This document shows positions 1 to 64,000 of a DNA stretch of 64,000 nucleotides, piece after piece. The position numbers and the translations under genes were made by a program. The notes beneath the pieces were generated by a model. That model made no database searches and was not told the origin of the DNA. It saw only the letters and a program-made list of their open reading frames with translations. The stretch spans positions 1,054,001 to 1,118,000 of the forward strand of contig JAHBTD010000001.1 in assembly GCA_019638775.1 (NCBI GenBank), read 5' to 3'. The stretch comes from Fimbriimonadaceae bacterium. Its GTDB lineage: Bacteria; Armatimonadota; Fimbriimonadia; Fimbriimonadales; Fimbriimonadaceae. Every line of letters starts with the position of its first letter. Positions within the stretch are counted from its first letter, which is position 1.

Positions 1-231
1 AGGGTTCAAGCAGCCAAGAAAGCTCTCGAAGCCTCAAAGGTGAACTTTGATGCTGCGAGTAAAGCTCAGGCGCTTGGTGCGGAAGGAACGACTTTGATCA
101 CAGTTCTGACCGCGCAAACAAGCTTAGTGACAGCTGAGTCAAATTACGTCGAAGCGATTTACGACTACTATATTTCGGAGATTCGCCTCAAACTTGCGAT
201 AGGGGAAGTTTTGCCAGGTGAATTGCCATAG
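1..231 (+). CDS. TolC-family outer membrane efflux protein, C-terminal fragment
   Basis: This is the 3' end of a gene that begins before the window; the frame is open from base 1 to a TAG stop at 229-231. About 76 residues are visible. They form an Ala-rich amphipathic helix followed by LITVLTAQTSLVTAESNYV, the pattern of the last long periplasmic helix of TolC/OEP-family proteins. The next gene, three bases downstream, encodes a periplasmic adaptor, and MacB-like genes follow, so this is very probably the outer membrane channel of a tripartite exporter. Family assignment rests on the short tail and on context. Confidence 0.75.
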   Translation, partial: RVQAAKKALEASKVNFDAASKAQALGAEGTTLITVLTAQTSLVTAESNYVEAIYDYYISEIRLKLAIGEVLPGELP

Positions 232-234
232 CGG

Positions 235-1986
235 ATGAAAAAAGGCATTTATTGGATCGGTGGAGTTGCAGCCCTGGGTTTCCTGGGCTGGTTTTTCTTA
301 TTAAGGGGCGGCTCCGGCAACGACGAAATCGAATATCGATACGAGAAGGTTCAGCGAACCGAGCTTGTCCGTTCAATTAGCTCGACCGGGCAGCTCGTTG
401 CTCTCACGACGGTCGACGTCAAATCCAAAGCCGGCGGCACGATTGTACGGCTTGCCGTTGATGAAGGCTCGAAGGTGAAGATGGGGGATCTCATCGCCGA
501 GATCGACCCGCGCGACACCAAAGCCACCTACGATCAAGCCACAGCAGACGTGGAAACGGCTCAGGCACGCGCCGACCAAGCGGCTATCAGCTACGACCTT
601 CAGATTGCGAACAGCCAGACTGCCGTCAAAGATGCTGAGAACGCATTGGTTGCCGCCAAGATTCGCTACGACCGGGCCAAGCTTGAGGCAGACCGTCAAC
701 CCACGCTGACCAAAGCAAATATCACTTCTGCGCAAGCTGCTTTCGATTCAGCCAAGTCGGATTACGACAAGTACATCAACATCACAGCCCCCCAAGTCCG
801 ACGAGACGTGCGGGGAACTCATGATCGAGCGAAGGCCGACTTGGCTGCAGCAACTGCCGACCTCGAACGACAGAAGGAACTTTATAGCTTGGGCTATGTG
901 GCAAAGGCCGTCGTAGAGCGCTCGCAGTCCACGTATGAAGGGGCAAAATCTACCTTCAGCGTCGCCGAACAGAGGCTTCTTACTCTCGACAAAGAGATCG
1001 AAGCTGAAACTACCCGGCTCAAGTTGGCGAGGGATCGCGCTGGAGCCTCGCTTGATGAGGCAAAGGCGAACGGAAGCCAAACCGCAATCGCCTTAAAAAG
1101 CCTACAAGATGCCCAAACAGCAGTCAGAACGGCTGAAATTAATATTCAGAAGGCCAAGGACGCGCTCGCAAACAATAAACTCCGTGCGAGCGAACTCAGC
1201 GCTGCCAAAGCTGGCACTGTTCGAAGCCGAGTTCAACTGGAGAACACCAAAGTCCAGCTCGACAGTACAACGGTCTTGGCGCCTCGCGATGGCGTTGTCA
1301 CGCTCAAGTACTTGGAAGAGGGGACGATCATCCCTCCGGGCACCAGCACGTTCGCCCAGGGCACGAGCATCGTGCAGATCAGCGACGTAACTCGGCTCTT
1401 TGTCGAGTGCGCTGTTGATGAAGCTGACATCTCCGCCGTAAAGGTCGGGCAGCGCGTACGCATCCTCACGGAAGCTTTCCCGGGTGTCGCGCTTGACGGT
1501 GAAGTCGTCCGCGTGAACCCTGCGGCATTGACCGCTCAGAACATCACCGCCATCAAGGTCCGCGTTGAGATCAAGCCCGGCTACAAGATTGAGATCATGC
1601 CTGGCATGAACGCGACCTGCGAATTCATCACGCTCAGCAAGCCGGACATTTTGAGAATCCCTGGACAGGCGCTTATCCGTGAAGACGGAAAGACTTTTGT
1701 GCGCGTCAAGGGCACAGACCCGCTCAAGCCGGAAAGACGGGAAGTCAAGGTTGGGGATACCGGCAACGACGGTGTAGAGATTCTTGAAGGCCTGAAAGAG
1801 GGTGAAGAGGTCGTTGTCGCTGAGATCAACCTGCGAGAGCTGCGTGAGATTCAGGAACGCATGGTCGAGGCCCAGCAGGGCGGAGGCTTGGCCGGTGGAG
1901 GCAGTAGGCCCGGAGGCAATCGAACACGCACCAGCGCGGCAACCGCCGGAGGCACGGGCGGCAGTGGAGGCGGAGGAAACCGATGA
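235..1986 (+). CDS. MacA/HlyD-type periplasmic adaptor of a tripartite efflux system
   Basis: A 583-residue membrane fusion protein. An N-terminal anchor (about residues 5-24, hydrophobic after KKG) is followed by a biotinyl-lipoyl half-motif. A very long Ala/Lys/Glu-rich coiled-coil hairpin covers about residues 90-340. The second lipoyl half (TTVLAPRDGVVTLKYLEEG) and beta-barrel domains follow. The last 35 residues are Gly/Arg/Thr-rich and probably disordered. The hairpin is longer than in E. coli MacA (371 residues in total), which accounts for most of the extra length. The start ATG lies three bases after the TolC-like stop, and the stop overlaps the permease start by ATGA, so translation is coupled. 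The exported substrate is unknown. Confidence 0.9.
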   Translation: MKKGIYWIGGVAALGFLGWFFLLRGGSGNDEIEYRYEKVQRTELVRSISSTGQLVALTTVDVKSKAGGTIVRLAVDEGSKVKMGDLIAEIDPRDTKATYDQATADVETAQARADQAAISYDLQIANSQTAVKDAENALVAAKIRYDRAKLEADRQPTLTKANITSAQAAFDSAKSDYDKYINITAPQVRRDVRGTHDRAKADLAAATADLERQKELYSLGYVAKAVVERSQSTYEGAKSTFSVAEQRLLTLDKEIEAETTRLKLARDRAGASLDEAKANGSQTAIALKSLQDAQTAVRTAEINIQKAKDALANNKLRASELSAAKAGTVRSRVQLENTKVQLDSTTVLAPRDGVVTLKYLEEGTIIPPGTSTFAQGTSIVQISDVTRLFVECAVDEADISAVKVGQRVRILTEAFPGVALDGEVVRVNPAALTAQNITAIKVRVEIKPGYKIEIMPGMNATCEFITLSKPDILRIPGQALIREDGKTFVRVKGTDPLKPERREVKVGDTGNDGVEILEGLKEGEEVVVAEINLRELREIQERMVEAQQGGGLAGGGSRPGGNRTRTSAATAGGTGGSGGGGNR

Positions 1987-3194
1987 CCGTTGGCGACAGC
2001 TTGAACAGCGCACTGCGCGCCATTATCGCGAACAAGCTGCGCTCTATCCTGACGATGCTCGGCGTTGTGATCGGCGTCGGGTCCGTTATCGCGATGATTG
2101 GAATTGGCGAGGGCACCAAGAGCAAGGCGATCGAAAACCTTGCCGTTATGGGCTCGAACATGATCACCATCGTTCCCGACTGGCGTCGGGGTGGGCAAAG
2201 CTCTGGCATCGGCAATGCGGGCCGGTTGAGCGACGATGATGTGCGCGCCATCAAGAAAAACGTCCCTACGGTTGAGCTGATCTCGGGGGCGGTGCGCTCG
2301 AACGACCGGGTCAAGTTTGGAAGTCAGAGCACCCAAACCAGCATTTACGGTGTCGAGCCGCAGATGGCGGTTATCCGCAATGCTGTCAAATTGCATCAGG
2401 GTAAATGGTTCACAGCTGAGGACAACACCCTCTTGGAGCGCAAAGCAGTTCTGGGCTGGATGGTTTACGACAATCTGTTCGGTGGAGAGAACGCCATCGG
2501 GGCGACGATCAAGATTAAGAATCAGAATTTTGAGGTCGTTGGTGTGATCTCCTATAAGGGGGGATCGGGCTTCATGAATCCCGACGATCAGATTTATATC
2601 CCCTTGCGAACGGCTCAAGAACGGCTCATGGGAAAGACCTACCTGGACATGATCTCTGTCCAGGTCAAGAACGGCGATATCCTGGTCTACACACAAGGCG
2701 CTATCGAGGACACCCTGTACGCCACGCGTAAAAACGCTGCTGGTGAGGCGCTTTTCCGAGTCTTCAACCAAGGTGAGATGATCGAGCAGATTGAGCAGCA
2801 GACGGCTTTGCTGAGCTATCTCCTTGCCGGCATTGCATCGGTCTCACTCCTTGTGGGAGGCATCGGCATCATGAACATCATGCTGGTCAGCGTCACCGAG
2901 CGAACGCGAGAAATCGGCCTGCGCAAAGCCATCGGGGCGAAGAGGCATACCATCATGAGCCAATTCCTCTTTGAGTCCATCGTGATGTGCTTGGTCGGTG
3001 GCAGCATCGGAATCCTTCTCGGATCGCTCGGCGTGAAGTTCGTGGCAGGAGCGATGAAAGTGCCTCCGATTGTGAGTATGCAGTCGGTGATCGTGGCCTT
3101 TGTCTTCTCGGCGATGGTCGGCCTTTTCTTCGGCCTCTATCCTGCCATGCGCGCAAGCGCACTCCAGCCTATCGAGGCTCTCAGGCATGAGTAG
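1983..3194 (+). CDS. MacB-type ABC transporter permease (FtsX family)
   Basis: A 403-residue permease with the MacB layout. The first transmembrane segment is near residues 18-42 (LRSILTMLGVVIGVGSVIAM). A large extracytoplasmic MacB_PCD-like domain runs to about residue 270. Three C-terminal segments form the FtsX domain, with the conserved ERTREIGLRKAIGAKR loop near residue 305. It overlaps the adaptor gene by 4 bases. In E. coli the ATPase is fused to this permease; here it is a separate gene 586 bases downstream, and the two are separated by the four-helix-bundle gene and its flanking repeats. It probably works mechanically with the adaptor and TolC to expel substrate from the periplasm. 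Confidence 0.92.
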   Translation: MTVGDSLNSALRAIIANKLRSILTMLGVVIGVGSVIAMIGIGEGTKSKAIENLAVMGSNMITIVPDWRRGGQSSGIGNAGRLSDDDVRAIKKNVPTVELISGAVRSNDRVKFGSQSTQTSIYGVEPQMAVIRNAVKLHQGKWFTAEDNTLLERKAVLGWMVYDNLFGGENAIGATIKIKNQNFEVVGVISYKGGSGFMNPDDQIYIPLRTAQERLMGKTYLDMISVQVKNGDILVYTQGAIEDTLYATRKNAAGEALFRVFNQGEMIEQIEQQTALLSYLLAGIASVSLLVGGIGIMNIMLVSVTERTREIGLRKAIGAKRHTIMSQFLFESIVMCLVGGSIGILLGSLGVKFVAGAMKVPPIVSMQSVIVAFVFSAMVGLFFGLYPAMRASALQPIEALRHE

Positions 3195-3197
3195 AAG

Positions 3198-3240
3198 GTC
3201 GTGAGTCGTGAATTGTGAGTCGTGAGTCGTAAATTGCGAG
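3198..3240 (+). repeat. degenerate 7-bp tandem array, upstream arm
   Basis: Six consecutive heptamers begin 3 bases after the permease stop: GTCGTGA, GTCGTGA, ATTGTGA, GTCGTGA, GTCGTAA, ATTGCGA. Bases 3208-3228 pair with 3738-3758 at 19 of 21 positions, so this array and the one beyond the four-helix-bundle gene form an inverted repeat around that gene. No spacer-like unique sequence is present. Confidence 0.85.
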
Positions 3241-3261
3241 CAGAACCGAGGGACGTGTTTG

Positions 3262-3720
3262 ATGGCAAAGGAGCGGATTGAGTCCTACCAACAACTTAGA
3301 GTCTGGCAATTAGCTGTCGATCTATCCGTAGAACTCTACGACCTGACCTCAAGCTTTCCGCGTATCGAACAGTACGGCCTGACATCTCAAATACGCCGGT
3401 CTGCCGTGTCGGTGCCTGCAAATATAGCGGAAGGTTGGGGAAGAGGCCGCGACTCTGAATTTGCCCACTTTCTGCGTATCGCAAGAGGTTCCTTGAAAGA
3501 GCTTGAGACTTTGATCCTTATCGCCGAACGGGCTGAGATGCTCCTACAAGAACGAAAAGAGCCGTTGTTAGAGCAAACCGATCACATCGGTCGAATGCTC
3601 ACGAAGCTGATCGCTAGTCTCGATGGTCCTATTGGTCAAGTTCGGGAAAGAGTGGCCCCTTACGCCGCGGACACTGTGGGACTTTCGAGGGAGTTGGTCT
3701 TAGACTCTGATGAATACTAA
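3262..3720 (+). CDS. four-helix-bundle protein (23S rRNA intervening-sequence / Avd-like family)
   Basis: A 152-residue protein with the family hallmarks: LRVWQLAVDLSVELYDL in helix 1, then SQIRRSAVSVPANIAEGWGR and FLRIARGSLKELETLI in the middle helices. Homologs occur inside the intervening sequences of some 23S rRNA genes and as stand-alone genes; Avd of diversity-generating retroelements has the same fold. The cellular role of stand-alone members is not established. ATG at 3262 is preferred over the TTG at 3259. It splits an otherwise contiguous macAB-like operon and is bracketed by inverted heptamer arrays, which suggests an inserted unit. No reverse transcriptase or template repeat is nearby. 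Confidence 0.88.
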   Translation: MAKERIESYQQLRVWQLAVDLSVELYDLTSSFPRIEQYGLTSQIRRSAVSVPANIAEGWGRGRDSEFAHFLRIARGSLKELETLILIAERAEMLLQERKEPLLEQTDHIGRMLTKLIASLDGPIGQVRERVAPYAADTVGLSRELVLDSDEY

Positions 3721-3740
3721 CTGTCAGTCCCATTCAGGAG

Positions 3741-3780
3741 TCACGACTCACAAATCACGAGTCACTACCCACGATTCACC
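3741..3780 (-). repeat. degenerate 7-bp tandem array, downstream inverted arm
   Basis: The heptamers here are in the opposite orientation to the upstream array: TCACGAC, TCACAAA, TCACGAG, TCACTAC, CCACGAT, TCACC. They end directly against the ATG of the ABC ATPase gene and leave it no recognisable ribosome-binding site. The array therefore forms the whole leader of that gene if it is read on its own transcript. Confidence 0.85.
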
Positions 3781-4587
3781 ATGAAACCGATCATTGAAGC
3801 TCACAATCTCACCAAGGACTATGTGATGGGCGACGTTGTCGTCCACGCACTGAAAGGCGCCTCACTGACCATCAATGAAGGCGACATGGTCGCGATCATG
3901 GGGCCGTCAGGAAGCGGCAAATCCACGTTTATGAACGTGGCTGGTTGCCTCGACCGCCCAACGGCTGGACAGTACCTTCTTAACAACACGCCAGTAGCCC
4001 AACTCACCGACAACGAGCTTGCCGAAATCAGGAACCGTTACATTGGCTTCGTCTTCCAGACCTTTAACCTCCTCCCGCGTACGTCGGCTCTCAAGAACGT
4101 TGAGCTACCGTTGATGTATGCCGGAGTCAAGAACAGAAGCGACAACGCCAAGACGGCTCTCGAGACGGTTGGCTTGGGCGACCGAATGCACCACAAACCG
4201 AACGAGCTCTCGGGTGGACAGCAGCAGCGCGTCGCGATTGCCCGCGCCATCGTGAACGACCCGGTTTTGATCCTTGGCGACGAGCCAACCGGAAACCTCG
4301 ACTCGCGCACGTCTGAAGAGATCATGGCGCTCTTTCAGGACCTCAACCGCAATGGAAAAACCGTCGTGATCGTTACACACGAGCCGGATATCGCCCTCCA
4401 CTGCAAGCGGATCATTCGCTTTAAGGATGGAAGAATCGTTGCCGATGAGGTCGTTGAGAAGCAGATTGACGCCCGTGAAGTGCTCAAGACCCTTCCCACT
4501 GCCGAGGAAGAAGAAGCCGAACTGATCGCAATGGCTCGAGGCGTGAACGGTAACGGGAATAAACCCGCATTTGAAATCGGATCCTAG
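3781..4587 (+). CDS. MacB/LolD-type ABC transporter ATP-binding protein
   Basis: A 268-residue ATPase of the LolD/MacB/FtsE group. Walker A is GPSGSGKST (about residues 41-49), the signature is LSGGQQQR and Walker B is [14 protein letters not shown], with a switch histidine in VTHEPD. The N-terminus [27 protein letters not shown] is typical of the group. A 40-residue Glu-rich C-terminal extension goes beyond the usual ~230 residues. It presumably energises the permease at 1983-3194. It is separated from that gene by the four-helix-bundle unit, so co-transcription may have been altered by the insertion. Confidence 0.93.
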
Positions 4588-4589
4588 CA

Positions 4590-5279
4590 TTATTGCTTCA
4601 TCCCTGATTGAATCAATCCGCGCAATTGCTCGGCTACATGCGTCTGGCGATTCACGAAATCGTCTCTTGGAAATGTGCCTACAACGCAATGTCTGTTTTG
4701 AAGATTTGTCAGCAAAACAACACCTCCGAGAGCATTGAAATTCACCTGTAAACTTGCCGACAGTTGAGCGATGGCTTTGGGAACGCTCCTCGACAGGTAA
4801 GAAAAACCACTGAAGCTGGCTTTGCTCTCGACAAGAACGATTTCATGTTCAGTCGTGATAAGAACGGCATCGTCCGAACGCACCCCCGCAGAGACGCGCT
4901 GAAAGAGGTCCGAAGGGACATCCATGGCCGGTTGCACATTTTGGACATGCTCGCCAAACAGGGTAGAAGTCTCAAAAAACTTCCTAACAAGGATCTCCTC
5001 GGCAATGCGTCCGGCGGCATAGGTTCCGGACCGGTAGGCCATCACAAAGCCTTTTGTGGGTTCTGGCCCAAAGACGCGCTCCCAATCCGCTTGAATGTAT
5101 GCCGTCAGATCGCGATTCGTGACCTTTATCGATTTGGAAGTCAGCGCGGGATCATTGCTTGTGACCACATAGGACCCCATCGCCAGTTCAAGCGGCTCAA
5201 AAGTCTCGTCAAAGCCGGTCGGGAGGAATTCCGTTCCGTCAATGTCATAGAAGGGACCAAGGAGATATTCCTCGTCCAT
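4590..5279 (-). CDS. uncharacterised protein with a PD-(D/E)XK-like motif, linked to lexA
   Basis: A 229-residue protein I do not recognise. Residues 136-153 read SDDAVLITTEHEIVLVESK. An Asp, a hydrophobic strand and E-x-K (D137, E151, K153) give the usual spacing of the PD-(D/E)XK nuclease core, and the helix GRIAEEILVRKFF precedes it. There is no signal peptide or membrane segment. ATG at 5279 is preferred; an in-frame GTG at 5288 would bring it closer to lexA. It begins 9 bases after the lexA stop on the same strand, so it is probably co-transcribed with lexA and induced by DNA damage. The nuclease reading is an inference from one motif. Confidence 0.7.
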   Translation of the reverse strand: MDEEYLLGPFYDIDGTEFLPTGFDETFEPLELAMGSYVVTSNDPALTSKSIKVTNRDLTAYIQADWERVFGPEPTKGFVMAYRSGTYAAGRIAEEILVRKFFETSTLFGEHVQNVQPAMDVPSDLFQRVSAGVRSDDAVLITTEHEIVLVESKASFSGFSYLSRSVPKAIAQLSASLQVNFNALGGVVLLTNLQNRHCVVGTFPRDDFVNRQTHVAEQLRGLIQSGMKQ

Positions 5280-5288
5280 GACACACAC

Positions 5289-5921
5289 TCAAAACGCCAT
5301 TCCCGTGTAGTCTCGGATTAGCCCGACGACCTTCCCGACAATCTTGGAGTTTTCGGATCGTACAAGGATCGGCTCGTAATTGGGATTGCTGGGCAACAGC
5401 TGGACACCTTTCGTGTCCGAATAGTAGCGCTTCACTGTCGCTTCGCCGTCGATCATCGCGGCAATAAGATCGCCATTGTTGGCGTTCACCTGTGGCTTGA
5501 TCAGCACAAGATCGCGTGGCAATATGCCATCACCGGTCATCGAATCACCTTTGACGCGAAGTAGAAACGCATCTCGGATATTCCGCACCATCTCGGCGGG
5601 CACGGGAATCTGTTCGTCGGCGCTCTCCATCGCTTCGATGGGCGATCCTGCGGCAATAGAGCCGAGGAGCGGAACCATCACGATTCTGTTGGTCTGAGGC
5701 TGGGTGGAGGGGTGGATAAGCTTGATCGAGCGCGGTGTGTTAGACCGGCTGATGAATCCTTTTCTGGACAAAGCGTCTAGGTGGACAGTTACACCACGTA
5801 AGGAACCGATCCCAAAGTGCGCCCCAATCTCACGGATAGAAGGAGGGTAACCCTCCTCCTGAACATAATTCACCACAAAATCGAGAATCGCTTGTTGTCG
5901 CTTGGTAAGTCCCTTTGCCAT
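5289..5921 (-). CDS. lexA: LexA repressor (SOS regulator, S24 autopeptidase)
   Basis: A 210-residue LexA. The winged-helix DNA-binding domain covers residues 1-70 (TKRQQAILDFVVNYVQEEGY and PPSIREIGAHFGI). The self-cleavage site is Ala91-Gly92 in GSIAAGSP. The catalytic Ser127 lies in KGDSMTGDGI and Lys164 in EATVKRYY. All residues needed for RecA-stimulated autocleavage are present. The recognition-helix region GSLRGVTVHLDALSRKG differs from the E. coli/B. subtilis forms, so the operator may be non-canonical. A GAGGAG ribosome-binding site precedes the ATG. It leads an operon with the nuclease-like gene and is divergent from the PpiD-like gene. Confidence 0.95.
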   Translation of the reverse strand: MAKGLTKRQQAILDFVVNYVQEEGYPPSIREIGAHFGIGSLRGVTVHLDALSRKGFISRSNTPRSIKLIHPSTQPQTNRIVMVPLLGSIAAGSPIEAMESADEQIPVPAEMVRNIRDAFLLRVKGDSMTGDGILPRDLVLIKPQVNANNGDLIAAMIDGEATVKRYYSDTKGVQLLPSNPNYEPILVRSENSKIVGKVVGLIRDYTGMAF

Positions 5922-5944
5922 TTTTGCTCCTCAAAGCCATAGAC

Positions 5945-5998
5945 GTCCGTTACGGACCGGTAGACGCAGTATGCACGAATTTTGTCTACCTTGTCAAC
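5945..5998 (-). promoter_or_regulatory. lexA promoter with candidate operator
   Basis: On the minus strand a perfect -35 TTGACA lies at 5998-5993 and a -10-like CATACT about 18 bases downstream, preceded by TG. Two symmetric half-sites, GGTAGAC (5959-5965) and GTCTACC (5984-5990), flank the -10 region. A perfect 13-bp palindrome GTCCGTTACGGAC lies at 5945-5957 in the leader. No GAAC-N4-GTTC box or CTG-N10-CAG box is evident, so either palindrome is a candidate LexA site. Confidence 0.55.
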
Positions 5999-6072
5999 GC
6001 CGGTGTCTATCGGTCACTTGGTCCGGGAACCAATTCATGCCATACTTGCGCTTAGTTTTAAGGTGATTCAGA

Positions 6073-8340
6073 GTGTCGATTACGTCAGCTAGAAAGTTCT
6101 TCGAAAAGAGCGGGTGTGGAACCGTTTTCATCATCATCGCGGGCGCCGCGATGATCTTAACCATGATCTTTACGCGTGGGCAAGACCAACCAACTCCGCG
6201 TGATCTTGAGGCGAATTCGCCTGCGCTTGCCATGATTGGTCAGTACAAGGTCTCCGAGATCGCAGTTAACGATTCGTTTAACGCGATGGCCGATCAGCAA
6301 AGAAACGCCGAGACCGGTCTGAGTGCGGACGATACGGTGTCTTTGTACGCTTCGATGGTCAGCGCTCATGTTGGCAGTGCTCTCATCGTCGATCTTGGCC
6401 ACAGTATGGGTTTGAACGTCACCGACGAGCAACTCTTTGATGAAGCCAAGAAAGAGGTCGAGAAGCAGCTTGCCGACATGGTGAAGATGCTCGAAAACAT
6501 GAGTTTGGTTAAGCCCGGCGCATCGCAGGCGGATATCGACAAGGCGTATCAGGGCATTACCGGTCGAACCCTTCAGTCTGTCCGTGAAGAGCAGCTTGAC
6601 AACGTGAAGCAGTCGCTGGCAACGCAAGCAGGAAGGCTGAGCCAAACTGCGCGGTTCTTTAGCGAAAAGATGAAGACAAGGTACGTCGCGGAGACCAAGG
6701 TCTCTGACGAAGAGCTAAGGCGCAGCTTCAACGCGTACACCACTAAGCGTATCGTGTTTGGACGGCCCGACGAAGTTCCACCCAAGGAAGCGCTAGAAAA
6801 GGCCAAGCAGGTCTTGAGCGACATCAAGGCGGGCAAGATCACGTTCGATGAGGCGATGAACAAGTACACGATGGATCCTGCTCCCGGGCCCGATAAAGCC
6901 AAGAGCGACTCCACAACGGACATCACGCAATCGATCATCGATTACGACGCCTCCCTCACTTCGATCCCAACGCTCAAGCCGGGCGAAGTCAGTGGCGTCC
7001 TGCAAACTTCGGCAGGCCCCGGAATCTTCAAGCTCATCAGTGTGAAGTCCACGATCCCCAGCGACTTTGAAACAAACAAAACTGAACTGATGAAGGTCGA
7101 AGTTGAGCGCAAGGCCGACCGCCGACTTCGGGATGAGATTATCAAGCGTCGCGATGGTGGTGCGATCCAGTGGAAGAGCAAGGGCGCTGAGGCACTGTTC
7201 ATGTGGAATCTCGCCCAAATCGACGTCAACTACTCCACCGACGATGTCAAGAAGAAGGAACTCCTGGTCAAGGCTTCCGAGCTTGCAAAAGCCGCCGACC
7301 TTGATGATACAACCGTCGATCCCAAGTGGGGCATTCTTGCCAATTATGCCGTCCAAAAGAGCTTGATCGCGCTTGCGACTCCCGCCGAAAAGCCAGAGAT
7401 TCAGGCGGACTATGTGGCGGCGATGAATGCACTGACGAGCATCGTCGAGAACGTTGAGCTACGGCTTGAGCTGGTGCGCGAGTATCTGCAGGCGAAGGAC
7501 AAGGAAGCTGGCGCGCAGCTCGTATTTGCTGCCCAAGCCAATAACACGACCGGACCGCTCGCTCAAGGCTACTATACGCAAATTGCCGGTCTTCGCGACA
7601 AGGTTAAGTCGGCTGGTCTCATCGAAGATGCTGACGTCAAGAAGGTGAACGAGGAGTTGAAGCGTTGGAGCGATGAGGTTTCCCGCGACCTTGCCTACAG
7701 CGCAGAAGGGTTCTTAGATTATGGAGCCGAGTCGATCACCCAGTACGACAAGCTGATGGCGGATGTCCAGAAGTTTGAATCGAAGGGATGGCTCGATAAG
7801 GAGTCCAAAGACAAGATCGACAAGGCAGTGGCCACCTGGAAGGCAGGAGCTTTCGATGCGATCAAGCTTGAGGCGGAGGACAACAAAGACCACAGCCTGG
7901 GCGGACAGAGCATTTGGAAGGAGATTGGAGACCGGATCAAGGGATTTGCCAAGATCGGGGCGTTGAACGCAACCCAAACCGCGGAACTGCAGAAGCTGCA
8001 GGATCAATGGAAAGTTGGCTTGTTCGATTCTCTCAAGAAAGAATCTGAAGAAAACACAGACTACACCCAGGCCGGACAAGCAGCTTGGAGCGAACTGAAC
8101 GGACGCATTCAAGAGTTGGTGAAACTCGGTGCGCTCACTCAGGCCCAGGCTGACCAACTAAAGCAGGTGCAGGCGAAATGGTCGACAGCGAAGAAAGCGG
8201 CTGACCTGAAAGCCGCTACCGAAGCAAACAAGCCGCCGACAACTGGACCGAGCGCGACGACCGGAACAACGGGGTCGCCGTTTGGACCGTCAACACTTCC
8301 GGGGACTTCAACCGGAACAACAGGCTCAACAGGCCGGTAG
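6073..8340 (+). CDS. PpiD/SurA-like membrane-anchored peptidyl-prolyl isomerase with C-terminal repeats
   Basis: A 755-residue protein. One N-terminal membrane anchor (about residues 14-35, after a short basic stretch) is followed by a SurA_N/PpiD-like helical region. A parvulin-like segment covers about residues 235-335 (ITFDEAMNKYTMDP ... LKPGEVSGVLQTSAGPGIFKLISV). The remainder is helical and ends in about 3.5 copies of a 57-60-residue unit (about residues 508-720) and a Gly/Thr/Ser-rich tail. It probably folds exported proteins at the outer face of the cytoplasmic membrane. The GTG start at 6073 follows AAGGTGATT. It is divergent from lexA and is followed 4 bases later by rsmI, so the two are probably in one operon. 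Confidence 0.85.
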   Translation: MSITSARKFFEKSGCGTVFIIIAGAAMILTMIFTRGQDQPTPRDLEANSPALAMIGQYKVSEIAVNDSFNAMADQQRNAETGLSADDTVSLYASMVSAHVGSALIVDLGHSMGLNVTDEQLFDEAKKEVEKQLADMVKMLENMSLVKPGASQADIDKAYQGITGRTLQSVREEQLDNVKQSLATQAGRLSQTARFFSEKMKTRYVAETKVSDEELRRSFNAYTTKRIVFGRPDEVPPKEALEKAKQVLSDIKAGKITFDEAMNKYTMDPAPGPDKAKSDSTTDITQSIIDYDASLTSIPTLKPGEVSGVLQTSAGPGIFKLISVKSTIPSDFETNKTELMKVEVERKADRRLRDEIIKRRDGGAIQWKSKGAEALFMWNLAQIDVNYSTDDVKKKELLVKASELAKAADLDDTTVDPKWGILANYAVQKSLIALATPAEKPEIQADYVAAMNALTSIVENVELRLELVREYLQAKDKEAGAQLVFAAQANNTTGPLAQGYYTQIAGLRDKVKSAGLIEDADVKKVNEELKRWSDEVSRDLAYSAEGFLDYGAESITQYDKLMADVQKFESKGWLDKESKDKIDKAVATWKAGAFDAIKLEAEDNKDHSLGGQSIWKEIGDRIKGFAKIGALNATQTAELQKLQDQWKVGLFDSLKKESEENTDYTQAGQAAWSELNGRIQELVKLGALTQAQADQLKQVQAKWSTAKKAADLKAATEANKPPTTGPSATTGTTGSPFGPSTLPGTSTGTTGSTGR

Positions 8341-8344
8341 AGAC

Positions 8345-9028
8345 ATGGCCGAAAAGGGCAAGCTGATTCTGATCGCGACGCCCATCGGCAACTTAGGGGA
8401 CCTCAGCCCGCGTGCGGTTGAGGTCCTTCGCTCTGTCGAGGCATGCATTGTGGAGGACACGAGGATCAGCGGCAAGCTGATGTCTCACCTCAGCATCAAG
8501 ACACCCCTCAAGGTGCTCAACGAGCACACTGCCGAAGCCAAGGTAGAGAGCTACGCTGAGGAGATTGCCGAAGGAGCGGTGTGGGGACTCATCACCGATG
8601 GGGGCACTCCGGGGATCAGCGACCCTGGCGCGCACCTTGTCGATTTGTGTCACGAAAAAGGCGTCGAAGTAGACTCGATACCCGGCCCTTGCGCTGCTGT
8701 CGATGCACTTGCATTGAGCGGGTTCTATGCTCAAAGATTCGCATTCTTAGGGTTTCTGCCTCGAAAACCTGGACCTATTCGTGAGGTTTTTGCCCCTTTT
8801 TCAGACTCGCCAATGACTCTTGTCCTGTTCGAATCGCCCTTTCGTGCCGAAAAACTATTAGAGGCGGCTTTTGACGTCCTTGGGCCGCGGCGATATGCGA
8901 TATGCCGAGAGCTTACCAAGCTCCACCAACAGGTTTATCGCGAACGATTGCCGAATGTGCCCTCGGAGAAAGAAGTCCCGAACAAGGGCGAATTTACGAT
9001 CGTCATTGAGGGAAAACGACGCCAGTAG
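8345..9028 (+). CDS. rsmI: 16S rRNA (cytidine-1402-2'-O)-methyltransferase RsmI
   Basis: A 227-residue tetrapyrrole-methylase-fold enzyme. The N-terminal KLILIATPIGNLGDLSPRAV is diagnostic for RsmI, followed by VEDTRISGKLMSHL, ITDGGTPGISDPG and the SAM-site motif IPGPCAAVDALALSG. It would methylate the ribose of C1402 in the ribosomal P-site region. It is slightly shorter than E. coli RsmI (286 residues) and lacks the C-terminal small domain. ATG at 8345 is chosen because the family starts a few residues before KLILIATPIG; the in-frame upstream ATG at 8282 lies within the preceding gene. Confidence 0.94.
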   Translation: MAEKGKLILIATPIGNLGDLSPRAVEVLRSVEACIVEDTRISGKLMSHLSIKTPLKVLNEHTAEAKVESYAEEIAEGAVWGLITDGGTPGISDPGAHLVDLCHEKGVEVDSIPGPCAAVDALALSGFYAQRFAFLGFLPRKPGPIREVFAPFSDSPMTLVLFESPFRAEKLLEAAFDVLGPRRYAICRELTKLHQQVYRERLPNVPSEKEVPNKGEFTIVIEGKRRQ

Positions 9029-9092
9029 GGATATTTTTGAATTCGGTGGTAAACTTAAAGGAACCTGCAGGGAATTGCGGGCGGTTGGTGCT

Positions 9093-10046
9093 ATGAGAGC
9101 CCGGTGGGACAAGAAAGTCTTCGTAGTGGCATGGATGCTTATCTGTGCTGTGTTTGGCGTTGCCCAAGGTACCGAAGGAACGTATCGTCTTCAACCGGAA
9201 GACATCCTCCGCATCCAGGTCTATAACGAAGTCCAGATCAATGTTCTGGTTACCGTTGGACGCGATGGAAACATCAGCGCTCCGTTTGTCGGGATTCTCC
9301 GCGCTCAGGGACGAACCACTTCCGAGCTCGAAGAGGACCTCGTAAAGGAGTATCAAAAGAAGCTCCGAATCCGCGATCCTAAAGTTTCGGTCACCATCGA
9401 GAAGTTCCGCGAACTCTACGCCACCATCGGCGGAATGGTTCAGCGACCCGGAAGAGTGCCGATCCGACCCGGCGACACCATTGCCACCCTTATCAGTCAA
9501 GGGAACCCCGATCTGGATCGAGCCGACCTGCGACGGGCGACGCTGCGACGTTCAAACTCCGTCGAGCAGATCCCCGTCGATCTGTATTCGCTGCTCTATC
9601 GTGGCGATACTTCCCAGAATTATCAGCTTGAGGACGGCGACGAACTTATCGTCCCCGAGAACCCAAGAAATCGTATCTACGTCATCGGAACAGTGCAAGC
9701 GCCCGGCGCTTTCCCCTACAAAGAGCCGATGCGCGTGATGGATGCGCTTGCGATGGCAAGAGGCGAGATTCAGCGCGAGACATTCTTGAGCCGCGTCAAA
9801 GTCTTGCGTGAGCAACCGGGCTTCCCCGGTCAGTATGTCGAAATCAAGGCGAACCTCGTTCGATTCTTGAACAACGGAGACTATGCGCAGAATGTGGCGC
9901 TTGAGCCGGGTGACATCGTCTACGTGCCGCGCACAAAGACGCCAAACCTGAATGAGATTGGCGCTGCTGTGAACTCTGCGTTCTTCATCGACCGCTTCCT
10001 CAGAGAAGGCCTATTCGGTCTCCGCATTCCGTTCATTGGTCGGTAG
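9093..10046 (+). CDS. polysaccharide biosynthesis/export protein (Wza/SLBB family)
   Basis: A 317-residue secreted protein. A signal peptide (residues 1-26, basic start then VFVVAWMLICAVFGVAQG) leads into a Poly_export domain (YRLQPEDILRIQVYNE ... DPKVSVTIEKF). Two SLBB domains follow (IGGMVQRPGRVPIRPGDTI and VIGTVQAPGAFPYKEPMRV). Such proteins form or line the outer membrane path for capsule or exopolysaccharide. No lipobox cysteine is evident, unlike E. coli Wza. The ATG at 9093 follows a GGTTGGTG stretch. No glycosyltransferase or Wzc gene is adjacent; the convergent ABC-2 exporter genes are the nearest transport neighbours. Confidence 0.9.
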   Translation: MRARWDKKVFVVAWMLICAVFGVAQGTEGTYRLQPEDILRIQVYNEVQINVLVTVGRDGNISAPFVGILRAQGRTTSELEEDLVKEYQKKLRIRDPKVSVTIEKFRELYATIGGMVQRPGRVPIRPGDTIATLISQGNPDLDRADLRRATLRRSNSVEQIPVDLYSLLYRGDTSQNYQLEDGDELIVPENPRNRIYVIGTVQAPGAFPYKEPMRVMDALAMARGEIQRETFLSRVKVLREQPGFPGQYVEIKANLVRFLNNGDYAQNVALEPGDIVYVPRTKTPNLNEIGAAVNSAFFIDRFLREGLFGLRIPFIGR

Positions 10047-10239
10047 CTTGAGAGCTTGGAGTGAGTAGCTAGGAGCGGGGAGCTACTTCAAGCTGTCGGT
10101 GATCGGCAATTGGGATCAGTGGATCTGCGATCAGCACTCAGAGATCGGGCATCTGGAATCAGCTCTCAGGACCTTGCTCCCAGCACCAAACTCTGTGCTC
10201 GCAGCTCCTAGCTACTCACTCATAGCTCACAGCTACCCG
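10047..10239. repeat. intergenic heptamer arrays with an 18-bp inverted repeat
   Basis: The gap between two convergent genes is filled by AGCTxxx/ATCxxxx-type heptamers. GAGTGAGTAGCTAGGAGC at 10059-10076 is repeated exactly, inverted, at 10204-10221. The arrays begin directly at the stop codon of the export gene (TAG then CTTGAG) and run up to the stop codon of the ABC permease on the other strand. The region could act as a transcription terminator for both operons. Confidence 0.75.
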
Positions 10240-11226
10240 CTACTCCGCATCTTCGCGTGGGACATACTCGAAGTTCTTGAACCACCAGGCCCCTAAGCCG
10301 AGGCAGGCCACAATCAAGAAGCCCATCGTGAGATAGCCCGTCGAAGGGAGCAAGATATTGCTCGACAGCTCGCCCGAAAGACCCGTCCCAAGCGTATTTA
10401 ACTGCCCACCGGAGGACGGTCTTTCAGCGATCGCGGTGAGGTAGCTAAAGATGGATAATCGGTACATCGTGCCCGGCATGTTCGGAATCGCCATTTCCCA
10501 GCCAAACGCAAACAAGAGGCAGATCAGCATGGAGCGGTTAAGCCAAAGGCTGATGAGCACGAAAAGCGAAACATACGCTGCCGCCCCGACGAAGAGCGCC
10601 TTGATGTCCCGCAGCATAAGGTCGTTCGTAAACCCTGCCGTCCCCATCACAGAGACGCTGACCGCGAGGGCCGCAATAGCCCCGATCACGAAGGTAACCA
10701 CGATGGCAGCCGCTGTACGCGCCAGAAGGATTTTGGGGCGAGGCACTGGCCTCGTCAGTAGGTAAACGATGGTCTTTTGCTCAACCTCTTGGGCCACAAC
10801 GACCGCAGCAAAGATTGCCGCGATCAAGGCAAGCAAACGAAACACGAGCCAGCCGCTCAATGTCGCATAGGCATCGCGCTCCTTTTCCTGCTTTGTGAGC
10901 GCTACGGGCGGTTCGGACACGTCGACTTCCGGCTCCGATTCGTTGACCTCAACTTCGCCACCCGGCGAATCAACGGCTCGTCCGTTATCAGGCTGTGCAC
11001 GATTGCCCTCGACTTGATTCGAGGTGTTTGGCTGCCCCTCGCTGCCGTCCTGCGCGGGCGTTTGCGTTCTTATGACACGTGTTGATCTCGAGTCCTCAAC
11101 CGCCCGCACCATCGTGAAGACTTTGCCGAACGCAAAAAACGCAGCGATGACCAACAGCCAGACGACAAGGCGCTTGGCTCGGATGAGCTCGATTAGGGTC
11201 GTCTTGAACAGATACAGCTCGATCAT
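10240..11226 (-). CDS. ABC-2 type transporter permease
   Basis: A 328-residue membrane protein. One N-terminal transmembrane segment (about 19-38) is followed by a soluble Glu/Pro/Ser-rich loop of about 80 residues. Five or six further segments follow from about residue 125 (LSGWLVFRLLALIAAIFAAV), with the typical EVEQKTIVYLLTRPVPRPKILLAR cytoplasmic motif. This is the ABC2_membrane/NosY-like pattern. It is last in a four-gene operon of alternating ATPases and permeases and overlaps the upstream ATPase by ATGA. The substrate cannot be told. Confidence 0.88.
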   Translation of the reverse strand: MIELYLFKTTLIELIRAKRLVVWLLVIAAFFAFGKVFTMVRAVEDSRSTRVIRTQTPAQDGSEGQPNTSNQVEGNRAQPDNGRAVDSPGGEVEVNESEPEVDVSEPPVALTKQEKERDAYATLSGWLVFRLLALIAAIFAAVVVAQEVEQKTIVYLLTRPVPRPKILLARTAAAIVVTFVIGAIAALAVSVSVMGTAGFTNDLMLRDIKALFVGAAAYVSLFVLISLWLNRSMLICLLFAFGWEMAIPNMPGTMYRLSIFSYLTAIAERPSSGGQLNTLGTGLSGELSSNILLPSTGYLTMGFLIVACLGLGAWWFKNFEYVPREDAE

Positions 11227-12140
11227 GCTTCCACCAGATATCGGAAAACCGCTTCAAGGTTGTTGTCGGGGCTGGAAAAGCCTTCGATGGGAAGACCATG
11301 CTCCAGCGCGAGCGTCGGCAAGAAATCGTAAAACTGAGCGGGCTCTCTGGTCTGAAGTTCCAGCGAGCGCCCGTTTGGCTCAAAACGTACATTCAGCACA
11401 TACGGCAGTTCGACAAGTTTGGAGGCCACAGCCCGTGGCTCCGAGGTATCGACGCGTATCCGTTGCGGGTACTTGTCGATCAATTCGCGTATCACGCGAA
11501 TGTTTCCGGTGGCGAGCAAACGGCCGCGATGAAGCAGCAACACGTTTCGCGTCATCTGCTCCACCTCAAAAAGAATGTGGCTGCTCACGATGATCGTCTT
11601 GCCCTCGTTTGCCAATTCACCAAGGAGATCCATCAACTGCCGGCGACCCATCGGGTCAAGGCCGTTCAGTGGCTCGTCGAGAAGGATGATCTCGGGGTCA
11701 TGGAGCATAGCCTGGGCGAGCTTAATGCGCTGGCGCATACCTTTGCTGTAACCCGCAATCTTTCGATCCGACGCTTCGAGCATCCCCACCCTTTGCAACA
11801 TCTCCAATGTCCGGCTCTTTGCTGCCGAGTTGTCGAATCCAGCCATTCGGGCAAGGAAGAAGACAAACTGATACCCGGTCATATGCTCGTAGAAGTTGTC
11901 GATGTCCGGGCAATAGCCAAGGTGTTTAAAGACATCGGGGTTCGCATACGGATCAAGACCCTTTACCGAAACCGAGCCGGTCGTCGTTTTTAGCTGGCCT
12001 GTGATCAGGCGCATCATCGTTGTCTTGCCAGCGCCGTTTTGCCCGAGCAAAGCGGTGATTCCCGGCATGATCTGACAATTGACATCGTTGATGCCGATCA
12101 CCTGTCCATACCAGCGCGAAGCGCCTGTAAACTCGATCAA
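11223..12140 (-). CDS. ABC transporter ATP-binding protein (ABC-2/CcmA-like)
   Basis: A 305-residue ATPase. Walker A is GQNGAGKTT, the signature-like motif is YSKGMRQRIKLAQ, Walker B is IILLDEPLNGLDP, and the switch region is VSSHILFEVE. A ~80-residue C-terminal domain, typical of drug and lipid ABC-2 exporters, follows. The start is taken as TTG at 12140. It overlaps the stop of the upstream permease (TTGA), sits a few bases after GGAGGTGG, and gives the expected LIEFTGASRWYG N-terminus; a much longer upstream reading would run through the permease gene. It pairs with the permease at 10240. Confidence 0.9.
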   Translation of the reverse strand: MIEFTGASRWYGQVIGINDVNCQIMPGITALLGQNGAGKTTMMRLITGQLKTTTGSVSVKGLDPYANPDVFKHLGYCPDIDNFYEHMTGYQFVFFLARMAGFDNSAAKSRTLEMLQRVGMLEASDRKIAGYSKGMRQRIKLAQAMLHDPEIILLDEPLNGLDPMGRRQLMDLLGELANEGKTIIVSSHILFEVEQMTRNVLLLHRGRLLATGNIRVIRELIDKYPQRIRVDTSEPRAVASKLVELPYVLNVRFEPNGRSLELQTREPAQFYDFLPTLALEHGLPIEGFSSPDNNLEAVFRYLVEA

Positions 12141-13153
12141 CCTACCACCTCCACCGCACGAATCCTCGACCATGCTATTCGGAGGAAAATCGCACTGAGC
12201 ACGCTCACAATGCCGAGCATGATCCACAAATTGGGGGCTGGAACCGATGGAACCGGACTTCGAAAGCCGAAATAGGGGCTTCCATCCGTTCCGAGGATGG
12301 CTTTGCCAAGGCCGATATTGATGCCGTCTACCGATGCGTAGTACAAGCGTCCAATGATCTCCAGCGGGCCCGTAATGGTTGCTTGTGCGTCGTTCCGCCC
12401 ACGGTTCTGCTGCATGATGGTGATCGCCCAACTCACGGCCATCAACTGCGTGAAGAAGTTCGTCAAGAAGTACAGCCCCGCCATCGTCGCCCCCGCGATG
12501 CGTCCCTGCTTAAAGAGTGAGCTGATACCGATGACCAAGCTGGAATAAAACGCAGCCGAGACAATCACGAAAGCCGCCATCTTCAGCGGAACCCATACAT
12601 CGCTGAGGAACCCGTAGTCTCGATAGCTCATAAACCCGTAGCCATAAAAGACCGCGCTTGGGACGGCCATACACATCACAAGCAGTAGAAAAACACCAAA
12701 CCACTTGCCCAGCAGATAGTCGCGCTTGTCGCAGGGTTTGCTCAGATAGACGAGCAAAGCGTTGGCGCGGTTGTCGTTGGCGATACTGCCCGCCCCGACG
12801 AGCACAGCGATCATCAGGAACCACATTTGACCTGTCGAGAGCCCGTGGACAAACTGATCCTTCCAGATGATCTGGGTGATGAATTGCGTAAACGGATTCG
12901 CCGCGCCTGCTGCCCCTGTGACGGGAGCTTGCGACGTGGCGGCCTGCTCGGCGAAGAACAGGATCGTCATCATTGCAAGGTAGTAGCCTGCCGAAAGGAT
13001 GAGCAGGAACCACATCCACTTCTTCTTGATCGCCATCCTGAACGTCATGCGCGCGATGACCCACCATCGCATGGTCGGCGACTCAAGGTCACCCTCGTAC
13101 CCGCGATACGTGAGGTCGGCAATTGGGGAAGAGCTGATCTGATACTCGGACAT
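12137..13153 (-). CDS. ABC-2 type transporter permease
   Basis: A 338-residue permease. A cytoplasmic N-terminus of about 35 residues leads into a first membrane segment near 42-64 (KKKWMWFLLILSAGYYLAMMTI). The conserved NDNRANALLVYLSKPCDKRDYLLGKW loop and four or five further segments follow. The ATG overlaps the stop of the upstream ATPase (TAATG), which shows translational coupling. Together with the gene at 13153 it forms one exporter module; the second ATPase/permease pair downstream may form a second module or a heteromeric complex. Confidence 0.88.
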   Translation of the reverse strand: MSEYQISSSPIADLTYRGYEGDLESPTMRWWVIARMTFRMAIKKKWMWFLLILSAGYYLAMMTILFFAEQAATSQAPVTGAAGAANPFTQFITQIIWKDQFVHGLSTGQMWFLMIAVLVGAGSIANDNRANALLVYLSKPCDKRDYLLGKWFGVFLLLVMCMAVPSAVFYGYGFMSYRDYGFLSDVWVPLKMAAFVIVSAAFYSSLVIGISSLFKQGRIAGATMAGLYFLTNFFTQLMAVSWAITIMQQNRGRNDAQATITGPLEIIGRLYYASVDGINIGLGKAILGTDGSPYFGFRSPVPSVPAPNLWIMLGIVSVLSAIFLRIAWSRIRAVEVVG

Positions 13154-14070
13154 TACACATTCACCGCCTGCAAGAACGCCTCCTCAAGGCTGCGTTGGGC
13201 GACACGGAAGCCGCGAACCTGGGTGTTCGTTTGGCGAGCCGCCTCAAACACGAGCTTGGCGATCTCATCGGGTGTGCCGGGGGCTTGGATGCGGTAGGTT
13301 TGGTGCGAAACACTCAAAAGCTGTCCGCCCAACATTGCTATCGCATTCACCCATGCTCCACTTTCTTCGCGCAGCTCAACGTCGACCGGCTGCCCTTCAA
13401 TCTTTTGCAATTCGAGGATTGAGCCCTCCATTACTAATTGCCCTCGGACCACCACGACAACATGGTCGCAGACTCGCTCAATGTCCGGTAGGAGGTGACT
13501 GGAGACGATCACATTAATGCCCTTGCCGTGGGTGATGGAGCGCACCAACTCCAACATATCCTCGCGCCCTGCGGGATCAAGTCCATTCGTCGGCTCGTCG
13601 AGAAGGAGGAGTTTGGGGCCATGGACGAGCGCTTGGGCAAGCTTGATGCGCTGTTTCATGCCTGTCGAATAGGTTTCGACGTTGCGATAGCGTGCCTCGC
13701 CGAGGCCGCAGTACTCCAGGACCTCGTGGGCTCGCCTGAGGGCTTGGTCTCCAGGCATACCGGCAAGCTCGCCCGCGTAGGCGACGAAGCCAACAGCGCT
13801 CATGCCTGGGATATGACAGTCTTGCTCTGGCATCAGCCCAAGCCGCTGCCGAATCAAGCGTCCTTGCGAGCCGATGTCGTAGCCGAGGACAGAGCCACCG
13901 CCACCGGCAGAGGCAACAAAGCCGAGGATCGTTTTAAGGAGAGTCGTCTTCCCCGCCCCGTTAGGCCCGAGCAGACCCACACAGCCGGGAGGTATCTCGA
14001 CAGAGAAGTCGCTTAACGCGGTGAACTGTCCATAACGAACGGTCAGATTTCGTATTGAGGCAACGCTCAC
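13153..14070 (-). CDS. ABC transporter ATP-binding protein (ABC-2/CcmA-like)
   Basis: A 305-residue ATPase that leads the four-gene operon. The N-terminus is MSVASIRNLTVRYGQFTALS. Walker A is GPNGAGKTT, the signature is YSTGMKQRIKLAQ and Walker B is LLLLDEPTNGLDPAG, followed by VSSHLLPDIERVCD and a C-terminal regulatory domain. It is paralogous to the ATPase at 11223. The 150 bases upstream, shared with the divergent ndk gene, hold the probable promoter. Confidence 0.92.
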   Translation of the reverse strand: MSVASIRNLTVRYGQFTALSDFSVEIPPGCVGLLGPNGAGKTTLLKTILGFVASAGGGGSVLGYDIGSQGRLIRQRLGLMPEQDCHIPGMSAVGFVAYAGELAGMPGDQALRRAHEVLEYCGLGEARYRNVETYSTGMKQRIKLAQALVHGPKLLLLDEPTNGLDPAGREDMLELVRSITHGKGINVIVSSHLLPDIERVCDHVVVVVRGQLVMEGSILELQKIEGQPVDVELREESGAWVNAIAMLGGQLLSVSHQTYRIQAPGTPDEIAKLVFEAARQTNTQVRGFRVAQRSLEEAFLQAVNV

Positions 14071-14220
14071 GATGTTTTACTTTACTACGACCTCTTCCCA
14101 AGGTGGGCCATATGACGGCAGAAGAGGGCCCTTTCATGCCTAATGGGGCCGATAGCCTCAAGGTATCCTCACTCCATATTCGGTCCGCTCTGCGTGCGCC
14201 GAGAAAGGATTTGTTCAACT

Positions 14221-14634
14221 ATGGAAACAACGCTTGTACTGATTAAGCCGGGTGGCGTAGAGCGAAATCTGATCGGCGAGATCACTCGACGGATCGAAGC
14301 CCGCAACCTCAGCATCGCCGCGATGAAGCTCATCAATGCAGACAGGGCAACTGTTGAAGAGCACTACGACGAGCATCGCGAGCGCCCATTCTTTAAGGAT
14401 GTCTGCGATTATCTGACAAGCGGCCCGATTGTGGCCATGGCTGTAAGCGGTACAAACGCCGTGAAGGCTATCCGCTCAATGATGGGGGCAACAAACCCGC
14501 TGGACGCGCTTCCCGGTACGATTCGGGGCGACCTAGCTCTTTCGATCGACGACAACCTCACCCACTCCAGCAGCGATGCCGAAGCCGCCGAGCGCGAACT
14601 TGGGCTTTGGTTTAAGGAAGGAACCGTTCGGTAA
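14221..14634 (+). CDS. ndk: nucleoside-diphosphate kinase
   Basis: A 137-residue Ndk, the usual length. METTLVLIKPGGVERNLIGEI opens the ferredoxin-like fold. The phosphohistidine lies in NLTHSSSDAEAAERE, where the family more often has NxxHGSDS, so the Gly after the active-site His is replaced by Ser. RPFFKDVCDYLTSGPIVAM and GATNPLDALPGTIRGD are the other expected blocks. It transfers the gamma-phosphate of ATP to other (d)NDPs. The start follows GAGAAAGGA. The gene is convergent with 14703-15128, with a palindrome between them. Confidence 0.95.
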   Translation: METTLVLIKPGGVERNLIGEITRRIEARNLSIAAMKLINADRATVEEHYDEHRERPFFKDVCDYLTSGPIVAMAVSGTNAVKAIRSMMGATNPLDALPGTIRGDLALSIDDNLTHSSSDAEAAERELGLWFKEGTVR

Positions 14635-14647
14635 GCAACTGTTTGAA

Positions 14648-14690
14648 ATCAGAAATCGGATATCTGATATCCGATTTCTGATTTCTGATC
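14648..14690. terminator. palindromic heptamer array, probable bidirectional terminator
   Basis: The 17-base arms at 14648-14664 and 14666-14682 are perfectly complementary around a single-base centre. The sequence is also six consecutive heptamers (ATCAGAA, ATCGGAT, ATCTGAT, ATCCGAT, TTCTGAT, TTCTGAT). It lies between two convergent genes. It lacks a proper U-run, so its effect on transcription is an inference. Confidence 0.7.
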
Positions 14691-14702
14691 TGTGACTTCT
14701 GC

Positions 14703-15128
14703 TTACAGCTTGATATCGACGATCCCGCTGACGCCGACTTCCTCGACGCCCTTGATGTTGCTCCAGTTCTTGCTGGCAACGGGGATCAGGGCTTTCAATC
14801 GAAGCTGATTCCCAAGAATCTTAGCTTCTGGCTGAGCCACGGCAACGACCGAATCCACCTTGTCGGGCGGGCCCATCACTTGAGCCGCTCCAATGGCCTG
14901 GTCCGAGTTGAGTCCGACGCTGTAAATCGGAACCACTTTCGTCTTGACTTTCTTGGTTTGCTCGCGGCCCCAAAGCTTGTTGATGCCTTTGTCGATATCC
15001 TTTCCGAAGGTGTTGACTACGGCGATGACTCCACCGATCTTCAAAATCTTATCAAGCTGCGAAAACGCAAACGTCGACATCAGGACAGACCCGGCAACGA
15101 TTAAACTCAGTTTCTTGTTGACTTTCAT
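14703..15128 (-). CDS. secreted protein of unknown function
   Basis: A 141-residue protein with a signal peptide (MKVNKKLSLIVAGSVLMSTFAFS). After it comes a Gly/Val hydrophobic stretch (ILKIGGVIAVVNTFGKDI) and a beta-rich domain with alternating hydrophobic residues ending GVSGIVDIKL. I do not recognise the family. The hydrophobic stretch after the signal could associate with membrane. It lies between ndk and the OmpM-like porin gene, on the same strand as the latter; 121 bases separate them, so co-transcription is possible but not shown. Confidence 0.75.
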   Translation of the reverse strand: MKVNKKLSLIVAGSVLMSTFAFSQLDKILKIGGVIAVVNTFGKDIDKGINKLWGREQTKKVKTKVVPIYSVGLNSDQAIGAAQVMGPPDKVDSVVAVAQPEAKILGNQLRLKALIPVASKNWSNIKGVEEVGVSGIVDIKL

Positions 15129-15249
15129 CTCTTATTCTTCTCCCTACGCTATCCGACGACTACCACCAATTTTTCGTTTCCTATCTGTAGTACAAAAGCC
15201 CCCCGGTAGACCGAGAGGCTCTTGCACTGATCGTTGGCATTTTCCTGAC

Positions 15250-17274
15250 TTAGAAGCGGATCGAAATCTGCGTCGTCAAGAATCCACCCGTGGCTCGGGA
15301 ATCGCTGCTGCCGCTGAACGGATTGAATCCGGTCACGCCCTTGCCGTTGTAGTCGCTCATCTCCCACATGAAGCTCAGCTTCGAGTGGTTCCCCATGTCG
15401 TGGCTTAGGCCAAAGCGATACCAGCTCTCACGAGGCTTCTCGCTGAAGGCGTTAAGATCCCACTCTACGCACTCAGCTCCCAGCATCAAGTTCCAACTTG
15501 AACTGAGTCTGTGCTTCAACGAAGCGCTCAGAACCCGAAGCTTATCGTCTTGGGTAAGACCGCCACCGTCGGCGAGCATCACATCGCGACCTGTGTACCA
15601 CTGACCTCCGAAGTGCACCTTGGTGCTGCTGCTGAGATCAAAGCCGATCCCAGCCATGAAGCCCTGCACGTCGGTGGGGTTCCACCAGATACCGACTCGG
15701 CCCCAGTCGCCCGGTGCGGCAAACTGCGGGTCGATGCTTCGGTAGCCGACATAGCCGTTCCAGCGTCCGCCGTCATACTTCAGCTTTGCCCACCATGCCG
15801 AGTTATCCTCGTCAAGTCGGGTTGTGCCGTTCTCCATCAGGTTCGACTGCGAGTAACCAGCATTGAGCTTCATCCGGTCGTTGACCTTCCAGTTGAAGTC
15901 GCCGCCGAAGACCACGACGCGATTGAAGACGTCGGAGCTGCCGATCAGCGATGTGGTGCTGTTCGAGTCGAAGATGAGGTAGTTGAGCTGTAGGTTGCCG
16001 TTCTGGCCCAGCGGCAGATCGGCGGTAAAGCCGAGGTGCTGATCCACAAAGATGTTGAAGCCGTTGCTTCCGTATCCGCGTGGTCGAGTGTCACCCGCTC
16101 CCTGATAAGAGTGCCCGGAACGTCCGGCAGCCATCGGGTTGATGTCGATGCCACTTGTTGTGAACCGGTCGCTCTGACGTCCGCCAAAGACCGTAAGGTC
16201 GGCGTTGCCCAGCTTAAAGTCCAGAATGGCGCCATCGAAGTACCAGTCGCCATTGTCCCAATACTCGCTGCGGAAGTACGGCGTGTTGTCGGGACGCTTC
16301 ATAAAGTAACTGCCGACCTGATGTCCGAGCCGACCCATGGTTGCGCTAAAGTTCTGCCCCCATAGACTGGTGTCGTACTTCACCCAAAGGGTCTGCCACA
16401 TCACATCGGTGTCACCCTCTTCAAACGGGCTGCCCGTGAAAACACCCGACATGTCGCCGAAGGCGACTCGGTCGAACGCGTTGTTGCCGTTAAACCCGGC
16501 GGAGGTGAAGCTGGCTGTCGTGCCGAACGTGTTGCCGATGACGAGGGTGCCGCCCCACTTGGGTCCGGTCTCGTTAGTGCCTTCAATCTCAAGGCCCATC
16601 TCGTGCAGAACGGTGAAGTCGCGGCCCACACCAACGGTGTTGCCGTTCTTGATGCCCGTGGGTCGGCCATCTTTTGTAATTCCCACACGCTCATCCTTGC
16701 TGTAGCCGTTGCCCATCCACAGGTTCAGATCGCCAGAAACCGCGATCGGGAACTTGCGATCCTCAAGAGCCTTAACGCGCTTCTCGAGGTCGGCAAAGCC
16801 CTTCTTCATGGCTTCGACGTCGACACCCATGGAAGCAAGCTCCTTCTCAAAAGTTGCTGCCATGCGCTTGAGGTTAGCGATTTCGTCTCCCCAAGCCTTC
16901 ATGCCGTCGATCTGGGATTGTGCTGCAGCCAGAGCGTCTCGCACCTGGCGAAGCTCGGCGGCACTGGCAAAGCCTCGATGGCTAATTGATTCTTCCAGAG
17001 CCTTGATCTGTCCGGCAAGGCCGTCCGTCACACCCATCATCTTCATGTAGAGGGCGTTAAGGGCGACTGCCATTTCGTATCGGGAAGCCGGTCTTCCACC
17101 TCGGAAGAGGCCATCCGGGTAACCGACCAAGAGGCCGGCGTTCTTCAGTCGTGCGAGGGCTTCGTATGCCCAGTGATTGTCCGGGGTATCCGGAAATGCG
17201 TCCTGCGCAGATGCGGGAGCGGCCAAAGCCACTGCCATCACGGCGCTGAGCGCGTAAACGAACGTTCGTTTCAT
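15250..17274 (-). CDS. SLH-domain outer membrane porin (OmpM/SlpA/SomA-like)
   Basis: A 674-residue envelope protein. The signal peptide is residues 1-23. One SLH domain (about 25-80; DAFPDTPDNHWAYEALARLK and GYPDGLFRGGRPASRYEMAV) is followed by a helical coiled coil (about 85-175). A long beta-barrel of short aromatic strands ends in TTQISIRF with a terminal Phe, the usual barrel-insertion signal. In Deinococcus, Veillonella and cyanobacteria such proteins tether the outer membrane to the cell wall through the SLH domain and form pores. CAAGGAG precedes the ATG. It is probably the major outer membrane protein, given its own promoter and long leader. Confidence 0.9.
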   Translation of the reverse strand: MKRTFVYALSAVMAVALAAPASAQDAFPDTPDNHWAYEALARLKNAGLLVGYPDGLFRGGRPASRYEMAVALNALYMKMMGVTDGLAGQIKALEESISHRGFASAAELRQVRDALAAAQSQIDGMKAWGDEIANLKRMAATFEKELASMGVDVEAMKKGFADLEKRVKALEDRKFPIAVSGDLNLWMGNGYSKDERVGITKDGRPTGIKNGNTVGVGRDFTVLHEMGLEIEGTNETGPKWGGTLVIGNTFGTTASFTSAGFNGNNAFDRVAFGDMSGVFTGSPFEEGDTDVMWQTLWVKYDTSLWGQNFSATMGRLGHQVGSYFMKRPDNTPYFRSEYWDNGDWYFDGAILDFKLGNADLTVFGGRQSDRFTTSGIDINPMAAGRSGHSYQGAGDTRPRGYGSNGFNIFVDQHLGFTADLPLGQNGNLQLNYLIFDSNSTTSLIGSSDVFNRVVVFGGDFNWKVNDRMKLNAGYSQSNLMENGTTRLDEDNSAWWAKLKYDGGRWNGYVGYRSIDPQFAAPGDWGRVGIWWNPTDVQGFMAGIGFDLSSSTKVHFGGQWYTGRDVMLADGGGLTQDDKLRVLSASLKHRLSSSWNLMLGAECVEWDLNAFSEKPRESWYRFGLSHDMGNHSKLSFMWEMSDYNGKGVTGFNPFSGSSDSRATGGFLTTQISIRF

Positions 17275-17461
17275 ATGGTTACACTGCTCCTTGTGTCTTG
17301 GAGTGCGCTAACCCGAACGAAGCCGCTGTGCGAGTGAGGATTCGTAGCCTACAACTTTCCTTGAGTTTCCTGTAGGTTGCAAAAAGCCTGCCCGCCCAAG
17401 CCTTCCTTCGCGTCCTGCGTACTTTCTCAGTTGAAGGGAGAAAATCCCCCGTCCAAATCCC

Positions 17462-17490
17462 ATTATGACGAGATGCGTCAAAGGAAGCAA
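17462..17490 (-). promoter_or_regulatory. promoter of the SLH porin gene and its ~180-base leader
   Basis: On the minus strand TTGCTT (17490-17485), a 17-base spacer and CATAAT (17467-17462) form a good sigma-70 promoter just beyond the terminator of the upstream operon. Transcription would start near 17455, leaving a leader of about 180 bases. The leader holds an inverted repeat, CCTACA with TGTAGG. I could not match it to a known riboswitch class. Confidence 0.5.
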
Positions 17491-17493
17491 GCA

Positions 17494-17525
17494 GAAAAAA
17501 GGAGGCCGCCAAGTTGGCGGCCTCC
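17494..17525 (-). terminator. rho-independent terminator of the minD-like operon
   Basis: A 10-bp perfect stem GGAGGCCGCC/GGCGGCCTCC with a five-base loop is followed, on the minus strand, by six T. It lies 22 bases after the stop of the MinD-like gene. Confidence 0.9.
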
Positions 17526-17547
17526 TTCAGATTGAACACACAAATCG

Positions 17548-18339
17548 TTACGCTGCCGAGTACTGATCTTCGATACGCTCGGTAAACGACCTGACTGGAA
17601 GACCTTCAAGCTCAAGAACCGCCTTTGCGACCTCTCGCATATCTTGGGCAGCCAAGCAGTCAGGAGCTGCAAGCATAAATGGACGACGTTGGCGCACACA
17701 TCGTGAAGCCTCGTCGTCGCGCCGGATGAAACCGAGGTAATTTAGGTCGGCCTTTAGGAACTGCATCGTGATGGCGGCGAGCGTCTTGTAGCTACGCTGG
17801 GCTTCAATCTCGTTGTCCACCACATTTGCAAGCACATGAGCGCGCACGCCTTTCTTCTGCCGAGACAGCATCTTCACCGTGGCGTACGCGTCGGTCACGC
17901 TGGCCGGATCGGGAGTTGAAACCACCAAGGCCTCGTCGGCAACTTTAAGAAAAGCCATGACTCGACGATCAATGCCTGAGCCGGTATCGAAGATCAGATA
18001 ATCCGTTTCCGACTCGATAGCGAAGAGCTGCGTGAAGAATTTGGCGAGGCGCTTGGGTCCAGCCGACATCAGCGACCCTACCGCCGCCGCACCGGAAATC
18101 ATCCGAATTCCACCGGGCCCCTCATGAATCGTTTCGCGGACGGTCTTCTCGCCGCTGAGCACGTGCTGAAGTGTGAATTCCGGCTTTAGCCCGAGCATCA
18201 CATCGATGTTTGCCAGTGCAAGATCGGCGTCGAAAAGAACGACTCTTTTCCCTTTCTCTGCCAACGCCATTGCTAACGCGATAGAGAGCGTCGTCTTTCC
18301 GACTCCGCCCTTGCCCCCTGTAACTGCAAGAACTCTCAT
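17548..18339 (-). CDS. MinD/FlhG-family P-loop ATPase
   Basis: A 263-residue deviant-Walker ATPase. VTGGKGGVGKTT sits at residues 6-17, with the second lysine of the MinD/ParA class. FDADLALANIDVMLGL and YLIFDTGSGIDRRVMAFL follow, and VSTPDPASVTDAYATVK is typical of FlhG/YlxH and MinD relatives. There is no C-terminal amphipathic membrane helix, so FlhG/YlxH-like is preferred over MinD proper. It overlaps the upstream MshEN-domain gene by 4 bases. Since pili or secretion ATPases carry MshEN domains, the pair may position or regulate type IV pili or type II secretion. That is an inference, as no flagellar genes are in view. Confidence 0.88.
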   Translation of the reverse strand: MRVLAVTGGKGGVGKTTLSIALAMALAEKGKRVVLFDADLALANIDVMLGLKPEFTLQHVLSGEKTVRETIHEGPGGIRMISGAAAVGSLMSAGPKRLAKFFTQLFAIESETDYLIFDTGSGIDRRVMAFLKVADEALVVSTPDPASVTDAYATVKMLSRQKKGVRAHVLANVVDNEIEAQRSYKTLAAITMQFLKADLNYLGFIRRDDEASRCVRQRRPFMLAAPDCLAAQDMREVAKAVLELEGLPVRSFTERIEDQYSAA

Positions 18340-18899
18340 GCTGCCCCCTTTTCGACTCGGCTTGGCGCTTGTGTTGGAGCTTGATTGTCGAGCATCTCGT
18401 GGAGTGCGTCGAAGTCGCGTCGCTTACCGGTCTTGCGGGCGCGCTCCGTCTTGGACTTCCCACGCACATAGATTGCCTGGATGGCGCGTCGAAGCTGAGT
18501 AGGCGTTGCCAATACAGCCTGCACTTTCTTTCGAGTCTTGTTTGCCACCCAATCCAGCGCCTCAAGATCGAGCGGATCGGAAACCGCCATTAAGACGCGG
18601 CTGTCGTCAACATTCAGGGCAAGGCACTGATGTTCCGTGGCAAATTCATAGTCGATCAAACTAGCCGCTTCGGGGCTGACTTCTTCGGAACTGAGGTCGA
18701 CAACGGCGTGATGAAACTGCCTTGCGATTGCCTCAGCGACTTGCTCTTCACGGACAAATCCAAGTTCAGTTAATACTTCACCGAAGCGTGCTCTTGTCCT
18801 CTGCTGCCATTTCAGCGCCTTCTCTAGCTGCCCCTTCGTTAAAAATCCATCAGCCACCAGCAACTCACCGATGCGCTGATATTCCAGTTTGCTCGACAT
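18336..18899 (-). CDS. stand-alone MshEN-domain protein, candidate c-di-GMP receptor
   Basis: A 187-residue protein. Residues 9-59 hold two tandem MshEN-type motifs, RIGELLVADGFLTKGQLEKA with KWQ and RFGEVLTELGFVREEQVAEA with RQ, separated by five residues as in c-di-GMP-binding MshEN domains. The rest matches the N-terminal T2SSE_N fold (YEFATEHQCLALNVDDSRVLMAVSDPLDLEALD). In GspE/PilB/MshE this domain precedes an ATPase, but here the protein stops after a basic C-terminal tail. It leads the operon with the MinD-like ATPase. It may act as a c-di-GMP sensor or adaptor for a pilus or secretion motor encoded elsewhere. Confidence 0.85.
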   Translation of the reverse strand: MSSKLEYQRIGELLVADGFLTKGQLEKALKWQQRTRARFGEVLTELGFVREEQVAEAIARQFHHAVVDLSSEEVSPEAASLIDYEFATEHQCLALNVDDSRVLMAVSDPLDLEALDWVANKTRKKVQAVLATPTQLRRAIQAIYVRGKSKTERARKTGKRRDFDALHEMLDNQAPTQAPSRVEKGAA

Positions 18900-19035
18900 G
18901 GTATTACCAATCGTCGGAAGATGACTGGTTTGTCCTTATGTTTCGGGCCAAATACAGCATGCTTTTTTGCCAAGAACCTGGCAACAAAGGCCATCATGCA
19001 TCGCCAAAGAGTAGGCGGAAGAAGGGAGATTTCTG

Positions 19036-19107
19036 TGCGTCGGCTGGGATTCGAACCCAGGACCCACGCCTTAAAAGGGCGTTGCTCTACCGCTGAGCTA
19101 CCGACGC
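19036..19107 (-). tRNA. tRNA-Lys (anticodon TTT)
   Basis: On the minus strand a complete cloverleaf can be folded: acceptor GCGTCGG/CCGACGC, D arm GCTC/GAGC, anticodon stem ACGCC/GGCGT with loop CTTTTAA (anticodon TTT), T arm CTGGG/CCCAG with TTCGAAT. The discriminator is A and the CCA end is not encoded. Confidence 0.97.
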
Positions 19108-19246
19108 GGACTCGCGGATGGTACCTGATACGCATGCTGAGCGTGAGGACCGTTGAATCATCCGTTCGTTTCAATATCGGGTTGGGACCGGCTACTGAGT
19201 TTGGCTCTGTGAACGGTAGAATTGAGCCTGCATCGTCGGCTTGCCC

Positions 19247-21043
19247 ATGGACCAGTCTCGCATCCGTAACTTCTGCATCATCGCTCACATCGACCACGGC
19301 AAGTCCACGCTTGCCGACCGGCTGATCGAGCGCTGCGGGGCTATACGTGGCACTGCAAAAGAGCAGATGTTGGACTCGATGGATATTGAGCGTGAGCGCG
19401 GCATCACCATCAAGATGGCGGCTGTGCAGCTTCTTTACACCGCGAAAGACGGACTTACCTATCAACTGAACCTAATCGATACGCCCGGGCACGTCGATTT
19501 CACTTATGAGGTTTCACGCGCACTCGCCGCTTGTGAAGGTGCGTTGCTGGTTGTTGATGCCAGCCAGGGTGTCGAAGCCCAAACCATCGCGAATGCTGGC
19601 ATGGCGATGAACCAGAACCTGGAAATCGTCCCCGTCATTAACAAGATTGATCTGCCCCATGCTGATGTGGACCGTGCAAGGGAGGAGATCGAGAGCGCAG
19701 TTGCTATAGATGCAAGTGATGCCATCCCTTGCTCAGCGAAGGCTGGAATCGGGATTGACGACATCTTGGAAGCCATAGTCGCCAGAATCCCTGCCCCTGC
19801 GGGGGATGCCCAGTCTGCTCTGCGTGCCCTGATCTACGACTCGCACTTCGATTCCTATCAGGGAGCCATTGCCTATTGTCGAGTTAAGGATGGCACGGTG
19901 AAGAAAGGCGACCGGATTAAAATGATGTCCACCGGGTCGGTATTCGATGTGGACTCGGTGGGTGTTTTTCGACCGGCCCTTGAAGTGACCGATCAGTTAG
20001 ATTGTGGCGAAGTTGGGTTTGTCACCGCGGCAATGAAAGCGATTGGGGACGCTCAGGTGGGCGATACCGTGACCTACGCAGACCGCCCTGCCTTGGAAGC
20101 TCTGCCGGGCTACCGGAAAGCGCTGTCGATGGTGTTTTGCGGTCTGTATCCTAGCGATGGCGACCAGTACGAAGACCTCCGCGACGCCATTGAAAAGCTG
20201 AAATTAAACGATGCTTCCTTGAACTTTACGCCAGAAACGTCAGCTGCCCTAGGTTTTGGATTCCGTTGTGGCTTTCTGGGGCTTCTGCACATGGAGATTG
20301 CCCGTGAGAGGCTTGAGCGTGAATTTGCTCTTGACCTTATCCTGACTGCTCCCAGTGTCGACTATCTGGTCACCTTGAAAAACGGGCAGTCGCTACATGT
20401 TGCCAATCCGAGCCTCATCCCGGACGCAAATGAGATTGCAACCATTGAGGAGCCGATCGTGAATGCCACGATCATGGTGCCAAATGAGTATGTCGGGGCG
20501 GTGATGACGCTGTGCCAAGAGCGACGAGGGACCTATAAGCGAACGGAATACCCCACCCCTCAGCGCGTCATCCTGTACTACACGCTTCCCCTCGGTGAAA
20601 TCCTTCTTGACTTCTTCGACAAGCTGAAATCCTCGACACGAGGCTATGCTTCGTTCGACTACGATCTGGGTGGGTACCAGACCGCAGATCTGGTCAAGCT
20701 CGACATTCTTCTTAATGGCGATGTCGTCGATGCGCTCTCCTTCATCGTGCACAAGAGTTTCTCTTACCAGAGAGGCCGCGCCATGGTAGAGCAACTTCGC
20801 AAAGTTGTCCCAAGACAGCAGTATGAGGTCAGGGTTCAGGCCGCGATTGGGGCAAAAGTGATCGCCGCCGATACGATCAAGCCGTTCCGCAAGAACGTGA
20901 TTGCCAAGTGCTACGGTGGTGACATCACCCGTAAGCGCAAGCTTCTGGAGAAGCAGAAAGAAGGTAAAAAGCGCATGAAGCAGATAGGCTCCATCGAACT
21001 GCCTCAAGAGGCCTTTCTAAGCGTTCTTAAAGTCGCAGAATGA
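19247..21043 (+). CDS. lepA: elongation factor 4 (LepA), ribosome back-translocating GTPase
   Basis: A 598-residue translational GTPase of the usual length. G1 is AHIDHGKST, followed by the switch region [11 protein letters not shown]3 is DTPGHVDF and G4 is NKIDLPHA. Domain II and the LepA-specific C-terminal domain follow ([66 protein letters not shown]). ATG at 19247 gives the canonical [20 protein letters not shown] start; a TTG two codons upstream is the alternative. No clear ribosome-binding site is visible. Confidence 0.97.
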
Positions 21044-21141
21044 CGCCAAGAATCGTTTAACAATTATTTTTTAAAACTTTAATAGTTTACTCTTGAAATA
21101 TCACATTCTCAGCGCGATTATTAAAAAATTACAATCTCCTC

Positions 21142-21170
21142 TTGCGTGCATGACAATTTAGTGTTATTAT
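21142..21170 (+). promoter_or_regulatory. promoter of the MauE-thioredoxin gene cluster
   Basis: TTGCGT (21142-21147), 17 bases, TATTAT (21165-21170), in an AT-rich gap of 140 bases after lepA. A second candidate, TTGAAA (21093-21098), 17 bases, GATTAT (21116-21121), lies upstream. If the first is used the leader is only about 10 bases and begins at the ribosome-binding site. Confidence 0.5.
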
Positions 21171-21186
21171 GCCAAAGGGGGAGGCG

Positions 21187-22275
21187 ATGCGTTTACGTAA
21201 TTACCTTAGGCTCTTTATAGTGTTCATTACAGTCTTCGGACTGTGGCTCGCAGCATCTCTTAAAATGGCGTCTATGAGTGGCTGGTACAGCTACCTTGAA
21301 AAGACACAACTTGTACCTGCAAAGCTCATTCCAACCTTGGCTGTGAGCATCATTGTCTTCGAGATTTTGTTTCCGCTTCTGGCTCTGATCCCACGCACAA
21401 GAAAGTTAGGCAGCACGTTGATGGCGGGGCTTTTTGGCAGTTTTGCTGCCTATCACTTCGCCAAGATCATGTCAGGAGACTTCACCTCTTGTGGCTGTTT
21501 TGGGTCTGCTCTGGACTTACCTCCAACGCCAATGATGGTTATCACTGGCAGTCTGGCTGTCGGTACAGTAGTCGCCTTTGGGCTTCATAAGTCGATGTTT
21601 CATCGTATCGGTATCTTTTGGAGGTCGGCACCCAAGCAAGATCGCTATGCGGCGCTAGCATTCTCAGTATTGACTATCGGCGTCCTTACTTTCGTATGTG
21701 CCAGGCAGGTTGTGGCCGTCACAACACCAAAGCGTGTTCTGTACTATTTGGGGGTTGCAAAGACAGATGAGTTCGCGTCCACCATCCCTTTGCAGGAGGG
21801 CACACGACGTAAGCACCTTGTCGTTTTTGTTGACTATAAATGCCCATATTCGCGTGAACTGCTTCGTGACTTGCCACAACTTGCGCGGTGGTATGGCTTC
21901 TCTGTAAGTGTAGGTATCAATCCTGTTCTCGATCCAGAGGGGGAGTCGTTGGTTTTGGGTGGAATTGCGATGAGCGCCGCTCGCAATGGCAAATTTGAAG
22001 CCACCAACAACGAAATAGTCCAGGCGCTCAATCAACAAAAGGACTATCACAAACTTGATGCATCGCAGATCATGGCGGACGATCTCGCGATGGTGTCGAG
22101 TCAGAAGACATTGGGACAACGCTGGGGACGAACATCAGTTCCGTTATTGCTCGGTGTAACAGAGGACGGAAATGTGTTTATGCTGTCTCACGGCCCTAAC
22201 CTCGGCATGTCAATTGAACGATTTGCAAGCCTAAGAAGCAATCTACGGCTTGCAGGAGAGGAAAATGAAAATTAA
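21187..22275 (+). CDS. MauE-like membrane protein fused to a thioredoxin-fold domain
   Basis: A 362-residue protein. The N-terminal half has four membrane segments and the MauE/DoxX-type redox motif SCGCFGS (Cys102, Cys104). A further segment near 155-178 leads to an extracytoplasmic thioredoxin-like domain. There VVFVDYKCPYSREL holds one active-site-like Cys219 (CxxS), and TSVPLLLG looks like the cis-Pro loop. MauE with MauD is needed for disulfide formation in the cysteine-rich methylamine dehydrogenase small subunit. GGGGGAGG just before ATG 21187 decides the start. The gene overlaps that of an eight-cysteine secreted protein, suggesting a dedicated oxidant or isomerase. Confidence 0.82.
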   Translation: MRLRNYLRLFIVFITVFGLWLAASLKMASMSGWYSYLEKTQLVPAKLIPTLAVSIIVFEILFPLLALIPRTRKLGSTLMAGLFGSFAAYHFAKIMSGDFTSCGCFGSALDLPPTPMMVITGSLAVGTVVAFGLHKSMFHRIGIFWRSAPKQDRYAALAFSVLTIGVLTFVCARQVVAVTTPKRVLYYLGVAKTDEFASTIPLQEGTRRKHLVVFVDYKCPYSRELLRDLPQLARWYGFSVSVGINPVLDPEGESLVLGGIAMSAARNGKFEATNNEIVQALNQQKDYHKLDASQIMADDLAMVSSQKTLGQRWGRTSVPLLLGVTEDGNVFMLSHGPNLGMSIERFASLRSNLRLAGEENEN

Positions 22276-22642
22276 TAAATTGACTTGGATTAGTAGTCTT
22301 ACACTAATCGGTTCGCTCGCACTTGCGGCAGCGACTACACCATGTGGAAATGCTAAGACAGCAACTTACTACCCTGGTGGTGTGTGTACAACCAACTGGT
22401 TTGGAACACCATCTTGCTCTCAGCCCAGCTTGGCTCAGAACGGAGGATGTCCTGGATCCGGAAATGCCAAGAAGTGCGCTGTAATAAATGGCGCTCTGAA
22501 CTTGCCGTTGTGGATGCCCGGCAATAACAATAACTGTGATGCTGGTTGTGTTCATACGGGTCAGAACACAACAATCAATTACACGACAGGGCGTCAACTT
22601 GATGAGCCTTGCGTTACAACTCCTCCACCGACGGAGCTGTAA
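22265..22642 (+). CDS. small cysteine-rich secreted protein
   Basis: A 125-residue protein with a signal peptide (MKINKLTWISSLTLIGSLALA, cleavage near AAA-TTP) and eight cysteines in the ~104-residue mature part, spread along its length (PCG, VCT, SCS, GCP, KCA, NCD, GCV, PCV). It is rich in Gly/Asn/Thr/Pro and ends in TTPPPTEL. I do not recognise the family. An even cysteine count and export suggest four disulfides. The ATG at 22265, behind GGAGAGG, lies inside the end of the MauE-thioredoxin gene (11-base overlap), so the two are translated together. Confidence 0.8.
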   Translation: MKINKLTWISSLTLIGSLALAAATTPCGNAKTATYYPGGVCTTNWFGTPSCSQPSLAQNGGCPGSGNAKKCAVINGALNLPLWMPGNNNNCDAGCVHTGQNTTINYTTGRQLDEPCVTTPPPTEL

Positions 22643-22657
22643 CTTAATATAGGAGGA

Positions 22658-22685
22658 AGGTGCGCTCGCACTTGTGGGCGCACCT
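22658..22685 (+). other. intercistronic hairpin
   Basis: Perfect 8-bp arms AGGTGCGC and GCGCACCT around a 12-base loop sit between two genes of the cluster, nine bases before the next ATG. There is no T-run. It could be an mRNA-processing or stability element, or limit translation of the next gene. Confidence 0.5.
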
Positions 22686-22693
22686 GTAGAATC

Positions 22694-23617
22694 ATGCGAT
22701 ACATATTATCATTCATGCTCATTGCAGCATCCCTGCTATCATTGGCAAACACTTTCCGAAGCCAATGGCCTGATAGGGTGAGCCTGCATTACGAAGGGAT
22801 AGTGGTACATCAAGACGAACAAGCTAAGATCGACTTGAGAATCCTAAAGTCAGGCAACACCCTGTATGTTAGTATTAAAGACGATAGTTGGTCACACCGG
22901 GTTCTTGCCAACGGACAAACGATTTACAGCAGTTTGGCATGGGTGGATGATGAGCCGACTTTTAACGTCTATTCAGGAGTGCCCCTAGGCTATTGGCATA
23001 TGCCTATGTTGCCTGGCAAACTATTGTTGCGCGACACCTTCACGCTAACGAGTCCGGTATCGGCGCAAATGACGGCGAAGGCAAAAGGAATTGTATGGGG
23101 TGGTTCTGATGGTCGGCCCGGAGAGAGAAATCCCTTGGAGGGAGAAGTTAGCCTTGTCGAGAAGGAAGGAGACACCGCTCTGGCCCAGTTTACGGGGGCA
23201 AGCCCAGACAACAATGTTCGAGCAGCCTCAATTCAGTCCAATCATGTTCAGGCTGGCTCAGTTTGGGTTCCTGGGAACATAGAGGAAACCCACTTTGACA
23301 GCCGCGGCGAGATTAAGTATGTTTGGAAGCTGATCGAGGCCAAGGTAAACGATAAGGCTGATCTTCCTCCCACGATTGAGTCTCTTTTAGGCCCGGAGTC
23401 GAACGTTCAGGACAACCGTCTTGGGGAGCCCATGGGAATCCGATATTCCGATTCTCTCGGAACTCTTGATGATCAGCTCACAGAGGCCAGGAGGATTAAT
23501 GAAGAGGTCAAGGAGAAAGAACCGGGATCGAATCCGCTGCCGTGGATTATTGGAGCTGCTGTTCTGATTTCAGTGGGAACAACGGTTATTGTTCTGGCAA
23601 AGAAAGGCAGCCTGTAA
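22694..23617 (+). CDS. predicted single-pass (type I) envelope protein, unknown function
   Basis: A 307-residue protein with a signal peptide (MRYILSFMLIAASLLSLANT) and a beta-rich extracytoplasmic region of about 240 residues. A charged helix (ARRINEEVKEKEPG) and a C-terminal membrane segment follow (PWIIGAAVLISVGTTVIVLA, then KKGSL). I do not recognise the family. It has no cysteines in its visible motifs, so it is unlikely to be a substrate of the neighbouring redox protein. It follows the cysteine-rich gene by 51 bases and precedes a pseudopilin gene by 17, so all four are probably one operon. Confidence 0.75.
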   Translation: MRYILSFMLIAASLLSLANTFRSQWPDRVSLHYEGIVVHQDEQAKIDLRILKSGNTLYVSIKDDSWSHRVLANGQTIYSSLAWVDDEPTFNVYSGVPLGYWHMPMLPGKLLLRDTFTLTSPVSAQMTAKAKGIVWGGSDGRPGERNPLEGEVSLVEKEGDTALAQFTGASPDNNVRAASIQSNHVQAGSVWVPGNIEETHFDSRGEIKYVWKLIEAKVNDKADLPPTIESLLGPESNVQDNRLGEPMGIRYSDSLGTLDDQLTEARRINEEVKEKEPGSNPLPWIIGAAVLISVGTTVIVLAKKGSL

Positions 23618-23634
23618 GGGCATGGGAGAAGATC

Positions 23635-24429
23635 ATGAAACTTAAAACTGGCTTTACACTAATCGAGCTGCTTGTGGTGATCGCGATCATCGCCATCATA
23701 GCAGCGCTGATGTTCCCTGTCTTTGGGCGGGCAAAGGTTGCAGCAAAGAAGGCGTCGGCGACGGCGAATGTGCGCCAGCTCAGCATGGGAATTCAGATGT
23801 ATGGGACCGACTACGACGAAATGTATGTCCCTTACCATGATGTGAAAACAAGCATCGGCTTGCCCGACCCAACTGGACGTGGCTATTGGATGGTGAAGAT
23901 CAGCTCCTATCTGGGAAGCAATCCTAAAGCGAGTGGCATGATCAATATGGCGCTTGCTGAGGACCTTTCTCCGATGTTCTTTGACCCCAATGAACCGTTT
24001 AAGACTCAGCTGAATTCTGGATGCAACTTTGGCGTCGTCAGTTCGTGGGGAATCTCTGAAGCGATCGTCGATCAGCTTGGCACGGAGACGAGACCCGCCA
24101 CCCAAACCCCAGTTCCGATGTTCGTGTTTCAGAACCCATCGACTACTGTTCTCCTAGCGCAGACTCGCGATTGGGTTTGTGATGCACAGTTCCCAGGGTC
24201 AGCGTTGGCAGTCACACCCATTAAGAGCGGTCTTGGATGGAGCGCCAAGCAAACAACCGATGGGTTTTACGGCTCGGTGCAGTCGGTGTTTCGCCCAAGC
24301 GACCCCGGAGATGCGCTTGGAAAGAACCTTGTGGCGACGATGGACGGGTCGGTAAAGCTCGTCCCGGCGCATGAACTCGTTGAAAAGAAGGAGTGGTGGC
24401 TGCCTGGGGACGGGGATGACTATCGGTGA
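23635..24429 (+). CDS. type II secretion/prepilin-like protein (N-methylation motif)
   Basis: A 264-residue pseudopilin. MKLKT is followed by the prepilin peptidase site and helix [19 protein letters not shown]; cleavage is expected after Gly6, with methylation of Phe. A globular domain starts at RQLSMGIQMYGTDYDEMY, and near the end GKNLVATMDGSVKLVPA resembles the H-X9-DG tail seen in Armatimonadota and Planctomycetota members. Such proteins are often present in many copies per genome and their role is uncertain. A GGGAGAAG site precedes the ATG. A terminator follows 22 bases after the stop. Confidence 0.87.
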   Translation: MKLKTGFTLIELLVVIAIIAIIAALMFPVFGRAKVAAKKASATANVRQLSMGIQMYGTDYDEMYVPYHDVKTSIGLPDPTGRGYWMVKISSYLGSNPKASGMINMALAEDLSPMFFDPNEPFKTQLNSGCNFGVVSSWGISEAIVDQLGTETRPATQTPVPMFVFQNPSTTVLLAQTRDWVCDAQFPGSALAVTPIKSGLGWSAKQTTDGFYGSVQSVFRPSDPGDALGKNLVATMDGSVKLVPAHELVEKKEWWLPGDGDDYR

Positions 24430-24451
24430 TGGGCCACAAGCAAACAAGAAA

Positions 24452-24483
24452 ACCTCCCGCAATCCTTTTGGGATGCGGGAGGT
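24452..24483. terminator. bidirectional rho-independent terminator
   Basis: The stem is ACCTCCCGCA(A)TCC with GGATGCGGGAGGT around TTTT, preceded by AAAA and followed by TTTTT, so it has a U-run on either strand. It separates the pseudopilin gene from the first convergent PEP-CTERM gene. Confidence 0.9.
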
Positions 24484-24504
24484 TTTTGCTACCTAGACCT
24501 TAGC

Positions 24505-25131
24505 TTAGGCAGATTTCTTTCGCCGTCGGAGAAGGGCAAGCGCGCCAACTCCTAGAACAGCCATTGTCGCGGGTTCAGGCACAGGCTGAGCCTCAACGTA
24601 GATGGAGATCTCGGGCGTAAACGCTTGACCATCCCAGTTGTTCAGGTCGCCCGCATTCGAGAACCAGAACGTGCCGTTATCAGCATAGACGCTGTTCTGT
24701 GTGTGGCCCCCCAGACTGTAGGCATCTACGCCGCTGCCCCCGACTGCACTCAAGGCGAGCCAGTAGCGTTGTCCATTGACGAGCGAGTTCGACGACAGTG
24801 CTGAGGTCACTAAGGTCATAGCGCCAGAGTTGTCCGACACGAACGCCGAAGAAGCCAATACCGTGCTCGTCGGTGCGTTTCCACCGTCAGCAAGCAACAG
24901 GAATTGGAACGTCGAGGGGTCTTGGCCTGAAGACTGAACATAAGCTCCACCGACCGTAGCCACATCACCCGTCGCTCCAGAGTGAATAAAGCTGTTCGCA
25001 TAAATCCGAGTGAAAGGAAGCTGTCCAAGGGGCGACCAGCCGCCTGTATTTGGCGCTTTATCCACCACCACGTAAGCTTGGGACAAAGTTGCTCCCAAGG
25101 CAAAAACTACCAACAAAGTTTTCTTGATCAT
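24505..25131 (-). CDS. PEP-CTERM sorting-domain protein, paralog 1
   Basis: A 208-residue exported protein. The signal peptide is MIKKTLLVVFALGATLSQA, followed by a beta-sandwich-like middle region (NSFIHSGATGDVATVGGAYV, FQFLLLADGGNAPTSTVLAS, NGTFWFSNAGDLNNWDGQ). The C-terminal sorting signal is VPEPATMAVLGVGALALLRR with RKKSA. PEP-CTERM proteins are processed by exosortase and usually end up on the surface or in the matrix; no exosortase is in this window. The start at 25131 is set by GGAGGATTCTG; longer upstream readings run through the promoter. It is about 70% identical by eye to the next two genes. Confidence 0.9.
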   Translation of the reverse strand: MIKKTLLVVFALGATLSQAYVVVDKAPNTGGWSPLGQLPFTRIYANSFIHSGATGDVATVGGAYVQSSGQDPSTFQFLLLADGGNAPTSTVLASSAFVSDNSGAMTLVTSALSSNSLVNGQRYWLALSAVGGSGVDAYSLGGHTQNSVYADNGTFWFSNAGDLNNWDGQAFTPEISIYVEAQPVPEPATMAVLGVGALALLRRRKKSA

Positions 25132-25181
25132 CAGAATCCTCCAAACCTTCATGCCGAATCGAATATACGAACCCGACCACG

Positions 25182-25230
25182 CCAGTATACTAACGACAGC
25201 AACATTAGTGTAGCTCGCACAATTACGGGG
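25182..25230 (-). promoter_or_regulatory. conserved upstream element of PEP-CTERM paralog 1
   Basis: On the minus strand CCCCGTAATT (25230-25221) is followed after 30 bases by GTATACTGG (-10-like TATACT). The same pair with 29-30-base spacing precedes both other paralogs. The distal block is too far upstream to be a -35 and may be an activator site. The rest of the 331-base gap to the next gene holds only the terminator of that gene and no recognisable CDS. Confidence 0.6.
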
Positions 25231-25400
25231 AAACATCGCACCCAAGAAAACTGATGTTGTGCCTCGATAGTCCTTACCCTTGGACCTACAAAATAACTCT
25301 ACTCACGGCTTCCAGCTACCCCTTCCTACCTCTTAAAGCACCGTTCTATCCAAGAGCCTCGCCATAGGATTGATGGTTGGTCGAGGAGCCAACTCGAAGC

Positions 25401-25437
25401 AAAAAAGTCTCCCGTACCCTTGTTTGGGGCGGGAGAC
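25401..25437 (-). terminator. rho-independent terminator of PEP-CTERM paralog 2
   Basis: The stem GTCTCCCG/CGGGAGAC with a G-rich loop is followed on the minus strand by six T. It lies 26 bases after the stop of the gene at 25463. Confidence 0.85.
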
Positions 25438-25462
25438 TCCTACGTTTGTCAGATGCCTATCG

Positions 25463-26083
25463 TTAGGCCGACTTCTTTCGTCGTCGGAGAAGGGCAAGAG
25501 CGCCCATCCCGAGAACTGCCATGGTCGCAGGCTCCGGAACCGGTCGTGCCTCAAGGTAGATCGCCATTTCAGGCGTCAGGCCTTGGCCGTCCCAGTTGTT
25601 CAGGTCACCTGCATTGGAGTACCAGAAAGTGCCGTTATCGGCATAGATGCTGTTCTGGGTGTGACCGCCCATCTGGTAAGCGTCTCCACCGCTGCCACCA
25701 ACTGTGCTAAGAGCAAGCCAGTAGCGCTGTCCGTTCGTCAACGAAGCTGGCGAAAGACCAGCGGTAACGAGTGTCAGGGTCGTCGAACTTGTCGATGTGA
25801 AGCCCGACGAAGCCAAGATTGTGCTTGTCGGAGCGTTGCCACCATCGGCAAGTAGAAGGAATTGGAATGTCGTCGGCGATGCACCTTGGGCCAGCATATA
25901 AGCGCCAGCTACTGTGGCAACATCACCGGTTGCACCCGAGTGAATGAAGCTGTTTGAATAGATTGGTGTTGCCCCTAATGGGAACCACCACGGACCGATA
26001 TCTGGCGTTTTGTCTATGACCACATAGGCCTGAGAAAGGGTTGCCCCCATTGCAAAAACTACCAACAAAGTTTTTTTGATCAT
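25463..26083 (-). CDS. PEP-CTERM sorting-domain protein, paralog 2
   Basis: A 206-residue paralog of the neighbouring genes, with the same signal peptide (MIKKTLLVVFAMGATLSQAY) and middle blocks (NSFIHSGATGDVATVAGAYM, ASPTTFQFLLLADGGNAPTS). The sorting signal is VPEPATMAVLGMGALALLRR with RKKSA. The segment after the signal (DKTPDIGPWWFPLG) differs most between paralogs. It has its own promoter block and terminator, so the three genes are separate transcription units rather than an operon. A GGAGGATTCTG ribosome-binding site is identical to that of paralog 1. Confidence 0.9.
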   Translation of the reverse strand: MIKKTLLVVFAMGATLSQAYVVIDKTPDIGPWWFPLGATPIYSNSFIHSGATGDVATVAGAYMLAQGASPTTFQFLLLADGGNAPTSTILASSGFTSTSSTTLTLVTAGLSPASLTNGQRYWLALSTVGGSGGDAYQMGGHTQNSIYADNGTFWYSNAGDLNNWDGQGLTPEMAIYLEARPVPEPATMAVLGMGALALLRRRKKSA

Positions 26084-26133
26084 CAGAATCCTCCAAACTT
26101 CTACCCTGATTCGCATATACAAACCAGGCCACG

Positions 26134-26182
26134 CCAGTATACAAACGACCGCAACATAAGTGTAGCTAGCACAATTACGGGG
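26134..26182 (-). promoter_or_regulatory. conserved upstream element of PEP-CTERM paralog 2
   Basis: CCCCGTAATTGTGC at the distal end and GTATACTGG 30 bases downstream, nearly identical over the whole block to the element of paralog 1. The remaining part of the 342-base gap shows no gene, only the terminator of paralog 3. Confidence 0.6.
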
Positions 26183-26362
26183 AATGTGGCCTGCCAAAGG
26201 CTCGTTATGGGCGACCGCAGTATTGCAGGTTCCCTGCTTCTCCAAGTCGCACTACAGTTACCCTTACTACTTTATGTAATCTTAGTACGGTTCAGCGACT
26301 TCCCAGTGGCCCGGCCACCAAACTCAACCTTTGCTCTGCAACTAGAGAGCGACATCCAGCGA

Positions 26363-26402
26363 CAAAAAATGACCCCCGCACCCAAGGATGGGGCGGGGGT
26401 CA
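26363..26402 (-). terminator. rho-independent terminator of PEP-CTERM paralog 3
   Basis: The stem TGACCCCCGC/GCGGGGGTCA (26370-26402) is followed on the minus strand by six T, 23 bases after the stop of the gene at 26426. Confidence 0.87.
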
Positions 26403-26425
26403 ACTCGTGTGTCAGATAACTTAGG

Positions 26426-27046
26426 TTAAGCTGACTTCTTTCGTCGTCGGAGAAGGGCAAGTGCGCCAATTCCGAGAACAGCCATCGTTGCAGGCTCCGG
26501 TACCGGACGAGCTTCCACGTAGATCGCCATCTCAGGCGTGCGATTTTGGCCATCCCAGTTGTTCAGGTCGCCAGCGTTTGAGAACCAGAATGTGCCGTTA
26601 TCGGCATAAACACTGTTCTGAGTGTGAGCTCCCATCTGATAGGAGTCTCCACCACTACCACCGACCGTGCTTAGGGCAAGCCAGTACCGTGTGCCGTTGA
26701 CCAATGAATTAGCCGAGAGCCCAGCCGTTACCAATGTCAGCGTCGTCGAACTTGTCGACGTAAAGCCTGACGAAGCCAAGACCGTGCTGGTCGGGGCGTT
26801 TCCACCATCCGCCAGCAGCAGGAATTGGAACGTGGTTGGCGAAGCGCCCTGAGCCAACATGTATGCGCCACCTACAGAGGCCGAATCGCCGGTAGCTCCA
26901 CTGTGGATGAAGCTGTTCGCGTAAATTGGGGTTGTGCCGAGTGGGTTCCAAAACGGACCGACATCTGGCGTTTTGTCAATTAAGACGTATGCTTGGGACA
27001 GTGTTGCCCCCATCGCAAAAACTACCAACAAAGTTTTCTTGATCAT
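26426..27046 (-). CDS. PEP-CTERM sorting-domain protein, paralog 3
   Basis: A 206-residue paralog. The signal peptide is MIKKTLLVVFAMGATLSQAY, the middle region contains NSFIHSGATGDSASVGGAYM and QFLLLADGGNAPTSTVLASS, and the C-terminal signal is VPEPATMAVLGIGALALLRR with RKKSA. It is closest to paralog 2 over the central TSSTTLTLVTAGLS block. ATG 27046 follows GGAGGATATTG; the TTG just upstream is unlikely. Tandem triplication with individual promoters suggests dosage or variation of a surface protein. Confidence 0.9.
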   Translation of the reverse strand: MIKKTLLVVFAMGATLSQAYVLIDKTPDVGPFWNPLGTTPIYANSFIHSGATGDSASVGGAYMLAQGASPTTFQFLLLADGGNAPTSTVLASSGFTSTSSTTLTLVTAGLSANSLVNGTRYWLALSTVGGSGGDSYQMGAHTQNSVYADNGTFWFSNAGDLNNWDGQNRTPEMAIYVEARPVPEPATMAVLGIGALALLRRRKKSA

Positions 27047-27096
27047 CAATATCCTCCAAATTCACAAATTAAATGGAATATTCAATCTGCGTCCCC

Positions 27097-27145
27097 CCAG
27101 TATACAGACCTTAGCTTTTTTGTGTAACTGGCATAATTACGGGGG
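27097..27145 (-). promoter_or_regulatory. conserved upstream element of PEP-CTERM paralog 3
   Basis: The distal block CCCCCGTAATTATGCC and the GTATACTGG core are conserved at 29-base spacing, while the sequence between has diverged from the other two copies. Conservation limited to these two blocks argues that they are functional. Confidence 0.6.
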
Positions 27146-27259
27146 CATTTGAACCTGAATGACCTTTCTCAGAGCATTTCCGCGTACGGCTTCACGCTGG
27201 CCTGCCCTGGGATATACAATGGGAGCTTATCCCATGCTTTGGCTGGCAATGACGGACCC

Positions 27260-28516
27260 CTAACCCTCTTTTGTAAACACATCCAACCGACCATCAAGCG
27301 CCACTTCAATAACGGTAACGTAAGGGTCGCAAAGCTCGCCCGGGACACCGATATACGCCACCGAAGGCGTCTCCAGCCAGCCTGCGCCGCCTTGCCGCTT
27401 GAACTCCAGCGGCTGTCCCGAAGCCAGGTGTTTCACTCCAAGGATCTTGTTGCGCACGCCCTTGACGGCGATGAACTCGTCTGCCTTGCCATAGAACATC
27501 AGGTAGAGCTTGGTGCCGTCGGCAGATTGGGTGGTCGGGCCGAAGAAGTGGGTCGCGGGCAGGCCGGGACGCGTGCCGTAAACTGCGGCTTCGTTTCGCT
27601 TGATCCACGCTCCCAACTCTTCCAAAACGTTCGCCTGCTCGTCAGGGACCGTGCCGTCCTCCATAGGGGCGATATCGAGGAGGAGGTTTCCGCCGCCTGA
27701 AAGCACCTCGGCGAAGATGCGGATGACCTGGCGCGGGCTTTTGAAATTGGTATCGACCGGGCGATACCCCCAGTTGTCGTTGATGGTCATGCAGAACTCC
27801 CACGGCCCTGGGGGCGGGATGATCGGCTGCCCCTGCTCGGGCGTGGCGTAGTCTCCGTGTCCGCGCATGCGCGAGTTCAGAATCATGTTCGGCTGCCATT
27901 GATGAAGCTGTTCCCGAAGCTCAGCCATACGCCACTGCTCGGCTGTGCGCTCCCAGTCGCCGTCGAACCACATCAGGTCGATGGGGCCGAACTGGGTGCA
28001 AAGCTCCTCTAGCTGTCCGCGATGAAACTTGAGGAAGTTCTCCCAACGCTCAGGATGATCGCCGTCTTGGCTGTAGGCGAAAGGGTTGCCTTTGTCTTCT
28101 GGGTTGCCGGAGGTGAGGGAGGCGTAGTCGGGATGCGACCAATCCAGATGCGAGAAGTAATAGCCGACCTTGAGCCCGTGCTTGCGCAGGGATTCGGCAT
28201 AGGGCGTGATGAGATCGCGCGCGGCGGGGGTCTTCTTGACCACGCTCAGGTCGTTCTGCTTCGTATCCCAAAGCGCCACGCCGTCGTGATGCTTGGTGGT
28301 GAGGACTGCGTACTTCGCCCCCGAACGCACAAAGAGATCGCTCCAAGCATCGGGGTCCCACTTCGACGCGGTGAAGCCGTCGAGCTGGCTCATGTATTCG
28401 GGATATGTGGTCTCTTTGTTGAAGAAAGACCAGCTTTCGCTGGTGCCGTTGACGGCGTAAATGCCCCAGTGGATGAATATGCCGAGCTTGGCATCGAGGA
28501 ACCAGTCTTGCATCAT
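27260..28516 (-). CDS. alpha-L-fucosidase (glycoside hydrolase family 29)
   Basis: A 418-residue GH29 enzyme. The N-terminal block is WFLDAKLGIFIHWGIYAV. KYAVLTTKHHDGVALWDTKQ follows, and IDLMWFDGDWER carries the candidate nucleophile Asp. SGGGNLLLDIAPMEDGTVPD closes the barrel, and a short C-terminal beta domain ends the protein. It hydrolyses terminal L-fucose from glycans. No signal peptide is seen, so it is probably cytosolic and would act on imported oligosaccharide. It lies downstream of a sugar ABC transporter on the same strand, separated by a repeat hairpin; a fucoside or similar sugar is a reasonable guess for that transporter. Confidence 0.92.
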   Translation of the reverse strand: MMQDWFLDAKLGIFIHWGIYAVNGTSESWSFFNKETTYPEYMSQLDGFTASKWDPDAWSDLFVRSGAKYAVLTTKHHDGVALWDTKQNDLSVVKKTPAARDLITPYAESLRKHGLKVGYYFSHLDWSHPDYASLTSGNPEDKGNPFAYSQDGDHPERWENFLKFHRGQLEELCTQFGPIDLMWFDGDWERTAEQWRMAELREQLHQWQPNMILNSRMRGHGDYATPEQGQPIIPPPGPWEFCMTINDNWGYRPVDTNFKSPRQVIRIFAEVLSGGGNLLLDIAPMEDGTVPDEQANVLEELGAWIKRNEAAVYGTRPGLPATHFFGPTTQSADGTKLYLMFYGKADEFIAVKGVRNKILGVKHLASGQPLEFKRQGGAGWLETPSVAYIGVPGELCDPYVTVIEVALDGRLDVFTKEG

Positions 28517-28551
28517 TTGCGATTATCCAGAGTCCAATCGTGAATCAAAGG

Positions 28552-28628
28552 GCTATCAGCTATCAGCTATCAGCTATCAGCTATCGGCGATCAGCAATCT
28601 CCTCATTCGATAGCTGATCGCCGATAGC
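28552..28628. repeat. GCTATCA heptamer array with 20-bp hairpin
   Basis: Four exact GCTATCA units from 28552 are followed by GCTATCG, GCGATCA and GCAATCT. Bases 28580-28599 pair with 28609-28628 at 19 of 20 positions around a 9-base loop. The array lies directly after the stop of the sugar-binding protein gene and may terminate its transcript. Confidence 0.85.
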
Positions 28629-28638
28629 CGAGAGCTTC

Positions 28639-29667
28639 CTACTGCAGATACTTCGGATCAACGTCCTTAAAGCCCCAATCCCTCAACTGCTTACCCCAAT
28701 CGTTCAGGTTCGCTTGGGTCACTTTGACCAGTTCCATCTTATACACGCCGCTGACTTCCTTCTTCTCGACGATCTTGTCCACGATCATCTTCACACTTTC
28801 GTAGCCCCAGTTGTAAACCGGCTGCGCCAGGAGAACGGGGGCAATCCCCTTTTCGATATAGGCCATCTGTGCAGGAAGGCAGTCCACCGCCACGATCTTC
28901 ACTTTGTTTGGGTCGAGGTCGTTCAGCAACGAGGTCGCAAACAGAGGCCAGCCGCCGATCATCGCCCAACCGTCGATCTGTGGGTTTGCCTGCATTGCCC
29001 GAACTACGGCAGCGCTCGCATCTTGGGCAGTCTCGGGGTGATAGAAAACACCCACGATCTTGATGCCGGGGTACTTCTTCGCCTCTTCTTGTGCACCTTT
29101 GACGCGGATTTGCAGGTTCGGAGCGTTCTGGTTTCCGGCGAGGATGGCAACATTGCCCTTGCCACCGTTCAACGCGGCTAGCTCCGCCATGGTCTGCACT
29201 CCGCACTCCATATTGTCCGCACCATAGAAGGCAAACCTTTTTGAGTCGGGCGCATCGGAATCGAAGGTCATCACCGGCACGCCCTTATCAACCGCGTCGT
29301 TGATCGCTCCCGTAACCTTCGCCGCATCGGAGCATGAGATGAGGATGGCGTCGGCACCGTCGTTGACGGCTTGAGCAATTCGATTTGCTTGCTCTTGGCC
29401 GTCCTCATCGGGAGGCGTTCGCCAGTCGATCTTGATCTCGACGCCCAGCTTCTCCGAAAGCTCTTTCGCTGCCGCATCCGCGCCTGTATGCGATGCCGCA
29501 AACACCGCATTGCTCGAACTCTTGGCGATCATCGTGATCGTGTAGCTTTTCTTGTCGTTCGAAGCAGTTGGCGTTGGGCTGTCTGCGGAGCCGCTGCCCT
29601 TATCGCCACAACCGAGCCCTGCGAACAACGCAAAGACCGTCAAACCTAAAACCAGTGTCTTTCTCAT
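28639..29667 (-). CDS. sugar ABC transporter substrate-binding lipoprotein (RbsB-like)
   Basis: A 342-residue periplasmic-binding protein of the ribose/galactose type. The lipoprotein signal MRKTLVLGLTVFALFAGLGC has the lipidated Cys at residue 20, followed by a Ser/Thr/Pro linker. The two lobes contain YTITMIAKSSSNAVF, GADAILISCSDAAKVTGAIN, VPVMTFDSDAPDSKRF and DGWAMIGGWPLFATSLL. The sugar bound cannot be told. It overlaps the upstream permease by ATGA. No ATP-binding subunit gene is adjacent, which is unusual because these transporters normally carry an RbsA-type double ATPase gene in the operon. Confidence 0.9.
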   Translation of the reverse strand: MRKTLVLGLTVFALFAGLGCGDKGSGSADSPTPTASNDKKSYTITMIAKSSSNAVFAASHTGADAAAKELSEKLGVEIKIDWRTPPDEDGQEQANRIAQAVNDGADAILISCSDAAKVTGAINDAVDKGVPVMTFDSDAPDSKRFAFYGADNMECGVQTMAELAALNGGKGNVAILAGNQNAPNLQIRVKGAQEEAKKYPGIKIVGVFYHPETAQDASAAVVRAMQANPQIDGWAMIGGWPLFATSLLNDLDPNKVKIVAVDCLPAQMAYIEKGIAPVLLAQPVYNWGYESVKMIVDKIVEKKEVSGVYKMELVKVTQANLNDWGKQLRDWGFKDVDPKYLQ

Positions 29668-30752
29668 GCTGATCCTCCATCGAGCGACTTCGATGACTTC
29701 GAAGCCCCAAATCGTGTACTGAGTCTATCAATGACCACTGCTGCAATGATAGCGAAACCAACGATGATATTCTGATAATTCTGATCGAGATGCAGGGTGA
29801 TGACGCTTTGTTTCATCAGCGTGATCAACAATGCCCCCAAAAGCGCGCTAATTGCGCTGCCCTTCCCTCCCAGCAAACTCGCCCCACCCACCACGGCAGA
29901 AGCGATGACGATCAGCTCATAGGTGCTTCCATCTCCACTGCTCGCCGAACCATAGTACGAGGCCGCTAAGAAAGCGGCGATGCCCGCCGTGAGGCCACTC
30001 ATCGCGTACACCTGCATCAGCGCGGGCTTGATGCGTATTCCGCTGTATTGAGCCGCGATCAAGTTACCGCCGACGGCGTAGATATTCCTCCCCGCCACAG
30101 TCTTGGTGAGATACAGCCAGCCCAAGATTGCGATGACGATCATCATCAGCATCGGTACCGGATAGAGCCCTTTGCCCATGCCGAAGGTGGCCTTGGCAAA
30201 GTCGGTGAATTCGGTCGGGAGAAGGATGCTTTGGGCTTTGGTGAGAACGAAGGCAACGCCTCGAAAAAGGAGCATTGTACCAAGCGTAATGATGAACGGA
30301 TGGACTCCCAGTCCGCAGATCATGATGCCGTTCAGCGCCCCGCAAACCACACCGATCCCACAAGCCAGAAGGAACCCAAGCCCAATCATGAGCGGACCGG
30401 AGTCTGCATAGCCTTTAAAGACCATCGCCATGACAACGCTTGCCAAGGCATAGATCGCCCCAACCGAGAGATCGATACCTCCTGAAATGATAACGATCGT
30501 CGCCCCCACCGCCATGATCGCAAAGACCGAAGTATCGGTAAGCACTTGAAAGATCGTATTGGCGTTGAGGAAGGTGTTGACGACAGCGCCGCTTGTACGA
30601 TCCGTGTAAGTGCCGGCGAAGTTCGTGAGGACGGAGCCCAGAAGAAGAATTACGACGCAGATGCCAAACTGCTGAGACCCAACGATGGCGGTAAACGTGC
30701 GCTTCATGCGATGCGGCAAGACTCCTGTGCCGGAGTTTAGCACTTGGTCCAC
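29664..30752 (-). CDS. sugar ABC transporter permease (RbsC-like)
   Basis: A 362-residue permease with 8-10 membrane segments. Conserved blocks are TIVIISGGIDLSVGAIYALA, GLGVHPFIITLGTMLLFRGV, GNLIAAQYSGIRIKPALMQV and GGASLLGGKGSAISALLGAL. These are typical of the BPD_transp_2 family (RbsC/XylH). The GTG start at 30752 gives about 15 residues more than an internal ATG at 30707 that begins MKRTFTAIVG; neither has a clear ribosome-binding site. It shares a 55-base intergenic region with the divergent small Sm-like gene and is the first gene of the operon. Confidence 0.9.
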   Translation of the reverse strand: MDQVLNSGTGVLPHRMKRTFTAIVGSQQFGICVVILLLGSVLTNFAGTYTDRTSGAVVNTFLNANTIFQVLTDTSVFAIMAVGATIVIISGGIDLSVGAIYALASVVMAMVFKGYADSGPLMIGLGFLLACGIGVVCGALNGIMICGLGVHPFIITLGTMLLFRGVAFVLTKAQSILLPTEFTDFAKATFGMGKGLYPVPMLMMIVIAILGWLYLTKTVAGRNIYAVGGNLIAAQYSGIRIKPALMQVYAMSGLTAGIAAFLAASYYGSASSGDGSTYELIVIASAVVGGASLLGGKGSAISALLGALLITLMKQSVITLHLDQNYQNIIVGFAIIAAVVIDRLSTRFGASKSSKSLDGGSA

Positions 30753-30807
30753 GTCCCTTGAGATGGCGATTCGCCCTCTCCGAAATCCGGTACATTACAT
30801 CAACGCT

Positions 30808-30990
30808 ATGGAACCGAGCATTCTCCGCCGTTTTGTCAACCAGAACATTGCTGTCGTCAGCATCTCAAACGACCACACGGTTCATGGCATCCTTCAAGCC
30901 GTCGACAACATCATGATTCTCGTCAACGTCGAGGGGCAGTTAATGGCCTTTCCTCTGGCGACCGTGAAGTTCGTCAAAGTGATCAAGTAA
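30808..30990 (+). CDS. small Sm-like/SH3-barrel protein
   Basis: A 60-residue protein, MEPSILRRFVNQNIAVVSIS then NDHTVHGILQAVDNIMILVN and VEGQLMAFPLATVKFVKVIK. The alternation of short strands, the G-x-L-x-x-V-D-x-x-M-x-L-V signature and the size suggest an LSm/Hfq-like or related small beta-barrel. It is not a recognisable Hfq, as there is no conserved Hfq N-terminal helix with Q8 nor the YKHA motif. RNA binding or multimerisation is a guess. It is convergent with purE, and its stop is 7 bases from the purE stop. Confidence 0.72.
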   Translation: MEPSILRRFVNQNIAVVSISNDHTVHGILQAVDNIMILVNVEGQLMAFPLATVKFVKVIK

Positions 30991-30997
30991 GGCAACG

Positions 30998-31483
30998 CTA
31001 ACGGATCTCGTCGTTCATCCTGCGCACAAGGTCTTTGAGCGAGCTCTCATACTGTTGTAGCTTCTCTGCTAATGCCTCGTCGGCCGTCGCCAGAATCTGC
31101 ACAGCAAGCAAGCCCGCATTCTTGCCCCCACCGATTGCAACTGTAGCCACTGGAACACCGGCTGGCATCTGCGCGATGGAGTACAAACTGTCTACGCCTC
31201 CGAGCGCCTTAGTGTGAATGGGGACGCCTATCACCGGCAGAGTAGTAAGCGAGGCGGTCATGCCCGGCAAGTGCGCCGCACCCCCAGCCCCGGCGATAAT
31301 CACCTTCAGCCCACGAGAACGCGCTGACTTGGCGTATTCGACCATTCGCTCTGGAGTGCGGTGGGCGCTGACGACTTCGAGTTCGAACGGGACGCCGAAT
31401 TCGATCAGCATGTCGGCGGCAGCCTGCATCGTCTCAAGGTCGCTCTTGCTGCCCATGATGATGCCGACGAGTGGGTTGACCAT
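30998..31483 (-). CDS. purE: 5-(carboxyamino)imidazole ribonucleotide mutase (PurE, class I)
   Basis: A 161-residue class I PurE, the usual length. The N-terminus is [17 protein letters not shown]. The SAHRTPERM substrate loop and [20 protein letters not shown] with [20 protein letters not shown] are all present. It converts N5-CAIR to CAIR in purine synthesis. ATG at 31483 is selected because the conserved domain starts five residues later; a longer upstream reading adds a non-conserved leader. purK is not in this window. Confidence 0.95.
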
Positions 31484-31515
31484 AGCATCATCATACCGGG
31501 ACGAGGTCGCGGGCT

Positions 31516-32217
31516 TTAGGGGGCGATATCCTTTTTGATCCACTTCGCGTGCATGTCAAAGAAGACCTGGTTGCGGCCGCCGTTGTGTGCGCTCCATCCC
31601 TTCTGCGGGGGCTCGCTTCCTCCCACTGCCCAGAGCGTGTGCGAGTAAGACCACCAGCCTGTCTCGTAGAAGGGGGTCATCAGCCATTCCTGCTCGCTGA
31701 CCCCGACGTTCTTGGCCTCGCAGACGGAGAGCGGAGAACGGCCGCGAGTGAAGCGCGGGGATGTGGGGTCGGTTTCGGCAAGGAGGTCGGAGATGTATGT
31801 GCTGAAGCCCCTTGTCGGATCGTCGATTCCGTTCTCCTTCCACACACCGTTGAAGTGGCTTTTCCATCCGCTCAGCTGGGATGTCGTCAGGACCGGGGAG
31901 TGATAGATGCCGACGTTCTTGACGTAGGGATGCCAGAGCGGAAGGAAAGAGCCGACCGGCGAATACCGTTTTCCGCCCGAATTCACCGGCGGGGTGAGCT
32001 GAAGCCACGCATCCTGAACCCAAGGCATGAGATCGTCATAGTCGTTGATGTACATCTCGTTGCCGATGGCGATCTGCCGAAGGTTGGATAGACAGCCCGT
32101 CCTCTTTGCCGACTGCTTCGCCTGGGCAAACACCGGAAAGAGAATCGCAGAAAGGATGGCGATGATCGAGATGACGACAAGAAGCTCAATGAGCGTGAAT
32201 CCAGTGAGGCGTCGCAT
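31516..32217 (-). CDS. pseudopilin-like protein with prepilin signal
   Basis: A 233-residue protein. MRRLT is followed by [19 protein letters not shown], with cleavage expected after Gly6. [20 protein letters not shown] leads into [20 protein letters not shown], as in the pseudopilin at 23635. The end [18 protein letters not shown] resembles the H-X9-DG signature of the DUF1559-like group, with DMHAKW replacing DGHAKW. It lies just upstream of purE in transcription order, 32 bases away, though functional linkage is unlikely. Confidence 0.87.
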
Positions 32218-32285
32218 GATGGCCTAGTCTCCCCTAAAGCCAGTGTCAAAGCTGTCTCATTTAAGTAAGTTTAATCCTGCCTTTG

Positions 32286-32732
32286 CTAATCGGACTTCTC
32301 TGCTCGGTCTTTAATCGCGTTGAGCGTATTATCCAGATTCTTCACAACGATGCCGTGGATCACCTTCTTCACCAAGATGCCAAGCGTCGGCACGTTATAT
32401 TCGTAGTTGACGGTGCTGTTAAAACGAGTGCCGTTGTTCTCTTCTTTGAATTCCCAAAAAGCGTCGAGCTGATCGTAGTCACCCTTGACCTGTTTGCTGG
32501 TGCATGTATGAGCAGCGTCGTCCCAGATGTCTTCCTGAGTCCAGCGCACCTTCACGCGAAACTGCTTGATGATCCCGACCCATTCGCTGACAACACGGTT
32601 GCCCTCTTGCTCTATAACGGTGAGGGAAACGAGGTCATCCATGAACTCGGGAAAGGAAGCGTTGTCCTTGGCGATTTCGTAGACGTGCTCCAGCGGGGCG
32701 TTGATCCAGACGGTGGTCTCGACGGTCGGCAT
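32286..32732 (-). CDS. SRPBCC-family protein (polyketide cyclase/START-like)
   Basis: A 148-residue single-domain protein with the START-like pattern: VETTVWINAPLEHVYEIAKD, SFPEFMDDLVSLTVIEQEGN, ending in a long C-terminal helix (NLDNTLNAIKDRAEKS). Members bind hydrophobic ligands, for example lipids or quinones as in CoQ10-binding proteins. The ligand here is unknown. No signal peptide. A heptamer array lies 25 bases upstream of the start. Confidence 0.85.
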   Translation of the reverse strand: MPTVETTVWINAPLEHVYEIAKDNASFPEFMDDLVSLTVIEQEGNRVVSEWVGIIKQFRVKVRWTQEDIWDDAAHTCTSKQVKGDYDQLDAFWEFKEENNGTRFNSTVNYEYNVPTLGILVKKVIHGIVVKNLDNTLNAIKDRAEKSD

Positions 32733-32756
32733 GATTGCAACTGTACCGCTTCTTTA

Positions 32757-33198
32757 GCGATCAGCAATCAGTGATCGGCTATCTGGTCTAGTGAGCTTAT
32801 GGGGCTGATATTCTCATTTCATTCCTCAATCCTTCTTTGCTCGACATTCGTGTAGCCTCCTCTCTTGGGAGGGCGGAAGCATGGTATTCCTCCTTTAGCG
32901 ACTTCGTGGTTCCTGGCTTCCTTGTGAGAAATAGCCTCTCTCACGCAAAGCTCGCAACAATCGCCGAGGTAGGGTTGAGGTCTCTGCGAACTCTGCGCCT
33001 CTGCGTGAGCTTCCGTTTTGTTTCTCGCAAAGACGCAAAGCCCAATCAAACAGTTGCGGTGCAGGCATCCTTGCCTGCCTATTGTGGTGTTGCACGGCAT
33101 CAACAGAGCGATGCCCTCCCGGGTGTTGTGCACGGCAACGACAGAGCCGTTGCAGTCCCAGACCTCCCTATTCATCACTCCTCGTTCATCATTCATCG
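32757..33198. repeat. non-coding repeat mosaic
   Basis: The 610-base gap between genes holds no convincing CDS but several repeat types in a row. They are: heptamers GCGATCA, GCAATCA, GTGATCG, GCTATCT (32757-32784); a GACTTCGTGGTTCCTGGCTT stretch; CTCTGCGCCTCTGCGTGAG followed by CTCGCAAAGACGCAAAG in about 32985-33040; GTGCAGGCATCCTTGCCTGC near 33060; and heptamers TTCATCA, CTCCTCG, TTCATCA, TTCATCG (33171-33198). Sequences of the third and fourth kinds are, to my knowledge, scattered through genomes of many environmental bacteria. Confidence 0.7.
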
Positions 33199-33342
33199 TT
33201 TCCCCACATACGAGCGTTGCCCTTCAGCCCTTAACGCCATTATCCGATTTCGGGTACAAATGAAGGCACCTACAAGGGCCAAGTTTTGAAAGCTGCAAGC
33301 CAACACTCTCAAGCCAACGTCCCCCATTCCAATGCTCCGAAG

Positions 33343-34341
33343 ATGCGCGCGCTCATTCTCGAAGCTCCGGGACGCTTGCTCCTCAACCATATCGACATCC
33401 CGACCCCTGGTCCGGGCGAACTCCTCATCCGCGTTCAAGCCGCGACCACTTGCGGGACCGACCTCAAAGCGTTCACCCGAGGTCATCCTCAGATTCCCAT
33501 GCCCGGCGTTTTTGGGCACGAATACAGCGGCGTTGTGGAAGAGGCAGGAGAGGGCGCACCGTTTGCGAAAGGCGATGCCGTCATGGGTGTTCACTCGGCC
33601 CCTTGTCAGACATGCTACTGGTGCTTGCGCGGACAAGAGAACCTTTGCGAGACGATCATGTCCACGAAGGTTTTGGGCTCTTACGCGGAGTATCTGCTGA
33701 TCCCTCAGCGCATTGCTCGACTAAACGTCTTTCCAAAACCCCACGATCTCACTTTTGAAAAAGCCGCGCTATTGGAGCCGCTTTCGTGTGTGGCTCAGGG
33801 GATTGAGAACCTCAGCCCTCAGAACGAGGACGAGATCCTCATCATTGGTCCGGGTTCGATTGGACTTATGTTCGTGGCGGTGCTGAGGCATCTCGGATTT
33901 GAAAATGTGACGCTTGCTGGGCGGAATAAAACAAGGCTCGAAGTTGGCGAGAAGTTTGGCGCGACGACGGTGCCGTTTGACGAGATTCCCACTCTTAAGG
34001 GTCGTGGGTTTGACACCGTGATCGAGTGTACGGGCAGCGTTGAGGTGTGGGAGAGGAGCATCAATTACGTACGTCGGGGCGGCACTTTGATGCTATTCGG
34101 CGGGTGCCCTTCAGGTACGAATGCATGTTTTGAGACACGACGGTTGCACTACGATCAAATTAACCTCGTCAGTCCGTTCCACTTCGGTACGGGTGCGGTC
34201 CGCAAAGCTCGTCGATGGCTGACCGATCCGAAGTTTGATCTCTCTCCGCTCCTTTCTGGCGAACGGGAGTTGAGCGAAGGGATGATGGTTTTCGACGATC
34301 TGAGCCGAGGCATAGGGCTGAAGTACGTTTTTCGCCCATGA
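33343..34341 (+). CDS. zinc-dependent medium-chain dehydrogenase
   Basis: A 332-residue MDR-family enzyme. The N-terminal GroES-like domain has the catalytic zinc site TTCGTDLKAF and GHEYSGVVEEAGEGA, and the structural zinc cysteines sit in CQTCYWCLRGQENLC. The Rossmann domain contains ILIIGPGSIGLMFVAVLRHL. It would oxidise an alcohol or polyol with NAD(P). ATG at 33343 gives the family start RALILEAPGRLL. A TTG at 33286 with AAGG upstream would add 19 residues that look non-conserved. First gene of an operon with a second dehydrogenase (ATGA overlap) and a cupin. Confidence 0.9.
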   Translation: MRALILEAPGRLLLNHIDIPTPGPGELLIRVQAATTCGTDLKAFTRGHPQIPMPGVFGHEYSGVVEEAGEGAPFAKGDAVMGVHSAPCQTCYWCLRGQENLCETIMSTKVLGSYAEYLLIPQRIARLNVFPKPHDLTFEKAALLEPLSCVAQGIENLSPQNEDEILIIGPGSIGLMFVAVLRHLGFENVTLAGRNKTRLEVGEKFGATTVPFDEIPTLKGRGFDTVIECTGSVEVWERSINYVRRGGTLMLFGGCPSGTNACFETRRLHYDQINLVSPFHFGTGAVRKARRWLTDPKFDLSPLLSGERELSEGMMVFDDLSRGIGLKYVFRP

Positions 34342-35294
34342 AGCTCGCGCGCTATGTCGGGAACGGACGCCTTGAGATCGTCGACGAGCCGACGCCCGAA
34401 AAAACACCCGGCGGCCTGATCGTCAGGACGGAAGCCTGTGGGCTTTGCTCGGGCGAGCTCATGGGTTGGTATATGGATCGCAAGATCCCGCACGTGATCG
34501 GACATGAAGTTGCGGGGATTGTGGAGTGGAGCGATGATCCCCGATTCCCCATCGGAGCCCGAGTTTTTCCGCACCATCATGCTCCGTGCATGGACTGCGG
34601 TCTGTGTAAGCGTGGGCAGTACGTTCATTGCCCACAGTGGAAATCGACCAAGCTCCAACCGGGGGGAATGGCTGAATATTTTCATGTTTCAAAAGAAAAC
34701 TTAAACGATACGATGATCGCAAATCAACTCCGCCCTGTCGATGCAGCATTGATCGAGCCTGTGGCCTGCGTGATGAAGGCGTTCTCCCGAGTTCCGGGCT
34801 GGGAGTCTTCAAGGGTTGCCGTGATCGGGCTAGGGGCGATGGGTTTGGGCCATATGTTAGTGGCCCATAACGCCGTCGGGTACGACATCAATCCGGCCCG
34901 GTTGGAGTGGGCGAAGAGCCTCGGGCTGGATGCGCGCAAGCCAGAGGATAAAGAGCCGGCGGACACCATCTTCGTCTGTCCTGGCAATCAATCAGCTTTG
35001 GATTTGGCGTTTGAAGTGGCAACCCCCGGGGCGAGAATCGTTTTGTTTGCGCCATTTCCCCCCGGATCACCCCCGACGGTAGACTGGGATCGTCTTTACT
35101 TCCAAGACTATTCGCTCATCACCAGCTACTCATGCGGCCCAGACGATACTCAGGCTGCCATGCAGGCCATCGCCGACGGCAAGGTCAAAGCAGAACAGAT
35201 CGTCAGCCATTTCGTCTCTCTGGATGAGTTGCCAAAGGCATATGAAGCGATGAAGCGCGGAGAAATCTTAAAGGCTATGGTGGTTTTCGATTGA
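34338..35294 (+). CDS. zinc-dependent medium-chain dehydrogenase, divergent
   Basis: A 318-residue MDR protein. TEACGLCSGELMGW and VIGHEVAGIVEWSDDPRFPI form the catalytic site, HAPCMDCGLCKRGQYVHC the structural zinc loop, and VAVIGLGAMGLGHMLVAHNA the nucleotide site. The Rossmann part is short and the overall length is below the usual 340-350. It overlaps the first dehydrogenase by 4 bases and the cupin gene by TTGA, so the three are co-translated. The two dehydrogenases share little identity, which suggests successive steps or a heteromer rather than a recent duplication. Confidence 0.88.
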   Translation: MKLARYVGNGRLEIVDEPTPEKTPGGLIVRTEACGLCSGELMGWYMDRKIPHVIGHEVAGIVEWSDDPRFPIGARVFPHHHAPCMDCGLCKRGQYVHCPQWKSTKLQPGGMAEYFHVSKENLNDTMIANQLRPVDAALIEPVACVMKAFSRVPGWESSRVAVIGLGAMGLGHMLVAHNAVGYDINPARLEWAKSLGLDARKPEDKEPADTIFVCPGNQSALDLAFEVATPGARIVLFAPFPPGSPPTVDWDRLYFQDYSLITSYSCGPDDTQAAMQAIADGKVKAEQIVSHFVSLDELPKAYEAMKRGEILKAMVVFD

Positions 35295-35722
35295 TTCACT
35301 TCGGACGAAATTGGAGCTGGCCTGGTGTCGAAGTGCAGACGTACAAAGACGAGCCTGGCACCTGGGTGGGTGTCACACGGCGAAATCTCTCCGAAGCTGC
35401 CGACGCTCAGTTTGAAGTCCGGTATTTTGAGATCGCCCCCGATGGATACACGAGCTTCGAGAAGCACGAACACGAACATTGTGTGATCGTTTTGCGCGGC
35501 ATCGGTGAGGTTCGATTAGGCGACAATTGGACTCAAGTTACCGAACAAGACGTCGTTCGCGTATCGGGTGGCGAACCCCATCAGTTTCGAAATCGAAATA
35601 GGGAACCATTCGGTATCTTATGTATTGTCAATCGTGAAAGGGACCGTCCCGTGCTGTTGGAGGACGGATCGAAGGACTCAATAGCCGTATCGGAGTCCTC
35701 GACCCATACGTCGAAGGGATAA
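35291..35722 (+). CDS. small cupin-domain protein
   Basis: A 143-residue single cupin. EIAPDGYTSFEKHEHEHCVI carries metal-ligand-like His residues in GX5HXH form, then GIGEVRLGDNWTQVTEQDVV and GGEPHQFRNRN carry the second cupin motif. It begins with TTG overlapping the stop of the dehydrogenase. Possible roles are a sugar or polyol isomerase, or a sensor of the pathway intermediate. With the two dehydrogenases it probably forms a small catabolic module whose substrate I cannot name. Confidence 0.85.
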   Translation: MIHFGRNWSWPGVEVQTYKDEPGTWVGVTRRNLSEAADAQFEVRYFEIAPDGYTSFEKHEHEHCVIVLRGIGEVRLGDNWTQVTEQDVVRVSGGEPHQFRNRNREPFGILCIVNRERDRPVLLEDGSKDSIAVSESSTHTSKG

Positions 35723-35725
35723 GAA

Positions 35726-37006
35726 ATGATCGTAACCGCCCTCGCTGCTGCACTCCTAACCAGTTCTCCATCTGCCAGTGTGCAGATCCCTCAATCACGG
35801 GTGAACTACAGCGGTGTGTATGTTTATCTAGACCGTCCGTTTAAGCGAGTCGATACAGAGCTTCCCCCCGTCGTCGAGTATCTGGTATCGACAGCCTGGA
35901 GTCAGGCAAAAGCCACAGACCAGAAGCAAGAACTCCCCAATCAGAAGGATATCGACGCCGACAAGGAGCTTGGCAAAGAGTATTCGAAAGAGGTCGAAAA
36001 GGAGGTAAAGCTCAGCAAGAACGAAGAGTACATCGCTCGCATTAAGCGGGTCTCTGAGCCGATTTTCAAGGTCGCCCAATCCACTCTCGTGAACGTGACT
36101 TGGGGCGACCAGCGGCTGAGCCCGTTCGACTACTCCATCAAGGTCGTTGAAGGTGACCAGGTTAACGCTTTCTCCATCCCCGGCGGATACCTCTACTTCT
36201 ATGAAGGACTGATCAAGTATGCCGAGAGTGACGATGAACTCGCCGGCGTTATCGGCCACGAGGTCGCTCATGCCGCTTTTCGGCACCTGGCAACGCTCTC
36301 CCGCGAACAAAGCAAATTCGATATCCTCACGCTCCCCCTGATCCTCGTCACCATCCTTTCCGGGGGCCGGGGCGGCACTCAGGGCGCTCTCACGTTGGCT
36401 CAGCTTGCCAGTCAAGCCGCCAGCAGCGGTTGGAGCCAGAAGGCAGAGCTTTCTGCCGATTATGGTTCGTTCCAGTATCTACGGCTGACGCAGTACAACC
36501 CAGTTGGGCTGCTGACTTTTATGGAGCGGCTCGCGCGGGACCAACGTGCGATGGAGGCCATCGACTGGGGCATCTACCGAAGCCACCCACCCTCTCGCGA
36601 ACGTGCTGAGAAGATCACGGGATACCTCGAAGAGGCCAAGATTCCGATCAAGCGGTCTGCCACCAGCACAACGTTTCGCGTGGTGCTCAAAGAGACGGAA
36701 GGGGGCAAGGTCGAAGGCGTTTTCAACGACACACGCCTATTCGTTCTCGGTGGAACGGACGCCCAAGCCCGCGCTAAAGAGGTAGCGGTAAGGCTCAACG
36801 ATTTCTTCGACCAAGTGCCAGAGCTCTATGAGGTTTCCCTTGATGAAGCCGGAGCAATCACCTCGCGCAGAAAGCAGTTGCTCCAACTGGGACGTGAAGA
36901 TGCAGAGGCTATGGGAACGAGCCTGAGCGCGGCCCGTGACGAATCGCTTCGGGCGATCAAACGCGCGCTATTCTTCTATGCGTATCGCATTTGGGATGCC
37001 CGCTAG
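35726..37006 (+). CDS. M48-family metalloprotease (periplasmic)
   Basis: A 426-residue protein with a short signal-like N-terminus (MIVTALAAALLTSSPSASVQ). The zinc site is GVIGHEVAHAAFRH (His178, Glu179, His182), with the third ligand Glu241 in AELSADYGSFQYL. NAFSIPGGYLYFYEGLIKYA just before HEVAH is typical of the BepA/Oma1-like soluble M48 group. The insert before it is charged (about residues 60-105). E. coli BepA, in this group, degrades or assists folding of outer membrane proteins; a similar role is an inference. AAGGGATAAGAA precedes the ATG. It ends overlapping the convergent next gene by 4 bases. Confidence 0.9.
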   Translation: MIVTALAAALLTSSPSASVQIPQSRVNYSGVYVYLDRPFKRVDTELPPVVEYLVSTAWSQAKATDQKQELPNQKDIDADKELGKEYSKEVEKEVKLSKNEEYIARIKRVSEPIFKVAQSTLVNVTWGDQRLSPFDYSIKVVEGDQVNAFSIPGGYLYFYEGLIKYAESDDELAGVIGHEVAHAAFRHLATLSREQSKFDILTLPLILVTILSGGRGGTQGALTLAQLASQAASSGWSQKAELSADYGSFQYLRLTQYNPVGLLTFMERLARDQRAMEAIDWGIYRSHPPSRERAEKITGYLEEAKIPIKRSATSTTFRVVLKETEGGKVEGVFNDTRLFVLGGTDAQARAKEVAVRLNDFFDQVPELYEVSLDEAGAITSRRKQLLQLGREDAEAMGTSLSAARDESLRAIKRALFFYAYRIWDAR

Positions 37007-37695
37007 CGAACGATCTCCTTAGAGATATCAAAAATCTTGTCGTCCACGACGGGGTCAATCTCAAGCTCAGTCACTTTGATATCGTAGCGGGCGGTCTTGC
37101 GCTCCAAATCCCATACTTCGCAACGCCAAATGTAGAAGGTTTTGGGGTCGATGAAATAGCGAACGAAGACGTCTTGCCCAAAGGCCGTCTCCTCCAGTAC
37201 CGTCCACTCCTTGCCGTTCCAAGCCTCATTCTCAAGGATGACGAACTTGCTCTTCTCCATGTTCGCACCGGCCTTGGTGGAGAGCTGTCTGTCTGAATCC
37301 CAAAACGAGAGACACTCAAGGTTGATCGGCCAACCCTTGCCGATCTCATCTGGCTTGATGGTGCCCTTTCGTGTGCCTTCTGGGCCGGTGCTCTTGAGCG
37401 TCTTCCCGTCGGTAACCCAATAAATGTCTTTCCCTTCTTGTCCAGGGAACTGTGTCACCTTGCAATACACCTTATATGGTCTTTTGAAGGTGAGGTCAAA
37501 GTGCATGGTTTGCGGGGACTTTGCGGCTTCCATCAACAGCGTCGCTTGCGTTTTGATGTGAATCGTCTGCGGCTTTTGATAAGCTGCGCGCATGTCGGAC
37601 AGAAGCTGCTCAGCCTGTGAGTTCTGAGCCCAAACAGTGCTGGCTATCGCCATCACCATTGTTGCGATGGCGAACTTGTAATTCATAACCCGCAT
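37003..37695 (-). CDS. secreted LolA-like/DUF2092-type protein
   Basis: A 230-residue protein. The signal peptide is MNYKFAIATMVMAIASTVWA, preceded by MRV. The domain looks like a LolA-type half-barrel: AEQLLSDMRAAYQKPQTIHI, MHFDLTFKRPYKVYCKVTQF, IYWVTDGKTLKSTGPEG and VFVRYFIDPKTFYIWRCEVW, ending KIFDISKEIV. LolA/LolB-like proteins carry lipoproteins or lipids across the periplasm, but many relatives are uncharacterised. The start at 37695 is preferred because AGAGG lies seven bases upstream. No lipobox. Confidence 0.8.
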   Translation of the reverse strand: MRVMNYKFAIATMVMAIASTVWAQNSQAEQLLSDMRAAYQKPQTIHIKTQATLLMEAAKSPQTMHFDLTFKRPYKVYCKVTQFPGQEGKDIYWVTDGKTLKSTGPEGTRKGTIKPDEIGKGWPINLECLSFWDSDRQLSTKAGANMEKSKFVILENEAWNGKEWTVLEETAFGQDVFVRYFIDPKTFYIWRCEVWDLERKTARYDIKVTELEIDPVVDDKIFDISKEIVR

Positions 37696-37745
37696 TACGA
37701 ACCTCTGGAAAGAGTCAGTTCCTACAATGAAACTTCGACAGATTG

Positions 37746-38627
37746 TTAGCTCGAACTCGGCAATTCCGGCTCGCCGGGCTCTTCCGCTGCACTTGTTGAG
37801 CGCAGCTTGCACAGCTTATCCTCAAAAACAGCAAGCGGCCTCCCTTCGAGGCCATGTTCTTTCCCTTCGAGCATCTTTGCTAGGGCCACGCATTCTCCAC
37901 GGCTAAATCGCACCGAGCCAAGCTTATGCTCTTCAAACGCCTCGTAAGCGATCGGGGAAACTGCTTTCGCACACGTCGCCATCGCCTCGGCAAAGACCCG
38001 GATTTCGTACTGCGCGTGAGCATCCATTCGAAGAGCCAAAAAGTGAAAGAGGTTGTGGAGGTCGATCTGCCAATACCACTCCGTGTACAACGAGATCGGA
38101 AGGTTCATCCGAGCAAGCTCCCGAGCGACCCCTTTCTCGATCATCTCTTCGTAGTGCCCGTAAACTTCTTTCTGCTCTTGCTCAAGACGGTCGATGAGCG
38201 CCATCGCCTCCGGCAAAGGCAGCGTATCGGTCGAGCTTCCCTGCTTGTTGTCGGCGCTCTGCAACTGGATTCGCGAGGCATCAGGCACATAAAACTCATC
38301 GCGCATGACGCTGTAGCGGCCAGAGATTTCGTTCAACCTTGCTGTTCGATGGCGCACCCACTGACGCGCCACAAAGATCGGCATCTTGGTGTGGAAGGAG
38401 AGTTGAACTTGCTCAAAAGGCGATGTGTGCTCGTTGCGGAGAAGGTAATGAATCAGGGCCCGGTCTTGGCGAAAAGATTTTGTTCCAGAGCCATAGCTCA
38501 CCCGGGCGGCTTGGACGATGCGCTGATCTCCCCCGAGGTAGTCCACAAGCCGAACAAACCCCTTATCGAGAACCTTGATTTCCTGATCGAGAAGCGCCTC
38601 GGCCTCTTCCACGATGATGCGAGCCAT
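37746..38627 (-). CDS. thyX: flavin-dependent thymidylate synthase ThyX
   Basis: A 293-residue ThyX. The signature RHRX7S is present as RHRTARLNEIS (Arg92-Ser102). FEQVQLSFHTKMPIFVARQW precedes it. The C-terminal helices (LFHFLALRMDAHAQYEIRVF) hold the FAD and dUMP-binding Arg. It makes dTMP from dUMP using methylene-THF and NAD(P)H. It is longer than many ThyX (about 220-260) because of a ~40-residue C-terminal extension rich in Glu and Ser. No thyA is seen in this window. Confidence 0.95.
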   Translation of the reverse strand: MARIIVEEAEALLDQEIKVLDKGFVRLVDYLGGDQRIVQAARVSYGSGTKSFRQDRALIHYLLRNEHTSPFEQVQLSFHTKMPIFVARQWVRHRTARLNEISGRYSVMRDEFYVPDASRIQLQSADNKQGSSTDTLPLPEAMALIDRLEQEQKEVYGHYEEMIEKGVARELARMNLPISLYTEWYWQIDLHNLFHFLALRMDAHAQYEIRVFAEAMATCAKAVSPIAYEAFEEHKLGSVRFSRGECVALAKMLEGKEHGLEGRPLAVFEDKLCKLRSTSAAEEPGEPELPSSS

Positions 38628-38689
38628 TGAGGAATTCTGGCACGGTTGGGCGGGGTTTGGCTGTCGCTACGCGATCAAAGTAGCTCGGA

Positions 38690-38849
38690 GTTGGCGGATA
38701 GCGATGAGTGATGAATGGGAAAACCAAGGTCATGGACAGCCGTTTTGGATCACACGCTGCGGATAGCCGATCACTCGATGGTCTGGGCTATGAATTGAAG
38801 GCCGATTTCCGATCTCTGATGGCTGATCACCGATAGCGGACAGCTCTTC
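38690..38849. repeat. heptamer-derived intergenic region
   Basis: Degenerate GCGATGA/GTGATGA units near 38700 and GGATAGCCGATCACT near 38761 are followed by seven clear heptamers at 38801-38849: GCCGATT, TCCGATC, TCTGATG, GCTGATC, ACCGATA, GCGGACA, GCTCTTC. The array ends against the stop codon of the next gene. Confidence 0.7.
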
Positions 38850-39230
38850 TCACACCCAAGTTGTCGCGCGGCGAAAGATCTTCGGGGTGACCGGGCGCTG
38901 AAGCCGGGCAAAAACAAAATCGGGCCAACCGACGATAAAGTCCAGCTCATAGTCCTCCGGTGGGGCGATCAACACAAGAGGCACATCTTTTGCAGATTCA
39001 TGGGCCATTTTGGCTTCGGCAAACCGCTCATACCCTGCGACTTTGTGCGGTTCGTCAAGGGTGGACAATTGATCGACAAAAATCATGTCCGCTTCGTGGC
39101 AAGCGTCGAGCGCCTTCTGCCAATCCGAGAATGTTTTCAACTCGTCGGAGGGGTGGAAGCCCTCCTTGGCAGCATCAACGAGCTCTTGTTCTGCGGTTAG
39201 AAGGATAAATTTCATTGGCCCCAAGCTCAT
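38850..39230 (-). CDS. small receiver-like protein of unknown function
   Basis: A 126-residue protein. MKFILLTAEQELVDAAKEGF and DWQKALDACHEADMIFVDQL resemble the beta1-alpha1 and beta3 parts of a response-regulator receiver fold. VPLVLIAPPEDYELDFIVGW follows. A typical phosphoacceptor block (DxxMP) is not present, so it may be a pseudo-receiver. Start at ATG 39230; an internal ATG at 39215 (MKFILL) is equally possible. It is encoded alone between the repeat region and the amidotransferase gene. Confidence 0.65.
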   Translation of the reverse strand: MSLGPMKFILLTAEQELVDAAKEGFHPSDELKTFSDWQKALDACHEADMIFVDQLSTLDEPHKVAGYERFAEAKMAHESAKDVPLVLIAPPEDYELDFIVGWPDFVFARLQRPVTPKIFRRATTWV

Positions 39231-39363
39231 TATGTAACGCTCTCAACTCGTTCTTGTGAATTTGCGCCTACCGATTTCTCACACTTTTCTTGACTTGTCG
39301 CGCGGTGAAGAATTGTCGAGAAAATCACCGCAGCGACCCAATATCGTGGTGGCACTGAGCAGA

Positions 39364-39969
39364 TTAGACTTGGGCAGCGTGGACCATGTTCACAAAGTTG
39401 TGTACGATTTTTTCGCCTTGCTCGGTGAGAATCGATTCCGGGTGAAACTGAACGCCTTCAACAGGAAGCGTTCGGTGTCTTAATCCCATCACCTCATCGT
39501 CGTCTTCGCTCCAACCCGTGATGTCGAAACCATCGGGCACGGTCTCTCTCGTCACGACCAAGGAGTGGTACCGCACCGCCCGAAACGGATTGGGCATATT
39601 CGCAAACAGCCCCTTGCCGTCGTGTCTCACCTGTGAGGTCTTCCCGTGCATGATCTTCCCTGCTTGCTGAACAACGCTCCCGGAAACAAGTCCGATCGCT
39701 TGGTGCCCAAGGCAAACGCCAAAGATGGGCACCCCGTGGAATGGGCCAGCCTCCGCTTTGAGGGCTTCTGCGACAACGTTTAGACAAACCCCCGACTGCT
39801 CAGGCGTACACGGTCCGGGGGAGAGCATGATCCCTGCCGGCTTAAGCGCAATGATCTGTCTGATGTCGATCTGGTCGTTACGGTGGACGGCAACCTCAAC
39901 CCCGATCTTGCCGAGCTCTTGCACAAGGTTGTAGGTGAAGCTGTCGTAGTTGTCGATCACCAGGATCAT
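39364..39969 (-). CDS. trpG: anthranilate/aminodeoxychorismate synthase glutamine amidotransferase subunit
   Basis: A 201-residue class I amidotransferase. MILVIDNYDSFTYNLVQELG is the family start. The nucleophile Cys lies in FGVCLGHQAIGL, and the His-Glu pair is in VQFHPESILTEQG. LSPGPCTPEQSG forms the oxyanion-site loop. It supplies ammonia to the chorismate-binding subunit (TrpE or PabB), which is not adjacent, so the choice between tryptophan and folate synthesis is open; in many bacteria one subunit serves both. The ATG at 39969 is chosen; a longer upstream reading adds a non-conserved leader. Confidence 0.93.
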   Translation of the reverse strand: MILVIDNYDSFTYNLVQELGKIGVEVAVHRNDQIDIRQIIALKPAGIMLSPGPCTPEQSGVCLNVVAEALKAEAGPFHGVPIFGVCLGHQAIGLVSGSVVQQAGKIMHGKTSQVRHDGKGLFANMPNPFRAVRYHSLVVTRETVPDGFDITGWSEDDDEVMGLRHRTLPVEGVQFHPESILTEQGEKIVHNFVNMVHAAQV

Positions 39970-40076
39970 GGTGTGATGATACTTTGATGGGAGCAAGGGC
40001 AGGGGGCAACAGACCGTGCTGAGATTGGATTCATCCCACAGTATGGGACACCCTCCCAATCCGGCACAATATCCTC

Positions 40077-40685
40077 ATGCCCAAACGCGCCGAGCAGCCA
40101 ACGATTGACGATGTTTACTTCAGCGCAGTGCTCGCCAAACCCGTCCACCCGATCTACCATACGCTGGAGCCCTTTCTGCCAAAGCAGGGGCTTGCGTTGG
40201 AACTGGGCTGCGGAGTGGGAAATGGCGCACTTTGGCTCGCCGACAAGGGCCTCAACGTCATCGCTATCGACGCCTCAGCAGAGGCTGTGGATATCCTCAA
40301 GGGCCGATTACAAGACCGCACAAACATCACCGTGAAGACTGCCACGATGGAGAAGATGCCCTTCCCGAAGGCCGATGTCGTGGTTGCCGCTTTTTGTCTT
40401 TTCATGCTGAGCCCAGAGGACTTCGCGAAGGTTTGGCGCAAGATCAAACGTGCCCTTAAACCGGGAGGGATTTTCATGGGCGAGCTGCTTGGCCCGAACG
40501 ACGAGTGGGCGTCGAACAGTCTCACCCACTCTCGCCAAGAAGTGAGCCGTCTTTTACGTGGGATGGAGAGGATCCATTTTGAAGAAGTGGAACGCGACGG
40601 CAAGACGGTGCAAGGGGATTTGAAGCACTGGCACGTGTTTCATCTGATCGCCCGCAAGCCAGCAAAGCAGGAATCTAACCGCTAA
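40077..40685 (+). CDS. class I SAM-dependent methyltransferase
   Basis: A 202-residue methyltransferase. Motif I is ALELGCGVGNGALWLADKG, followed by VIAIDASAEAVDILKGRL. Post-motif blocks are KADVVVAAFCLFMLSPEDF and RALKPGGIFMGELLGPNDEW. It resembles TehB/UbiE-like small-molecule methyltransferases; the substrate is unknown. It is divergent from the amidotransferase gene and 21 bases upstream of the DUF6785 gene, so it probably opens the operon 40077-44959. Confidence 0.9.
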   Translation: MPKRAEQPTIDDVYFSAVLAKPVHPIYHTLEPFLPKQGLALELGCGVGNGALWLADKGLNVIAIDASAEAVDILKGRLQDRTNITVKTATMEKMPFPKADVVVAAFCLFMLSPEDFAKVWRKIKRALKPGGIFMGELLGPNDEWASNSLTHSRQEVSRLLRGMERIHFEEVERDGKTVQGDLKHWHVFHLIARKPAKQESNR

Positions 40686-40706
40686 TGGCGAACTGAGAAT
40701 CGCCCG

Positions 40707-42680
40707 ATGGCCGCACTGCCAAATCCCCCACCTGAAAGCGCCACCGCCCCTACTGAGACTCAAACCCTCGTCGGCGGCAGGTTTCGTGCTGTCTGGCTGG
40801 CCATCCTGTGGTGCATCCCGGTCTGCTACGCCTGTGTAAACCAAGAGGTTTCGCACATCTTCTCGCTGCTAACGGCCCCAATCAGCGTGCTTATGGTGAT
40901 GGTTTTGGCGAACCTGGGGTTGCGGCGATTTGCGCCAAAGCAGGTCTTCACCACTGCCGATCTCGTGATTATCTATTCGGTTGTCGCGGTGGCAGGAGCG
41001 GTCAGTGCGGAATGGATCAAGACCTTTCATGCGCTCACGCATGCTTATCCGCTCGCGGCAGAGACGAACCCAACGGTCAAGAACATCATCATGCCCAACA
41101 TGCCGGACTGGCTGGCGGTCAAAGACCTTGCCAAAGTCCAGGACATGAGCGGGGGTGGGCGAGACCTTGCCTACACAAACAGCAAGGTGGGCGTCTACTG
41201 GCTGACCTATGTGGCTTGGGGAGCGATCTTCTTAAGCGCCTGCATGGCGATGCTCTGTCTGAATAGCCTCATGCGCGGCATGTGGACGAAGGAGGAGCGC
41301 CTCACCTTCCCCCTGATCCAGCTTCCCGTGGCAATGTCGGAAAACAACGGCGCCGGAGCGATGTGGCGAAGCAAATATATGTGGATGGCGTTCGGCATCA
41401 TGTTCGCCATCGACATGCTCAATGGGCTGAACTTTCTCTACCCAAGCCTCCCGAACGTCCCCACCAAAGACATCGTCAACATCCGCGATCTATTCACCGA
41501 TCCCCCGCTGAGCAACATGGGGTCGATGCCCCTCGCCATCTATCCGTTCATGGCGGCAATTGGGCTCCTGATGCCCAGCGATCTGCTCTTTAGCATCATC
41601 TTTTTCTACTTTCTGCGAAAGATCACGCACGTCGTACTTGCCGCCAACGGCATCCCTCAAGACACCTTTTCGGGAACCTATATCGCGCCCGGACCGCCCT
41701 ACTTCGACGAGCAATCGTGGGGAGGTGTCATTGCGCTGTTTATCTCAGCCATCTGGATGGCTCGGAGCTATCTCAAGCGGGTGTGGAGCGACATCAAAAC
41801 CGGAGCTTCAAGCGAGGACGACGGAGTACGTCACCGTTGGGCCTTCACGGGGCTGATCGTGGCTTTTAGCTTCATCGTTGTCGTTGGCACACTAGGCGAC
41901 CTGCCCCCTTGGTACACCGCCATCTACTTTGCCCTCTTCCTCGCGTTCAGCACCGTCGTTACGCGAATCCGAGCAGCCTTGGGCCCACCTACGCATGAAT
42001 TTGCGTTCTTCGGGCCAAACAGCATCATGGGCCGGTTCCTTGGGACGAGTTGGCTATCGGACAAGAATATCGTTTGGCTAAACAACGTGTTCATCTTCAT
42101 GAACCGCATCCACCGAACTCATGTGATGCCGTATCAGCTCGAATCGATGAAGATGGGGCAGCTCGCCAACATACGCCAGCGCAAGATGTTTTGGTATGTC
42201 ACCGCAGCGATGGTTGTCTCCTTCTTCCTGGCGATGCACCTCTATACTGCGCTCGTTTATCGCACAGGCGGGCATCAGCGCTGGACAGACGCCTACACCT
42301 ACACCCAGAACATGGTGAACGGGCGAAAGGGCCCCGATCTGCTTGGGATTGCAATGACATTCCTGGGTTTTGCGATTGTCGTGGGGCTCGACGCCGTTCG
42401 GTTCAGATTCCCAGCATTCCCCCTCCATCCTGTTGGGTACGTCCTGTCTATGAACTTCGGAGTGGACTACTATTGGTTTGGGCTGATGATCGCTTTGCTC
42501 GTGAAGAACTTCGTGCAGCGCTATTACGGCCTTCGTGGATATGACAAGCTGCGCAACGTTGCCTTGGGCATCCTTCTCGGTGAATATGCGGCGGAAACGA
42601 TCTGGATGACAATGGCCTTGATTACCAAACAGAGTTCCTATACGATCAGCTTCAATGAACGCGCCCTGGGGGCTCAATGA
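40707..42680 (+). CDS. multi-pass membrane protein, DUF6785/DUF6784 family
   Basis: A 657-residue membrane protein with about 12-14 hydrophobic segments. A Pro/Thr-rich cytoplasmic start leads to FRAVWLAILWCIPVCYACVN and FTTADLVIIYSVVAVAGAVS. KEERLTFPLIQLPVAMSENN is a conserved cytoplasmic block. The family resembles oligopeptide-transporter-like proteins and is common in Planctomycetota and Armatimonadota, but no function has been shown to my knowledge. It overlaps the CPBP protease gene by 4 bases. Confidence 0.82.
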   Translation: MAALPNPPPESATAPTETQTLVGGRFRAVWLAILWCIPVCYACVNQEVSHIFSLLTAPISVLMVMVLANLGLRRFAPKQVFTTADLVIIYSVVAVAGAVSAEWIKTFHALTHAYPLAAETNPTVKNIIMPNMPDWLAVKDLAKVQDMSGGGRDLAYTNSKVGVYWLTYVAWGAIFLSACMAMLCLNSLMRGMWTKEERLTFPLIQLPVAMSENNGAGAMWRSKYMWMAFGIMFAIDMLNGLNFLYPSLPNVPTKDIVNIRDLFTDPPLSNMGSMPLAIYPFMAAIGLLMPSDLLFSIIFFYFLRKITHVVLAANGIPQDTFSGTYIAPGPPYFDEQSWGGVIALFISAIWMARSYLKRVWSDIKTGASSEDDGVRHRWAFTGLIVAFSFIVVVGTLGDLPPWYTAIYFALFLAFSTVVTRIRAALGPPTHEFAFFGPNSIMGRFLGTSWLSDKNIVWLNNVFIFMNRIHRTHVMPYQLESMKMGQLANIRQRKMFWYVTAAMVVSFFLAMHLYTALVYRTGGHQRWTDAYTYTQNMVNGRKGPDLLGIAMTFLGFAIVVGLDAVRFRFPAFPLHPVGYVLSMNFGVDYYWFGLMIALLVKNFVQRYYGLRGYDKLRNVALGILLGEYAAETIWMTMALITKQSSYTISFNERALGAQ

Positions 42681-44149
42681 GCGAGCCCACGCCGGGCTTC
42701 GATGTGCCTGAAGCTCCCCCATTATTGGAAGAGCCCGTTGAGCCGAAAGAGCCCAACTCCTACTTCGGCATTATCGCGCTCAGCCTGCTGCTGCTCCTTT
42801 TGATTTCACTATCGCTTGCCAACTATCTCGGGAGCGGTCGTGAGTCGCGCACGGACTTTTCCAAGCACCATACAACATTCCGCAGCGTGATTCTGCAAGT
42901 AGAAGCTCCCAAGCGGGCTGGTTCGAAGAGCATCGGCTACCCGCTTGATGCTCTTGTAACTCCGATGAAGGAGCTCAAAGAGCAAGCCCAAGCCGAACCA
43001 GAAGCCGCTGCGCTTTTGGCGACCATGCACTTTGAGCGGAACGAGCCCGTGCCGCCCGAACTGCTCAAGACACTCAACGAATACCAGGAGAAACCTCCGA
43101 AGCAAGACAAGCAGTCTGCCAAGCCAAAGCCAGGCGACGCCGTTCCATTAGACGACACAACAAAGTACAAGCTGATCGCTGAAGCATACGCCGAGACCCC
43201 TCCGAACCTTGAGCGCGCCAAGGTCATCTACGACAAGCTCCAATCGAGCAAGTTTGCTTTTCGCTGGGCGGGCGTTCACGCCCTAGAAAGAGCCGGGTCA
43301 AAAACCGCGAGAGTTGAGGGCCTTCCCACTTCAAAAATCACCTTTTCGGTGGTCGTGACAAGCATCTGGGCATTGGGCATTGGGCTTGGCATCATCGCGC
43401 TGATCGGCTACCTCTACATGCGCATCTCCGGCAATTGGCTGCCGAAAGGACACCCGGTCGGGACGCTTACACAACCGGAAGGCGATCGACTTGCGATGTG
43501 CGCCGCACGGATTCTCGCGACATTTTTCGGCACTCAATGGATCGCCGCGAGCCTGTTCTTGCCGGCGATGGATGCAGAAGCAGCGATGGCCCTCGCTACA
43601 GGAATGGGAATTGTAGCGGCGATCTGGATAGCGAGCCTTCCTTTCTCGCAGTCTAAACCTTCGCTTATCCGTCTGTCCTTTTCACGCCAGGATTTGGGCA
43701 AGAACATTCTTTGGGGAGTTGGCGGCGCGCTTGCAAATCTTCCAGTGCTGCTCATTGTTGCGCTCATCTCCAATCTGATCTTTTCCTGGTTGCCGCCTGC
43801 GGAACACCCGATTAGCGTCGAGCTCCAAACCAATCAAAGCCCGCTCACCCTACTCGTGCTGTTCTTTGCCGCAACTATTGGCGCCCCCATTATTGAGGAG
43901 CTGACCTTTAGGGGGGCAATGCTTCCGGGCCTGGTGCGCTTAATGGGAAGACCGGTGCTTGCGACGGTTGTTGTTGGGCTCGCCTTTGCTGCAATCCACC
44001 CAACCGGTATTCCCGCGTGGATGCCACTGGCGATGATCAGCATTACGGCTTCGATCCTCACCAACATGCGAGGATCTTTGATTCCCGCGATCGTGATGCA
44101 CGCTACTCATAACTTGCTGTTGGTCATCCTGACGCTAGCCATCTTCTGA
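42677..44149 (+). CDS. CPBP-family intramembrane metalloprotease with long extracytoplasmic domain
   Basis: A 490-residue protein. One membrane segment (about 30-52) is followed by a helical soluble region of about 160 residues, then a second segment near 220-240. A CPBP (CAAX protease/bacteriocin-processing) domain carries APIIEELTFRGAMLPG (the EExxxR motif), VVGLAFAAIHPTG and IVMHATHNLLL, which include the glutamates and histidines needed for catalysis. Some relatives process bacteriocins or give self-immunity; others act on prenylated or membrane peptides. The soluble insert is unusual for the family. The overlap with DUF6785 (ATGA) points to a joint role. Confidence 0.87.
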   Translation: MSEPTPGFDVPEAPPLLEEPVEPKEPNSYFGIIALSLLLLLLISLSLANYLGSGRESRTDFSKHHTTFRSVILQVEAPKRAGSKSIGYPLDALVTPMKELKEQAQAEPEAAALLATMHFERNEPVPPELLKTLNEYQEKPPKQDKQSAKPKPGDAVPLDDTTKYKLIAEAYAETPPNLERAKVIYDKLQSSKFAFRWAGVHALERAGSKTARVEGLPTSKITFSVVVTSIWALGIGLGIIALIGYLYMRISGNWLPKGHPVGTLTQPEGDRLAMCAARILATFFGTQWIAASLFLPAMDAEAAMALATGMGIVAAIWIASLPFSQSKPSLIRLSFSRQDLGKNILWGVGGALANLPVLLIVALISNLIFSWLPPAEHPISVELQTNQSPLTLLVLFFAATIGAPIIEELTFRGAMLPGLVRLMGRPVLATVVVGLAFAAIHPTGIPAWMPLAMISITASILTNMRGSLIPAIVMHATHNLLLVILTLAIF

Positions 44150-44170
44150 TCCGTCTGTTCTCTCAAGGGT

Positions 44171-44959
44171 ATGTTGGAAGCGATGGCGAAGCAAGTGGGT
44201 TTATTCCAGCCGATCAACAATGTCGCGATGGGCGTCTTTACGTTCGTTGGCGAATGTACGCTGATCGTCTGGGAAGCTGCTCGCCGGATCTTCCGTCGTC
44301 CCGCCGAGATCGTTGAAACGATCAATCAAATGGCTTTCATCGGGGTTGCCTCCGTTCCCATCGTGGCTCTGACCACTTTCTTTTCTGGCGCGGTTCTGGC
44401 GCTCTACTCGTCCGAGTTCTTGCTCAAATATGGGGCTTCCCAGTTTGTCGGCAGTGCGGTCGGCCTTGCTGTCACCCGTGAGATCGCTCCAGTTTTGGCT
44501 GGGATCATGGTTGCCGCACGTTGCGGCTCGGCGATGGCAGCCCAGATCGGATCGATGAATGTGACCGAACAGATCGACGCTCTGCGAATGCTGAGCGTCA
44601 ACCCGAGCAACTATCTCGTTCTTCCGCGTATGATCGCTGCGGCGGTGATGCTGCCCATTTTGTGCATGGTGGGCGTGTACTCGGGCGTTCTTGGAGGCAT
44701 GCTGGTCGCCCAAGCAAGCGGCGTGCCAGGCGGATTGTTCTTGAACTCGATGCAGCAGTTTGTGACGCCTTGGGACTTTGTCGGCGGGTTGATCAAGGCC
44801 CCAATCTTCGGACTGATCATCGCTGTAGTCGCATGCCAACAGGGGATGCGGACATCCAACGGCGCCGTAGGCGTTGGACGAGCGACCACGAACACAGTCG
44901 TGATCTCGATGGTTCTCGTTTACGTTGCGAACTACATCCTGGCGCAGATTCTTTATTGA
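44171..44959 (+). CDS. MlaE-family ABC transporter permease
   Basis: A 262-residue MlaE/YrbE permease. FIGVASVPIVALTTFFSGAV, then LAVTREIAPVLAGIMVAARC with GSAMAAQIGSMNVTEQIDAL (the conserved cytoplasmic loop), and FGLIIAVVACQQGMRTSNGA near the end. In Mla systems it works with MlaF (ATPase) and MlaD (substrate-binding) to move phospholipids between the membranes; neither gene is adjacent. It lies 21 bases after the protease gene. A repeat hairpin follows its stop. Confidence 0.92.
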   Translation: MLEAMAKQVGLFQPINNVAMGVFTFVGECTLIVWEAARRIFRRPAEIVETINQMAFIGVASVPIVALTTFFSGAVLALYSSEFLLKYGASQFVGSAVGLAVTREIAPVLAGIMVAARCGSAMAAQIGSMNVTEQIDALRMLSVNPSNYLVLPRMIAAAVMLPILCMVGVYSGVLGGMLVAQASGVPGGLFLNSMQQFVTPWDFVGGLIKAPIFGLIIAVVACQQGMRTSNGAVGVGRATTNTVVISMVLVYVANYILAQILY

Positions 44960-44960
44960 G

Positions 44961-45030
44961 GTGATCAGCTATCAGCTATCGGCGATCCTTCCTCTTTTGA
45001 GGGCAGATCGCTGACAGCTGAGGGCTGATC
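44961..45030. repeat. heptamer arrays forming a hairpin, overlapping the end of the next gene
   Basis: GTGATCA, GCTATCA, GCTATCG, GCGATCC from 44961 are mirrored after a 15-base loop by AGATCGC, TGACAGC, TGAGGGC, TGATCGC. Arms of 25 bases match at 21 positions. The sequence also encodes the last ~22 residues of the convergent phosphopantetheinyl transferase. Confidence 0.8.
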
Positions 45031-45774
45031 GCTCTGCCATGCCACTCCAAGCGTCACTTTGTGCCCCGTCAGGGTCGTTGTGTACGTTCGGAAAGCCACA
45101 TCGCCAAACACACCTTCCGCGATCAACACGTCCGGCTGTTGCCGAACCCTAAGCAAAGCATAATCCTTCATCACCGAACCCTTCACGTTATGCGCCTTGA
45201 ACGCGGCCTCTTTGATCGTCCACCGCGTGAGCGGCTCGATGGGCAACCCCGGTGTGTCCAGAAGTGAGATTCGGGTGACAATGCGCTCAGCAACCGGGCG
45301 GGTTTCCTTCTCTACGTCGATGCCAATTCCGAGGTTGGTGCCCCCCTCGTCGAGCGCCGCAACGGCGGCAACCGCCATGCCATCCGTATGCGAGAGGCTC
45401 GTCGCGAGCCGTCCATTGAATCCCGTCCCGAGAAGTTTGGGCAAGCCTTGAACGAGCGAAGAAGCGACGCATGCGCGACTGCTGAGCCACTGGTTTAGCT
45501 CCTTCGACTTTTCCGGCCCCGGAGGCTCAAACAACTTGGGCATATCGAGGTCGGCAAGGGTAATGCCACTGCTGCGCAGCACAGTGACGAACCTCTCCGC
45601 ACGCCCGTAGATGTCGCGCAGAGAGCGGACCAGGTAGGCCTCCGGCTCCTGAACCTGAATCAACATCGACTCCCCGGTCAGGAATCGAGGCTTCGGATCA
45701 GGAAGGTCTTTGAGGCAGACCTCGATAAAGTCTTTGATTTGCAAACCTGATGATTTTAACGCTATCGGCACCAT
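44965..45774 (-). CDS. 4'-phosphopantetheinyl transferase-like protein
   Basis: A 269-residue protein of the Sfp/AcpS superfamily. LGIGIDVEKETRP carries the Mg2+ ligand Asp-x-Glu, and RWTIKEAAFKAHN is the W-x-x-KEA-x-x-KA motif. ATSLSHTDGMAVAAVA corresponds to the SxSH block, here SLSHT. It would transfer phosphopantetheine from CoA to a carrier protein. ATG at 45774 is preferred; longer readings cross the divergent metalloprotease gene. The C-terminal ~22 residues (after GVAWQ) come from the repeat array and are unlikely to be part of the fold. No carrier protein gene is near. Confidence 0.85.
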   Translation of the reverse strand: MVPIALKSSGLQIKDFIEVCLKDLPDPKPRFLTGESMLIQVQEPEAYLVRSLRDIYGRAERFVTVLRSSGITLADLDMPKLFEPPGPEKSKELNQWLSSRACVASSLVQGLPKLLGTGFNGRLATSLSHTDGMAVAAVAALDEGGTNLGIGIDVEKETRPVAERIVTRISLLDTPGLPIEPLTRWTIKEAAFKAHNVKGSVMKDYALLRVRQQPDVLIAEGVFGDVAFRTYTTTLTGHKVTLGVAWQSDQPSAVSDLPSKEEGSPIADS

Positions 45775-45963
45775 CGCGTTGCAAGACAGGGCTGCGCATA
45801 TACGGCATACGCCAAACAGATTGCGGGTTTTTTGATGTTTCCGGCTGTATCGCCTAAGGCTCCACGCGCCTCTTACCGATGATCTGAATACAGCACGTCG
45901 AGGGCTATTGGTTTTTAGGGCGGCAAGGCAACTCGAAGGGTGGACGTGCTCGGGAGGAATGCC

Positions 45964-46722
45964 TTGCATCTTATTGCGTGTGGACAAATCAAAAGAGCGC
46001 TCCTGTGCGTTGCCTTGGCCGGCACGACAGTCTTTGGAGCGGCCCGCGACGGTGACCTTCTCCGGGGACCGGGGTTCTTGCCCGATCTGCAAACCCACCT
46101 CAACCGCGCGAACGACAACCTCAAGGTGAACGACTTTCAAGGCGCAATGGCTCAATCGGACGCCATCCTCCTAAACTCCGATGTGAAGGTCTACTTCGAC
46201 CTTGCTACCGCTCCTGCATATAAGCAGGCCCAGCTTCGCGAGATCTTTTTTGATGGAGCTGACATGTGGGCTCCCGTTATCCAGAACACCGTACGCTTCA
46301 TCGAAACCGATCGGCGGTCAGACGCAGATGTTGTGGTCGGGTTCCGTGGGAATGTGCAAGGTTACGCAGCCCAGGTAGGCGGTCATGCGACTTGGCGGCG
46401 AATCGTCCGCAAACTGGACGACGGCAGCTACGACGTCGAGTTCAAAGCCAACATCTCCATCCGTACCGTTGCCCCCAACGGACAAGCCATGAATGTCGCT
46501 CAGATGCGACACATTAGCGCTCATGAGATTGGACACATTCTTGGCTTGAACGATAGCGACCAGATCGGTGACGTTATGGGACCGCTCGTTCTCAACCGTC
46601 CTGCTACGAAAGTTAGCTCACGAGAGCTTGATAGCCTCCGAAAGTTACGAAATGAAGCGATGGACATTCGCCGACGATCCTTGTCTGGCTGGGTTCTTGG
46701 CTTCGATAGGTACACTCTCTGA
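45964..46722 (+). CDS. secreted matrixin-like metalloprotease (metzincin)
   Basis: A 252-residue protein with a signal peptide (HLIACGQIKRALLCVALAGT, ending near FGA). The zinc motif HEIGHILGLND is at residues 187-197 in HExxHxxGxxD form, followed by the Met-turn in VMGP (Met205). A helical region (about 40-95) precedes the catalytic domain and may act as a propeptide-like or carrier region; a cysteine-switch motif is not evident. The TTG at 45964, six or seven bases after GGGAGGA, is chosen over an in-frame GTG at 45940 which lacks a site. Divergent from the phosphopantetheinyl transferase and directly abutting the next gene. Confidence 0.85.
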   Translation: MHLIACGQIKRALLCVALAGTTVFGAARDGDLLRGPGFLPDLQTHLNRANDNLKVNDFQGAMAQSDAILLNSDVKVYFDLATAPAYKQAQLREIFFDGADMWAPVIQNTVRFIETDRRSDADVVVGFRGNVQGYAAQVGGHATWRRIVRKLDDGSYDVEFKANISIRTVAPNGQAMNVAQMRHISAHEIGHILGLNDSDQIGDVMGPLVLNRPATKVSSRELDSLRKLRNEAMDIRRRSLSGWVLGFDRYTL

Positions 46723-48531
46723 GTGCGACTAACCGAGGCGCTGACGATGCCCTGCCTCATTGGCGACGGGGCCAACGGAACCGTCTTGGCCGCGATGGGC
46801 TTCAAGTTCCAACCGACCGATTTGGCCAATATTATGGCTCCAGAGTTGGTCATAGAAGTGCACCGGCAATACTTCGACGCCGGAGCCGATTTCGTTGAGA
46901 CCAACACCTTCTCCTCGAACCGCTTTAAGATGGCGGGGCATAAAGTCGACATCGCTGAGCTCAACCTTCAAGGCGCACGGCTCGCACGCGAAGCAGCCGG
47001 GAGAACCAAGCTCGTTCTCGGTGCGATTGGCCCGGCTGGAAAGTCGATGGAGCCGATCGGCCAGCTCTCTCCCAAAGACATTGCCGAGTCCATTACTGAG
47101 GTTGCAGCACCCCTAATCGAAGGTGGCATCGACGGCTTTATCCTCGAATCGTTTATCAATATCGATGAATTGGAGGTCGCCGTCAGAGCGCTCCAAGCTG
47201 TTTCCGATCTCCCGATCATCGTCAGCAAAGCCTACATCGAAGATGGCGAAACGCTTGCCGAGGGGTTCCCCCTTCGGTGTTCTGAGCGAATGGCGTCCTG
47301 GGGTGTTGCGGCGGTGGGAGCCAACTGCGTCGTCGGGCCACAGCGGATGACCGATTTGGTCCGTATGCTCAGCGAAGCCTCCGATTTACCTGTGCTCGCT
47401 TTTCCTACACCCGGATTGCCGCAATTGGTCAAAGGAGAGATCGCCTACGACACGTCGCCGGAGTACTTTGCGAAGGCTTCCCTCAAGCTCATTGAGGAAG
47501 GTGCGCGCATCATCGGAGGCTGTTGCGGAACAACGCCCGATCACATTCGCGAGATACGCCGAGCGCTGGATGAAGCTCCGGTAAAGGTTCGCAAAAGAGC
47601 CACAACAACCCTGGCATCAGGCGCCGCCAAGGAGCTTCCGACAACACCACCGACGGCATTGCGCGAAAAGCTGGGTGAGAAGTTTGTCGTCGCGGTAGAA
47701 GTGGACGTCCCGCGTGGATTACGACTTGAAAAGCTGTTTTCGGCGGTTGAACGATTGCGCGATGCTGGGGCCGATGTCATCAACATTTCGGATGGCGCGC
47801 GGGCGCGGCTCAGGATGAACCCGATGGCGGTCTGCCACGAGATTCAGACGAACCTTGGCATCGACGCCACAATGCACTTCTCGTGCCGCGATCGAAACCT
47901 GCTCGCTATACAAGCCGACCTTTTGGGCTGCCACACACTTGGCGTTCGAAACATCCTCGCTGTTACCGGCGACCCCGCAAACATTGGCGACTACCCCAGC
48001 GCGACCAGCGTCTTCGACGTGGACGCGATCGGCCTAACGCGAATCCTTTCGCGCCTGAACGAAGGCAACGACCTTGCCGGGTACAGCGTGGGCATGAAGT
48101 GCGGTTTCACCATCGCCGTGGCCTTCAACCCGATGGCTCTCGACTTTGACTTGGAATACGACCGACTGAAGCGCAAAGCCGATGCGGGCGCGCACCTGGT
48201 CTACACCCAGCCCGTCTTCGACGAAGCCATGGTGGATAAGGCCATCGAGTGCTGCACGAAACTTGGGTTGCCGAGCTTTGTGGGCGTGATGCCATTGCGA
48301 AGTCATCGACATACCGAATTCATGCACAACGAAGTCCCCGGGATCGTGATCCCCGATTGGCTCCGCAAACGAATGGCCGATGCCGATACGGATGAGGAAG
48401 CCATAGAAGCGGGCGTGGAAGAGTCGCAAAAGCTTGCTGCTGCCATCCGCAAGTGCGCCCAAGGTCTCTATTTGATGCCTCCGGCGGGCAATCTCCTCCT
48501 TGCGGAACGTGTCATGGAAGCGGCGCGTTAG
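46723..48531 (+). CDS. bifunctional homocysteine S-methyltransferase / methylenetetrahydrofolate reductase
   Basis: A 602-residue fusion like B. subtilis YitJ. The N-terminal half is a homocysteine methyltransferase barrel (DGANGTVLAAMGF, ADFVETNTFSSNRFK, GANCVVGP, and IIGGCCGTTPDHI with the zinc cysteines). The C-terminal half (about residues 310-600) is an MTHFR barrel: VAVEVDVPRGLRLEKLF, GDPANIGDYPSATSVFDVDA for flavin, and HLVYTQPVFDEAMVDKAIEC. It links 5,10-methylene-THF reduction to methionine formation; the methyl donor of the first domain is uncertain because no cobalamin domain is present. GTG at 46723 follows the previous stop directly. Confidence 0.93.
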   Translation: MRLTEALTMPCLIGDGANGTVLAAMGFKFQPTDLANIMAPELVIEVHRQYFDAGADFVETNTFSSNRFKMAGHKVDIAELNLQGARLAREAAGRTKLVLGAIGPAGKSMEPIGQLSPKDIAESITEVAAPLIEGGIDGFILESFINIDELEVAVRALQAVSDLPIIVSKAYIEDGETLAEGFPLRCSERMASWGVAAVGANCVVGPQRMTDLVRMLSEASDLPVLAFPTPGLPQLVKGEIAYDTSPEYFAKASLKLIEEGARIIGGCCGTTPDHIREIRRALDEAPVKVRKRATTTLASGAAKELPTTPPTALREKLGEKFVVAVEVDVPRGLRLEKLFSAVERLRDAGADVINISDGARARLRMNPMAVCHEIQTNLGIDATMHFSCRDRNLLAIQADLLGCHTLGVRNILAVTGDPANIGDYPSATSVFDVDAIGLTRILSRLNEGNDLAGYSVGMKCGFTIAVAFNPMALDFDLEYDRLKRKADAGAHLVYTQPVFDEAMVDKAIECCTKLGLPSFVGVMPLRSHRHTEFMHNEVPGIVIPDWLRKRMADADTDEEAIEAGVEESQKLAAAIRKCAQGLYLMPPAGNLLLAERVMEAAR

Positions 48532-48543
48532 GTAAGGTCAGCC

Positions 48544-49380
48544 GTGCCCGAGTCAAGCTCCTCAAACGCAAAAAGCACTTCAAGACGTCGTCTTCTCAAG
48601 ACGCTCTTGTATGGCGGAATTGGACTCACGGCAGCGGCAGAATGGGGGCAAGCACGTCGGCTTTCGGTTGAGAAAACGACTTTGAAACTGCCCAGGTGGG
48701 ATGCCGATGGCTTTCGTGTGGGTCTCATCAGCGACCTCCACACAAACAACACTCCGCAGGCCGATCGCGCGATTGAAGCCCTCCGTTTGGCTCTGATCGA
48801 AAAACCGGACGTCATCCTCATCGGTGGAGACTTCCTGAATCAAAACACTCCCGCCGCAGATGCTGGCTTGGATCGTTTCTTAAGAGCTGCGGCAGGCGAG
48901 TCGGTCCCAATCTATGCCGTACTTGGGAATCACGACTACTGGCTCGACCATCCCGAACGCGTGATTAGCCGCCTTCGACGCAGTGAAGTAAAGCTGCTCC
49001 GAAATGAAACCGCTCAGGTCAATGGAGTCACGATTTTGGGCATTGATGACGGCATCGCAGGCCGAGACCGCCACGACACCCTCAGCTCAAAGGACGACGG
49101 AAAATCCACCATTGCGCTCTTTCATGAACCCGATTTTGTGACACGGATCGATAAACGCATCAGCCTCATGCTTGCTGGGCACAGTCACGGCGGGCAGGTT
49201 TGTCTCCCCTTCGGTTATGCCGTTCATACGCCCCGAGGAGCGCGAGATTACATCCGCGGCTATTACCCGGATGCCAACGTGCCGCTTTATGTGACGCGGG
49301 GAGTGGGTACAGTCGGCCCCGATGTACGACTGTATTCGGCTCCGGAAGTCTCCATCCTTACTCTGCGAGGTGAGGCATAA
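48544..49380 (+). CDS. Tat-exported metallophosphoesterase, paralog 1
   Basis: A 278-residue protein. The twin-arginine-like leader TSRRRLLKTLLYGGIGLTAA is followed by a calcineurin-like domain. Metal-binding motifs are LISDLHTN, GGDFLNQN, VLGNHDYW, FHEPDF and AGHSHGGQ, in the order of YkuE/YaeI-type enzymes. It ends VSILTLRG. Related proteins act on UDP-sugars, phospholipids or lipid pyrophosphates near the membrane; the substrate here is unknown. GTG start at 48544. It is followed at once by a paralog, so the pair is one operon with the methyltransferase/reductase upstream. Confidence 0.9.
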   Translation: MPESSSSNAKSTSRRRLLKTLLYGGIGLTAAAEWGQARRLSVEKTTLKLPRWDADGFRVGLISDLHTNNTPQADRAIEALRLALIEKPDVILIGGDFLNQNTPAADAGLDRFLRAAAGESVPIYAVLGNHDYWLDHPERVISRLRRSEVKLLRNETAQVNGVTILGIDDGIAGRDRHDTLSSKDDGKSTIALFHEPDFVTRIDKRISLMLAGHSHGGQVCLPFGYAVHTPRGARDYIRGYYPDANVPLYVTRGVGTVGPDVRLYSAPEVSILTLRGEA

Positions 49381-49403
49381 AACTCCGCAACCTGATCTTT
49401 GGC

Positions 49404-50189
49404 GTGGCTGCGGCTAGCGCGGCAACGCTTGTTTACGGCGCACTGGTCGAATCCAACCGACTGGTGATCCAACGGTCAAGACTTCGTCTGGCAGGCTGGC
49501 CCGAAAGGCTCGCCAACTTTAAGATTGCCGTGATTGGTGACCTGCATTTGCGCGACGAATACACATGCGACCTGGGACGCCGAGCCATTGCCGCTGCCCT
49601 TGCCGAAGAGCCAGACATGGTGGTTCTCCCGGGGGATACCATTGCGTACTGGAAGCCAGAATCGCTCGGGATGCTCGCCGACGTCCTTGAACCCTTGTTG
49701 CTCATGAATGGCAACGTCGTAGCCGTGCCCGGAAACCACGAGTACTGGAGTGGTACTCCCGCATTGATCCGCCCGATTTACGACGAACTGAACATCAAGC
49801 TCCTCCAAAACGAGGCTTGGCGGCATGGTGGGGTGACCTGGGCAGGCGTGGATTCTGCCGCCGAGTCTGCCGCCGATCCTTTTGCCACGATGCGCGTGAC
49901 GAGCCTGATGGAGGACCCCGTTATCGTGGTTTGGCACGAGCCCGATCTCGTGGACTGGCTGCCAAGCGGAGCGTGTCTGATGATCAGCGGGCATTCTCAC
50001 GGAGGCCAGTTCCGACTACCCAATGGCTGGGCGCCTATGTACACTCGATTGGGAAAGAAGTACGTCGATGGGTTCTACCCAGAAGCCTCGACCCCGCTTT
50101 TTGTGACGCGTGGAATTGGAACCACCGGGCCTCCGTCCAGACTGTTTTGCCCGCCAACAGTAGACATCCTTACTTTGGAGTCGGACTAG
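49404..50189 (+). CDS. metallophosphoesterase, paralog 2, probably membrane-anchored
   Basis: A 261-residue calcineurin-like phosphoesterase. Motifs are VIGDLHLRDE, VLPGDTIAY, VPGNHEYW, WHEPDL and SGHSHGGQ. It is about one-third identical to its neighbour. The GTG at 49404 cuts an apparent signal anchor. The frame is open upstream to 49377, where KLRNLIFG continues into VAAASAATLVYGALVESNR as a good N-terminal hydrophobic segment. The codon there is ATA, overlapping the previous TAA and placed after GAGGTGAGG. Either ATA is used as start or an ATG has mutated. No Tat motif. Confidence 0.88.
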   Translation: MAAASAATLVYGALVESNRLVIQRSRLRLAGWPERLANFKIAVIGDLHLRDEYTCDLGRRAIAAALAEEPDMVVLPGDTIAYWKPESLGMLADVLEPLLLMNGNVVAVPGNHEYWSGTPALIRPIYDELNIKLLQNEAWRHGGVTWAGVDSAAESAADPFATMRVTSLMEDPVIVVWHEPDLVDWLPSGACLMISGHSHGGQFRLPNGWAPMYTRLGKKYVDGFYPEASTPLFVTRGIGTTGPPSRLFCPPTVDILTLESD

Positions 50190-50623
50190 TCATATCCCGT
50201 GAAGCGACCCGTGCTGCTTCCGCGAGAGTCCATGATCCACCAATCGACGATGTCCGCTGGATTAAACTCGATGATTTGGAACTGCTTGAAGCCGGTGATC
50301 TTTTTGGGCGCATCGGCAAGTCCTCCACGCCACCGAGTCTCATCGATGCGCTCAAAGCTGCTCACCCACAAGTCTTCGGTGTTGCCCACGGAGTCCTTTA
50401 GCCGCACCTTGACGGAGTAAGTTGCGTCGGTACCGCCGTACGCTTCGTACTTGGCCCAGAAGTCGGGCAGCGTCCGCTTAGCTTCAGCTAGGGCCTCTAG
50501 CTTTTTGGCCTCTTTGGCCTGCTCTTCCGCAGGATCGATGTGCGTTTTGGTCTCCCACTTGCAACCACAGACGACGGTAGACAAGAGTGCCGCCACTGCG
50601 AAGATGGCCCAAAGTCGGTTCAT
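50186..50623 (-). CDS. DUF2314-family lipoprotein-like protein
   Basis: A 145-residue protein. The signal sequence MNRLWAIFAVAALLSTVVCG contains a lipobox-like VVC-GC at Cys19/Cys21. A Glu/Lys/Ala-rich helix follows (EEQAKEAKKLEALAEAKRTL). The DUF2314 domain contains YSVKVRLKDSVGNTEDLWVS, PKKITGFKQFQIIEFNPADI and VDWWIMDSRG. DUF2314 proteins (YegJ-like) have no proven function. The gene is convergent with the phosphoesterase and overlaps its end by 4 bases. ATG at 50623 is selected by the signal sequence. Confidence 0.82.
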   Translation of the reverse strand: MNRLWAIFAVAALLSTVVCGCKWETKTHIDPAEEQAKEAKKLEALAEAKRTLPDFWAKYEAYGGTDATYSVKVRLKDSVGNTEDLWVSSFERIDETRWRGGLADAPKKITGFKQFQIIEFNPADIVDWWIMDSRGSSTGRFTGYD

Positions 50624-50688
50624 ACTCTTGAGTACGGGTCTGAGCCCAAATCTGTCACACTGCATGGCGTCATAATATTCGCATCTGC

Positions 50689-50764
<76 letters not shown>

Positions 50765-50799
50765 TCTTCCTTTGCAACGGTAGGTCTCTGACTCCAGCC

Positions 50800-51330
50800 T
50801 CACTGCATCCTAATCAGCCCAGGAACCTCCATCTCCTTCGGACCAAAACTGCCACCCACGGCAACGCCACCGGGCACCGGAGTGTAGATTTCGATCGCAA
50901 TCTGCGAAACTGCTAAGGGTGAGCCCTCTACGGTCGGCTTATCCGAAGGCGTGACAGTCGCGACGACCAGAAGTGGCGACTTCTCGTCCTTAAACCCGGT
51001 GAGCGAATGCGCTTTACCTGGCATGTTCGGGAAGAACTTTTTCATCGCTTCTCGATGCATCGGCGAGTTGTACCAAGCGTCGACCGCCGCCTTATTCTTA
51101 AACCAGGCATAGATCGCAAATTGCTTGCCGTCGTTGAATGAGCTTGTCTTGACCTGCATACAACCTGGAGTTGCTTTGAGGCCGCTGACGAGGTCCGGAA
51201 AATCCCGCACTGTGAGAACGCCCTGCCCACCACCCTGTTGCGACTGCGCCTGTGCTTTGGGAACCGTGATCCCAATACAGACACCAAACGCTATGCCGAA
51301 GCCGACAAGACACAAGTTTTTTAGAGTCAT
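50800..51330 (-). CDS. secreted protein with ABM-like (dimeric alpha/beta-barrel) domain
   Basis: A 176-residue protein with a signal peptide (MTLKNLCLVGFGIAFGVCIG, cleavage after KAQAQ). The region LVSGLKATPGCMQVKTSSFN then FAIYAWFKNKAAVDAWYNSP and MHREAMKKFFPNM has the layout of an antibiotic-biosynthesis-monooxygenase-like ferredoxin fold. The C-terminal third (IAIEIYTPVPGGVAVGGSFG) is beta-rich and ends GLIRMQ. The function is unknown; the fold is an inference from pattern. ATG at 51330 follows a short AT-rich stretch. The stop lies close to the tRNA-Arg gene. Confidence 0.75.
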   Translation of the reverse strand: MTLKNLCLVGFGIAFGVCIGITVPKAQAQSQQGGGQGVLTVRDFPDLVSGLKATPGCMQVKTSSFNDGKQFAIYAWFKNKAAVDAWYNSPMHREAMKKFFPNMPGKAHSLTGFKDEKSPLLVVATVTPSDKPTVEGSPLAVSQIAIEIYTPVPGGVAVGGSFGPKEMEVPGLIRMQ

Positions 51331-51484
51331 GATTGAATTGTACGAACCCCTTTGGCACCCCTGGTCTTTCCGACCCACCTCGAAGTCGATCTATGCACGA
51401 ATTTCACGCATTTAGGAACAGCAGTCTCTGTTGATTCACTGCTTTCGTTGCGAAACCCATCGGGTAAATACACGCAAAAATTTC

Positions 51485-51513
51485 TTGACTTCTTTGGAAT
51501 GAAGCTTTAGAAT
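51485..51513 (+). promoter_or_regulatory. sigma-70-type promoter of candidate small RNA 1
   Basis: TTGACT (51485-51490), a 17-base spacer and TAGAAT (51508-51513). It lies in a gene-free stretch of 573 bases (51331-51903) and points at a transcript that ends at the terminator 51594-51635. Confidence 0.7.
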
Positions 51514-51519
51514 GTGTTC

Positions 51520-51635
51520 AGCGTCACACGCGACGCAACAGAGGGCACCAAAGAGCGCCGGCTAAGCAAACCAAGCAAAGAACACCATTGATCGCCTGAC
51601 GTAATCTCCTCCTTCGTGATTCGTCAGGCTTTTTT
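51520..51635 (+). ncRNA. candidate small RNA 1 with anti-SD-mimic terminator loop
   Basis: About 115 bases between a good promoter and a rho-independent terminator, with no start codon followed by a usable frame. The stem-loop GCGTC/GACGC (51521-51536) is followed by a linker with TAAGCAAACCAAGC and AGAACACC. The terminator is GCCTGACG/CGTCAGGC (51594-51601/51622-51629) plus six T. The 20-base terminator loop contains CCTCCTTC, complementary to a strong Shine-Dalgarno site. The linker and loop octamer recur in the second unit at 51766. It matches no RNA family I can name. Confidence 0.65.
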
Positions 51636-51765
51636 GTGCGCCATAGTAGGCGAAACTTGCTCTCGCATGCGCAAAAGGAACCTATGTTCGGGGAAACGAA
51701 CAGAAAGTGCGCAAGAAAAGGCGTCTCACAAATTGGTGTTTCGGGTCATATTGTTAACATAAGTT

Positions 51766-51866
51766 GCTTTAAGCAACGAATTGAGCGAGCGATATAAGCA
51801 AGCCAAGCGTAGAACACCAACCATTGCCCCGACGGTCTGCCTCCTTCAACCCGTCGGGGTTTTTTT
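51766..51866 (+). ncRNA. candidate small RNA 2, or ribH leader attenuator
   Basis: A second unit with the same order. A small hairpin GTTGC/GCAAC (51763-51777) is followed by the linker TAAGCAAGCCAAGC and AGAACACC. The terminator is CCCCGACGG/CCGTCGGGG (51827-51835/51851-51859) with seven T. The 15-base loop again contains CCTCCTTC. A weaker promoter TTGGTG (51733-51738), 16 bases, TAACAT (51755-51760) precedes it. It ends 37 bases before the ribH ATG, so it could be a free small RNA or an attenuator. It does not resemble the FMN riboswitch. Confidence 0.6.
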
Positions 51867-51903
51867 GTGCATACTCTTCCCTGTGGAAGAGGTTCTCGTT
51901 CGT

Positions 51904-52356
51904 ATGGATGCTGCTGGAAAGCGCTTTGCCATTGTGGCGAGCCGTTGGAACGAGTTCGTCGTCAAGGAGCTTGTCGAAGGCGCTCTGGACGAGCTAAAAC
52001 GCCACGGGGCCAACGACATCGAAGTCATCCGCGTTCCAGGCACTTGGGAGATTCCGCCTGTCGTTCAAGTCCTTTACGAACGGCCCGAGCCATCGCGCCC
52101 GCACGGCATCATTGCTCTAGGGTGCATTCTCCAAGGCGCAACCACCCACGCGCAGCTCCTCTCAGCCGATGTCAGCGACGCTCTCATGCGGATGCAAATA
52201 GAGTACAAGGCACCTATTGCCTGGGGAATTCTTACACCCGAATCCACGGAGCAGGCCATTGACCGTGCGGGTATGAAGATGGGAAACAAAGGCCGCGAAG
52301 CCGCGCTTGCCGCCCTTGAGCTAGCTAACGTAATCGACGCGGTGAAGGGCGGCTAA
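51904..52356 (+). CDS. ribH: 6,7-dimethyl-8-ribityllumazine synthase
   Basis: A 150-residue lumazine synthase of the usual length. KRFAIVASRWNEFVVKELVE is the N-terminal strand and substrate-binding Trp. VIRVPGTWEIPPVVQVLYER follows, with IIALGCILQGATTHAQLLSA and the terminal ELANVIDAV. In most members the block reads GAVIRGxTxHF; here GCILQGATTHA, so the catalytic His is kept while the Arg that contacts the butanone phosphate becomes Gln. It condenses the two precursors of riboflavin. ATG 51904 follows AAGAGG. It is translated just ahead of the TauE-like gene, with no gap. Confidence 0.92.
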   Translation: MDAAGKRFAIVASRWNEFVVKELVEGALDELKRHGANDIEVIRVPGTWEIPPVVQVLYERPEPSRPHGIIALGCILQGATTHAQLLSADVSDALMRMQIEYKAPIAWGILTPESTEQAIDRAGMKMGNKGREAALAALELANVIDAVKGG

Positions 52357-53136
52357 GTGCAGGTTCTCACCCACGACTTTGCCTTTCCCCAAGACTGGCT
52401 CACCCTGCTTGCTCTTGCCGTCATTGGAGCTGTAGCGTCGGCCATCAATGCGGTCGCCGGTGGTGGGTCGCTCATCTCCTTCCCGTTTATGGTGGGGATC
52501 GGTGTGCCGTCGGTCGAGGCTAACGCCACCAATGCTGCGTCGCAGTGGCCTGGTTCGATTGGAAGTGCAGTAGCGTTCTGGAACCTGCTGCCGAAGACAG
52601 TGCATTATCTCAAGCTCCTTGCCATTCCCACAATTCTTGGCGGAACCCTCGGAGGCTGGCTTCTTGTGGCGAGTTCACAAGCGCTCTTCAAAGCGATCGT
52701 GCCGTGGCTGATTCTGCTTGCCGCGCTCTTGCTGGCGTTTCAGCCAAAGATCAAGGCGTGGTCACTAAAGCATCAAAAGGAGATGGGACCGGTTGCCGGT
52801 GTGATCCTTCAGTTCTTCGTATCGCTCTATGGAGGCTACTTCGGCGCGGGAATGGGGATCATGATGCTCGCCGCTTTCGCGCTCTATATCGAGGGCAACA
52901 TCCACGAGCTGAATGCGATGAAGGTTTGGCTGGGGCTGGCGATCAACTTTAGCGCGACGGTTGTCTTTCTCGTCCAGGGCAAGATTTGGCTGATAAGCTG
53001 TGTGGCTTTGGCTTTAGGAGGCATTGCCGGGGGCTATTACGCCGCAAAGTATTCGCAGAAGGTGAACTCAGACAAGCTCCGCATCGCCATTGCAATCTAT
53101 GGGTTTATCATGGTTGTCTACTTCTTCTTAAAGTAG
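52357..53136 (+). CDS. TauE/SafE-family membrane transporter
   Basis: A 259-residue protein with about eight membrane segments. AVIGAVASAINAVAGGGSLI with SFPFMVGIGVPSVEANATNA is the conserved N-terminal repeat, and VSLYGGYFGAGMGIMMLAAF the second. The family exports sulfite, sulfoacetate or related organosulfur anions. GTG at 52357 immediately follows the ribH stop, so it is co-translated with ribH; a functional link to riboflavin is not obvious. Confidence 0.9.
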   Translation: MQVLTHDFAFPQDWLTLLALAVIGAVASAINAVAGGGSLISFPFMVGIGVPSVEANATNAASQWPGSIGSAVAFWNLLPKTVHYLKLLAIPTILGGTLGGWLLVASSQALFKAIVPWLILLAALLLAFQPKIKAWSLKHQKEMGPVAGVILQFFVSLYGGYFGAGMGIMMLAAFALYIEGNIHELNAMKVWLGLAINFSATVVFLVQGKIWLISCVALALGGIAGGYYAAKYSQKVNSDKLRIAIAIYGFIMVVYFFLK

Positions 53137-53155
53137 CGCGACCTCCCCACCCTAA

Positions 53156-53191
53156 CCCTCCCCTCCATTTCCGGAAAAATGGAAGGGAGGG
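53156..53191. repeat. CCTCCATTT-type hairpin repeat
   Basis: CCCTCCCCTCCATTTCCGG is followed by AAAAATGGAAGGGAGGG, an imperfect inverted repeat between convergent genes. It is of the same kind as the perfect hairpin at 58914-58947 and probably ends transcription from both sides. Confidence 0.65.
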
Positions 53192-53193
53192 AA

Positions 53194-53565
53194 TCAGAGG
53201 ATGCCGTCCGCATTGAAGACATCCCGATGATGCCTCAGCCCGTCACCGTCGATCGCGATCACATCAAACCGTACGCCCCGATCCTCATTTCCAAACTCCG
53301 CCAGATACAGGTTCGCCGCCTCGATCACATGCCTCCGTTTCTTCGCGTCGACGCTTTCTTCGGGCAGATGCTCACCCTTGCTCCGCTGCTTCACCTCGAC
53401 AAAGACCAGCGTTTCGCCCGACTCTGATGCAGGGTCCAGCGCAACGATATCAAGCTCTCCCCGACGGGTTTTGTGCCTGCGGGTGATGACAGTCCAACCG
53501 AGGCCAACAAGGTAAGCCGCCGCCTGATCCTCAGCCTCTGCGCCTACGCTTCGAAGATTAGACAT
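53194..53565 (-). CDS. YraN-family (UPF0102) endonuclease-like protein
   Basis: A 123-residue protein of the YraN family. GAEAEDQAAAYLVGLGWTVI is the N-terminal helix, then RGELDIVAL and LVFVEVKQRSKGEHLPEESV hold the Asp and E-x-K of a PD-(D/E)XK core. FDVIAID is near the end. The in vivo role is unknown, though the fold implies nuclease activity, perhaps linked to recombination or repair. It overlaps the rnhB gene by 22 bases and is translated after it, a common gene order. Confidence 0.92.
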   Translation of the reverse strand: MSNLRSVGAEAEDQAAAYLVGLGWTVITRRHKTRRGELDIVALDPASESGETLVFVEVKQRSKGEHLPEESVDAKKRRHVIEAANLYLAEFGNEDRGVRFDVIAIDGDGLRHHRDVFNADGIL

Positions 53566-54149
53566 GGCTGGAGGGCGGCCTCCTGGACGGGCGCATAAGA
53601 CCGTCGGTGGATCGGGCAAGGGCCGTACTCGCGAAGCGCGGCGAGGTGCTCGGGCGTGGGGTAGCCGAAATGCTTGTCGAAACCGTACTGGGGGTACTGG
53701 CTGGCGTACTCAACCATCAAACGGTCGCGGGTGACCTTGGCGAGGATCGAGGCGGCGGCAATGCAAGCATACTTCCCGTCCCCCTTCACCACCGCTTCAG
53801 CGGCGCACCCTAACCCTGGCGGAATCTTGTTGCCGTCGATCAAGGCCAGTTCCGGTTCAAAGCCGAGCCTTTCGATAGACCTACACATCGCCGCCATTGT
53901 GGCGTGAAGGATGTTGAGACGGTCGATTTCATCGGGCTCGGAAAGCTCAATGGCCCAGAGCGCCTGCTCCCGGATGCGCGTGAAGGCCGCGGCGCGTTGG
54001 GATTCGGAAAGCTGCTTGGAGTCGTGAATGCCGGTGATGTCAAACCCATCCGGCAGGGCCACCGCGGCAACGGACACTGGTCCGGCAAGCGGTCCGCGCC
54101 CTGCTTCATCCACTCCCACAACTAGTGCCCCCGTCCGCTCTAAGACCAT
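53544..54149 (-). CDS. rnhB: ribonuclease HII
   Basis: A 201-residue RNase HII. VVGVDEAGRGPLAGPVSVAA carries Asp14 and Glu15, IHDSKQLSESQR follows, and ALIDGNKIPPGL and ASILAKVTRDRLM complete the active site. It removes ribonucleotides and RNA from RNA-DNA hybrids. GYPTPEHLAALREYGPCPIH with RRSYAPV is the typical C-terminal block. ATG 54149 is preferred over the TTG two codons earlier. Confidence 0.95.
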   Translation of the reverse strand: MVLERTGALVVGVDEAGRGPLAGPVSVAAVALPDGFDITGIHDSKQLSESQRAAAFTRIREQALWAIELSEPDEIDRLNILHATMAAMCRSIERLGFEPELALIDGNKIPPGLGCAAEAVVKGDGKYACIAAASILAKVTRDRLMVEYASQYPQYGFDKHFGYPTPEHLAALREYGPCPIHRRSYAPVQEAALQPCLIFEA

Positions 54150-54276
54150 GCTCAAGGTTCAGTCGGATGGGAGAGCGGTAAAGATTCGGAGTGTGGAGAA
54201 ATAGGGAATCGTGAGGCCGATTAGATCATAGACAACTCAGCTGTTAAAACGATGCGTCCACGCACTGCCTGAGTGC

Positions 54277-54321
54277 TTGAGTTATCTTGAATATTTATGT
54301 ATAATAATGTCTACTATTATT
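54277..54321 (+). promoter_or_regulatory. promoter with palindrome upstream of the phosphoesterase gene
   Basis: TTGAGT (54277-54282), 17 bases, perfect TATAAT (54300-54305). The inverted repeat AATAAT/ATTATT (54303-54308 and 54316-54321, seven bases between) overlaps the -10 and start region, a place where a repressor would act. The region is much AT-richer than the surrounding genes. Confidence 0.7.
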
Positions 54322-54335
54322 GAAGGTGATTCGCT

Positions 54336-54878
54336 ATGCCAGTTCGAAAGTATCGGGCGGACGATCCCGCCCGCCCGCTCCAGTACAGCTTCCTTTGCGC
54401 TGTAGAAGATCCGCTCCAATTCGTCGTCCACGAGCATTGGGCAACCCGCCATCACTTCGACCTGCGCCTTGAGCTCGGGAAGGTCCTTCAGGATTGGGTG
54501 CTCGTCTCAAAGCCTTCGCCAAACCCCAAAAGGTCCGTCAGGACCCTGCCGATGAACGATCATGACAAGCGATGTCTGGACCTTGAGCTGAGGATTGAGG
54601 CCGGTCACTATGGAGCCGGACCACTCCTCATGTGGGATCGCGGCACGTTCACGATCGTCGCAGAACCCGGCACGAGCCGAGAAGCCGCGATGATAGAAGG
54701 CATGAACCAAAGGCGCGTCCTCCTGCGCTTCCAAGGGGTGAAGCTCAGGGGAACTTGGGTTTTGAGGAAGATAGGCGAGGATTGGCGTTTCCAGAAGCTT
54801 GAGGATGAGTTTGCATCACCTTCACAGGCCTTTTCAGATGACTCTGTCCTGACCGGAAGATACATCAGAGATATTTAA
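54336..54878 (+). CDS. stand-alone LigD-type 3'-phosphoesterase domain protein
   Basis: A 180-residue protein equal to the phosphoesterase (PE) domain of bacterial DNA ligase D. FVVHEHWATRHHFDLRLELG holds the metal-binding His and Asp residues. DWVLVSKPSPNPKRSVRTLP, GAGPLLMWDRGTFTIVAE and LRGTWVLRKIGEDW are the other conserved blocks. PE enzymes trim ribonucleotides and 3'-phosphates at DNA ends during end joining. No ligase, polymerase or Ku gene is adjacent. AAGGTGATT precedes the ATG. It has its own strong, palindromic promoter. Confidence 0.88.
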   Translation: MPVRKYRADDPARPLQYSFLCAVEDPLQFVVHEHWATRHHFDLRLELGKVLQDWVLVSKPSPNPKRSVRTLPMNDHDKRCLDLELRIEAGHYGAGPLLMWDRGTFTIVAEPGTSREAAMIEGMNQRRVLLRFQGVKLRGTWVLRKIGEDWRFQKLEDEFASPSQAFSDDSVLTGRYIRDI

Positions 54879-54880
54879 AT

Positions 54881-54926
54881 CTCCATTTATAAATGAAGAT
54901 TTATTGATGTAAACATCATATATAAT
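54881..54926 (+). promoter_or_regulatory. promoter/operator of the mobile mystery A/B pair
   Basis: An imperfect palindrome CTCCATTTATAAATGAAG (54881-54898) and a perfect one, TGATGTAAACATCA (54905-54918), stand just before the -10 TATAAT (54921-54926). The second lies in the spacer and would block RNA polymerase if bound, most likely by the HTH protein encoded next. Confidence 0.65.
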
Positions 54927-54932
54927 AGAAGA

Positions 54933-55391
54933 ATGAACCAAGGGCAGCGCCTATTGCGAAGACGCCAGCTTGACCGGCAGATCCAAACGCTGAAGGGTCT
55001 GCTGCCCTCCACGCCGGAGACGGGTTGGGTGCGCACGGTGCGTGAAGCCCTTGGGATGAGCCTTGCCGCCTTTGGGCGTCGCTTAGGGATCGCACAGTCG
55101 ACCGCTCACCAGATCGAGCAAGCCGAAATCTCCGGCTCCATCACGCTCAATCGCCTGCGCGCCGCCGCCGATGCGCTGGGGTGCGATGTCAGCGTCGTCC
55201 TGATCCCGCGCAAACCGCTCGCCGAAGCGGTCGAAGACCGCGCTTTTGAACTGGCGAGAGAGCGCATCGGGCGCGTGGGGCACACGATGGCCCTGGAATC
55301 GCAGAGCGTTTCCGACGCGGTGCTGCAGGAGATGATCGGCAGTATGGCTCGCGAAATCGTGGAGCGGGGGGATGCGCGGCTGTGGGAATGA
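54933..55391 (+). CDS. mobile mystery protein A (HTH antitoxin-like)
   Basis: A 152-residue protein of the mobile mystery A family. The N-terminal basic helix RLLRRRQLDRQIQTLKGLLP leads to an XRE-type helix-turn-helix near residues 36-85 (REALGMSLAAFGRRLGIAQS then TAHQIEQAEISGSITLNRLR). The C-terminal part is helical. It is always found beside protein B, a Fic enzyme, and probably serves as antitoxin and autorepressor. Its stop overlaps the start of protein B by ATGA. The pair occurs sporadically among bacteria, consistent with horizontal transfer. Confidence 0.9.
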   Translation: MNQGQRLLRRRQLDRQIQTLKGLLPSTPETGWVRTVREALGMSLAAFGRRLGIAQSTAHQIEQAEISGSITLNRLRAAADALGCDVSVVLIPRKPLAEAVEDRAFELARERIGRVGHTMALESQSVSDAVLQEMIGSMAREIVERGDARLWE

Positions 55392-55987
55392 ATGAAGGCC
55401 TTCCCGTCGGTGCGACGCCGATCGATCCCGCGGAGGCAGAGGGGCTCATACCCAAGCTCGCTGCCCGTGCCGAACTGAACGAGTTCGAAGCCGTCAACAT
55501 CGCGCAAACGATTGCCTGGGCCGAGAACAGCCGACGCATGATGGTCCGCCTGCTGGAGCCCGAGACGCTCAGACTGCTGCACAAGCGGATGTTCGACCGC
55601 ACCTGGAAGTGGGCTGGGCGATACCGCACGACGCAGAAAAACCTTGGCGTCGAAGCCTATCGCATCGGCGAGGAGATCAAGAATCTGACGGAAGATACTC
55701 AGCTCTGGATGCAGGCCGAAACCTATCCCCCGACGGAAATCGCTGCCCGATTTCATCATCGCCTCGTGGCGATCCATGCCTACCCAAACGGCAACGGCAG
55801 ACATGCGCGGCTGGCGACCGATCTGCTCTGCATGAGCCGTGGCTGGCCCATGCCGGATTGGGGCGCGGCAAGCCTCGATGAGCCTGGAGAAGTGCGGGCC
55901 CGCTACATCGACGCGCTTCGCAAGGCGGACGCGCATGACCTGCAACCCCTGTGCGCCTTTCTCTACACTTTGCCGAAAGACGTCTGA
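55388..55987 (+). CDS. mobile mystery protein B (Fic-domain toxin-like)
   Basis: A 199-residue Fic protein. The active-site loop is HAYPNGNGRHAR (His130-Arg141), matching HxFxxGNGRxxR with all catalytic residues. HKRMFDRTWKWAGRYRTTQK upstream is typical. Fic enzymes attach AMP or other moieties to target proteins. A helix with WAENS near residue 44 resembles the glutamate-containing inhibitory helix of other Fic proteins, but the match is loose. ATG 55388 overlaps the protein A stop, so the two are co-translated. Confidence 0.92.
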   Translation: MNEGLPVGATPIDPAEAEGLIPKLAARAELNEFEAVNIAQTIAWAENSRRMMVRLLEPETLRLLHKRMFDRTWKWAGRYRTTQKNLGVEAYRIGEEIKNLTEDTQLWMQAETYPPTEIAARFHHRLVAIHAYPNGNGRHARLATDLLCMSRGWPMPDWGAASLDEPGEVRARYIDALRKADAHDLQPLCAFLYTLPKDV

Positions 55988-56038
55988 CCGTATGTTGACT
56001 CAACCCTGTATCCTGCGTAGAAAGAGCAAGCCCGACCG

Positions 56039-57370
56039 ATGAACCAAAACGACCTCTTCGCCGCCAGCAAGCAAGCCAACGCCGCCAAGAACCTCCCCTT
56101 GGCTGCGCGGATGCGCCCGCGCACGCTGGACGAATACGTTGGGCAAGAACACCTCATCGGCCCCGGACTCCCCACCCGAACCGCCATCGAGGAGGGCTCC
56201 CTCGGCTCGGTCATCCTCTGGGCCCCGCCCGGATGCGGCAAAACCACGCTGGCCTACCTCATCGCCAGATACGCCGACGCCGAGGTGGAAGCCAAAAGCG
56301 CCGTCACCAGCGGCGTCGCCGACGTCCGCGCCATCGCCAAAGCCGCCGAAGAGCGCCTCAAGTTCAACGGTCGGCGGACGCTCGTCATCCTCGACGAGAT
56401 CCACCACTTCAACCGAACCCAGCAGGACAGTCTGCTAGGCTACCTAGAGGATGGCACCTTCGAGATGGTGGGGGTCACCACCGAAAGCCCGTTCTTCGTG
56501 CTGGCTCCCGCGCTGCTTTCCCGCGCGCGAGTGCTCGTGATGAAGCCGCTGGAATCTCGACACATCGAACAGCTCGTTCGGAATGCGCTTGAGGATGTGG
56601 AGCGCGGGCTGGGCGGGCGAAGGCTGACGATCTCGGATGAGGCCTTGGCTCATCTGGTGAAGTGTGCCGACGGCGACGCCCGCCTCGCCCTCAACGCACT
56701 GGAATCCGCCTCCATGCAAAGCGTCATGGCGGGCGAGATCGCGCTGGAGATGATCGAGCAGGTGCTTCAGCGGCCTGCCCTCCGCTACGACCAGCAGGGC
56801 GACTATCACTACGACACCATCTCCGCGTTCATCAAGTCCGTGCGCGGGTCCGATTCGGATGGGGCTCTGCACTACCTAGCTCGGATGCTCGCGGCGGGGG
56901 AGGATCCCCGCTTTATCATGCGCCGACTCCTTATCCTTGCCAGCGAGGACATCGGAAACGCCGACCCGCAGGGTCTCGTGGTTGCCGCCGCCGGCGCACA
57001 GACGGTCGAGCGGATCGGGATGCCGGAAGGCCAGCTGACTCTGGCCCAGGTCACCACCTACCTTTGCGAGGCCCCCAAGAGCAACGCCGCCTATCTCGCC
57101 ATCGGCAAAGCCAAGGAGGATGTGGCGAACAAGCCGCTCACCCCCATCCCCAACCACCTGCGCAACGCCCCTGTCCAGGGCTACAAAGACCTCGGCTACG
57201 GCAAGGAATACCAGTATCCGCACGACCACCCCGGGCATTGGGTGGATCAGCCGTACATGCCGGAAGGAGACTGGTCGACCCCCTACTACGAACCCACAGA
57301 AATCGGCTACGAGCGGAAGATGCAAGAGCGTCGGGCAGGCCGAAAAAGTGAACGCAAAGAGGAATTTTAA
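56039..57370 (+). CDS. rarA: replication-associated recombination protein A (RarA/MgsA)
   Basis: A 443-residue AAA+ ATPase. LAARMRPRTLDEYVGQEHLI is the family start, Walker A is APPGCGKTTLAYL, Walker B is LVILDEIHHFNRTQQDSLLG, and sensor 1 is VGVTTESPFFVLAPALLSRA. The C-terminal tetramerisation part (DHPGHWVDQPYMPEG) follows. It acts at stalled replication forks together with SSB and RecA. It follows the Fic gene by 51 bases; functional linkage with the mobile pair is not implied. It ends with a 4-base overlap with the convergent antiporter gene. Confidence 0.95.
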   Translation: MNQNDLFAASKQANAAKNLPLAARMRPRTLDEYVGQEHLIGPGLPTRTAIEEGSLGSVILWAPPGCGKTTLAYLIARYADAEVEAKSAVTSGVADVRAIAKAAEERLKFNGRRTLVILDEIHHFNRTQQDSLLGYLEDGTFEMVGVTTESPFFVLAPALLSRARVLVMKPLESRHIEQLVRNALEDVERGLGGRRLTISDEALAHLVKCADGDARLALNALESASMQSVMAGEIALEMIEQVLQRPALRYDQQGDYHYDTISAFIKSVRGSDSDGALHYLARMLAAGEDPRFIMRRLLILASEDIGNADPQGLVVAAAGAQTVERIGMPEGQLTLAQVTTYLCEAPKSNAAYLAIGKAKEDVANKPLTPIPNHLRNAPVQGYKDLGYGKEYQYPHDHPGHWVDQPYMPEGDWSTPYYEPTEIGYERKMQERRAGRKSERKEEF

Positions 57371-58857
57371 GCCGGGTCGCCTGCGACGGCCTCAGAGTCC
57401 CGCAAAGTCTGCACACCCCCGATCTTCAGCCTCAGCTCGTCGTGATCCTCCCGGCGCGTAGCGAGCAGCAGACGATCCCCCGGCATCAGAATCGTGCTCC
57501 CGCGCGGAATGTAGTTCGAGCTTCCCCGCTTGAGCAGAACGATCAGCGCGGTCGCGGGCAGCCCCAGCTCCACCACCTGCTTCCCAACCGAAGGCGACTG
57601 CGGGTCCAGAACGATTTCGATCAGCTCGGAATGCTGCGCAGGCTGCAGATCGCCGCCCGCCGGACGCTCTGCCAAAACCCCCAGCCGCTTCGCCAAGGGC
57701 CGCAGCGCGGCGCCCTGCACCAACACCGAAACCACCACGACGAAGAACACAAGGTTGAAGATGGTCTGTCCCTTCGGCTGTCCGGCAAGCGCAGGGAGCG
57801 TCGCCAGGATGATCGGGAATGCCCCGCGCAGGCCCGCGCAGGCCACAAACAGCTTCGACCGCCGTGTCATCTTCACTCGGAACAGCGCAATGTTCACCGC
57901 GATCGGGCGGGCAAAGATCATGATGAACAAGGCCAGCGCAATGCCCGGGCCCACCACCTTCAAGACCTGCGAAGGGAACGCCAGCAGCCCAAGCGCGACA
58001 AAGACCGCGATCTGCAGCAGCCACGCGATGCCGTCGTGAAACTGAACCAGGCTGATCTTGTGGACGAAGACGCTGCTCCCCAAGGTCACGCCCGCCGCAT
58101 ACACCGCGATGAACTCGTTCCCGCCCGCATACGGCGCGATGCCGTAGGTCGCGGCGGCGGCAGCAATCGTAATCATCGGATACAGCCCGTCATATTCCAG
58201 GCGCAAGTGGTTGATCAGCCACACCGCGCCCTTGCCCATCACAAAGCCGACGAGAATCCCCATCGGCATCTGCTGGGCCACGCTGAGCGCCAGCGTCCAC
58301 GGCGAGCTTTCGGGGTTCGTGGCAAGGTCGGTCAGCCCAGCCGCCAAGAGCACGGCGATCGGGTCGTTTGAGCCGGATTCGACCTCAAGAAGCGGAGCGA
58401 TGCGATGCTTCAATACCAGTCCGCGCCCGCGCAGAACGCTGAAGATCGCAGCCGCGTCGGTGCTGGAGACGATCGCGCCCAGAATCAGACCCTCAAGTAT
58501 CGTAAAGCCGAGAAAGGCGTTGGCGAACGCACCGATCAGGCCCGCCGTCGCCAGCACGCCGATGGTAGAGAGCGAGAGTCCTCTCCACACTACCGGGCGA
58601 ATGTGCTTCCAGTCGGTATCCAGCCCGCCCGAAAAGAGGATGAACCCAAGCAGGATCATCCCCAGCTCTTTGGTCAGGGCAAAGTCGCTGAAAGGGATGC
58701 CGCCGGGGCCTTCGCTGCCCGCCAGCATCCCGATTCCGATGAAGAGAACCAGCGCAGGAACGCCCAGCCGTGACGAAAGTTTGCTCGCAAAGACGCACAG
58801 AACGAGGAAAACCGCGCCCAGCAGAAGGGCGATAGCCGTCGGGCCTCCGTGCGACAT
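57367..58857 (-). CDS. K+/H+ antiporter, NhaP2/CvrA type, with TrkA-C domain
   Basis: A 496-residue CPA1-family antiporter. Twelve or so membrane segments carry GFILFSGGLDTDWKHIRPVV, SSTDAAAIFSVLRGRGLVLK and PLLEVESGSNDPIAVLLAAG, with the ND pair of the ion site. A C-terminal cytosolic TrkA_C domain follows from about residue 400 (ELIEIVLDPQSPSVGKQVVE and PGDRLLLATR). It exchanges monovalent cations for protons; the TrkA_C domain suggests control by a nucleotide. ATG at 58857. The gene is convergent with rarA. Confidence 0.93.
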   Translation of the reverse strand: MSHGGPTAIALLLGAVFLVLCVFASKLSSRLGVPALVLFIGIGMLAGSEGPGGIPFSDFALTKELGMILLGFILFSGGLDTDWKHIRPVVWRGLSLSTIGVLATAGLIGAFANAFLGFTILEGLILGAIVSSTDAAAIFSVLRGRGLVLKHRIAPLLEVESGSNDPIAVLLAAGLTDLATNPESSPWTLALSVAQQMPMGILVGFVMGKGAVWLINHLRLEYDGLYPMITIAAAAATYGIAPYAGGNEFIAVYAAGVTLGSSVFVHKISLVQFHDGIAWLLQIAVFVALGLLAFPSQVLKVVGPGIALALFIMIFARPIAVNIALFRVKMTRRSKLFVACAGLRGAFPIILATLPALAGQPKGQTIFNLVFFVVVVSVLVQGAALRPLAKRLGVLAERPAGGDLQPAQHSELIEIVLDPQSPSVGKQVVELGLPATALIVLLKRGSSNYIPRGSTILMPGDRLLLATRREDHDELRLKIGGVQTLRDSEAVAGDPA

Positions 58858-58913
58858 ATTCTAGTTTAGCCGAATCCCTTCCAGCCCGGGATTTTGGCAA
58901 CGTGGCAAGAATC

Positions 58914-59050
58914 CCCCTCCCTCCATTTTCCGAAATGGAGGGAGGGGTCAGGGGGTGGGGGTTCATTATCCGGGGAGGGTAGAAAATGAGCAGGGTTTGG
59001 GCGTGGCATGGGCGTCTCGCCCATGCGTTCCACGGGCGTCCCGCCCGTGG
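58914..59050. repeat. cluster of three short hairpin repeats
   Basis: The 425-base gap from 58858 to 59282 holds no real CDS. It contains a perfect 15-bp hairpin CCCCTCCCTCCATTT/AAATGGAGGGAGGGG with loop TCCG (58914-58947), then CATGGGC-GTCTC-GCCCATG (59007-59025) and CCACGGGC-GTCCC-GCCCGTGG (59030-59050). The last two share the same loop type and differ by compensatory stem changes, as in REP-like elements. G-rich GGGGTCAGGGG stretches recur near 58943 and 59193. Confidence 0.8.
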
Positions 59051-59282
59051 AAGCTCCACCCGAAAGTCCGGGCTCCACAATCTTGGACGCCCCGCACTCC
59101 TCAGCTCAGGCTGGAGAAACACTGTCCTCAGTGTCCAAAAGCTCTTGGTCATCAGGGACGATGACCCTCCAGCCCAAGCCAAAGGATGGGAGGGGTCAGG
59201 GGAGGGAGGCCTCCACAATCCCAAATCCACAATAAGAGAAGCACCCACTGAACCCGACGCGCGTCAGATCGTTACCCCGATT

Positions 59283-60167
59283 ATGCTCTCGCTCATCCCC
59301 GCTCTCCTAATCGCCGCTTCGGCCCCCCAAGACGCCGCACCGCCAAAGCCCAAGACCGTCAAGGTCGCCGCCATCCAGTGTTCCTCGATGATGGCAGACC
59401 CCAGCGCCAACCGCAAAAAGCTGATCGCATTGGTGGAAGAAGCCGCTAAGAACGGCGCGAAGATCGTCGTGCTGCCGGAAGCCAGCATCACGGGCTACCT
59501 TTCGCAGGACCTCAAGACAAACTGGCGGCTGGACGGCTGGCCCATGGAACCCGTATATGCCAAGGGCCTTGACCCCAAGACTCATGCCGAGCAGGTTCCT
59601 GGCCCGTCTACCAAAGCCTTCGGGGAGCTGGCGAAGAGGCTGGGCATCTACGTGACGGTTCCGTTTGTGGAGGTGGTGCCTTCGACCAATCAGGAGATTC
59701 CCAAGTATTACAACACGGTCTGTCTCGCGTCGCCGAAAGGGGAGATTGTGGCTCACTACCGCAAGCTCACGCCCTGGCCCTACCCCGAAAAGTCGTGGGC
59801 AAGCCCCGGCGACCTTGGCGTGCAAACCTACGACACCGAGTACGGTCGCGTTGGCCTAGCGATCTGCTTCGACATCCACACCATCCTGGAGAAGCTCAAG
59901 CCGAAGCAGATTTGGGCGCTGCTGTATCCCATCGCCTGGGTTTCGGACAGCCACCCCGCCGACTGGTTTTGGCACCTCCTGCCCGCGCGCATCAAGCCGT
60001 ACAAGCACTATGTCGTCGGGGCCAACTGGAGCGTGGACAGCCCTCAGCCCTGGTTTGGGTATGGGTTCTCCACGATCTACGGTCCGGAAGGGGAGATCCT
60101 GGCGACGTCGCACAGCCTGTACGGGTCGGAGATTGTTTATGGAGAGTTGAAGGTTGCAACACCGTGA
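59283..60167 (+). CDS. secreted carbon-nitrogen hydrolase (nitrilase superfamily)
   Basis: A 294-residue protein. A short signal peptide (MLSLIPALLIAASAPQDA) precedes a nitrilase fold. The catalytic triad is Glu66 in VVLPEASITGY, Lys161 in HYRKLTPW and Cys195 in LAICFDIH. Members hydrolyse amides or nitriles; export is unusual for the family and points to a periplasmic amide substrate. ATG at 59283 is chosen because the in-frame open reading further upstream is translated repeat sequence. It ends about 190 bases before the next stop, with no feature seen between. Confidence 0.87.
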   Translation: MLSLIPALLIAASAPQDAAPPKPKTVKVAAIQCSSMMADPSANRKKLIALVEEAAKNGAKIVVLPEASITGYLSQDLKTNWRLDGWPMEPVYAKGLDPKTHAEQVPGPSTKAFGELAKRLGIYVTVPFVEVVPSTNQEIPKYYNTVCLASPKGEIVAHYRKLTPWPYPEKSWASPGDLGVQTYDTEYGRVGLAICFDIHTILEKLKPKQIWALLYPIAWVSDSHPADWFWHLLPARIKPYKHYVVGANWSVDSPQPWFGYGFSTIYGPEGEILATSHSLYGSEIVYGELKVATP

Positions 60168-60358
60168 TCAATGTAATCCCCGATAATAGTAATTGGCGTC
60201 AAAATAGCGCTTCGGATTCAGCAACGGATCGAGAAAGACAGCCGAGCTATACAACGAAAAGCAACAAGCAGAAGAGTACTGGATAGTGAACCAGTGCTAC
60301 TAAAGCCTGAACCCGGACGAGCAATAGGACTGCTCTGATTCACTAGCCTACTTTGACT

Positions 60359-60883
60359 CTAATCCCAAAACTGCTGGGCGAGCCTGGGATACTGCTCCGC
60401 GACGGTGTCCTCATCGAACGGCTCCCCTTGAGGATCGTCGTCTGCATAAGTGTCTGCATTGTCCCTTGGGTCGTCCACTTCGGCTTCTTCTAAGATGCCG
60501 ACCGCGACGTACTCCAGCCCTTCATTATCGACTCCGTTTTCCTCATCCTCCTCAGTCACATACGGGCCGAGCGCATCGGGATCGGAAAGGGCAAGCTCAA
60601 CTGCGCTTTTGCCCTTGCCAATTAGCCATGACCGGAAGTAGTGAAAACTGTCGTCACTCATGCCGCCAGCGATCACATAACCAGCACCCCAAACGCTCCA
60701 CCTATTCAGGCGGATGAGTTGATCGTTGAAGTGTCTGCCGAAGTCTTGTACTTCTGTGATGGGGAGCTTGGAGAGGATCGAATTCAGCGCATCTTCACTT
60801 GCGCTGGGTTTGTCTGGTGCGGCCGTGCCAGGAGCGGCTCCACGTGCTTGGTCAATGGTGTTCCAGAATGCATTGATATCCAT
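60359..60883 (-). CDS. DUF4240-family protein
   Basis: A 174-residue acidic protein. MDINAFWNTIDQA is the typical DUF4240 start, then QDFGRHFNDQLIRLNRWSVW with GAGYVIAGGMSDDSFHYFRS WLIGKGKSAVE. The C-terminal third is Asp/Glu-rich (DNADTYADDDPQGEPFDEDT). DUF4240 genes have no assigned function; many lie in variable parts of genomes. ATG 60883 is set by the family start; longer readings add residues without support. Confidence 0.85.
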   Translation of the reverse strand: MDINAFWNTIDQARGAAPGTAAPDKPSASEDALNSILSKLPITEVQDFGRHFNDQLIRLNRWSVWGAGYVIAGGMSDDSFHYFRSWLIGKGKSAVELALSDPDALGPYVTEEDEENGVDNEGLEYVAVGILEEAEVDDPRDNADTYADDDPQGEPFDEDTVAEQYPRLAQQFWD

Positions 60884-61063
60884 AATTTTGCGAATCATAC
60901 CGCCAGAGAAGTCAAAGAATGAACGTCCCTCGGTAATGATTGATGAAGCCAAAGCTTGCCCCCGTATTTGGTCAACCCAGCTCCGAAGGGTTCTTGAACC
61001 GAGATTGACTCAATCAAAGTTGAAAGCATGATCCATCCCTTATTCCTCTATAATCGGAATGTC

Positions 61064-62950
61064 ATGCTTCCGGTCAAATCGCTTATCTCCCGTGTTGGCC
61101 TCGCTTTTGTTGCCGCCACTTTGCCGCTTGCCATAGCAATAGCGCAGGAGGCGCGCGCCAAGCCCATCTTCGAAAATGGTCAGGCGCAGGTCGTGCCTGC
61201 ATTCTCAAACGCCAGCGATTGGATTCGCGAGCGGCTTTGGGTGGAGACAGAGTTCGATTCGGACAAAGACGGCAAGAAGGATCGTGTGCACGTGGATGTG
61301 ACGCGCCAAAAGCAGACCGAGACGGAAGGGCTGAAGGTGCCCGTAATCTACGAGTCGTCCCCCTACTTTGCGGGCACGGCAAGCGGACGCTCGATCCTCT
61401 GGGATGTGAAGCATGAGCTGGGCGTGGAGCCGCCCGCACGGACGGCTCACCCGGAGGTCCGGTTCGACCCGAACCGGACGATGATTTCAAATTCGCTGGT
61501 GCGGACGTGGGTTCCGCGCGGGTTTGCGGTGGTCCATTCCGAAGCCCCCGGAACGGGGCTTTCGGGCGGGTGTCCGACGGTGGGCGGCGATGCAGAGCGG
61601 CTTGCCCCGAAGGCGGTGATCGATTGGCTGAACGGTCGGGCGAAGGGGTTCACCAGCTACGACGGAACGATTGAGGTGAAGGCGGCTTGGTGTACAGGCA
61701 AGGTCGGCATGACGGGGACTTCCTACAACGGGACGCTCCCGGTAGCGGCGGCGACGACCGGCGTGGATGGGCTGGAGTGCATCATCCCGGTGGCTCCGAA
61801 CACCTCCTACTACCACTACTACCGCTCGAACGGCCTGGTGCGGCATCCGGGCGGGTGGCTGGGCGAGGACATCGACTCGCTCTACGACTTCATCAACAGC
61901 GGCGATCCGGCGCGGCGAGAGACGGCGAATCGGCTGTATCGGGATGGGGAGTTCGTCAAGGGCCGCGACCGCGTCACGGGAGACTACAACGCTTTTTGGG
62001 CCGGGCGCGACCTGTTGCCGTATGCCAAAAACATCAAATGCGCCGTGCTGATGGCTCACGCCTTCAACGATTGGAACGTCATCCCCGAGCACAGTGTGCG
62101 CATCAGCGAGGCGGTGCGCGGGCGGGTGCCTTTGGTGCAGTATTTCCATCAGGGTGGGCACGGCGGCGACCCCCCTTTGGAGCTGATGAACAAGTGGTTC
62201 ACGCGGTTCCTTTATGGGGTTCAGAACGGCGTGGAGACAGGGCCGAAGGCGTACATCGTGCGGGAGCGTGAACCCGGCGCTCCGCGCGGACCCAACCCGC
62301 CGCCGACCGAATATGCCGACTATCCCCACCCCGACGCCAAGCCGGTCACCTTCTTCCTATCGGCGGGCGGGTCGAAGATGGGCGGATTGGGTACGAAGAA
62401 GTCGCCGGCAGCCGGGAAAGAGGATCTGACCGACGACGTGCAGTTCGACGCAGCGACGCTTGCCAAGGCTGCCGAATCGCCCAACCGTCTGATCTACGCT
62501 ACGCCCGAGCTGACCGAGGCGGTTCACCTTTCTGGCACAGCACGGATCACGATTCGGCTGGCTTCCAGCGCTCCGGCGGCAAACCTGTCGGTCTATCTGG
62601 TTCAGCTGCCCTGGACCGACGGGCCGATCGGGACGTCCAACCTGATCACGCGGGGCTGGGCCGACCCGCAGAACCACAAGTCGCTGACGAAGGGCGGCAA
62701 CTTTGATTCGATGGAGCGGGGGACGCCCCTGAAGCCTGGGGAGTTTGTAACGCTGACGTTTGACCTGCAGCCGGACGATCAGATCATCCCGGCTGGAAAG
62801 CGGATTGCGCTGATGATCCTTTCCAGCGACCGGGATTTTACGATCTGGCCCAAGGCGGGGACGAAGCTGACGGTGGACCTGGACGCAACGCGGATTGTGT
62901 TGCCGGTGGTTGGCGGGGCAGGGGCGTTTGTTAAAGCCTCCGGTGGATAG
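61064..62950 (+). CDS. secreted S15/CocE-family hydrolase (X-Pro dipeptidyl-peptidase-like)
   Basis: A 628-residue secreted enzyme. A signal peptide (residues 1-28, ending AIAIAQ) is followed by an alpha/beta-hydrolase domain. The nucleophile Ser220 lies in GMTGTSYNGT, with Asp336 in HAFNDWNV and the His in HQGGHGGD. A C-terminal jelly-roll (X-Pro_C-type) domain covers about residues 430-625 (LTEAVHLSGTARITIRLAS and IPAGKRIALMILSSDRDF). Members cleave Xaa-Pro dipeptides or esters. The ATG at 61064 is favoured by the signal peptide; one at 61028 would add 12 residues. Confidence 0.92.
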   Translation: MLPVKSLISRVGLAFVAATLPLAIAIAQEARAKPIFENGQAQVVPAFSNASDWIRERLWVETEFDSDKDGKKDRVHVDVTRQKQTETEGLKVPVIYESSPYFAGTASGRSILWDVKHELGVEPPARTAHPEVRFDPNRTMISNSLVRTWVPRGFAVVHSEAPGTGLSGGCPTVGGDAERLAPKAVIDWLNGRAKGFTSYDGTIEVKAAWCTGKVGMTGTSYNGTLPVAAATTGVDGLECIIPVAPNTSYYHYYRSNGLVRHPGGWLGEDIDSLYDFINSGDPARRETANRLYRDGEFVKGRDRVTGDYNAFWAGRDLLPYAKNIKCAVLMAHAFNDWNVIPEHSVRISEAVRGRVPLVQYFHQGGHGGDPPLELMNKWFTRFLYGVQNGVETGPKAYIVREREPGAPRGPNPPPTEYADYPHPDAKPVTFFLSAGGSKMGGLGTKKSPAAGKEDLTDDVQFDAATLAKAAESPNRLIYATPELTEAVHLSGTARITIRLASSAPAANLSVYLVQLPWTDGPIGTSNLITRGWADPQNHKSLTKGGNFDSMERGTPLKPGEFVTLTFDLQPDDQIIPAGKRIALMILSSDRDFTIWPKAGTKLTVDLDATRIVLPVVGGAGAFVKASGG

Positions 62951-62987
62951 CAACGAAGACCCCAATCTAAAAGCATCAAAGACGTGT

Positions 62988-63037
62988 CTTCCCCCTTGAT
63001 GGGGGAGGCTGTGAGCGTAGCGAACAGGGAGGGGGTG
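62988..63037. repeat. CCCCCTTGATGGGGG-type repeat
   Basis: CTTCCCCCTTGATGGGGGAGG is followed by a GTGAGCGTAGCGAAC stretch and AGGGAGGGGGTG. The first part forms a 6-7 bp hairpin. Similar G/C-tract repeats end other genes in this window (53156, 58914). It sits between convergent genes. Confidence 0.6.
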
Positions 63038-63102
63038 CCACTCACGCAAGTCTCCGTTGCATTCGCTGCTGTTGTGCACAGGGATATGAGAACGGCTTCC
63101 CC

Positions 63103-63786
63103 TCACCCCTGACGCTTGACCATCTCCCCGATCCAGATGGGGGCGAAGGGGGACGTGCAGCCTTTTGACACCGGATAATCCTTGAACGCTCCGATCTTTT
63201 CGGCGATGGCGATGGCGCGAGGCCGCAGCTCGGGGAAGTTGATCCCGATCTCGGCGAGGCAGTGGTTCATCGGCCACTGCGACATGGGCGGCACGCTTCC
63301 CATTTCGCGTTCGATCCTATCGAGCAGCCCGACAACGTCCAGCCCGTCGGGGGATTTGGCGATGCGCTCGGCGGTGAGACTCCATCCCGCCCGGACCAGC
63401 ATTCGATGATCAGAGGCCATCCACTTTTGGCGCAGCTCTTCCTTCTGCGGGTGTTGCTTCACGACATAGGAGACCAGCCAGTCGGCAAGCTGGGAGAAGA
63501 TCACCGTCTCGGAAAAGGGCACCGAGGCGACCATTGCCTCAAGCTCGTCCGCCGACAGCTCTTTGGGCTTCATCAGCTGCGTGGCGAGGAGCTGGGCTTC
63601 CCAGTGGCCCGTCTCCCACAGCTGCTTTGCCAGCTCGGGGTTGAGCTTGATCTCCTTCGCAATCTTGCGCAGATCGCCCATCTTGACGCCGAACTGGTTC
63701 TCGGTCGCCCCGTTACGGAGGTTGATCTTCTTCAGCTTCTCGTCGCCCATCGACTCCAGCCGGGCCATCACTTCTTTGACTGTCAT
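63103..63786 (-). CDS. DNA alkylation repair protein (AlkD-like, HEAT-repeat)
   Basis: A 227-residue protein of the DNA_alkylation family. VKEVMARLESMGDEKLKKIN is followed by FGVKMGDLRKIAKEIKLNPE, LAKQLWETGHWEAQLLATQL and VSYVVKQHPQKEELRQKWMA, all in the HEAT-like helical pairs of AlkD. AlkD excises positively charged alkyl-purines from DNA. Some relatives lack glycosylase activity. ATG at 63786 precedes the conserved first helix; the upstream in-frame start is less likely. G-rich repeat sequence lies just beyond the stop. Confidence 0.9.
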   Translation of the reverse strand: MTVKEVMARLESMGDEKLKKINLRNGATENQFGVKMGDLRKIAKEIKLNPELAKQLWETGHWEAQLLATQLMKPKELSADELEAMVASVPFSETVIFSQLADWLVSYVVKQHPQKEELRQKWMASDHRMLVRAGWSLTAERIAKSPDGLDVVGLLDRIEREMGSVPPMSQWPMNHCLAEIGINFPELRPRAIAIAEKIGAFKDYPVSKGCTSPFAPIWIGEMVKRQG

Positions 63787-63887
63787 GGGGGGATTGTACT
63801 CCGGTCCGGCCGGACGTATGACTCCTTGCAAGATCAACGACCGAAGGCATTCCGAGACCCTGCTCTTGGCGTTCTACTGCCCTCACC

Positions 63888-64000
63888 CTATTCTCCGACC
63901 AACTCAACCAAACGATCTGCCCAGAGCCACGGCGACTCAACATCTGTATGCCGGACGTAAACGTGCGCATCTTGCCCAACCGACTTCAGGCGTGCCGCCC
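63888..64000 (-). CDS. C-terminal fragment of an unidentified protein
   Basis: On the minus strand a frame open from the window edge ends in TAG at 63890-63888. The visible tail reads AARLKSVGQDAHVYVRHTDV then ESPWLWADRLVELVGE. The pattern of a charged loop followed by a terminal amphipathic helix resembles the end of an alpha/beta-hydrolase or prolyl-oligopeptidase-like protein, but this is weak. The 5' part lies outside the window. Confidence 0.5.
   Translation of the reverse strand, partial: AARLKSVGQDAHVYVRHTDVESPWLWADRLVELVGE

What the first reader, a model, noticed from the sequence alone, without database searches (positions are those of the whole stretch)
3198..3780. Four-helix-bundle gene bracketed by inverted heptamer arrays, inserted in a macAB operon
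Arms 3208-3228 and 3738-3758 pair at 19 of 21 positions and belong to matched 7-bp arrays, GTCGTGA on one side and TCACGAC on the other. The unit of about 580 bases separates the permease from its ATPase, genes that are normally adjacent or fused. This looks like an inserted cassette: repeat, gene, inverted repeat. The function of stand-alone four-helix-bundle proteins is open; a role in spreading, protecting or processing such repeats would be new.
Basis: partly seen in the sequence, partly recalled or inferred. Interest (0 to 1): 0.7.

Follow-up and report, generated by a model that had tools for sequence, protein, structure and literature searches.

The report
Mobile gene with matching heptamer ends
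A small bacterial gene of unknown function sits between two genes of a transporter operon, bracketed by inverted runs of a 7-letter DNA word, and the same gene family carries its own private, matching word at its ends across bacteria and archaea, which may explain where many unexplained 7-letter repeats in bacterial genomes come from.

Summary
Confirmed, and general. The gene (3262-3720) is PF05635, the protein of 23S rRNA intervening sequences (S23p). Its arms score 46 in inverted alignment; the best of 5000 shuffles scores 30. Relatives mostly have permease and ATPase adjacent, so this is an insertion. Elsewhere 85 of 108 S23p loci from many phyla, and 29 of 33 from a later set, have inverted arms; a control gene gives 0 of 25. 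Period 7 stands out. Each locus has its own unit, shared by both arms, with fixed polarity, and closer proteins carry closer arms even in unrelated hosts. Free-standing arrays match the resident gene: GGGAATC-armed genomes hold GGGAATC arrays and almost no GGGACTC ones; GGGACTC-armed genomes the reverse, one mixed. In 37 of 38 loci that split a methyltransferase gene, the host frame stays open through the cassette. Arm mismatches give no sign of selection for RNA pairing. Best reading: a mobile gene-repeat unit, kin to rRNA intervening sequences, organised like RAYT/REP, in which S23p acts on its own repeat as DNA. Binding and movement are inferred, not shown. No free arrays of the window's own unit were found in 464 kb.

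The parts
3198..3240 (+). upstream arm: tandem heptamer array, unit GTCGTGA (register NTRGNGA read towards the gene)
3262..3720 (+). S23p gene (PF05635, 23S_rRNA_IVP; TIGR02436 four helix bundle protein), 152 codons from the ATG
   Evidence: 2gsc E 2.1e-21
3734..3779 (-). downstream arm: inverted heptamer array (TCACGAC), ending one base before the ATPase start codon
1983..3194 (+). host gene: MacB/FtsX-type permease
3781..4587 (+). host gene: ABC ATPase cut off from the permease by the cassette
235..1986 (+). host gene: HlyD-type membrane fusion protein
14645..14691 (.). free-standing palindromic heptamer array (TGATATC/GATTTCT type), no gene
28546..28630 (.). free-standing heptamer hairpin (GCTATCA), matches the arms of another S23p cassette of this genome (L002)

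Best explanation
The unit at 3195-3780 is an inserted gene-repeat cassette of the S23p (23S rRNA intervening sequence protein) family. Its ends are two inverted arrays of about four to six copies of a heptamer private to the cassette; its only gene encodes a small four-helix bundle, known in one relative to form a pentameric ring. The protein recognises its own heptamer, most likely as DNA, and with host enzymes lets the cassette and free-standing arrays of the same heptamer spread and stay alike. Insertions survive where they do little harm: codirectional junctions inside operons, or inside coding sequences in the one frame that stays open. SHOWN: insertion, matched private arms, fixed polarity, protein-arm covariation, type-matched free arrays, open host frame. 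INFERRED: that the protein binds the heptamer, that it acts in trans, that host replication or repair does the cutting and copying.
For: Operon uninterrupted in relatives, and cassettes with different arms at two junctions of the same operon (G000 and G018 behind the permease; G001 and G063 before it). Inverted arms at 85 of 108 S23p loci against 10-13% for swapped flanks, 29 of 33 in a later set, 0 of 25 for a control gene. Of 109 loci, 46 have both arms period-7, and in 35 of these 46 the two consensus units differ by at most one letter; between loci 10% do. Protein identity and arm similarity correlate for pairs without homologous flanks (r 0.34, 0 of 2000 permutations). 25 free arrays of this genome match its own 6 cassettes better than any of 2000 random sets of 6. 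GCTATCA x2 occurs in 1 of 85 family genomes, this one, 40 times. Type match in ten genomes of another family. Clean insertion against empty host proteins. Host frame open in 37 of 38 split hosts.
Against: No free array of the window's own unit GTCGTGA was found in 464 kb of this genome, so the trans step is not seen for this cassette. Four S23p-positive relatives had 1 free array in 400 kb: the gene does not always come with free arrays. Some genomes break the type match (G367: GGGACCG arms but 388 GGGACTC hits; G143: 152), and 15 of 232 S23p-negative genomes have ten or more GGGAATC hits. 23 of 30 free arrays have no inverted partner within 700 nt. 34 of 109 loci have no period-7 arm by my criterion. 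No target duplication was found and no catalytic motif is known. PMC4692102 (passages) reports that most Xanthomonas arrays lie between the same genes in two species, so they are not fast movers.
Confidence: 0.55

Rival explanations
1. RNA intervening sequence: the arms matter as an RNA stem. The transcript folds, RNase III cuts the stem, the S23p message is released and the operon mRNA is split, as in 23S rRNA.
For: Coxiella's IVS has a 28-bp terminal stem, RNase III excision and tandem heptamers before the S23p ORF (passages of PMC4990558). The window transcript folds with the arms paired, z -2.9. Among intergenic loci whose two neighbours within 500 nt share a strand, 37 are sense and 4 antisense.
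Against: Mismatches between arms are not biased to G-U: 74 compatible against 100 incompatible transitions (75 loci) and 8 against 16 in a second set (26 loci). Most free arrays have no partner. In 37 methyltransferase genes the frame is kept open through the cassette, which matters only if the mRNA stays whole.
Confidence: 0.2
2. Passive association: heptamer arrays arise by polymerase slippage, and the S23p gene lands in or beside arrays that were there before.
For: Heptamer excess has been attributed to slippage (cited in PMC4692102 and PMC4679880, passages). Array lengths vary greatly; L240 has about 20 copies on one side and 3 on the other.
Against: Slippage does not make two inverted arms with the same unit on either side of a gene, nor fixed polarity (G-rich strand up in 26 of 26), nor covariation of arms with the protein across unrelated hosts. 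Four S23p-negative relatives had 0 arrays in 400 kb.
Confidence: 0.13
3. S23p is a working partner of the operons it sits in (transport, GroESL, methyltransferases, cas genes), and the arms regulate that gene.
For: Recurrent hosts: groES-groEL (17 family loci by DNA similarity), sdhA-sdhB, thiolase-OB protein, secD-secF, methyltransferases of antiphage systems, cas loci (PMC3936711 passage).
Against: Hosts share no pathway; most relatives lack the gene at the site; empty hosts exist; S23p distance and host distance are not significantly correlated in 23 nested loci (r 0.14, 152 of 2000).
Confidence: 0.07

Closest known systems
23S rRNA intervening sequences with S23p (Coxiella, Leptospira; passages of PMC4990558)
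   Same: same protein family; inverted terminal repeats; tandem heptamers next to the ORF in Coxiella; insertion into a transcribed region
   Different: here outside rRNA, between or inside protein genes; ends are inverted heptamer arrays private to each cassette; cognate free arrays in the genome; no sign of RNA pair selection
RAYT/REP and REPIN (listing only, PMC3116915; details recalled)
   Same: one gene flanked by inverted copies of a repeat that is also dispersed in the genome, with gene and repeat type matching
   Different: RAYT is a Y1 HUH transposase; S23p is a four-helix bundle with no known catalytic motif; the repeat is a tandem heptamer, not a single palindrome
Heptameric SSRs GGGAATC (Xanthomonas) and GGGGATT (Nostoc) (passages of PMC4692102)
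   Same: same kind of arrays, many as inverted pairs (70 in one strain); XCC0516, the solved S23p (2gsc), comes from that Xanthomonas species
   Different: the passages I read do not link the arrays to any gene; the link is what is proposed here
Rickettsia palindromic elements (recalled; listings only)
   Same: short inverted elements inserted in frame inside protein genes
   Different: RPEs carry no overlapping gene (recalled); here a whole S23p gene lies in another frame of the host gene
DGR accessory protein Avd / bAvd fold
   Same: distant sequence kin: PF22296 E 1.6e-4, DivGenRetAVD 25.2 bits
   Different: below both curated cut-offs (40 and 80 bits); no DGR part among the four Pfam-scanned operon proteins

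Membership tests
PF05635 / TIGR02436 (S23p, four helix bundle) | score above the curated cut-off over the full domain | tested here: met
   127.7 bits vs 33.8, positions 2-105 of 106; 127 vs 24 bits; 2gsc E 2.1e-21
23S rRNA IVS | lies inside a 23S or 16S rRNA gene | tested here: not met
   window has only two tRNA matches in Rfam; L089, L097, L081, L051 none
23S rRNA IVS | inverted terminal repeats around an S23p ORF | tested here: met
23S rRNA IVS | cut out of the transcript by RNase III | not testable with these tools
   arms can pair in the predicted fold, but the mismatch pattern gives no sign of RNA selection
RAYT/REP gene-repeat system | gene flanked by inverted cognate repeats | tested here: met
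RAYT/REP gene-repeat system | same repeat dispersed through the host genome | tested here: inconclusive
   met for other cassettes of this genome and of other genomes; not found for the window's own unit in 464 kb
RAYT/REP gene-repeat system | Y1 HUH transposase | tested here: not met
   only PF05635 and bAvd match
Insertion sequence / conventional transposon | encodes a transposase or integrase | tested here: not met
   the cassette's gene is PF05635
Diversity-generating retroelement | Avd above cut-off | tested here: not met
   25.2 bits vs cut-off 80
Diversity-generating retroelement | reverse transcriptase and template/variable repeats nearby | not tested
   only four operon proteins were scanned with Pfam

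The most novel reading that the evidence does not exclude
S23p and its heptamers are a new class of self-spreading gene-repeat system, found in bacteria and archaea, whose one protein is a non-enzymatic four-helix-bundle ring that reads a private tandem heptamer. It is the source of the unexplained heptameric repeats of Xanthomonas, cyanobacteria and others. One branch has become a dual-coding parasite of antiphage methyltransferase genes: the S23p gene is nested inside the host gene and keeps the host frame open through its whole length.
Probability: 0.45. Interest if true: 0.92.

Novelty: new variant of a known kind. Interest (0 to 1): 0.82.

Why it matters
PF05635 proteins are widespread, solved in structure and of unknown function. 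Heptameric tandem repeats have been known to be over-represented in bacterial genomes without an accepted cause. Linking the two, with a sequence-specific pairing between gene and repeat, turns both into one testable question: does S23p bind its own heptamer? It also shows a gene nested inside antiphage methyltransferase genes with both frames kept open, a natural case of dual coding that crosses phyla.

Tried and rejected
RNA stem as the selected feature: tested by wobble asymmetry, no support in two sets.

Arrays as a general feature of the taxon: rejected; 0 arrays in 400 kb of four S23p-negative relatives and 1 in 400 kb of four positive ones.

Nested loci as rRNA IVSs: DNA conservation across phyla first made me think of 23S rRNA; typed rRNA motifs gave 0 hits and Rfam gave none in four loci. 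They are methyltransferase genes.

Concerted change of arms at one conserved site: S23p sits between groES and groEL in 17 family loci with different arms, but S23p distance follows GroEL distance only weakly (r 0.25, 19 of 2000), so replacement by new cassettes cannot be told from co-evolution of arms. Left open.

Other gene families: PF13366 and DUF559 genes also have repeats at their ends but not period-7; noted, not pursued.

No structure prediction was run. No test of target duplication on closely related empty alleles was possible. Paper searches listed no paper that I recognised as linking PF05635 genes to genome-wide heptamer arrays or to nesting in methyltransferases; this is a statement about the listings of these ten searches of an open-licence library, not about all print.

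Full report
WHAT IS THERE. The cassette lies at 3195-3780, between the stop codon of a MacB/FtsX permease and the start codon of its ATPase. It holds an upstream heptamer array (3198-3240, unit GTCGTGA), one gene (ATG 3262, stop 3720), and a downstream inverted array (3734-3779) that ends one base before the ATPase ATG. The inverted score of 46 compares with a maximum of 30 in 5000 dinucleotide shuffles. The gene is PF05635, the S23p of rRNA intervening sequences, and its nearest solved relative is XCC0516 of Xanthomonas campestris, 2gsc; a paper I read in passages calls the X. campestris S23p a homopentamer of four-helix bundles (PMC4990558).

IT IS AN INSERTION. The permease is found in 58 of 85 genomes of the same taxonomic family. 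Thirty loci were fetched, the window's own included. Among the 29 others, 18 have the ATPase directly behind the permease (gap -5 to 200 nt), two have larger gaps (616 and 1102 nt, other inserts), and nine show no ATPase within the stretch. G018 also has an S23p gene directly behind the permease, with DNA similar to the window's ATPase downstream; G001 and G063 have one before the permease, with other heptamers, CACCTAA and AAGGGAC type. So the same operon has been hit several times, at two junctions.

THE ARMS ARE GENERAL AND PRIVATE. This genome has 7 PF05635 matches. By eye 6 of 7 have inverted arms, each with its own unit: GTAAGGA between groES and groEL (L001), GCGATCA (L002, weak), GTCGTGA (the window), AACGATG (L004), GATTGTA (L005), TTGGGCG (L006). 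L007, a weak match below the cut-off, has none. A survey used 36 loci from this family and 80 named loci from bacteria and archaea. With 300-nt flanks, 28 of 36 and 57 of 72 (8 dropped for short flanks) score 30 or more in inverted alignment; swapped flanks do so in 13% and 10%; direct orientation gives 0 of 36 and 12 of 72. The control permease loci give 0 of 25 (4 of 29 dropped for length). With 200-nt flanks bounded by the ORF, a lag of 7 stands out: 42 (upstream) and 49 (downstream) of 109 loci reach 17 of 21 matches, against 0-6 for other lags between 3 and 15 except 14. Of 109 loci, 46 have both arms periodic, 29 one and 34 none; the median arm is 4.6 units; the common register is N-T-R-G-N-G-A read towards the gene. 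In 20 of the 46 the two arms have the same consensus unit and in 35 they differ by at most one letter; between loci this is 1.6% and 10%. Polarity is fixed: by reading the list, 44 of 46; in a second set 26 of 26. A few loci are near copies (L108/L110, L032/L034; L263 and L265 repeat L073 and L112), so counts are slightly inflated. Some groES-groEL loci use longer units than 7, by eye.

PROTEIN AND ARMS TRAVEL TOGETHER. Over 75 loci with clear arms, arm similarity rises with protein identity (r 0.48). Leaving out pairs with similar host DNA, r is 0.34 and none of 2000 permutations reaches it. Thus cassettes appear to move between unrelated hosts as gene plus matching ends.

FREE ARRAYS MATCH RESIDENT GENES. 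In twenty 20-kb stretches of this genome I counted 23 period-7 arrays (plus one run of N) against 1-6 for other periods from 4 to 12; four S23p-negative relatives gave 0 in 400 kb, four positive ones 1 in 400 kb. The 23 arrays and two in the window match this genome's own six cassettes better than any of 2000 random sets of six other cassettes; one family among them (CCAAAAT) has no good match in this genome. GCTATCA x2 occurs in 1 of 85 genomes, this one, 40 times; TTAGGTG x2 in 3 of 85, mainly G001, which has a TTAGGTG-armed cassette (30 hits, 16 of them in the cassette's own arm). For the window's own unit, no free array was found in 464 kb.

AN INDEPENDENT TEST. PMC4692102 (passages) describes unexplained GGGAATC arrays in Xanthomonas, 70 of them inverted pairs in one strain. 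I predicted that S23p genes in that family would carry such arms. In the family of Silanimonas (locus L112, genome G085), 163 of 395 genomes have PF05635. Of 36 loci fetched from that family and two cyanobacterial genomes, 33 were testable (3 dropped for odd length) and 29 have inverted arms, in the family mostly of CGGGACT, GGGACCG and GGGAATC type. GGGAATC x2 occurs ten or more times in 83 of 163 S23p-positive genomes and 15 of 232 negative ones (odds ratio 15; kinship not controlled). The four genomes with GGGAATC arms have 244, 188, 208 and 82 GGGAATC hits and 0, 1, 0, 0 GGGACTC hits. The six with GGGACTC arms have 236, 96, 531, 243, 107 and 43 GGGACTC hits and 5, 18, 6, 0, 0 and 226 GGGAATC hits; the last has three S23p genes. 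The other 19 genomes of that call have other arms; most have few GGGACTC hits, but G367 (GGGACCG arms) has 388 and G143 152. L297 lies, by eye, between accB and accC.

NESTED GENES. In 40 of 116 loci the S23p gene lies inside a longer frame of more than 350 codons, always at offset +2. Defined by homology of the two host halves instead, 38 loci split a methyltransferase-type gene; in 37 the halves are in phase and the frame is open throughout (L054 is the exception). Because most queries came from nested loci, this sample is not fully independent. A synonymous-codon shuffle expects 4.8 of 40 S23p genes to be stop-free in that frame. The two hosts scanned match type IIG/DrmMI-like and HmaB/DUF1156 methyltransferases, and 24 and 5 of the 38 loci resemble these two. 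Three plasmid HmaB homologues without the insert show a clean insertion of about 150 residues in five nested ones. One host, L089, also carries five further in-frame heptamer hairpins without a gene (read by eye). S23p and host distances are not significantly correlated (r 0.14, 152 of 2000), which suggests repeated entry at one site.

HOW IT MOST LIKELY WORKS. Shown: insertion, matched private inverted arms, polarity, protein-arm covariation, type-matched free arrays. Inferred: the S23p ring binds its own heptamer and helps host enzymes copy or spread it. DNA rather than RNA is favoured because arm mismatches do not favour G-U pairs (74 against 100; 8 against 16), most free arrays lack a partner (23 of 30), and nested loci keep the mRNA readable. 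The sense bias (37 sense, 4 antisense among intergenic loci with codirectional neighbours) shows that reading direction matters; dependence on host transcription is enough to explain it.

AGAINST KNOWN SYSTEMS. By protein family this is S23p. It fails the rRNA-location feature of IVSs and the transposase feature of RAYT/REP, so I file it as neither, but it is organised like the second and shares protein and end structure with the first. PF05635 genes in cas loci were noted before (PMC3936711 passage), and the kinship to Avd was noted before (PMC10053308 passage).

LIMITS. Gene calls for neighbours were mechanical. Named loci were drawn by similarity to the window protein. Kinship was not modelled. 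No close empty allele was found, so borders and duplications are not resolved.

Noticed in passing
L177-L197 (PF13366 GxxExxY genes): 11 of 20 loci have inverted end repeats of an octamer-like kind (ACGCAAAG/GCGCAGAG): a second gene family with its own repeat style.
   Followed up: partly
L198-L227 (DUF559 genes): 20 of 27 loci have inverted and 18 of 27 direct end repeats, palindromic CCCTCCCC..GGGGAGGG hairpins: a third gene family with its own repeat style.
   Followed up: partly
window 32990-33050: CTCTGCG..CTCTGCG..CGCAAAGACGCAAAG inverted octamers of the kind that flank GxxExxY genes, here without a gene (by eye).
   Followed up: no
L163:426-1157: A 186-codon ORF that is not S23p lies between inverted heptamer arrays in this genome: other cargo or chance pairing.
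   Followed up: partly
L163:18401-18754: Octamer repeats of the GxxExxY kind lie inside a heptamer hairpin: one repeat family nested in another (by eye).
   Followed up: no
L089:1275-6332: Five in-frame heptamer hairpins in one methyltransferase gene give peptides such as VASSEWRVASGE and PLATRHSPLAT.
   Followed up: no
L252 and L245: Relatives with other inserts of 616 and 1102 nt between permease and ATPase, neither with an S23p match.
   Followed up: no
L261: An S23p gene between cas6 and cas4 on an Anabaena plasmid, as PMC3936711 reports for other genomes.
   Followed up: no

Follow-up and report, generated by a model that had tools for sequence, protein, structure and literature searches.

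Upstream of ribH in the window (the whole stretch of 64,000 nucleotides that we analysed), two neighbouring units, A and B, each exhibit an A/C-rich linker followed by a terminator hairpin with a C/U-rich loop (Table 1). Are these units ordinary terminators, a leader of ribH or genes of small regulatory RNAs (sRNAs), and what would their common loop bind? An original prediction, made from the letters of the window, had described them as twin candidate sRNAs, each composed of a promoter-like element, a small 5' hairpin, an unpaired linker and a Rho-independent terminator, with loops mimicking the 3' end of 16S rRNA.

Two linker and terminator units ahead of ribH

Both units lie between a divergent minus-strand gene (antibiotic biosynthesis monooxygenase domain) and the plus-strand ribH, and in both the linker TAAGCAA-R-CCAAGC-NN-AGAACACC is separated by a short spacer from a strong intrinsic terminator whose loop contains CCTCCTTC. 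Folding reproduces the hairpins of the original prediction, including a predicted 5' hairpin in unit A (GCGTC..GACGC). The promoter-like element proposed for each unit was recovered for unit A, where it is the sole such match within 51380-51960 (0.3 expected); ahead of unit B no promoter reaches the 9-of-12 threshold and only a weaker candidate is present.

Table 1. Features of the two units, their neighbour and a second terminator type (positions in the window, or in the locus named)
Feature	Position	Strand	Remark
Promoter A, sigma-70-like (TTGACT, 17 nt, TAGAAT)	51485..51513	+	10 of 12 matches
Predicted small RNA A, about 118 nt	51520..51637	+	ends placed by the promoter (5') and the U-tract (3')
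Linker A, A/C-rich, unpaired (TAAGCAAACCAAGCAAAGAACACC)	51563..51586	+	conserved; retained in three genomes of one other genus
Terminator hairpin A and U-tract, stem GCCTGACG/CGTCAGGC	51594..51635	+	hairpin 51594-51629, then T6; loop 51608-51615; homologues covary
Predicted small RNA B, about 105 nt	51763..51868	+	without strong promoter
5' hairpin of unit B (GTTGCTTTAAGCAAC)	51763..51777	+	predicted by folding
Linker B, unpaired, conserved (TAAGCAAGCCAAGCGTAGAACACC)	51795..51818	+	genome-wide linker pattern scan
Terminator hairpin B and U-tract, stem CCCCGACGG/CCGTCGGGG	51827..51866	+	hairpin 51827-51859, then T7; loop 51840-51847
ribH (6,7-dimethyl-8-ribityllumazine synthase), neighbour outside unit	51904..52356	+	PF00885, E = 4.7e-47
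Second terminator type	L061:1307-1366, L085:1319-1373, L115:1790-1845		also in L080, L091, L093

Across the 4.3-Mb genome the linker pattern TAAGCAANCCAAGCNNAGAACACC has exactly two matches, in units A and B, and its reversed form has none. Allowing one mismatch mainly yielded chance matches inside coding DNA. The octamer CCTCCTTC by itself is not rare, with 6 occurrences in the window against 2.7 expected; it is the combination of linker, loop and terminator, not the octamer alone, that exceeds chance. Folding energies of the units are moderately better than those of shuffled sequences (z = -1.7 to -2.8).

Homologues in related genomes

A DNA search of 60 relatives retrieved only one homologue, in genome G017 (CP054189.1), because the stems diverge. 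This copy adjoins two genes that we take, from their translations, to be lpxD and lpxC, and not ribH. Beyond CP054189.1, a genome-wide pattern scan returned only three archaeal matches, which represent one common conserved stretch without a terminator hairpin and were rejected. The pattern TGTCCTCTCCNTCC gave 31 matches against 8 for its backwards control; the ten inspected exhibit neither hairpin nor U-tract and were therefore attributed to chance.

We built a covariance model, R1, from units A and B and the G017 homologue, with a few N placeholders and one base of unit B replaced or dropped for register. R1 matched strongly three genomes of the genus of G017 (E-value = 1e-14 to 5e-19), and weakly other genomes exhibiting the loop UGUCCUCUCC, which is absent from the R1 input. 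Two successive models, R2 and R3, were made from an enlarging set of sequences. At E-value ≤ 0.01, R3 found the RNA in 40 of the 85 genomes examined from the same bacterial family, against 2 of 206 elsewhere in the phylum, so that the further copies in relatives anticipated by the original prediction do exist. Both matches outside the family are weak: one is without the motif, and the other (L128, same order) consists of two tandem CU-loop terminators. The family holding the RNA is probably Fimbriimonadaceae, in the Armatimonadota. Within genus g19 (probably Fimbriimonas, including G085), the RNA was not found save for one dubious match in G091; six loop-pattern matches in that genus were ascribed to chance. 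A match in G231 was rejected, its loop missing the motif.

Genomes with the RNA have only about one to five copies. Tandem copies are present in this genome (G000), G014, G069, G081 and G052, and probably in G065. In G014, one of the tandem copies (2657-2712) is closely followed on its own strand by a c-di-AMP riboswitch (RF00379, 80.8 bits; L141:2441-2569, minus strand).

Stems, loops and genomic neighbours

Covariation of the stems, expected by the original prediction, is pronounced. Among 73 distinct sequences, all 11 pairs of the terminator stem change on both sides, 95.5% of cells being paired, and covariation scores 0.855, whereas sliding the partner gives 0.06-0.12 and shuffling 0.20; the score was also computed in a 30-sequence version. 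The sequences were aligned to fit the model, and the search procedure is biased towards the loop. We judge the analysis not to be circular, because the loop type switched unselected between R1 (CUCCUCCUUC-type) and its matches (GUCCUCUCC), and because of the synteny described below. Every terminator has a paired stem; the covariation therefore demonstrates a conserved hairpin and not regulation per se, and the case for regulation depends on the conservation of the loop.

The loop is almost fixed: most genera have UGUCCUCUCC, and this genome and a related genus have CUCCUCCUUC or CCUCCUUC. CCUCUCC is present in 58 of the 73 sequences and the CCUCCUUC form in four (this genome and genus g18). 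Most positions of the CCUCUCC loop hold 1.6-1.9 bits, against less than 0.4 bits for several stem columns. Such a loop, fixed on a changing stem, bears out the proposed selection on RNA, and is what is expected of a loop that binds either a target or a protein.

CsrB is known as a sponge RNA for CsrA, a protein that binds GGA. By analogy, the CU-rich loop might be the binding site of an Hfq-like chaperone or another RNA-binding protein, the RNA acting as a sponge. The near uniqueness of the loop sequence would fit such a site, whereas a generic seed pairing with Shine-Dalgarno (SD) sequences could drift in register; the tandem multicopy arrangement resembles that of sponge RNAs, and no target enrichment was observed (see below). 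We nevertheless find this unlikely: CsrA, the best-known such protein, binds another motif, a strict protein site would hardly accommodate the switch to CUCCUCCUUC in this genome and g18, and CU-rich terminator loops that pair with mRNAs are well known.

The neighbours of family members vary and include lpxB, lpxC, rpoN, nfo, ychF, ribH and others. Seventeen match entries lie downstream of lpxB, in synteny across six genera (g30, g4, g21, g17, g8 and g31). Other copies accompany a gene with a GAF domain together with one resembling endonuclease IV (nfo), follow rpoN, or stand beside lpxC (genus g18). Of 68 closest downstream ORFs, as given by crude ORF calls, 39 lie on the strand opposite to the RNA. 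The varied neighbours and the opposite-strand ORFs thus favour free-standing genes and disfavour a leader or attenuator. In particular, it is highly improbable that unit B attenuates ribH in cis and that unit A is its relic. Terminator B does end about 35 nt ahead of the start codon (ATG) of ribH, and no promoter is evident in the interval, but copy A is away from ribH, the homologues adjoin other genes, and no FMN riboswitch or other Rfam leader was found.

The units might instead be ordinary terminators or mRNA 3' ends with a loop preferred in this lineage, implying no regulatory RNA. Every copy indeed ends in a good intrinsic terminator, and several are found 90-340 nt past a gene on the same strand, for example lpxB or rpoN. 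However, another terminator already separates lpxB from the RNA in the g30 genomes, the hairpin comes after a conserved linker, copies at other loci converge with or diverge from their neighbours, and one to five copies per genome do not make a general terminator feature; we consider this explanation quite unlikely. In genera g30, g17 and g11, the sRNA is preceded at a distance of about 130-190 nt by a second terminator type (Table 1). This second type differs in its loop, has a leader of its own (AAGCAA or GAACAAGCGAGTAT) and may be an upstream operon end or another small RNA.

Regions upstream of family members exhibit a promoter score of 5.09, against 4.28 for shuffled sequences. The members are probably free-standing trans-acting sRNAs, their transcription being predicted from sequence. 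We favour, as a probable explanation, that units A and B are paralogues within a family of trans-acting sRNA genes specific to this lineage, with the seed in the terminator loop. Each predicted RNA (about 105-120 nt here) would be composed of a variable 5' domain, the A/C-rich unpaired linker and the Rho-independent terminator hairpin, in which the stem of about 11 bp would change freely and the loop would serve as a nearly invariant CU-rich seed. Held open atop the terminator, the loop would pair with purine-rich stretches in translation-start regions of a limited set of mRNAs, and this pairing, which we infer from the anatomy of the RNA and from analogy, would block or destabilise those mRNAs. 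Hfq would bind the U-tail and the A-rich linker; an hfq gene is present in 82 of the 85 genomes of the family, this genome included.

Known loop-seed RNAs and candidate targets

Over a unit, whether in the window or at 17 homologous loci, no Rfam 15 family attains its gathering score, in agreement with the earlier failure to name one. The family is previously uncatalogued and is therefore classed as a new family of a known kind, with a conserved unpaired seed within a structured RNA, as in base-pairing sRNAs. The sole weak Rfam match of similar anatomy is the atoC RNA (RF01733; 15.7 bits, E-value = 6.2, below the gathering threshold of 50 bits). It likewise exhibits a terminator with a CCCUCCU loop after an unpaired leader, but has no sequence relation to the units outside this like-shaped terminator loop.

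Three described systems are comparable. In RepG of Helicobacter pylori, which controls LPS-related expression, the C/U-rich terminator loop is an experimentally demonstrated seed (PMC8295292). The terminator-loop seed is shared with the present family, and the LPS role of RepG may be set beside the location of many members next to lpxB or lpxC; RepG, however, pairs with a G-repeat in one leader, whereas the present family exhibits multiple copies, a conserved linker and hfq in the genome, and we claim no sequence homology. The LhrC1-5 RNAs of Listeria monocytogenes (111-114 nt) are multicopy and bind Hfq, and their CU-rich terminator loop is among the sites demonstrated by experiment to bind mRNAs near the SD (PMC4132741). 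They resemble the present family in copy number, length and loop, but are near-identical copies with three UCCC motifs (loop A, single strand and terminator loop), whereas here the stems have diverged and a single CU-rich motif is confined to the terminator loop in both units. SmelA075/SmelA099 and RSs0680a of Rhizobiales and Rhodobacter carry a fixed anti-SD-like CCUCCUCCC loop on changing stems, in several copies per genome (PMC3927594). This constant loop on varying stems is also found here, as is the number of copies; those RNAs, however, have two to four hairpins, each with CCUCCUCCC, in contrast to the one terminator hairpin with loop CCUCCUUC or GUCCUCUCC of the present family.

In a literature search we found no regulatory sRNA described for Armatimonadota. 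This poorly studied phylum thereby gains a defined RNA family whose model and seed are available for tests in cultured relatives. The conserved loop suggests that it grips other messages for control. By analogy with Helicobacter and Listeria, the family would be a further, independent instance in which the CU-rich loop of a terminator is likely to serve as the seed for mRNA binding, and such an instance suggests the repeated evolution of this design.

The original prediction suggested more specifically that these RNAs, whose loops were said to have the same bases as the 3' end of 16S rRNA, could globally repress mRNAs with strong GGAGG sites; the loop would then be an anti-SD decoy acting on every such mRNA. 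In this genome the 16S rRNA has the 3' end ...GGATCACCTCCTTA; the loops thus have CCTCCTT in common with it, seven of the eight bases and not all eight. The Rhizobiales CCUCCUCCC-loop sRNAs are likewise thought to block the ribosome-binding sites of several genes (PMC3927594). However, most genera have GUCCUCUCC, which is not the anti-SD sequence, and mimicry of the 16S end is not supported. This genome has few strong SDs: of 730 ORFs in 857 kb, only 5 are preceded by GAAGGAGG, the full complement of CCTCCTTC. Pairing energies between the loop and start regions exhibited no enrichment over shuffled loops in the same 857 kb, a weak test with crude ORF calls as start sites, in which the comparison with internal regions used fractions only and not means, the latter being distorted by empty sequences. 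Target prediction by pairing the octamer with start regions, suggested earlier, thus did no better than with shuffled loops. A global decoy is very unlikely; global repression is not supported, and the targets may be a limited set.

With respect to such a limited set, a search of eight g30 genomes gave only a single exact 11-nt match to the seed at a start site, that of a PEP-CTERM gene in G087. The match (-20.9 kcal/mol) lies one base before the start codon of a typical exported protein. Among four relatives it is partial in G004 and lacking in G083, G094 and G025. The exported proteins of this genome exhibit a borderline enrichment of seed pairing, equally seen with shuffled loops. We would only tentatively propose that these RNAs constitute the first conserved trans-acting sRNA family in Armatimonadota, with a seed kept over about 20 genera on ever-changing stems, tandem duplication and a seed switch from GUCCUCUCC to CCUCCUUC in some lineages, and that it may control envelope or exported (PEP-CTERM) proteins together with Hfq.

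Elsewhere, the minus strand of the window encodes a tandem set of three paralogous PEP-CTERM proteins (about 24400-27050) with N-termini of the form MIKKTLLVVFA[ML]GATLSQAYV. Each of their genes is preceded by TTTGGAGGAT, an SD site able in principle to pair with the sRNA loops. Finally, two g30 genomes contain a perfect hairpin GGGAGAGGACA-N5-TGTCCTCTCCC (L188, G092:C1:15212; L194, G090:C1:1982327), the arms of which are the family loop sequence and its complement; this hairpin may bind or mimic the sRNA loop, or may be an ordinary terminator.
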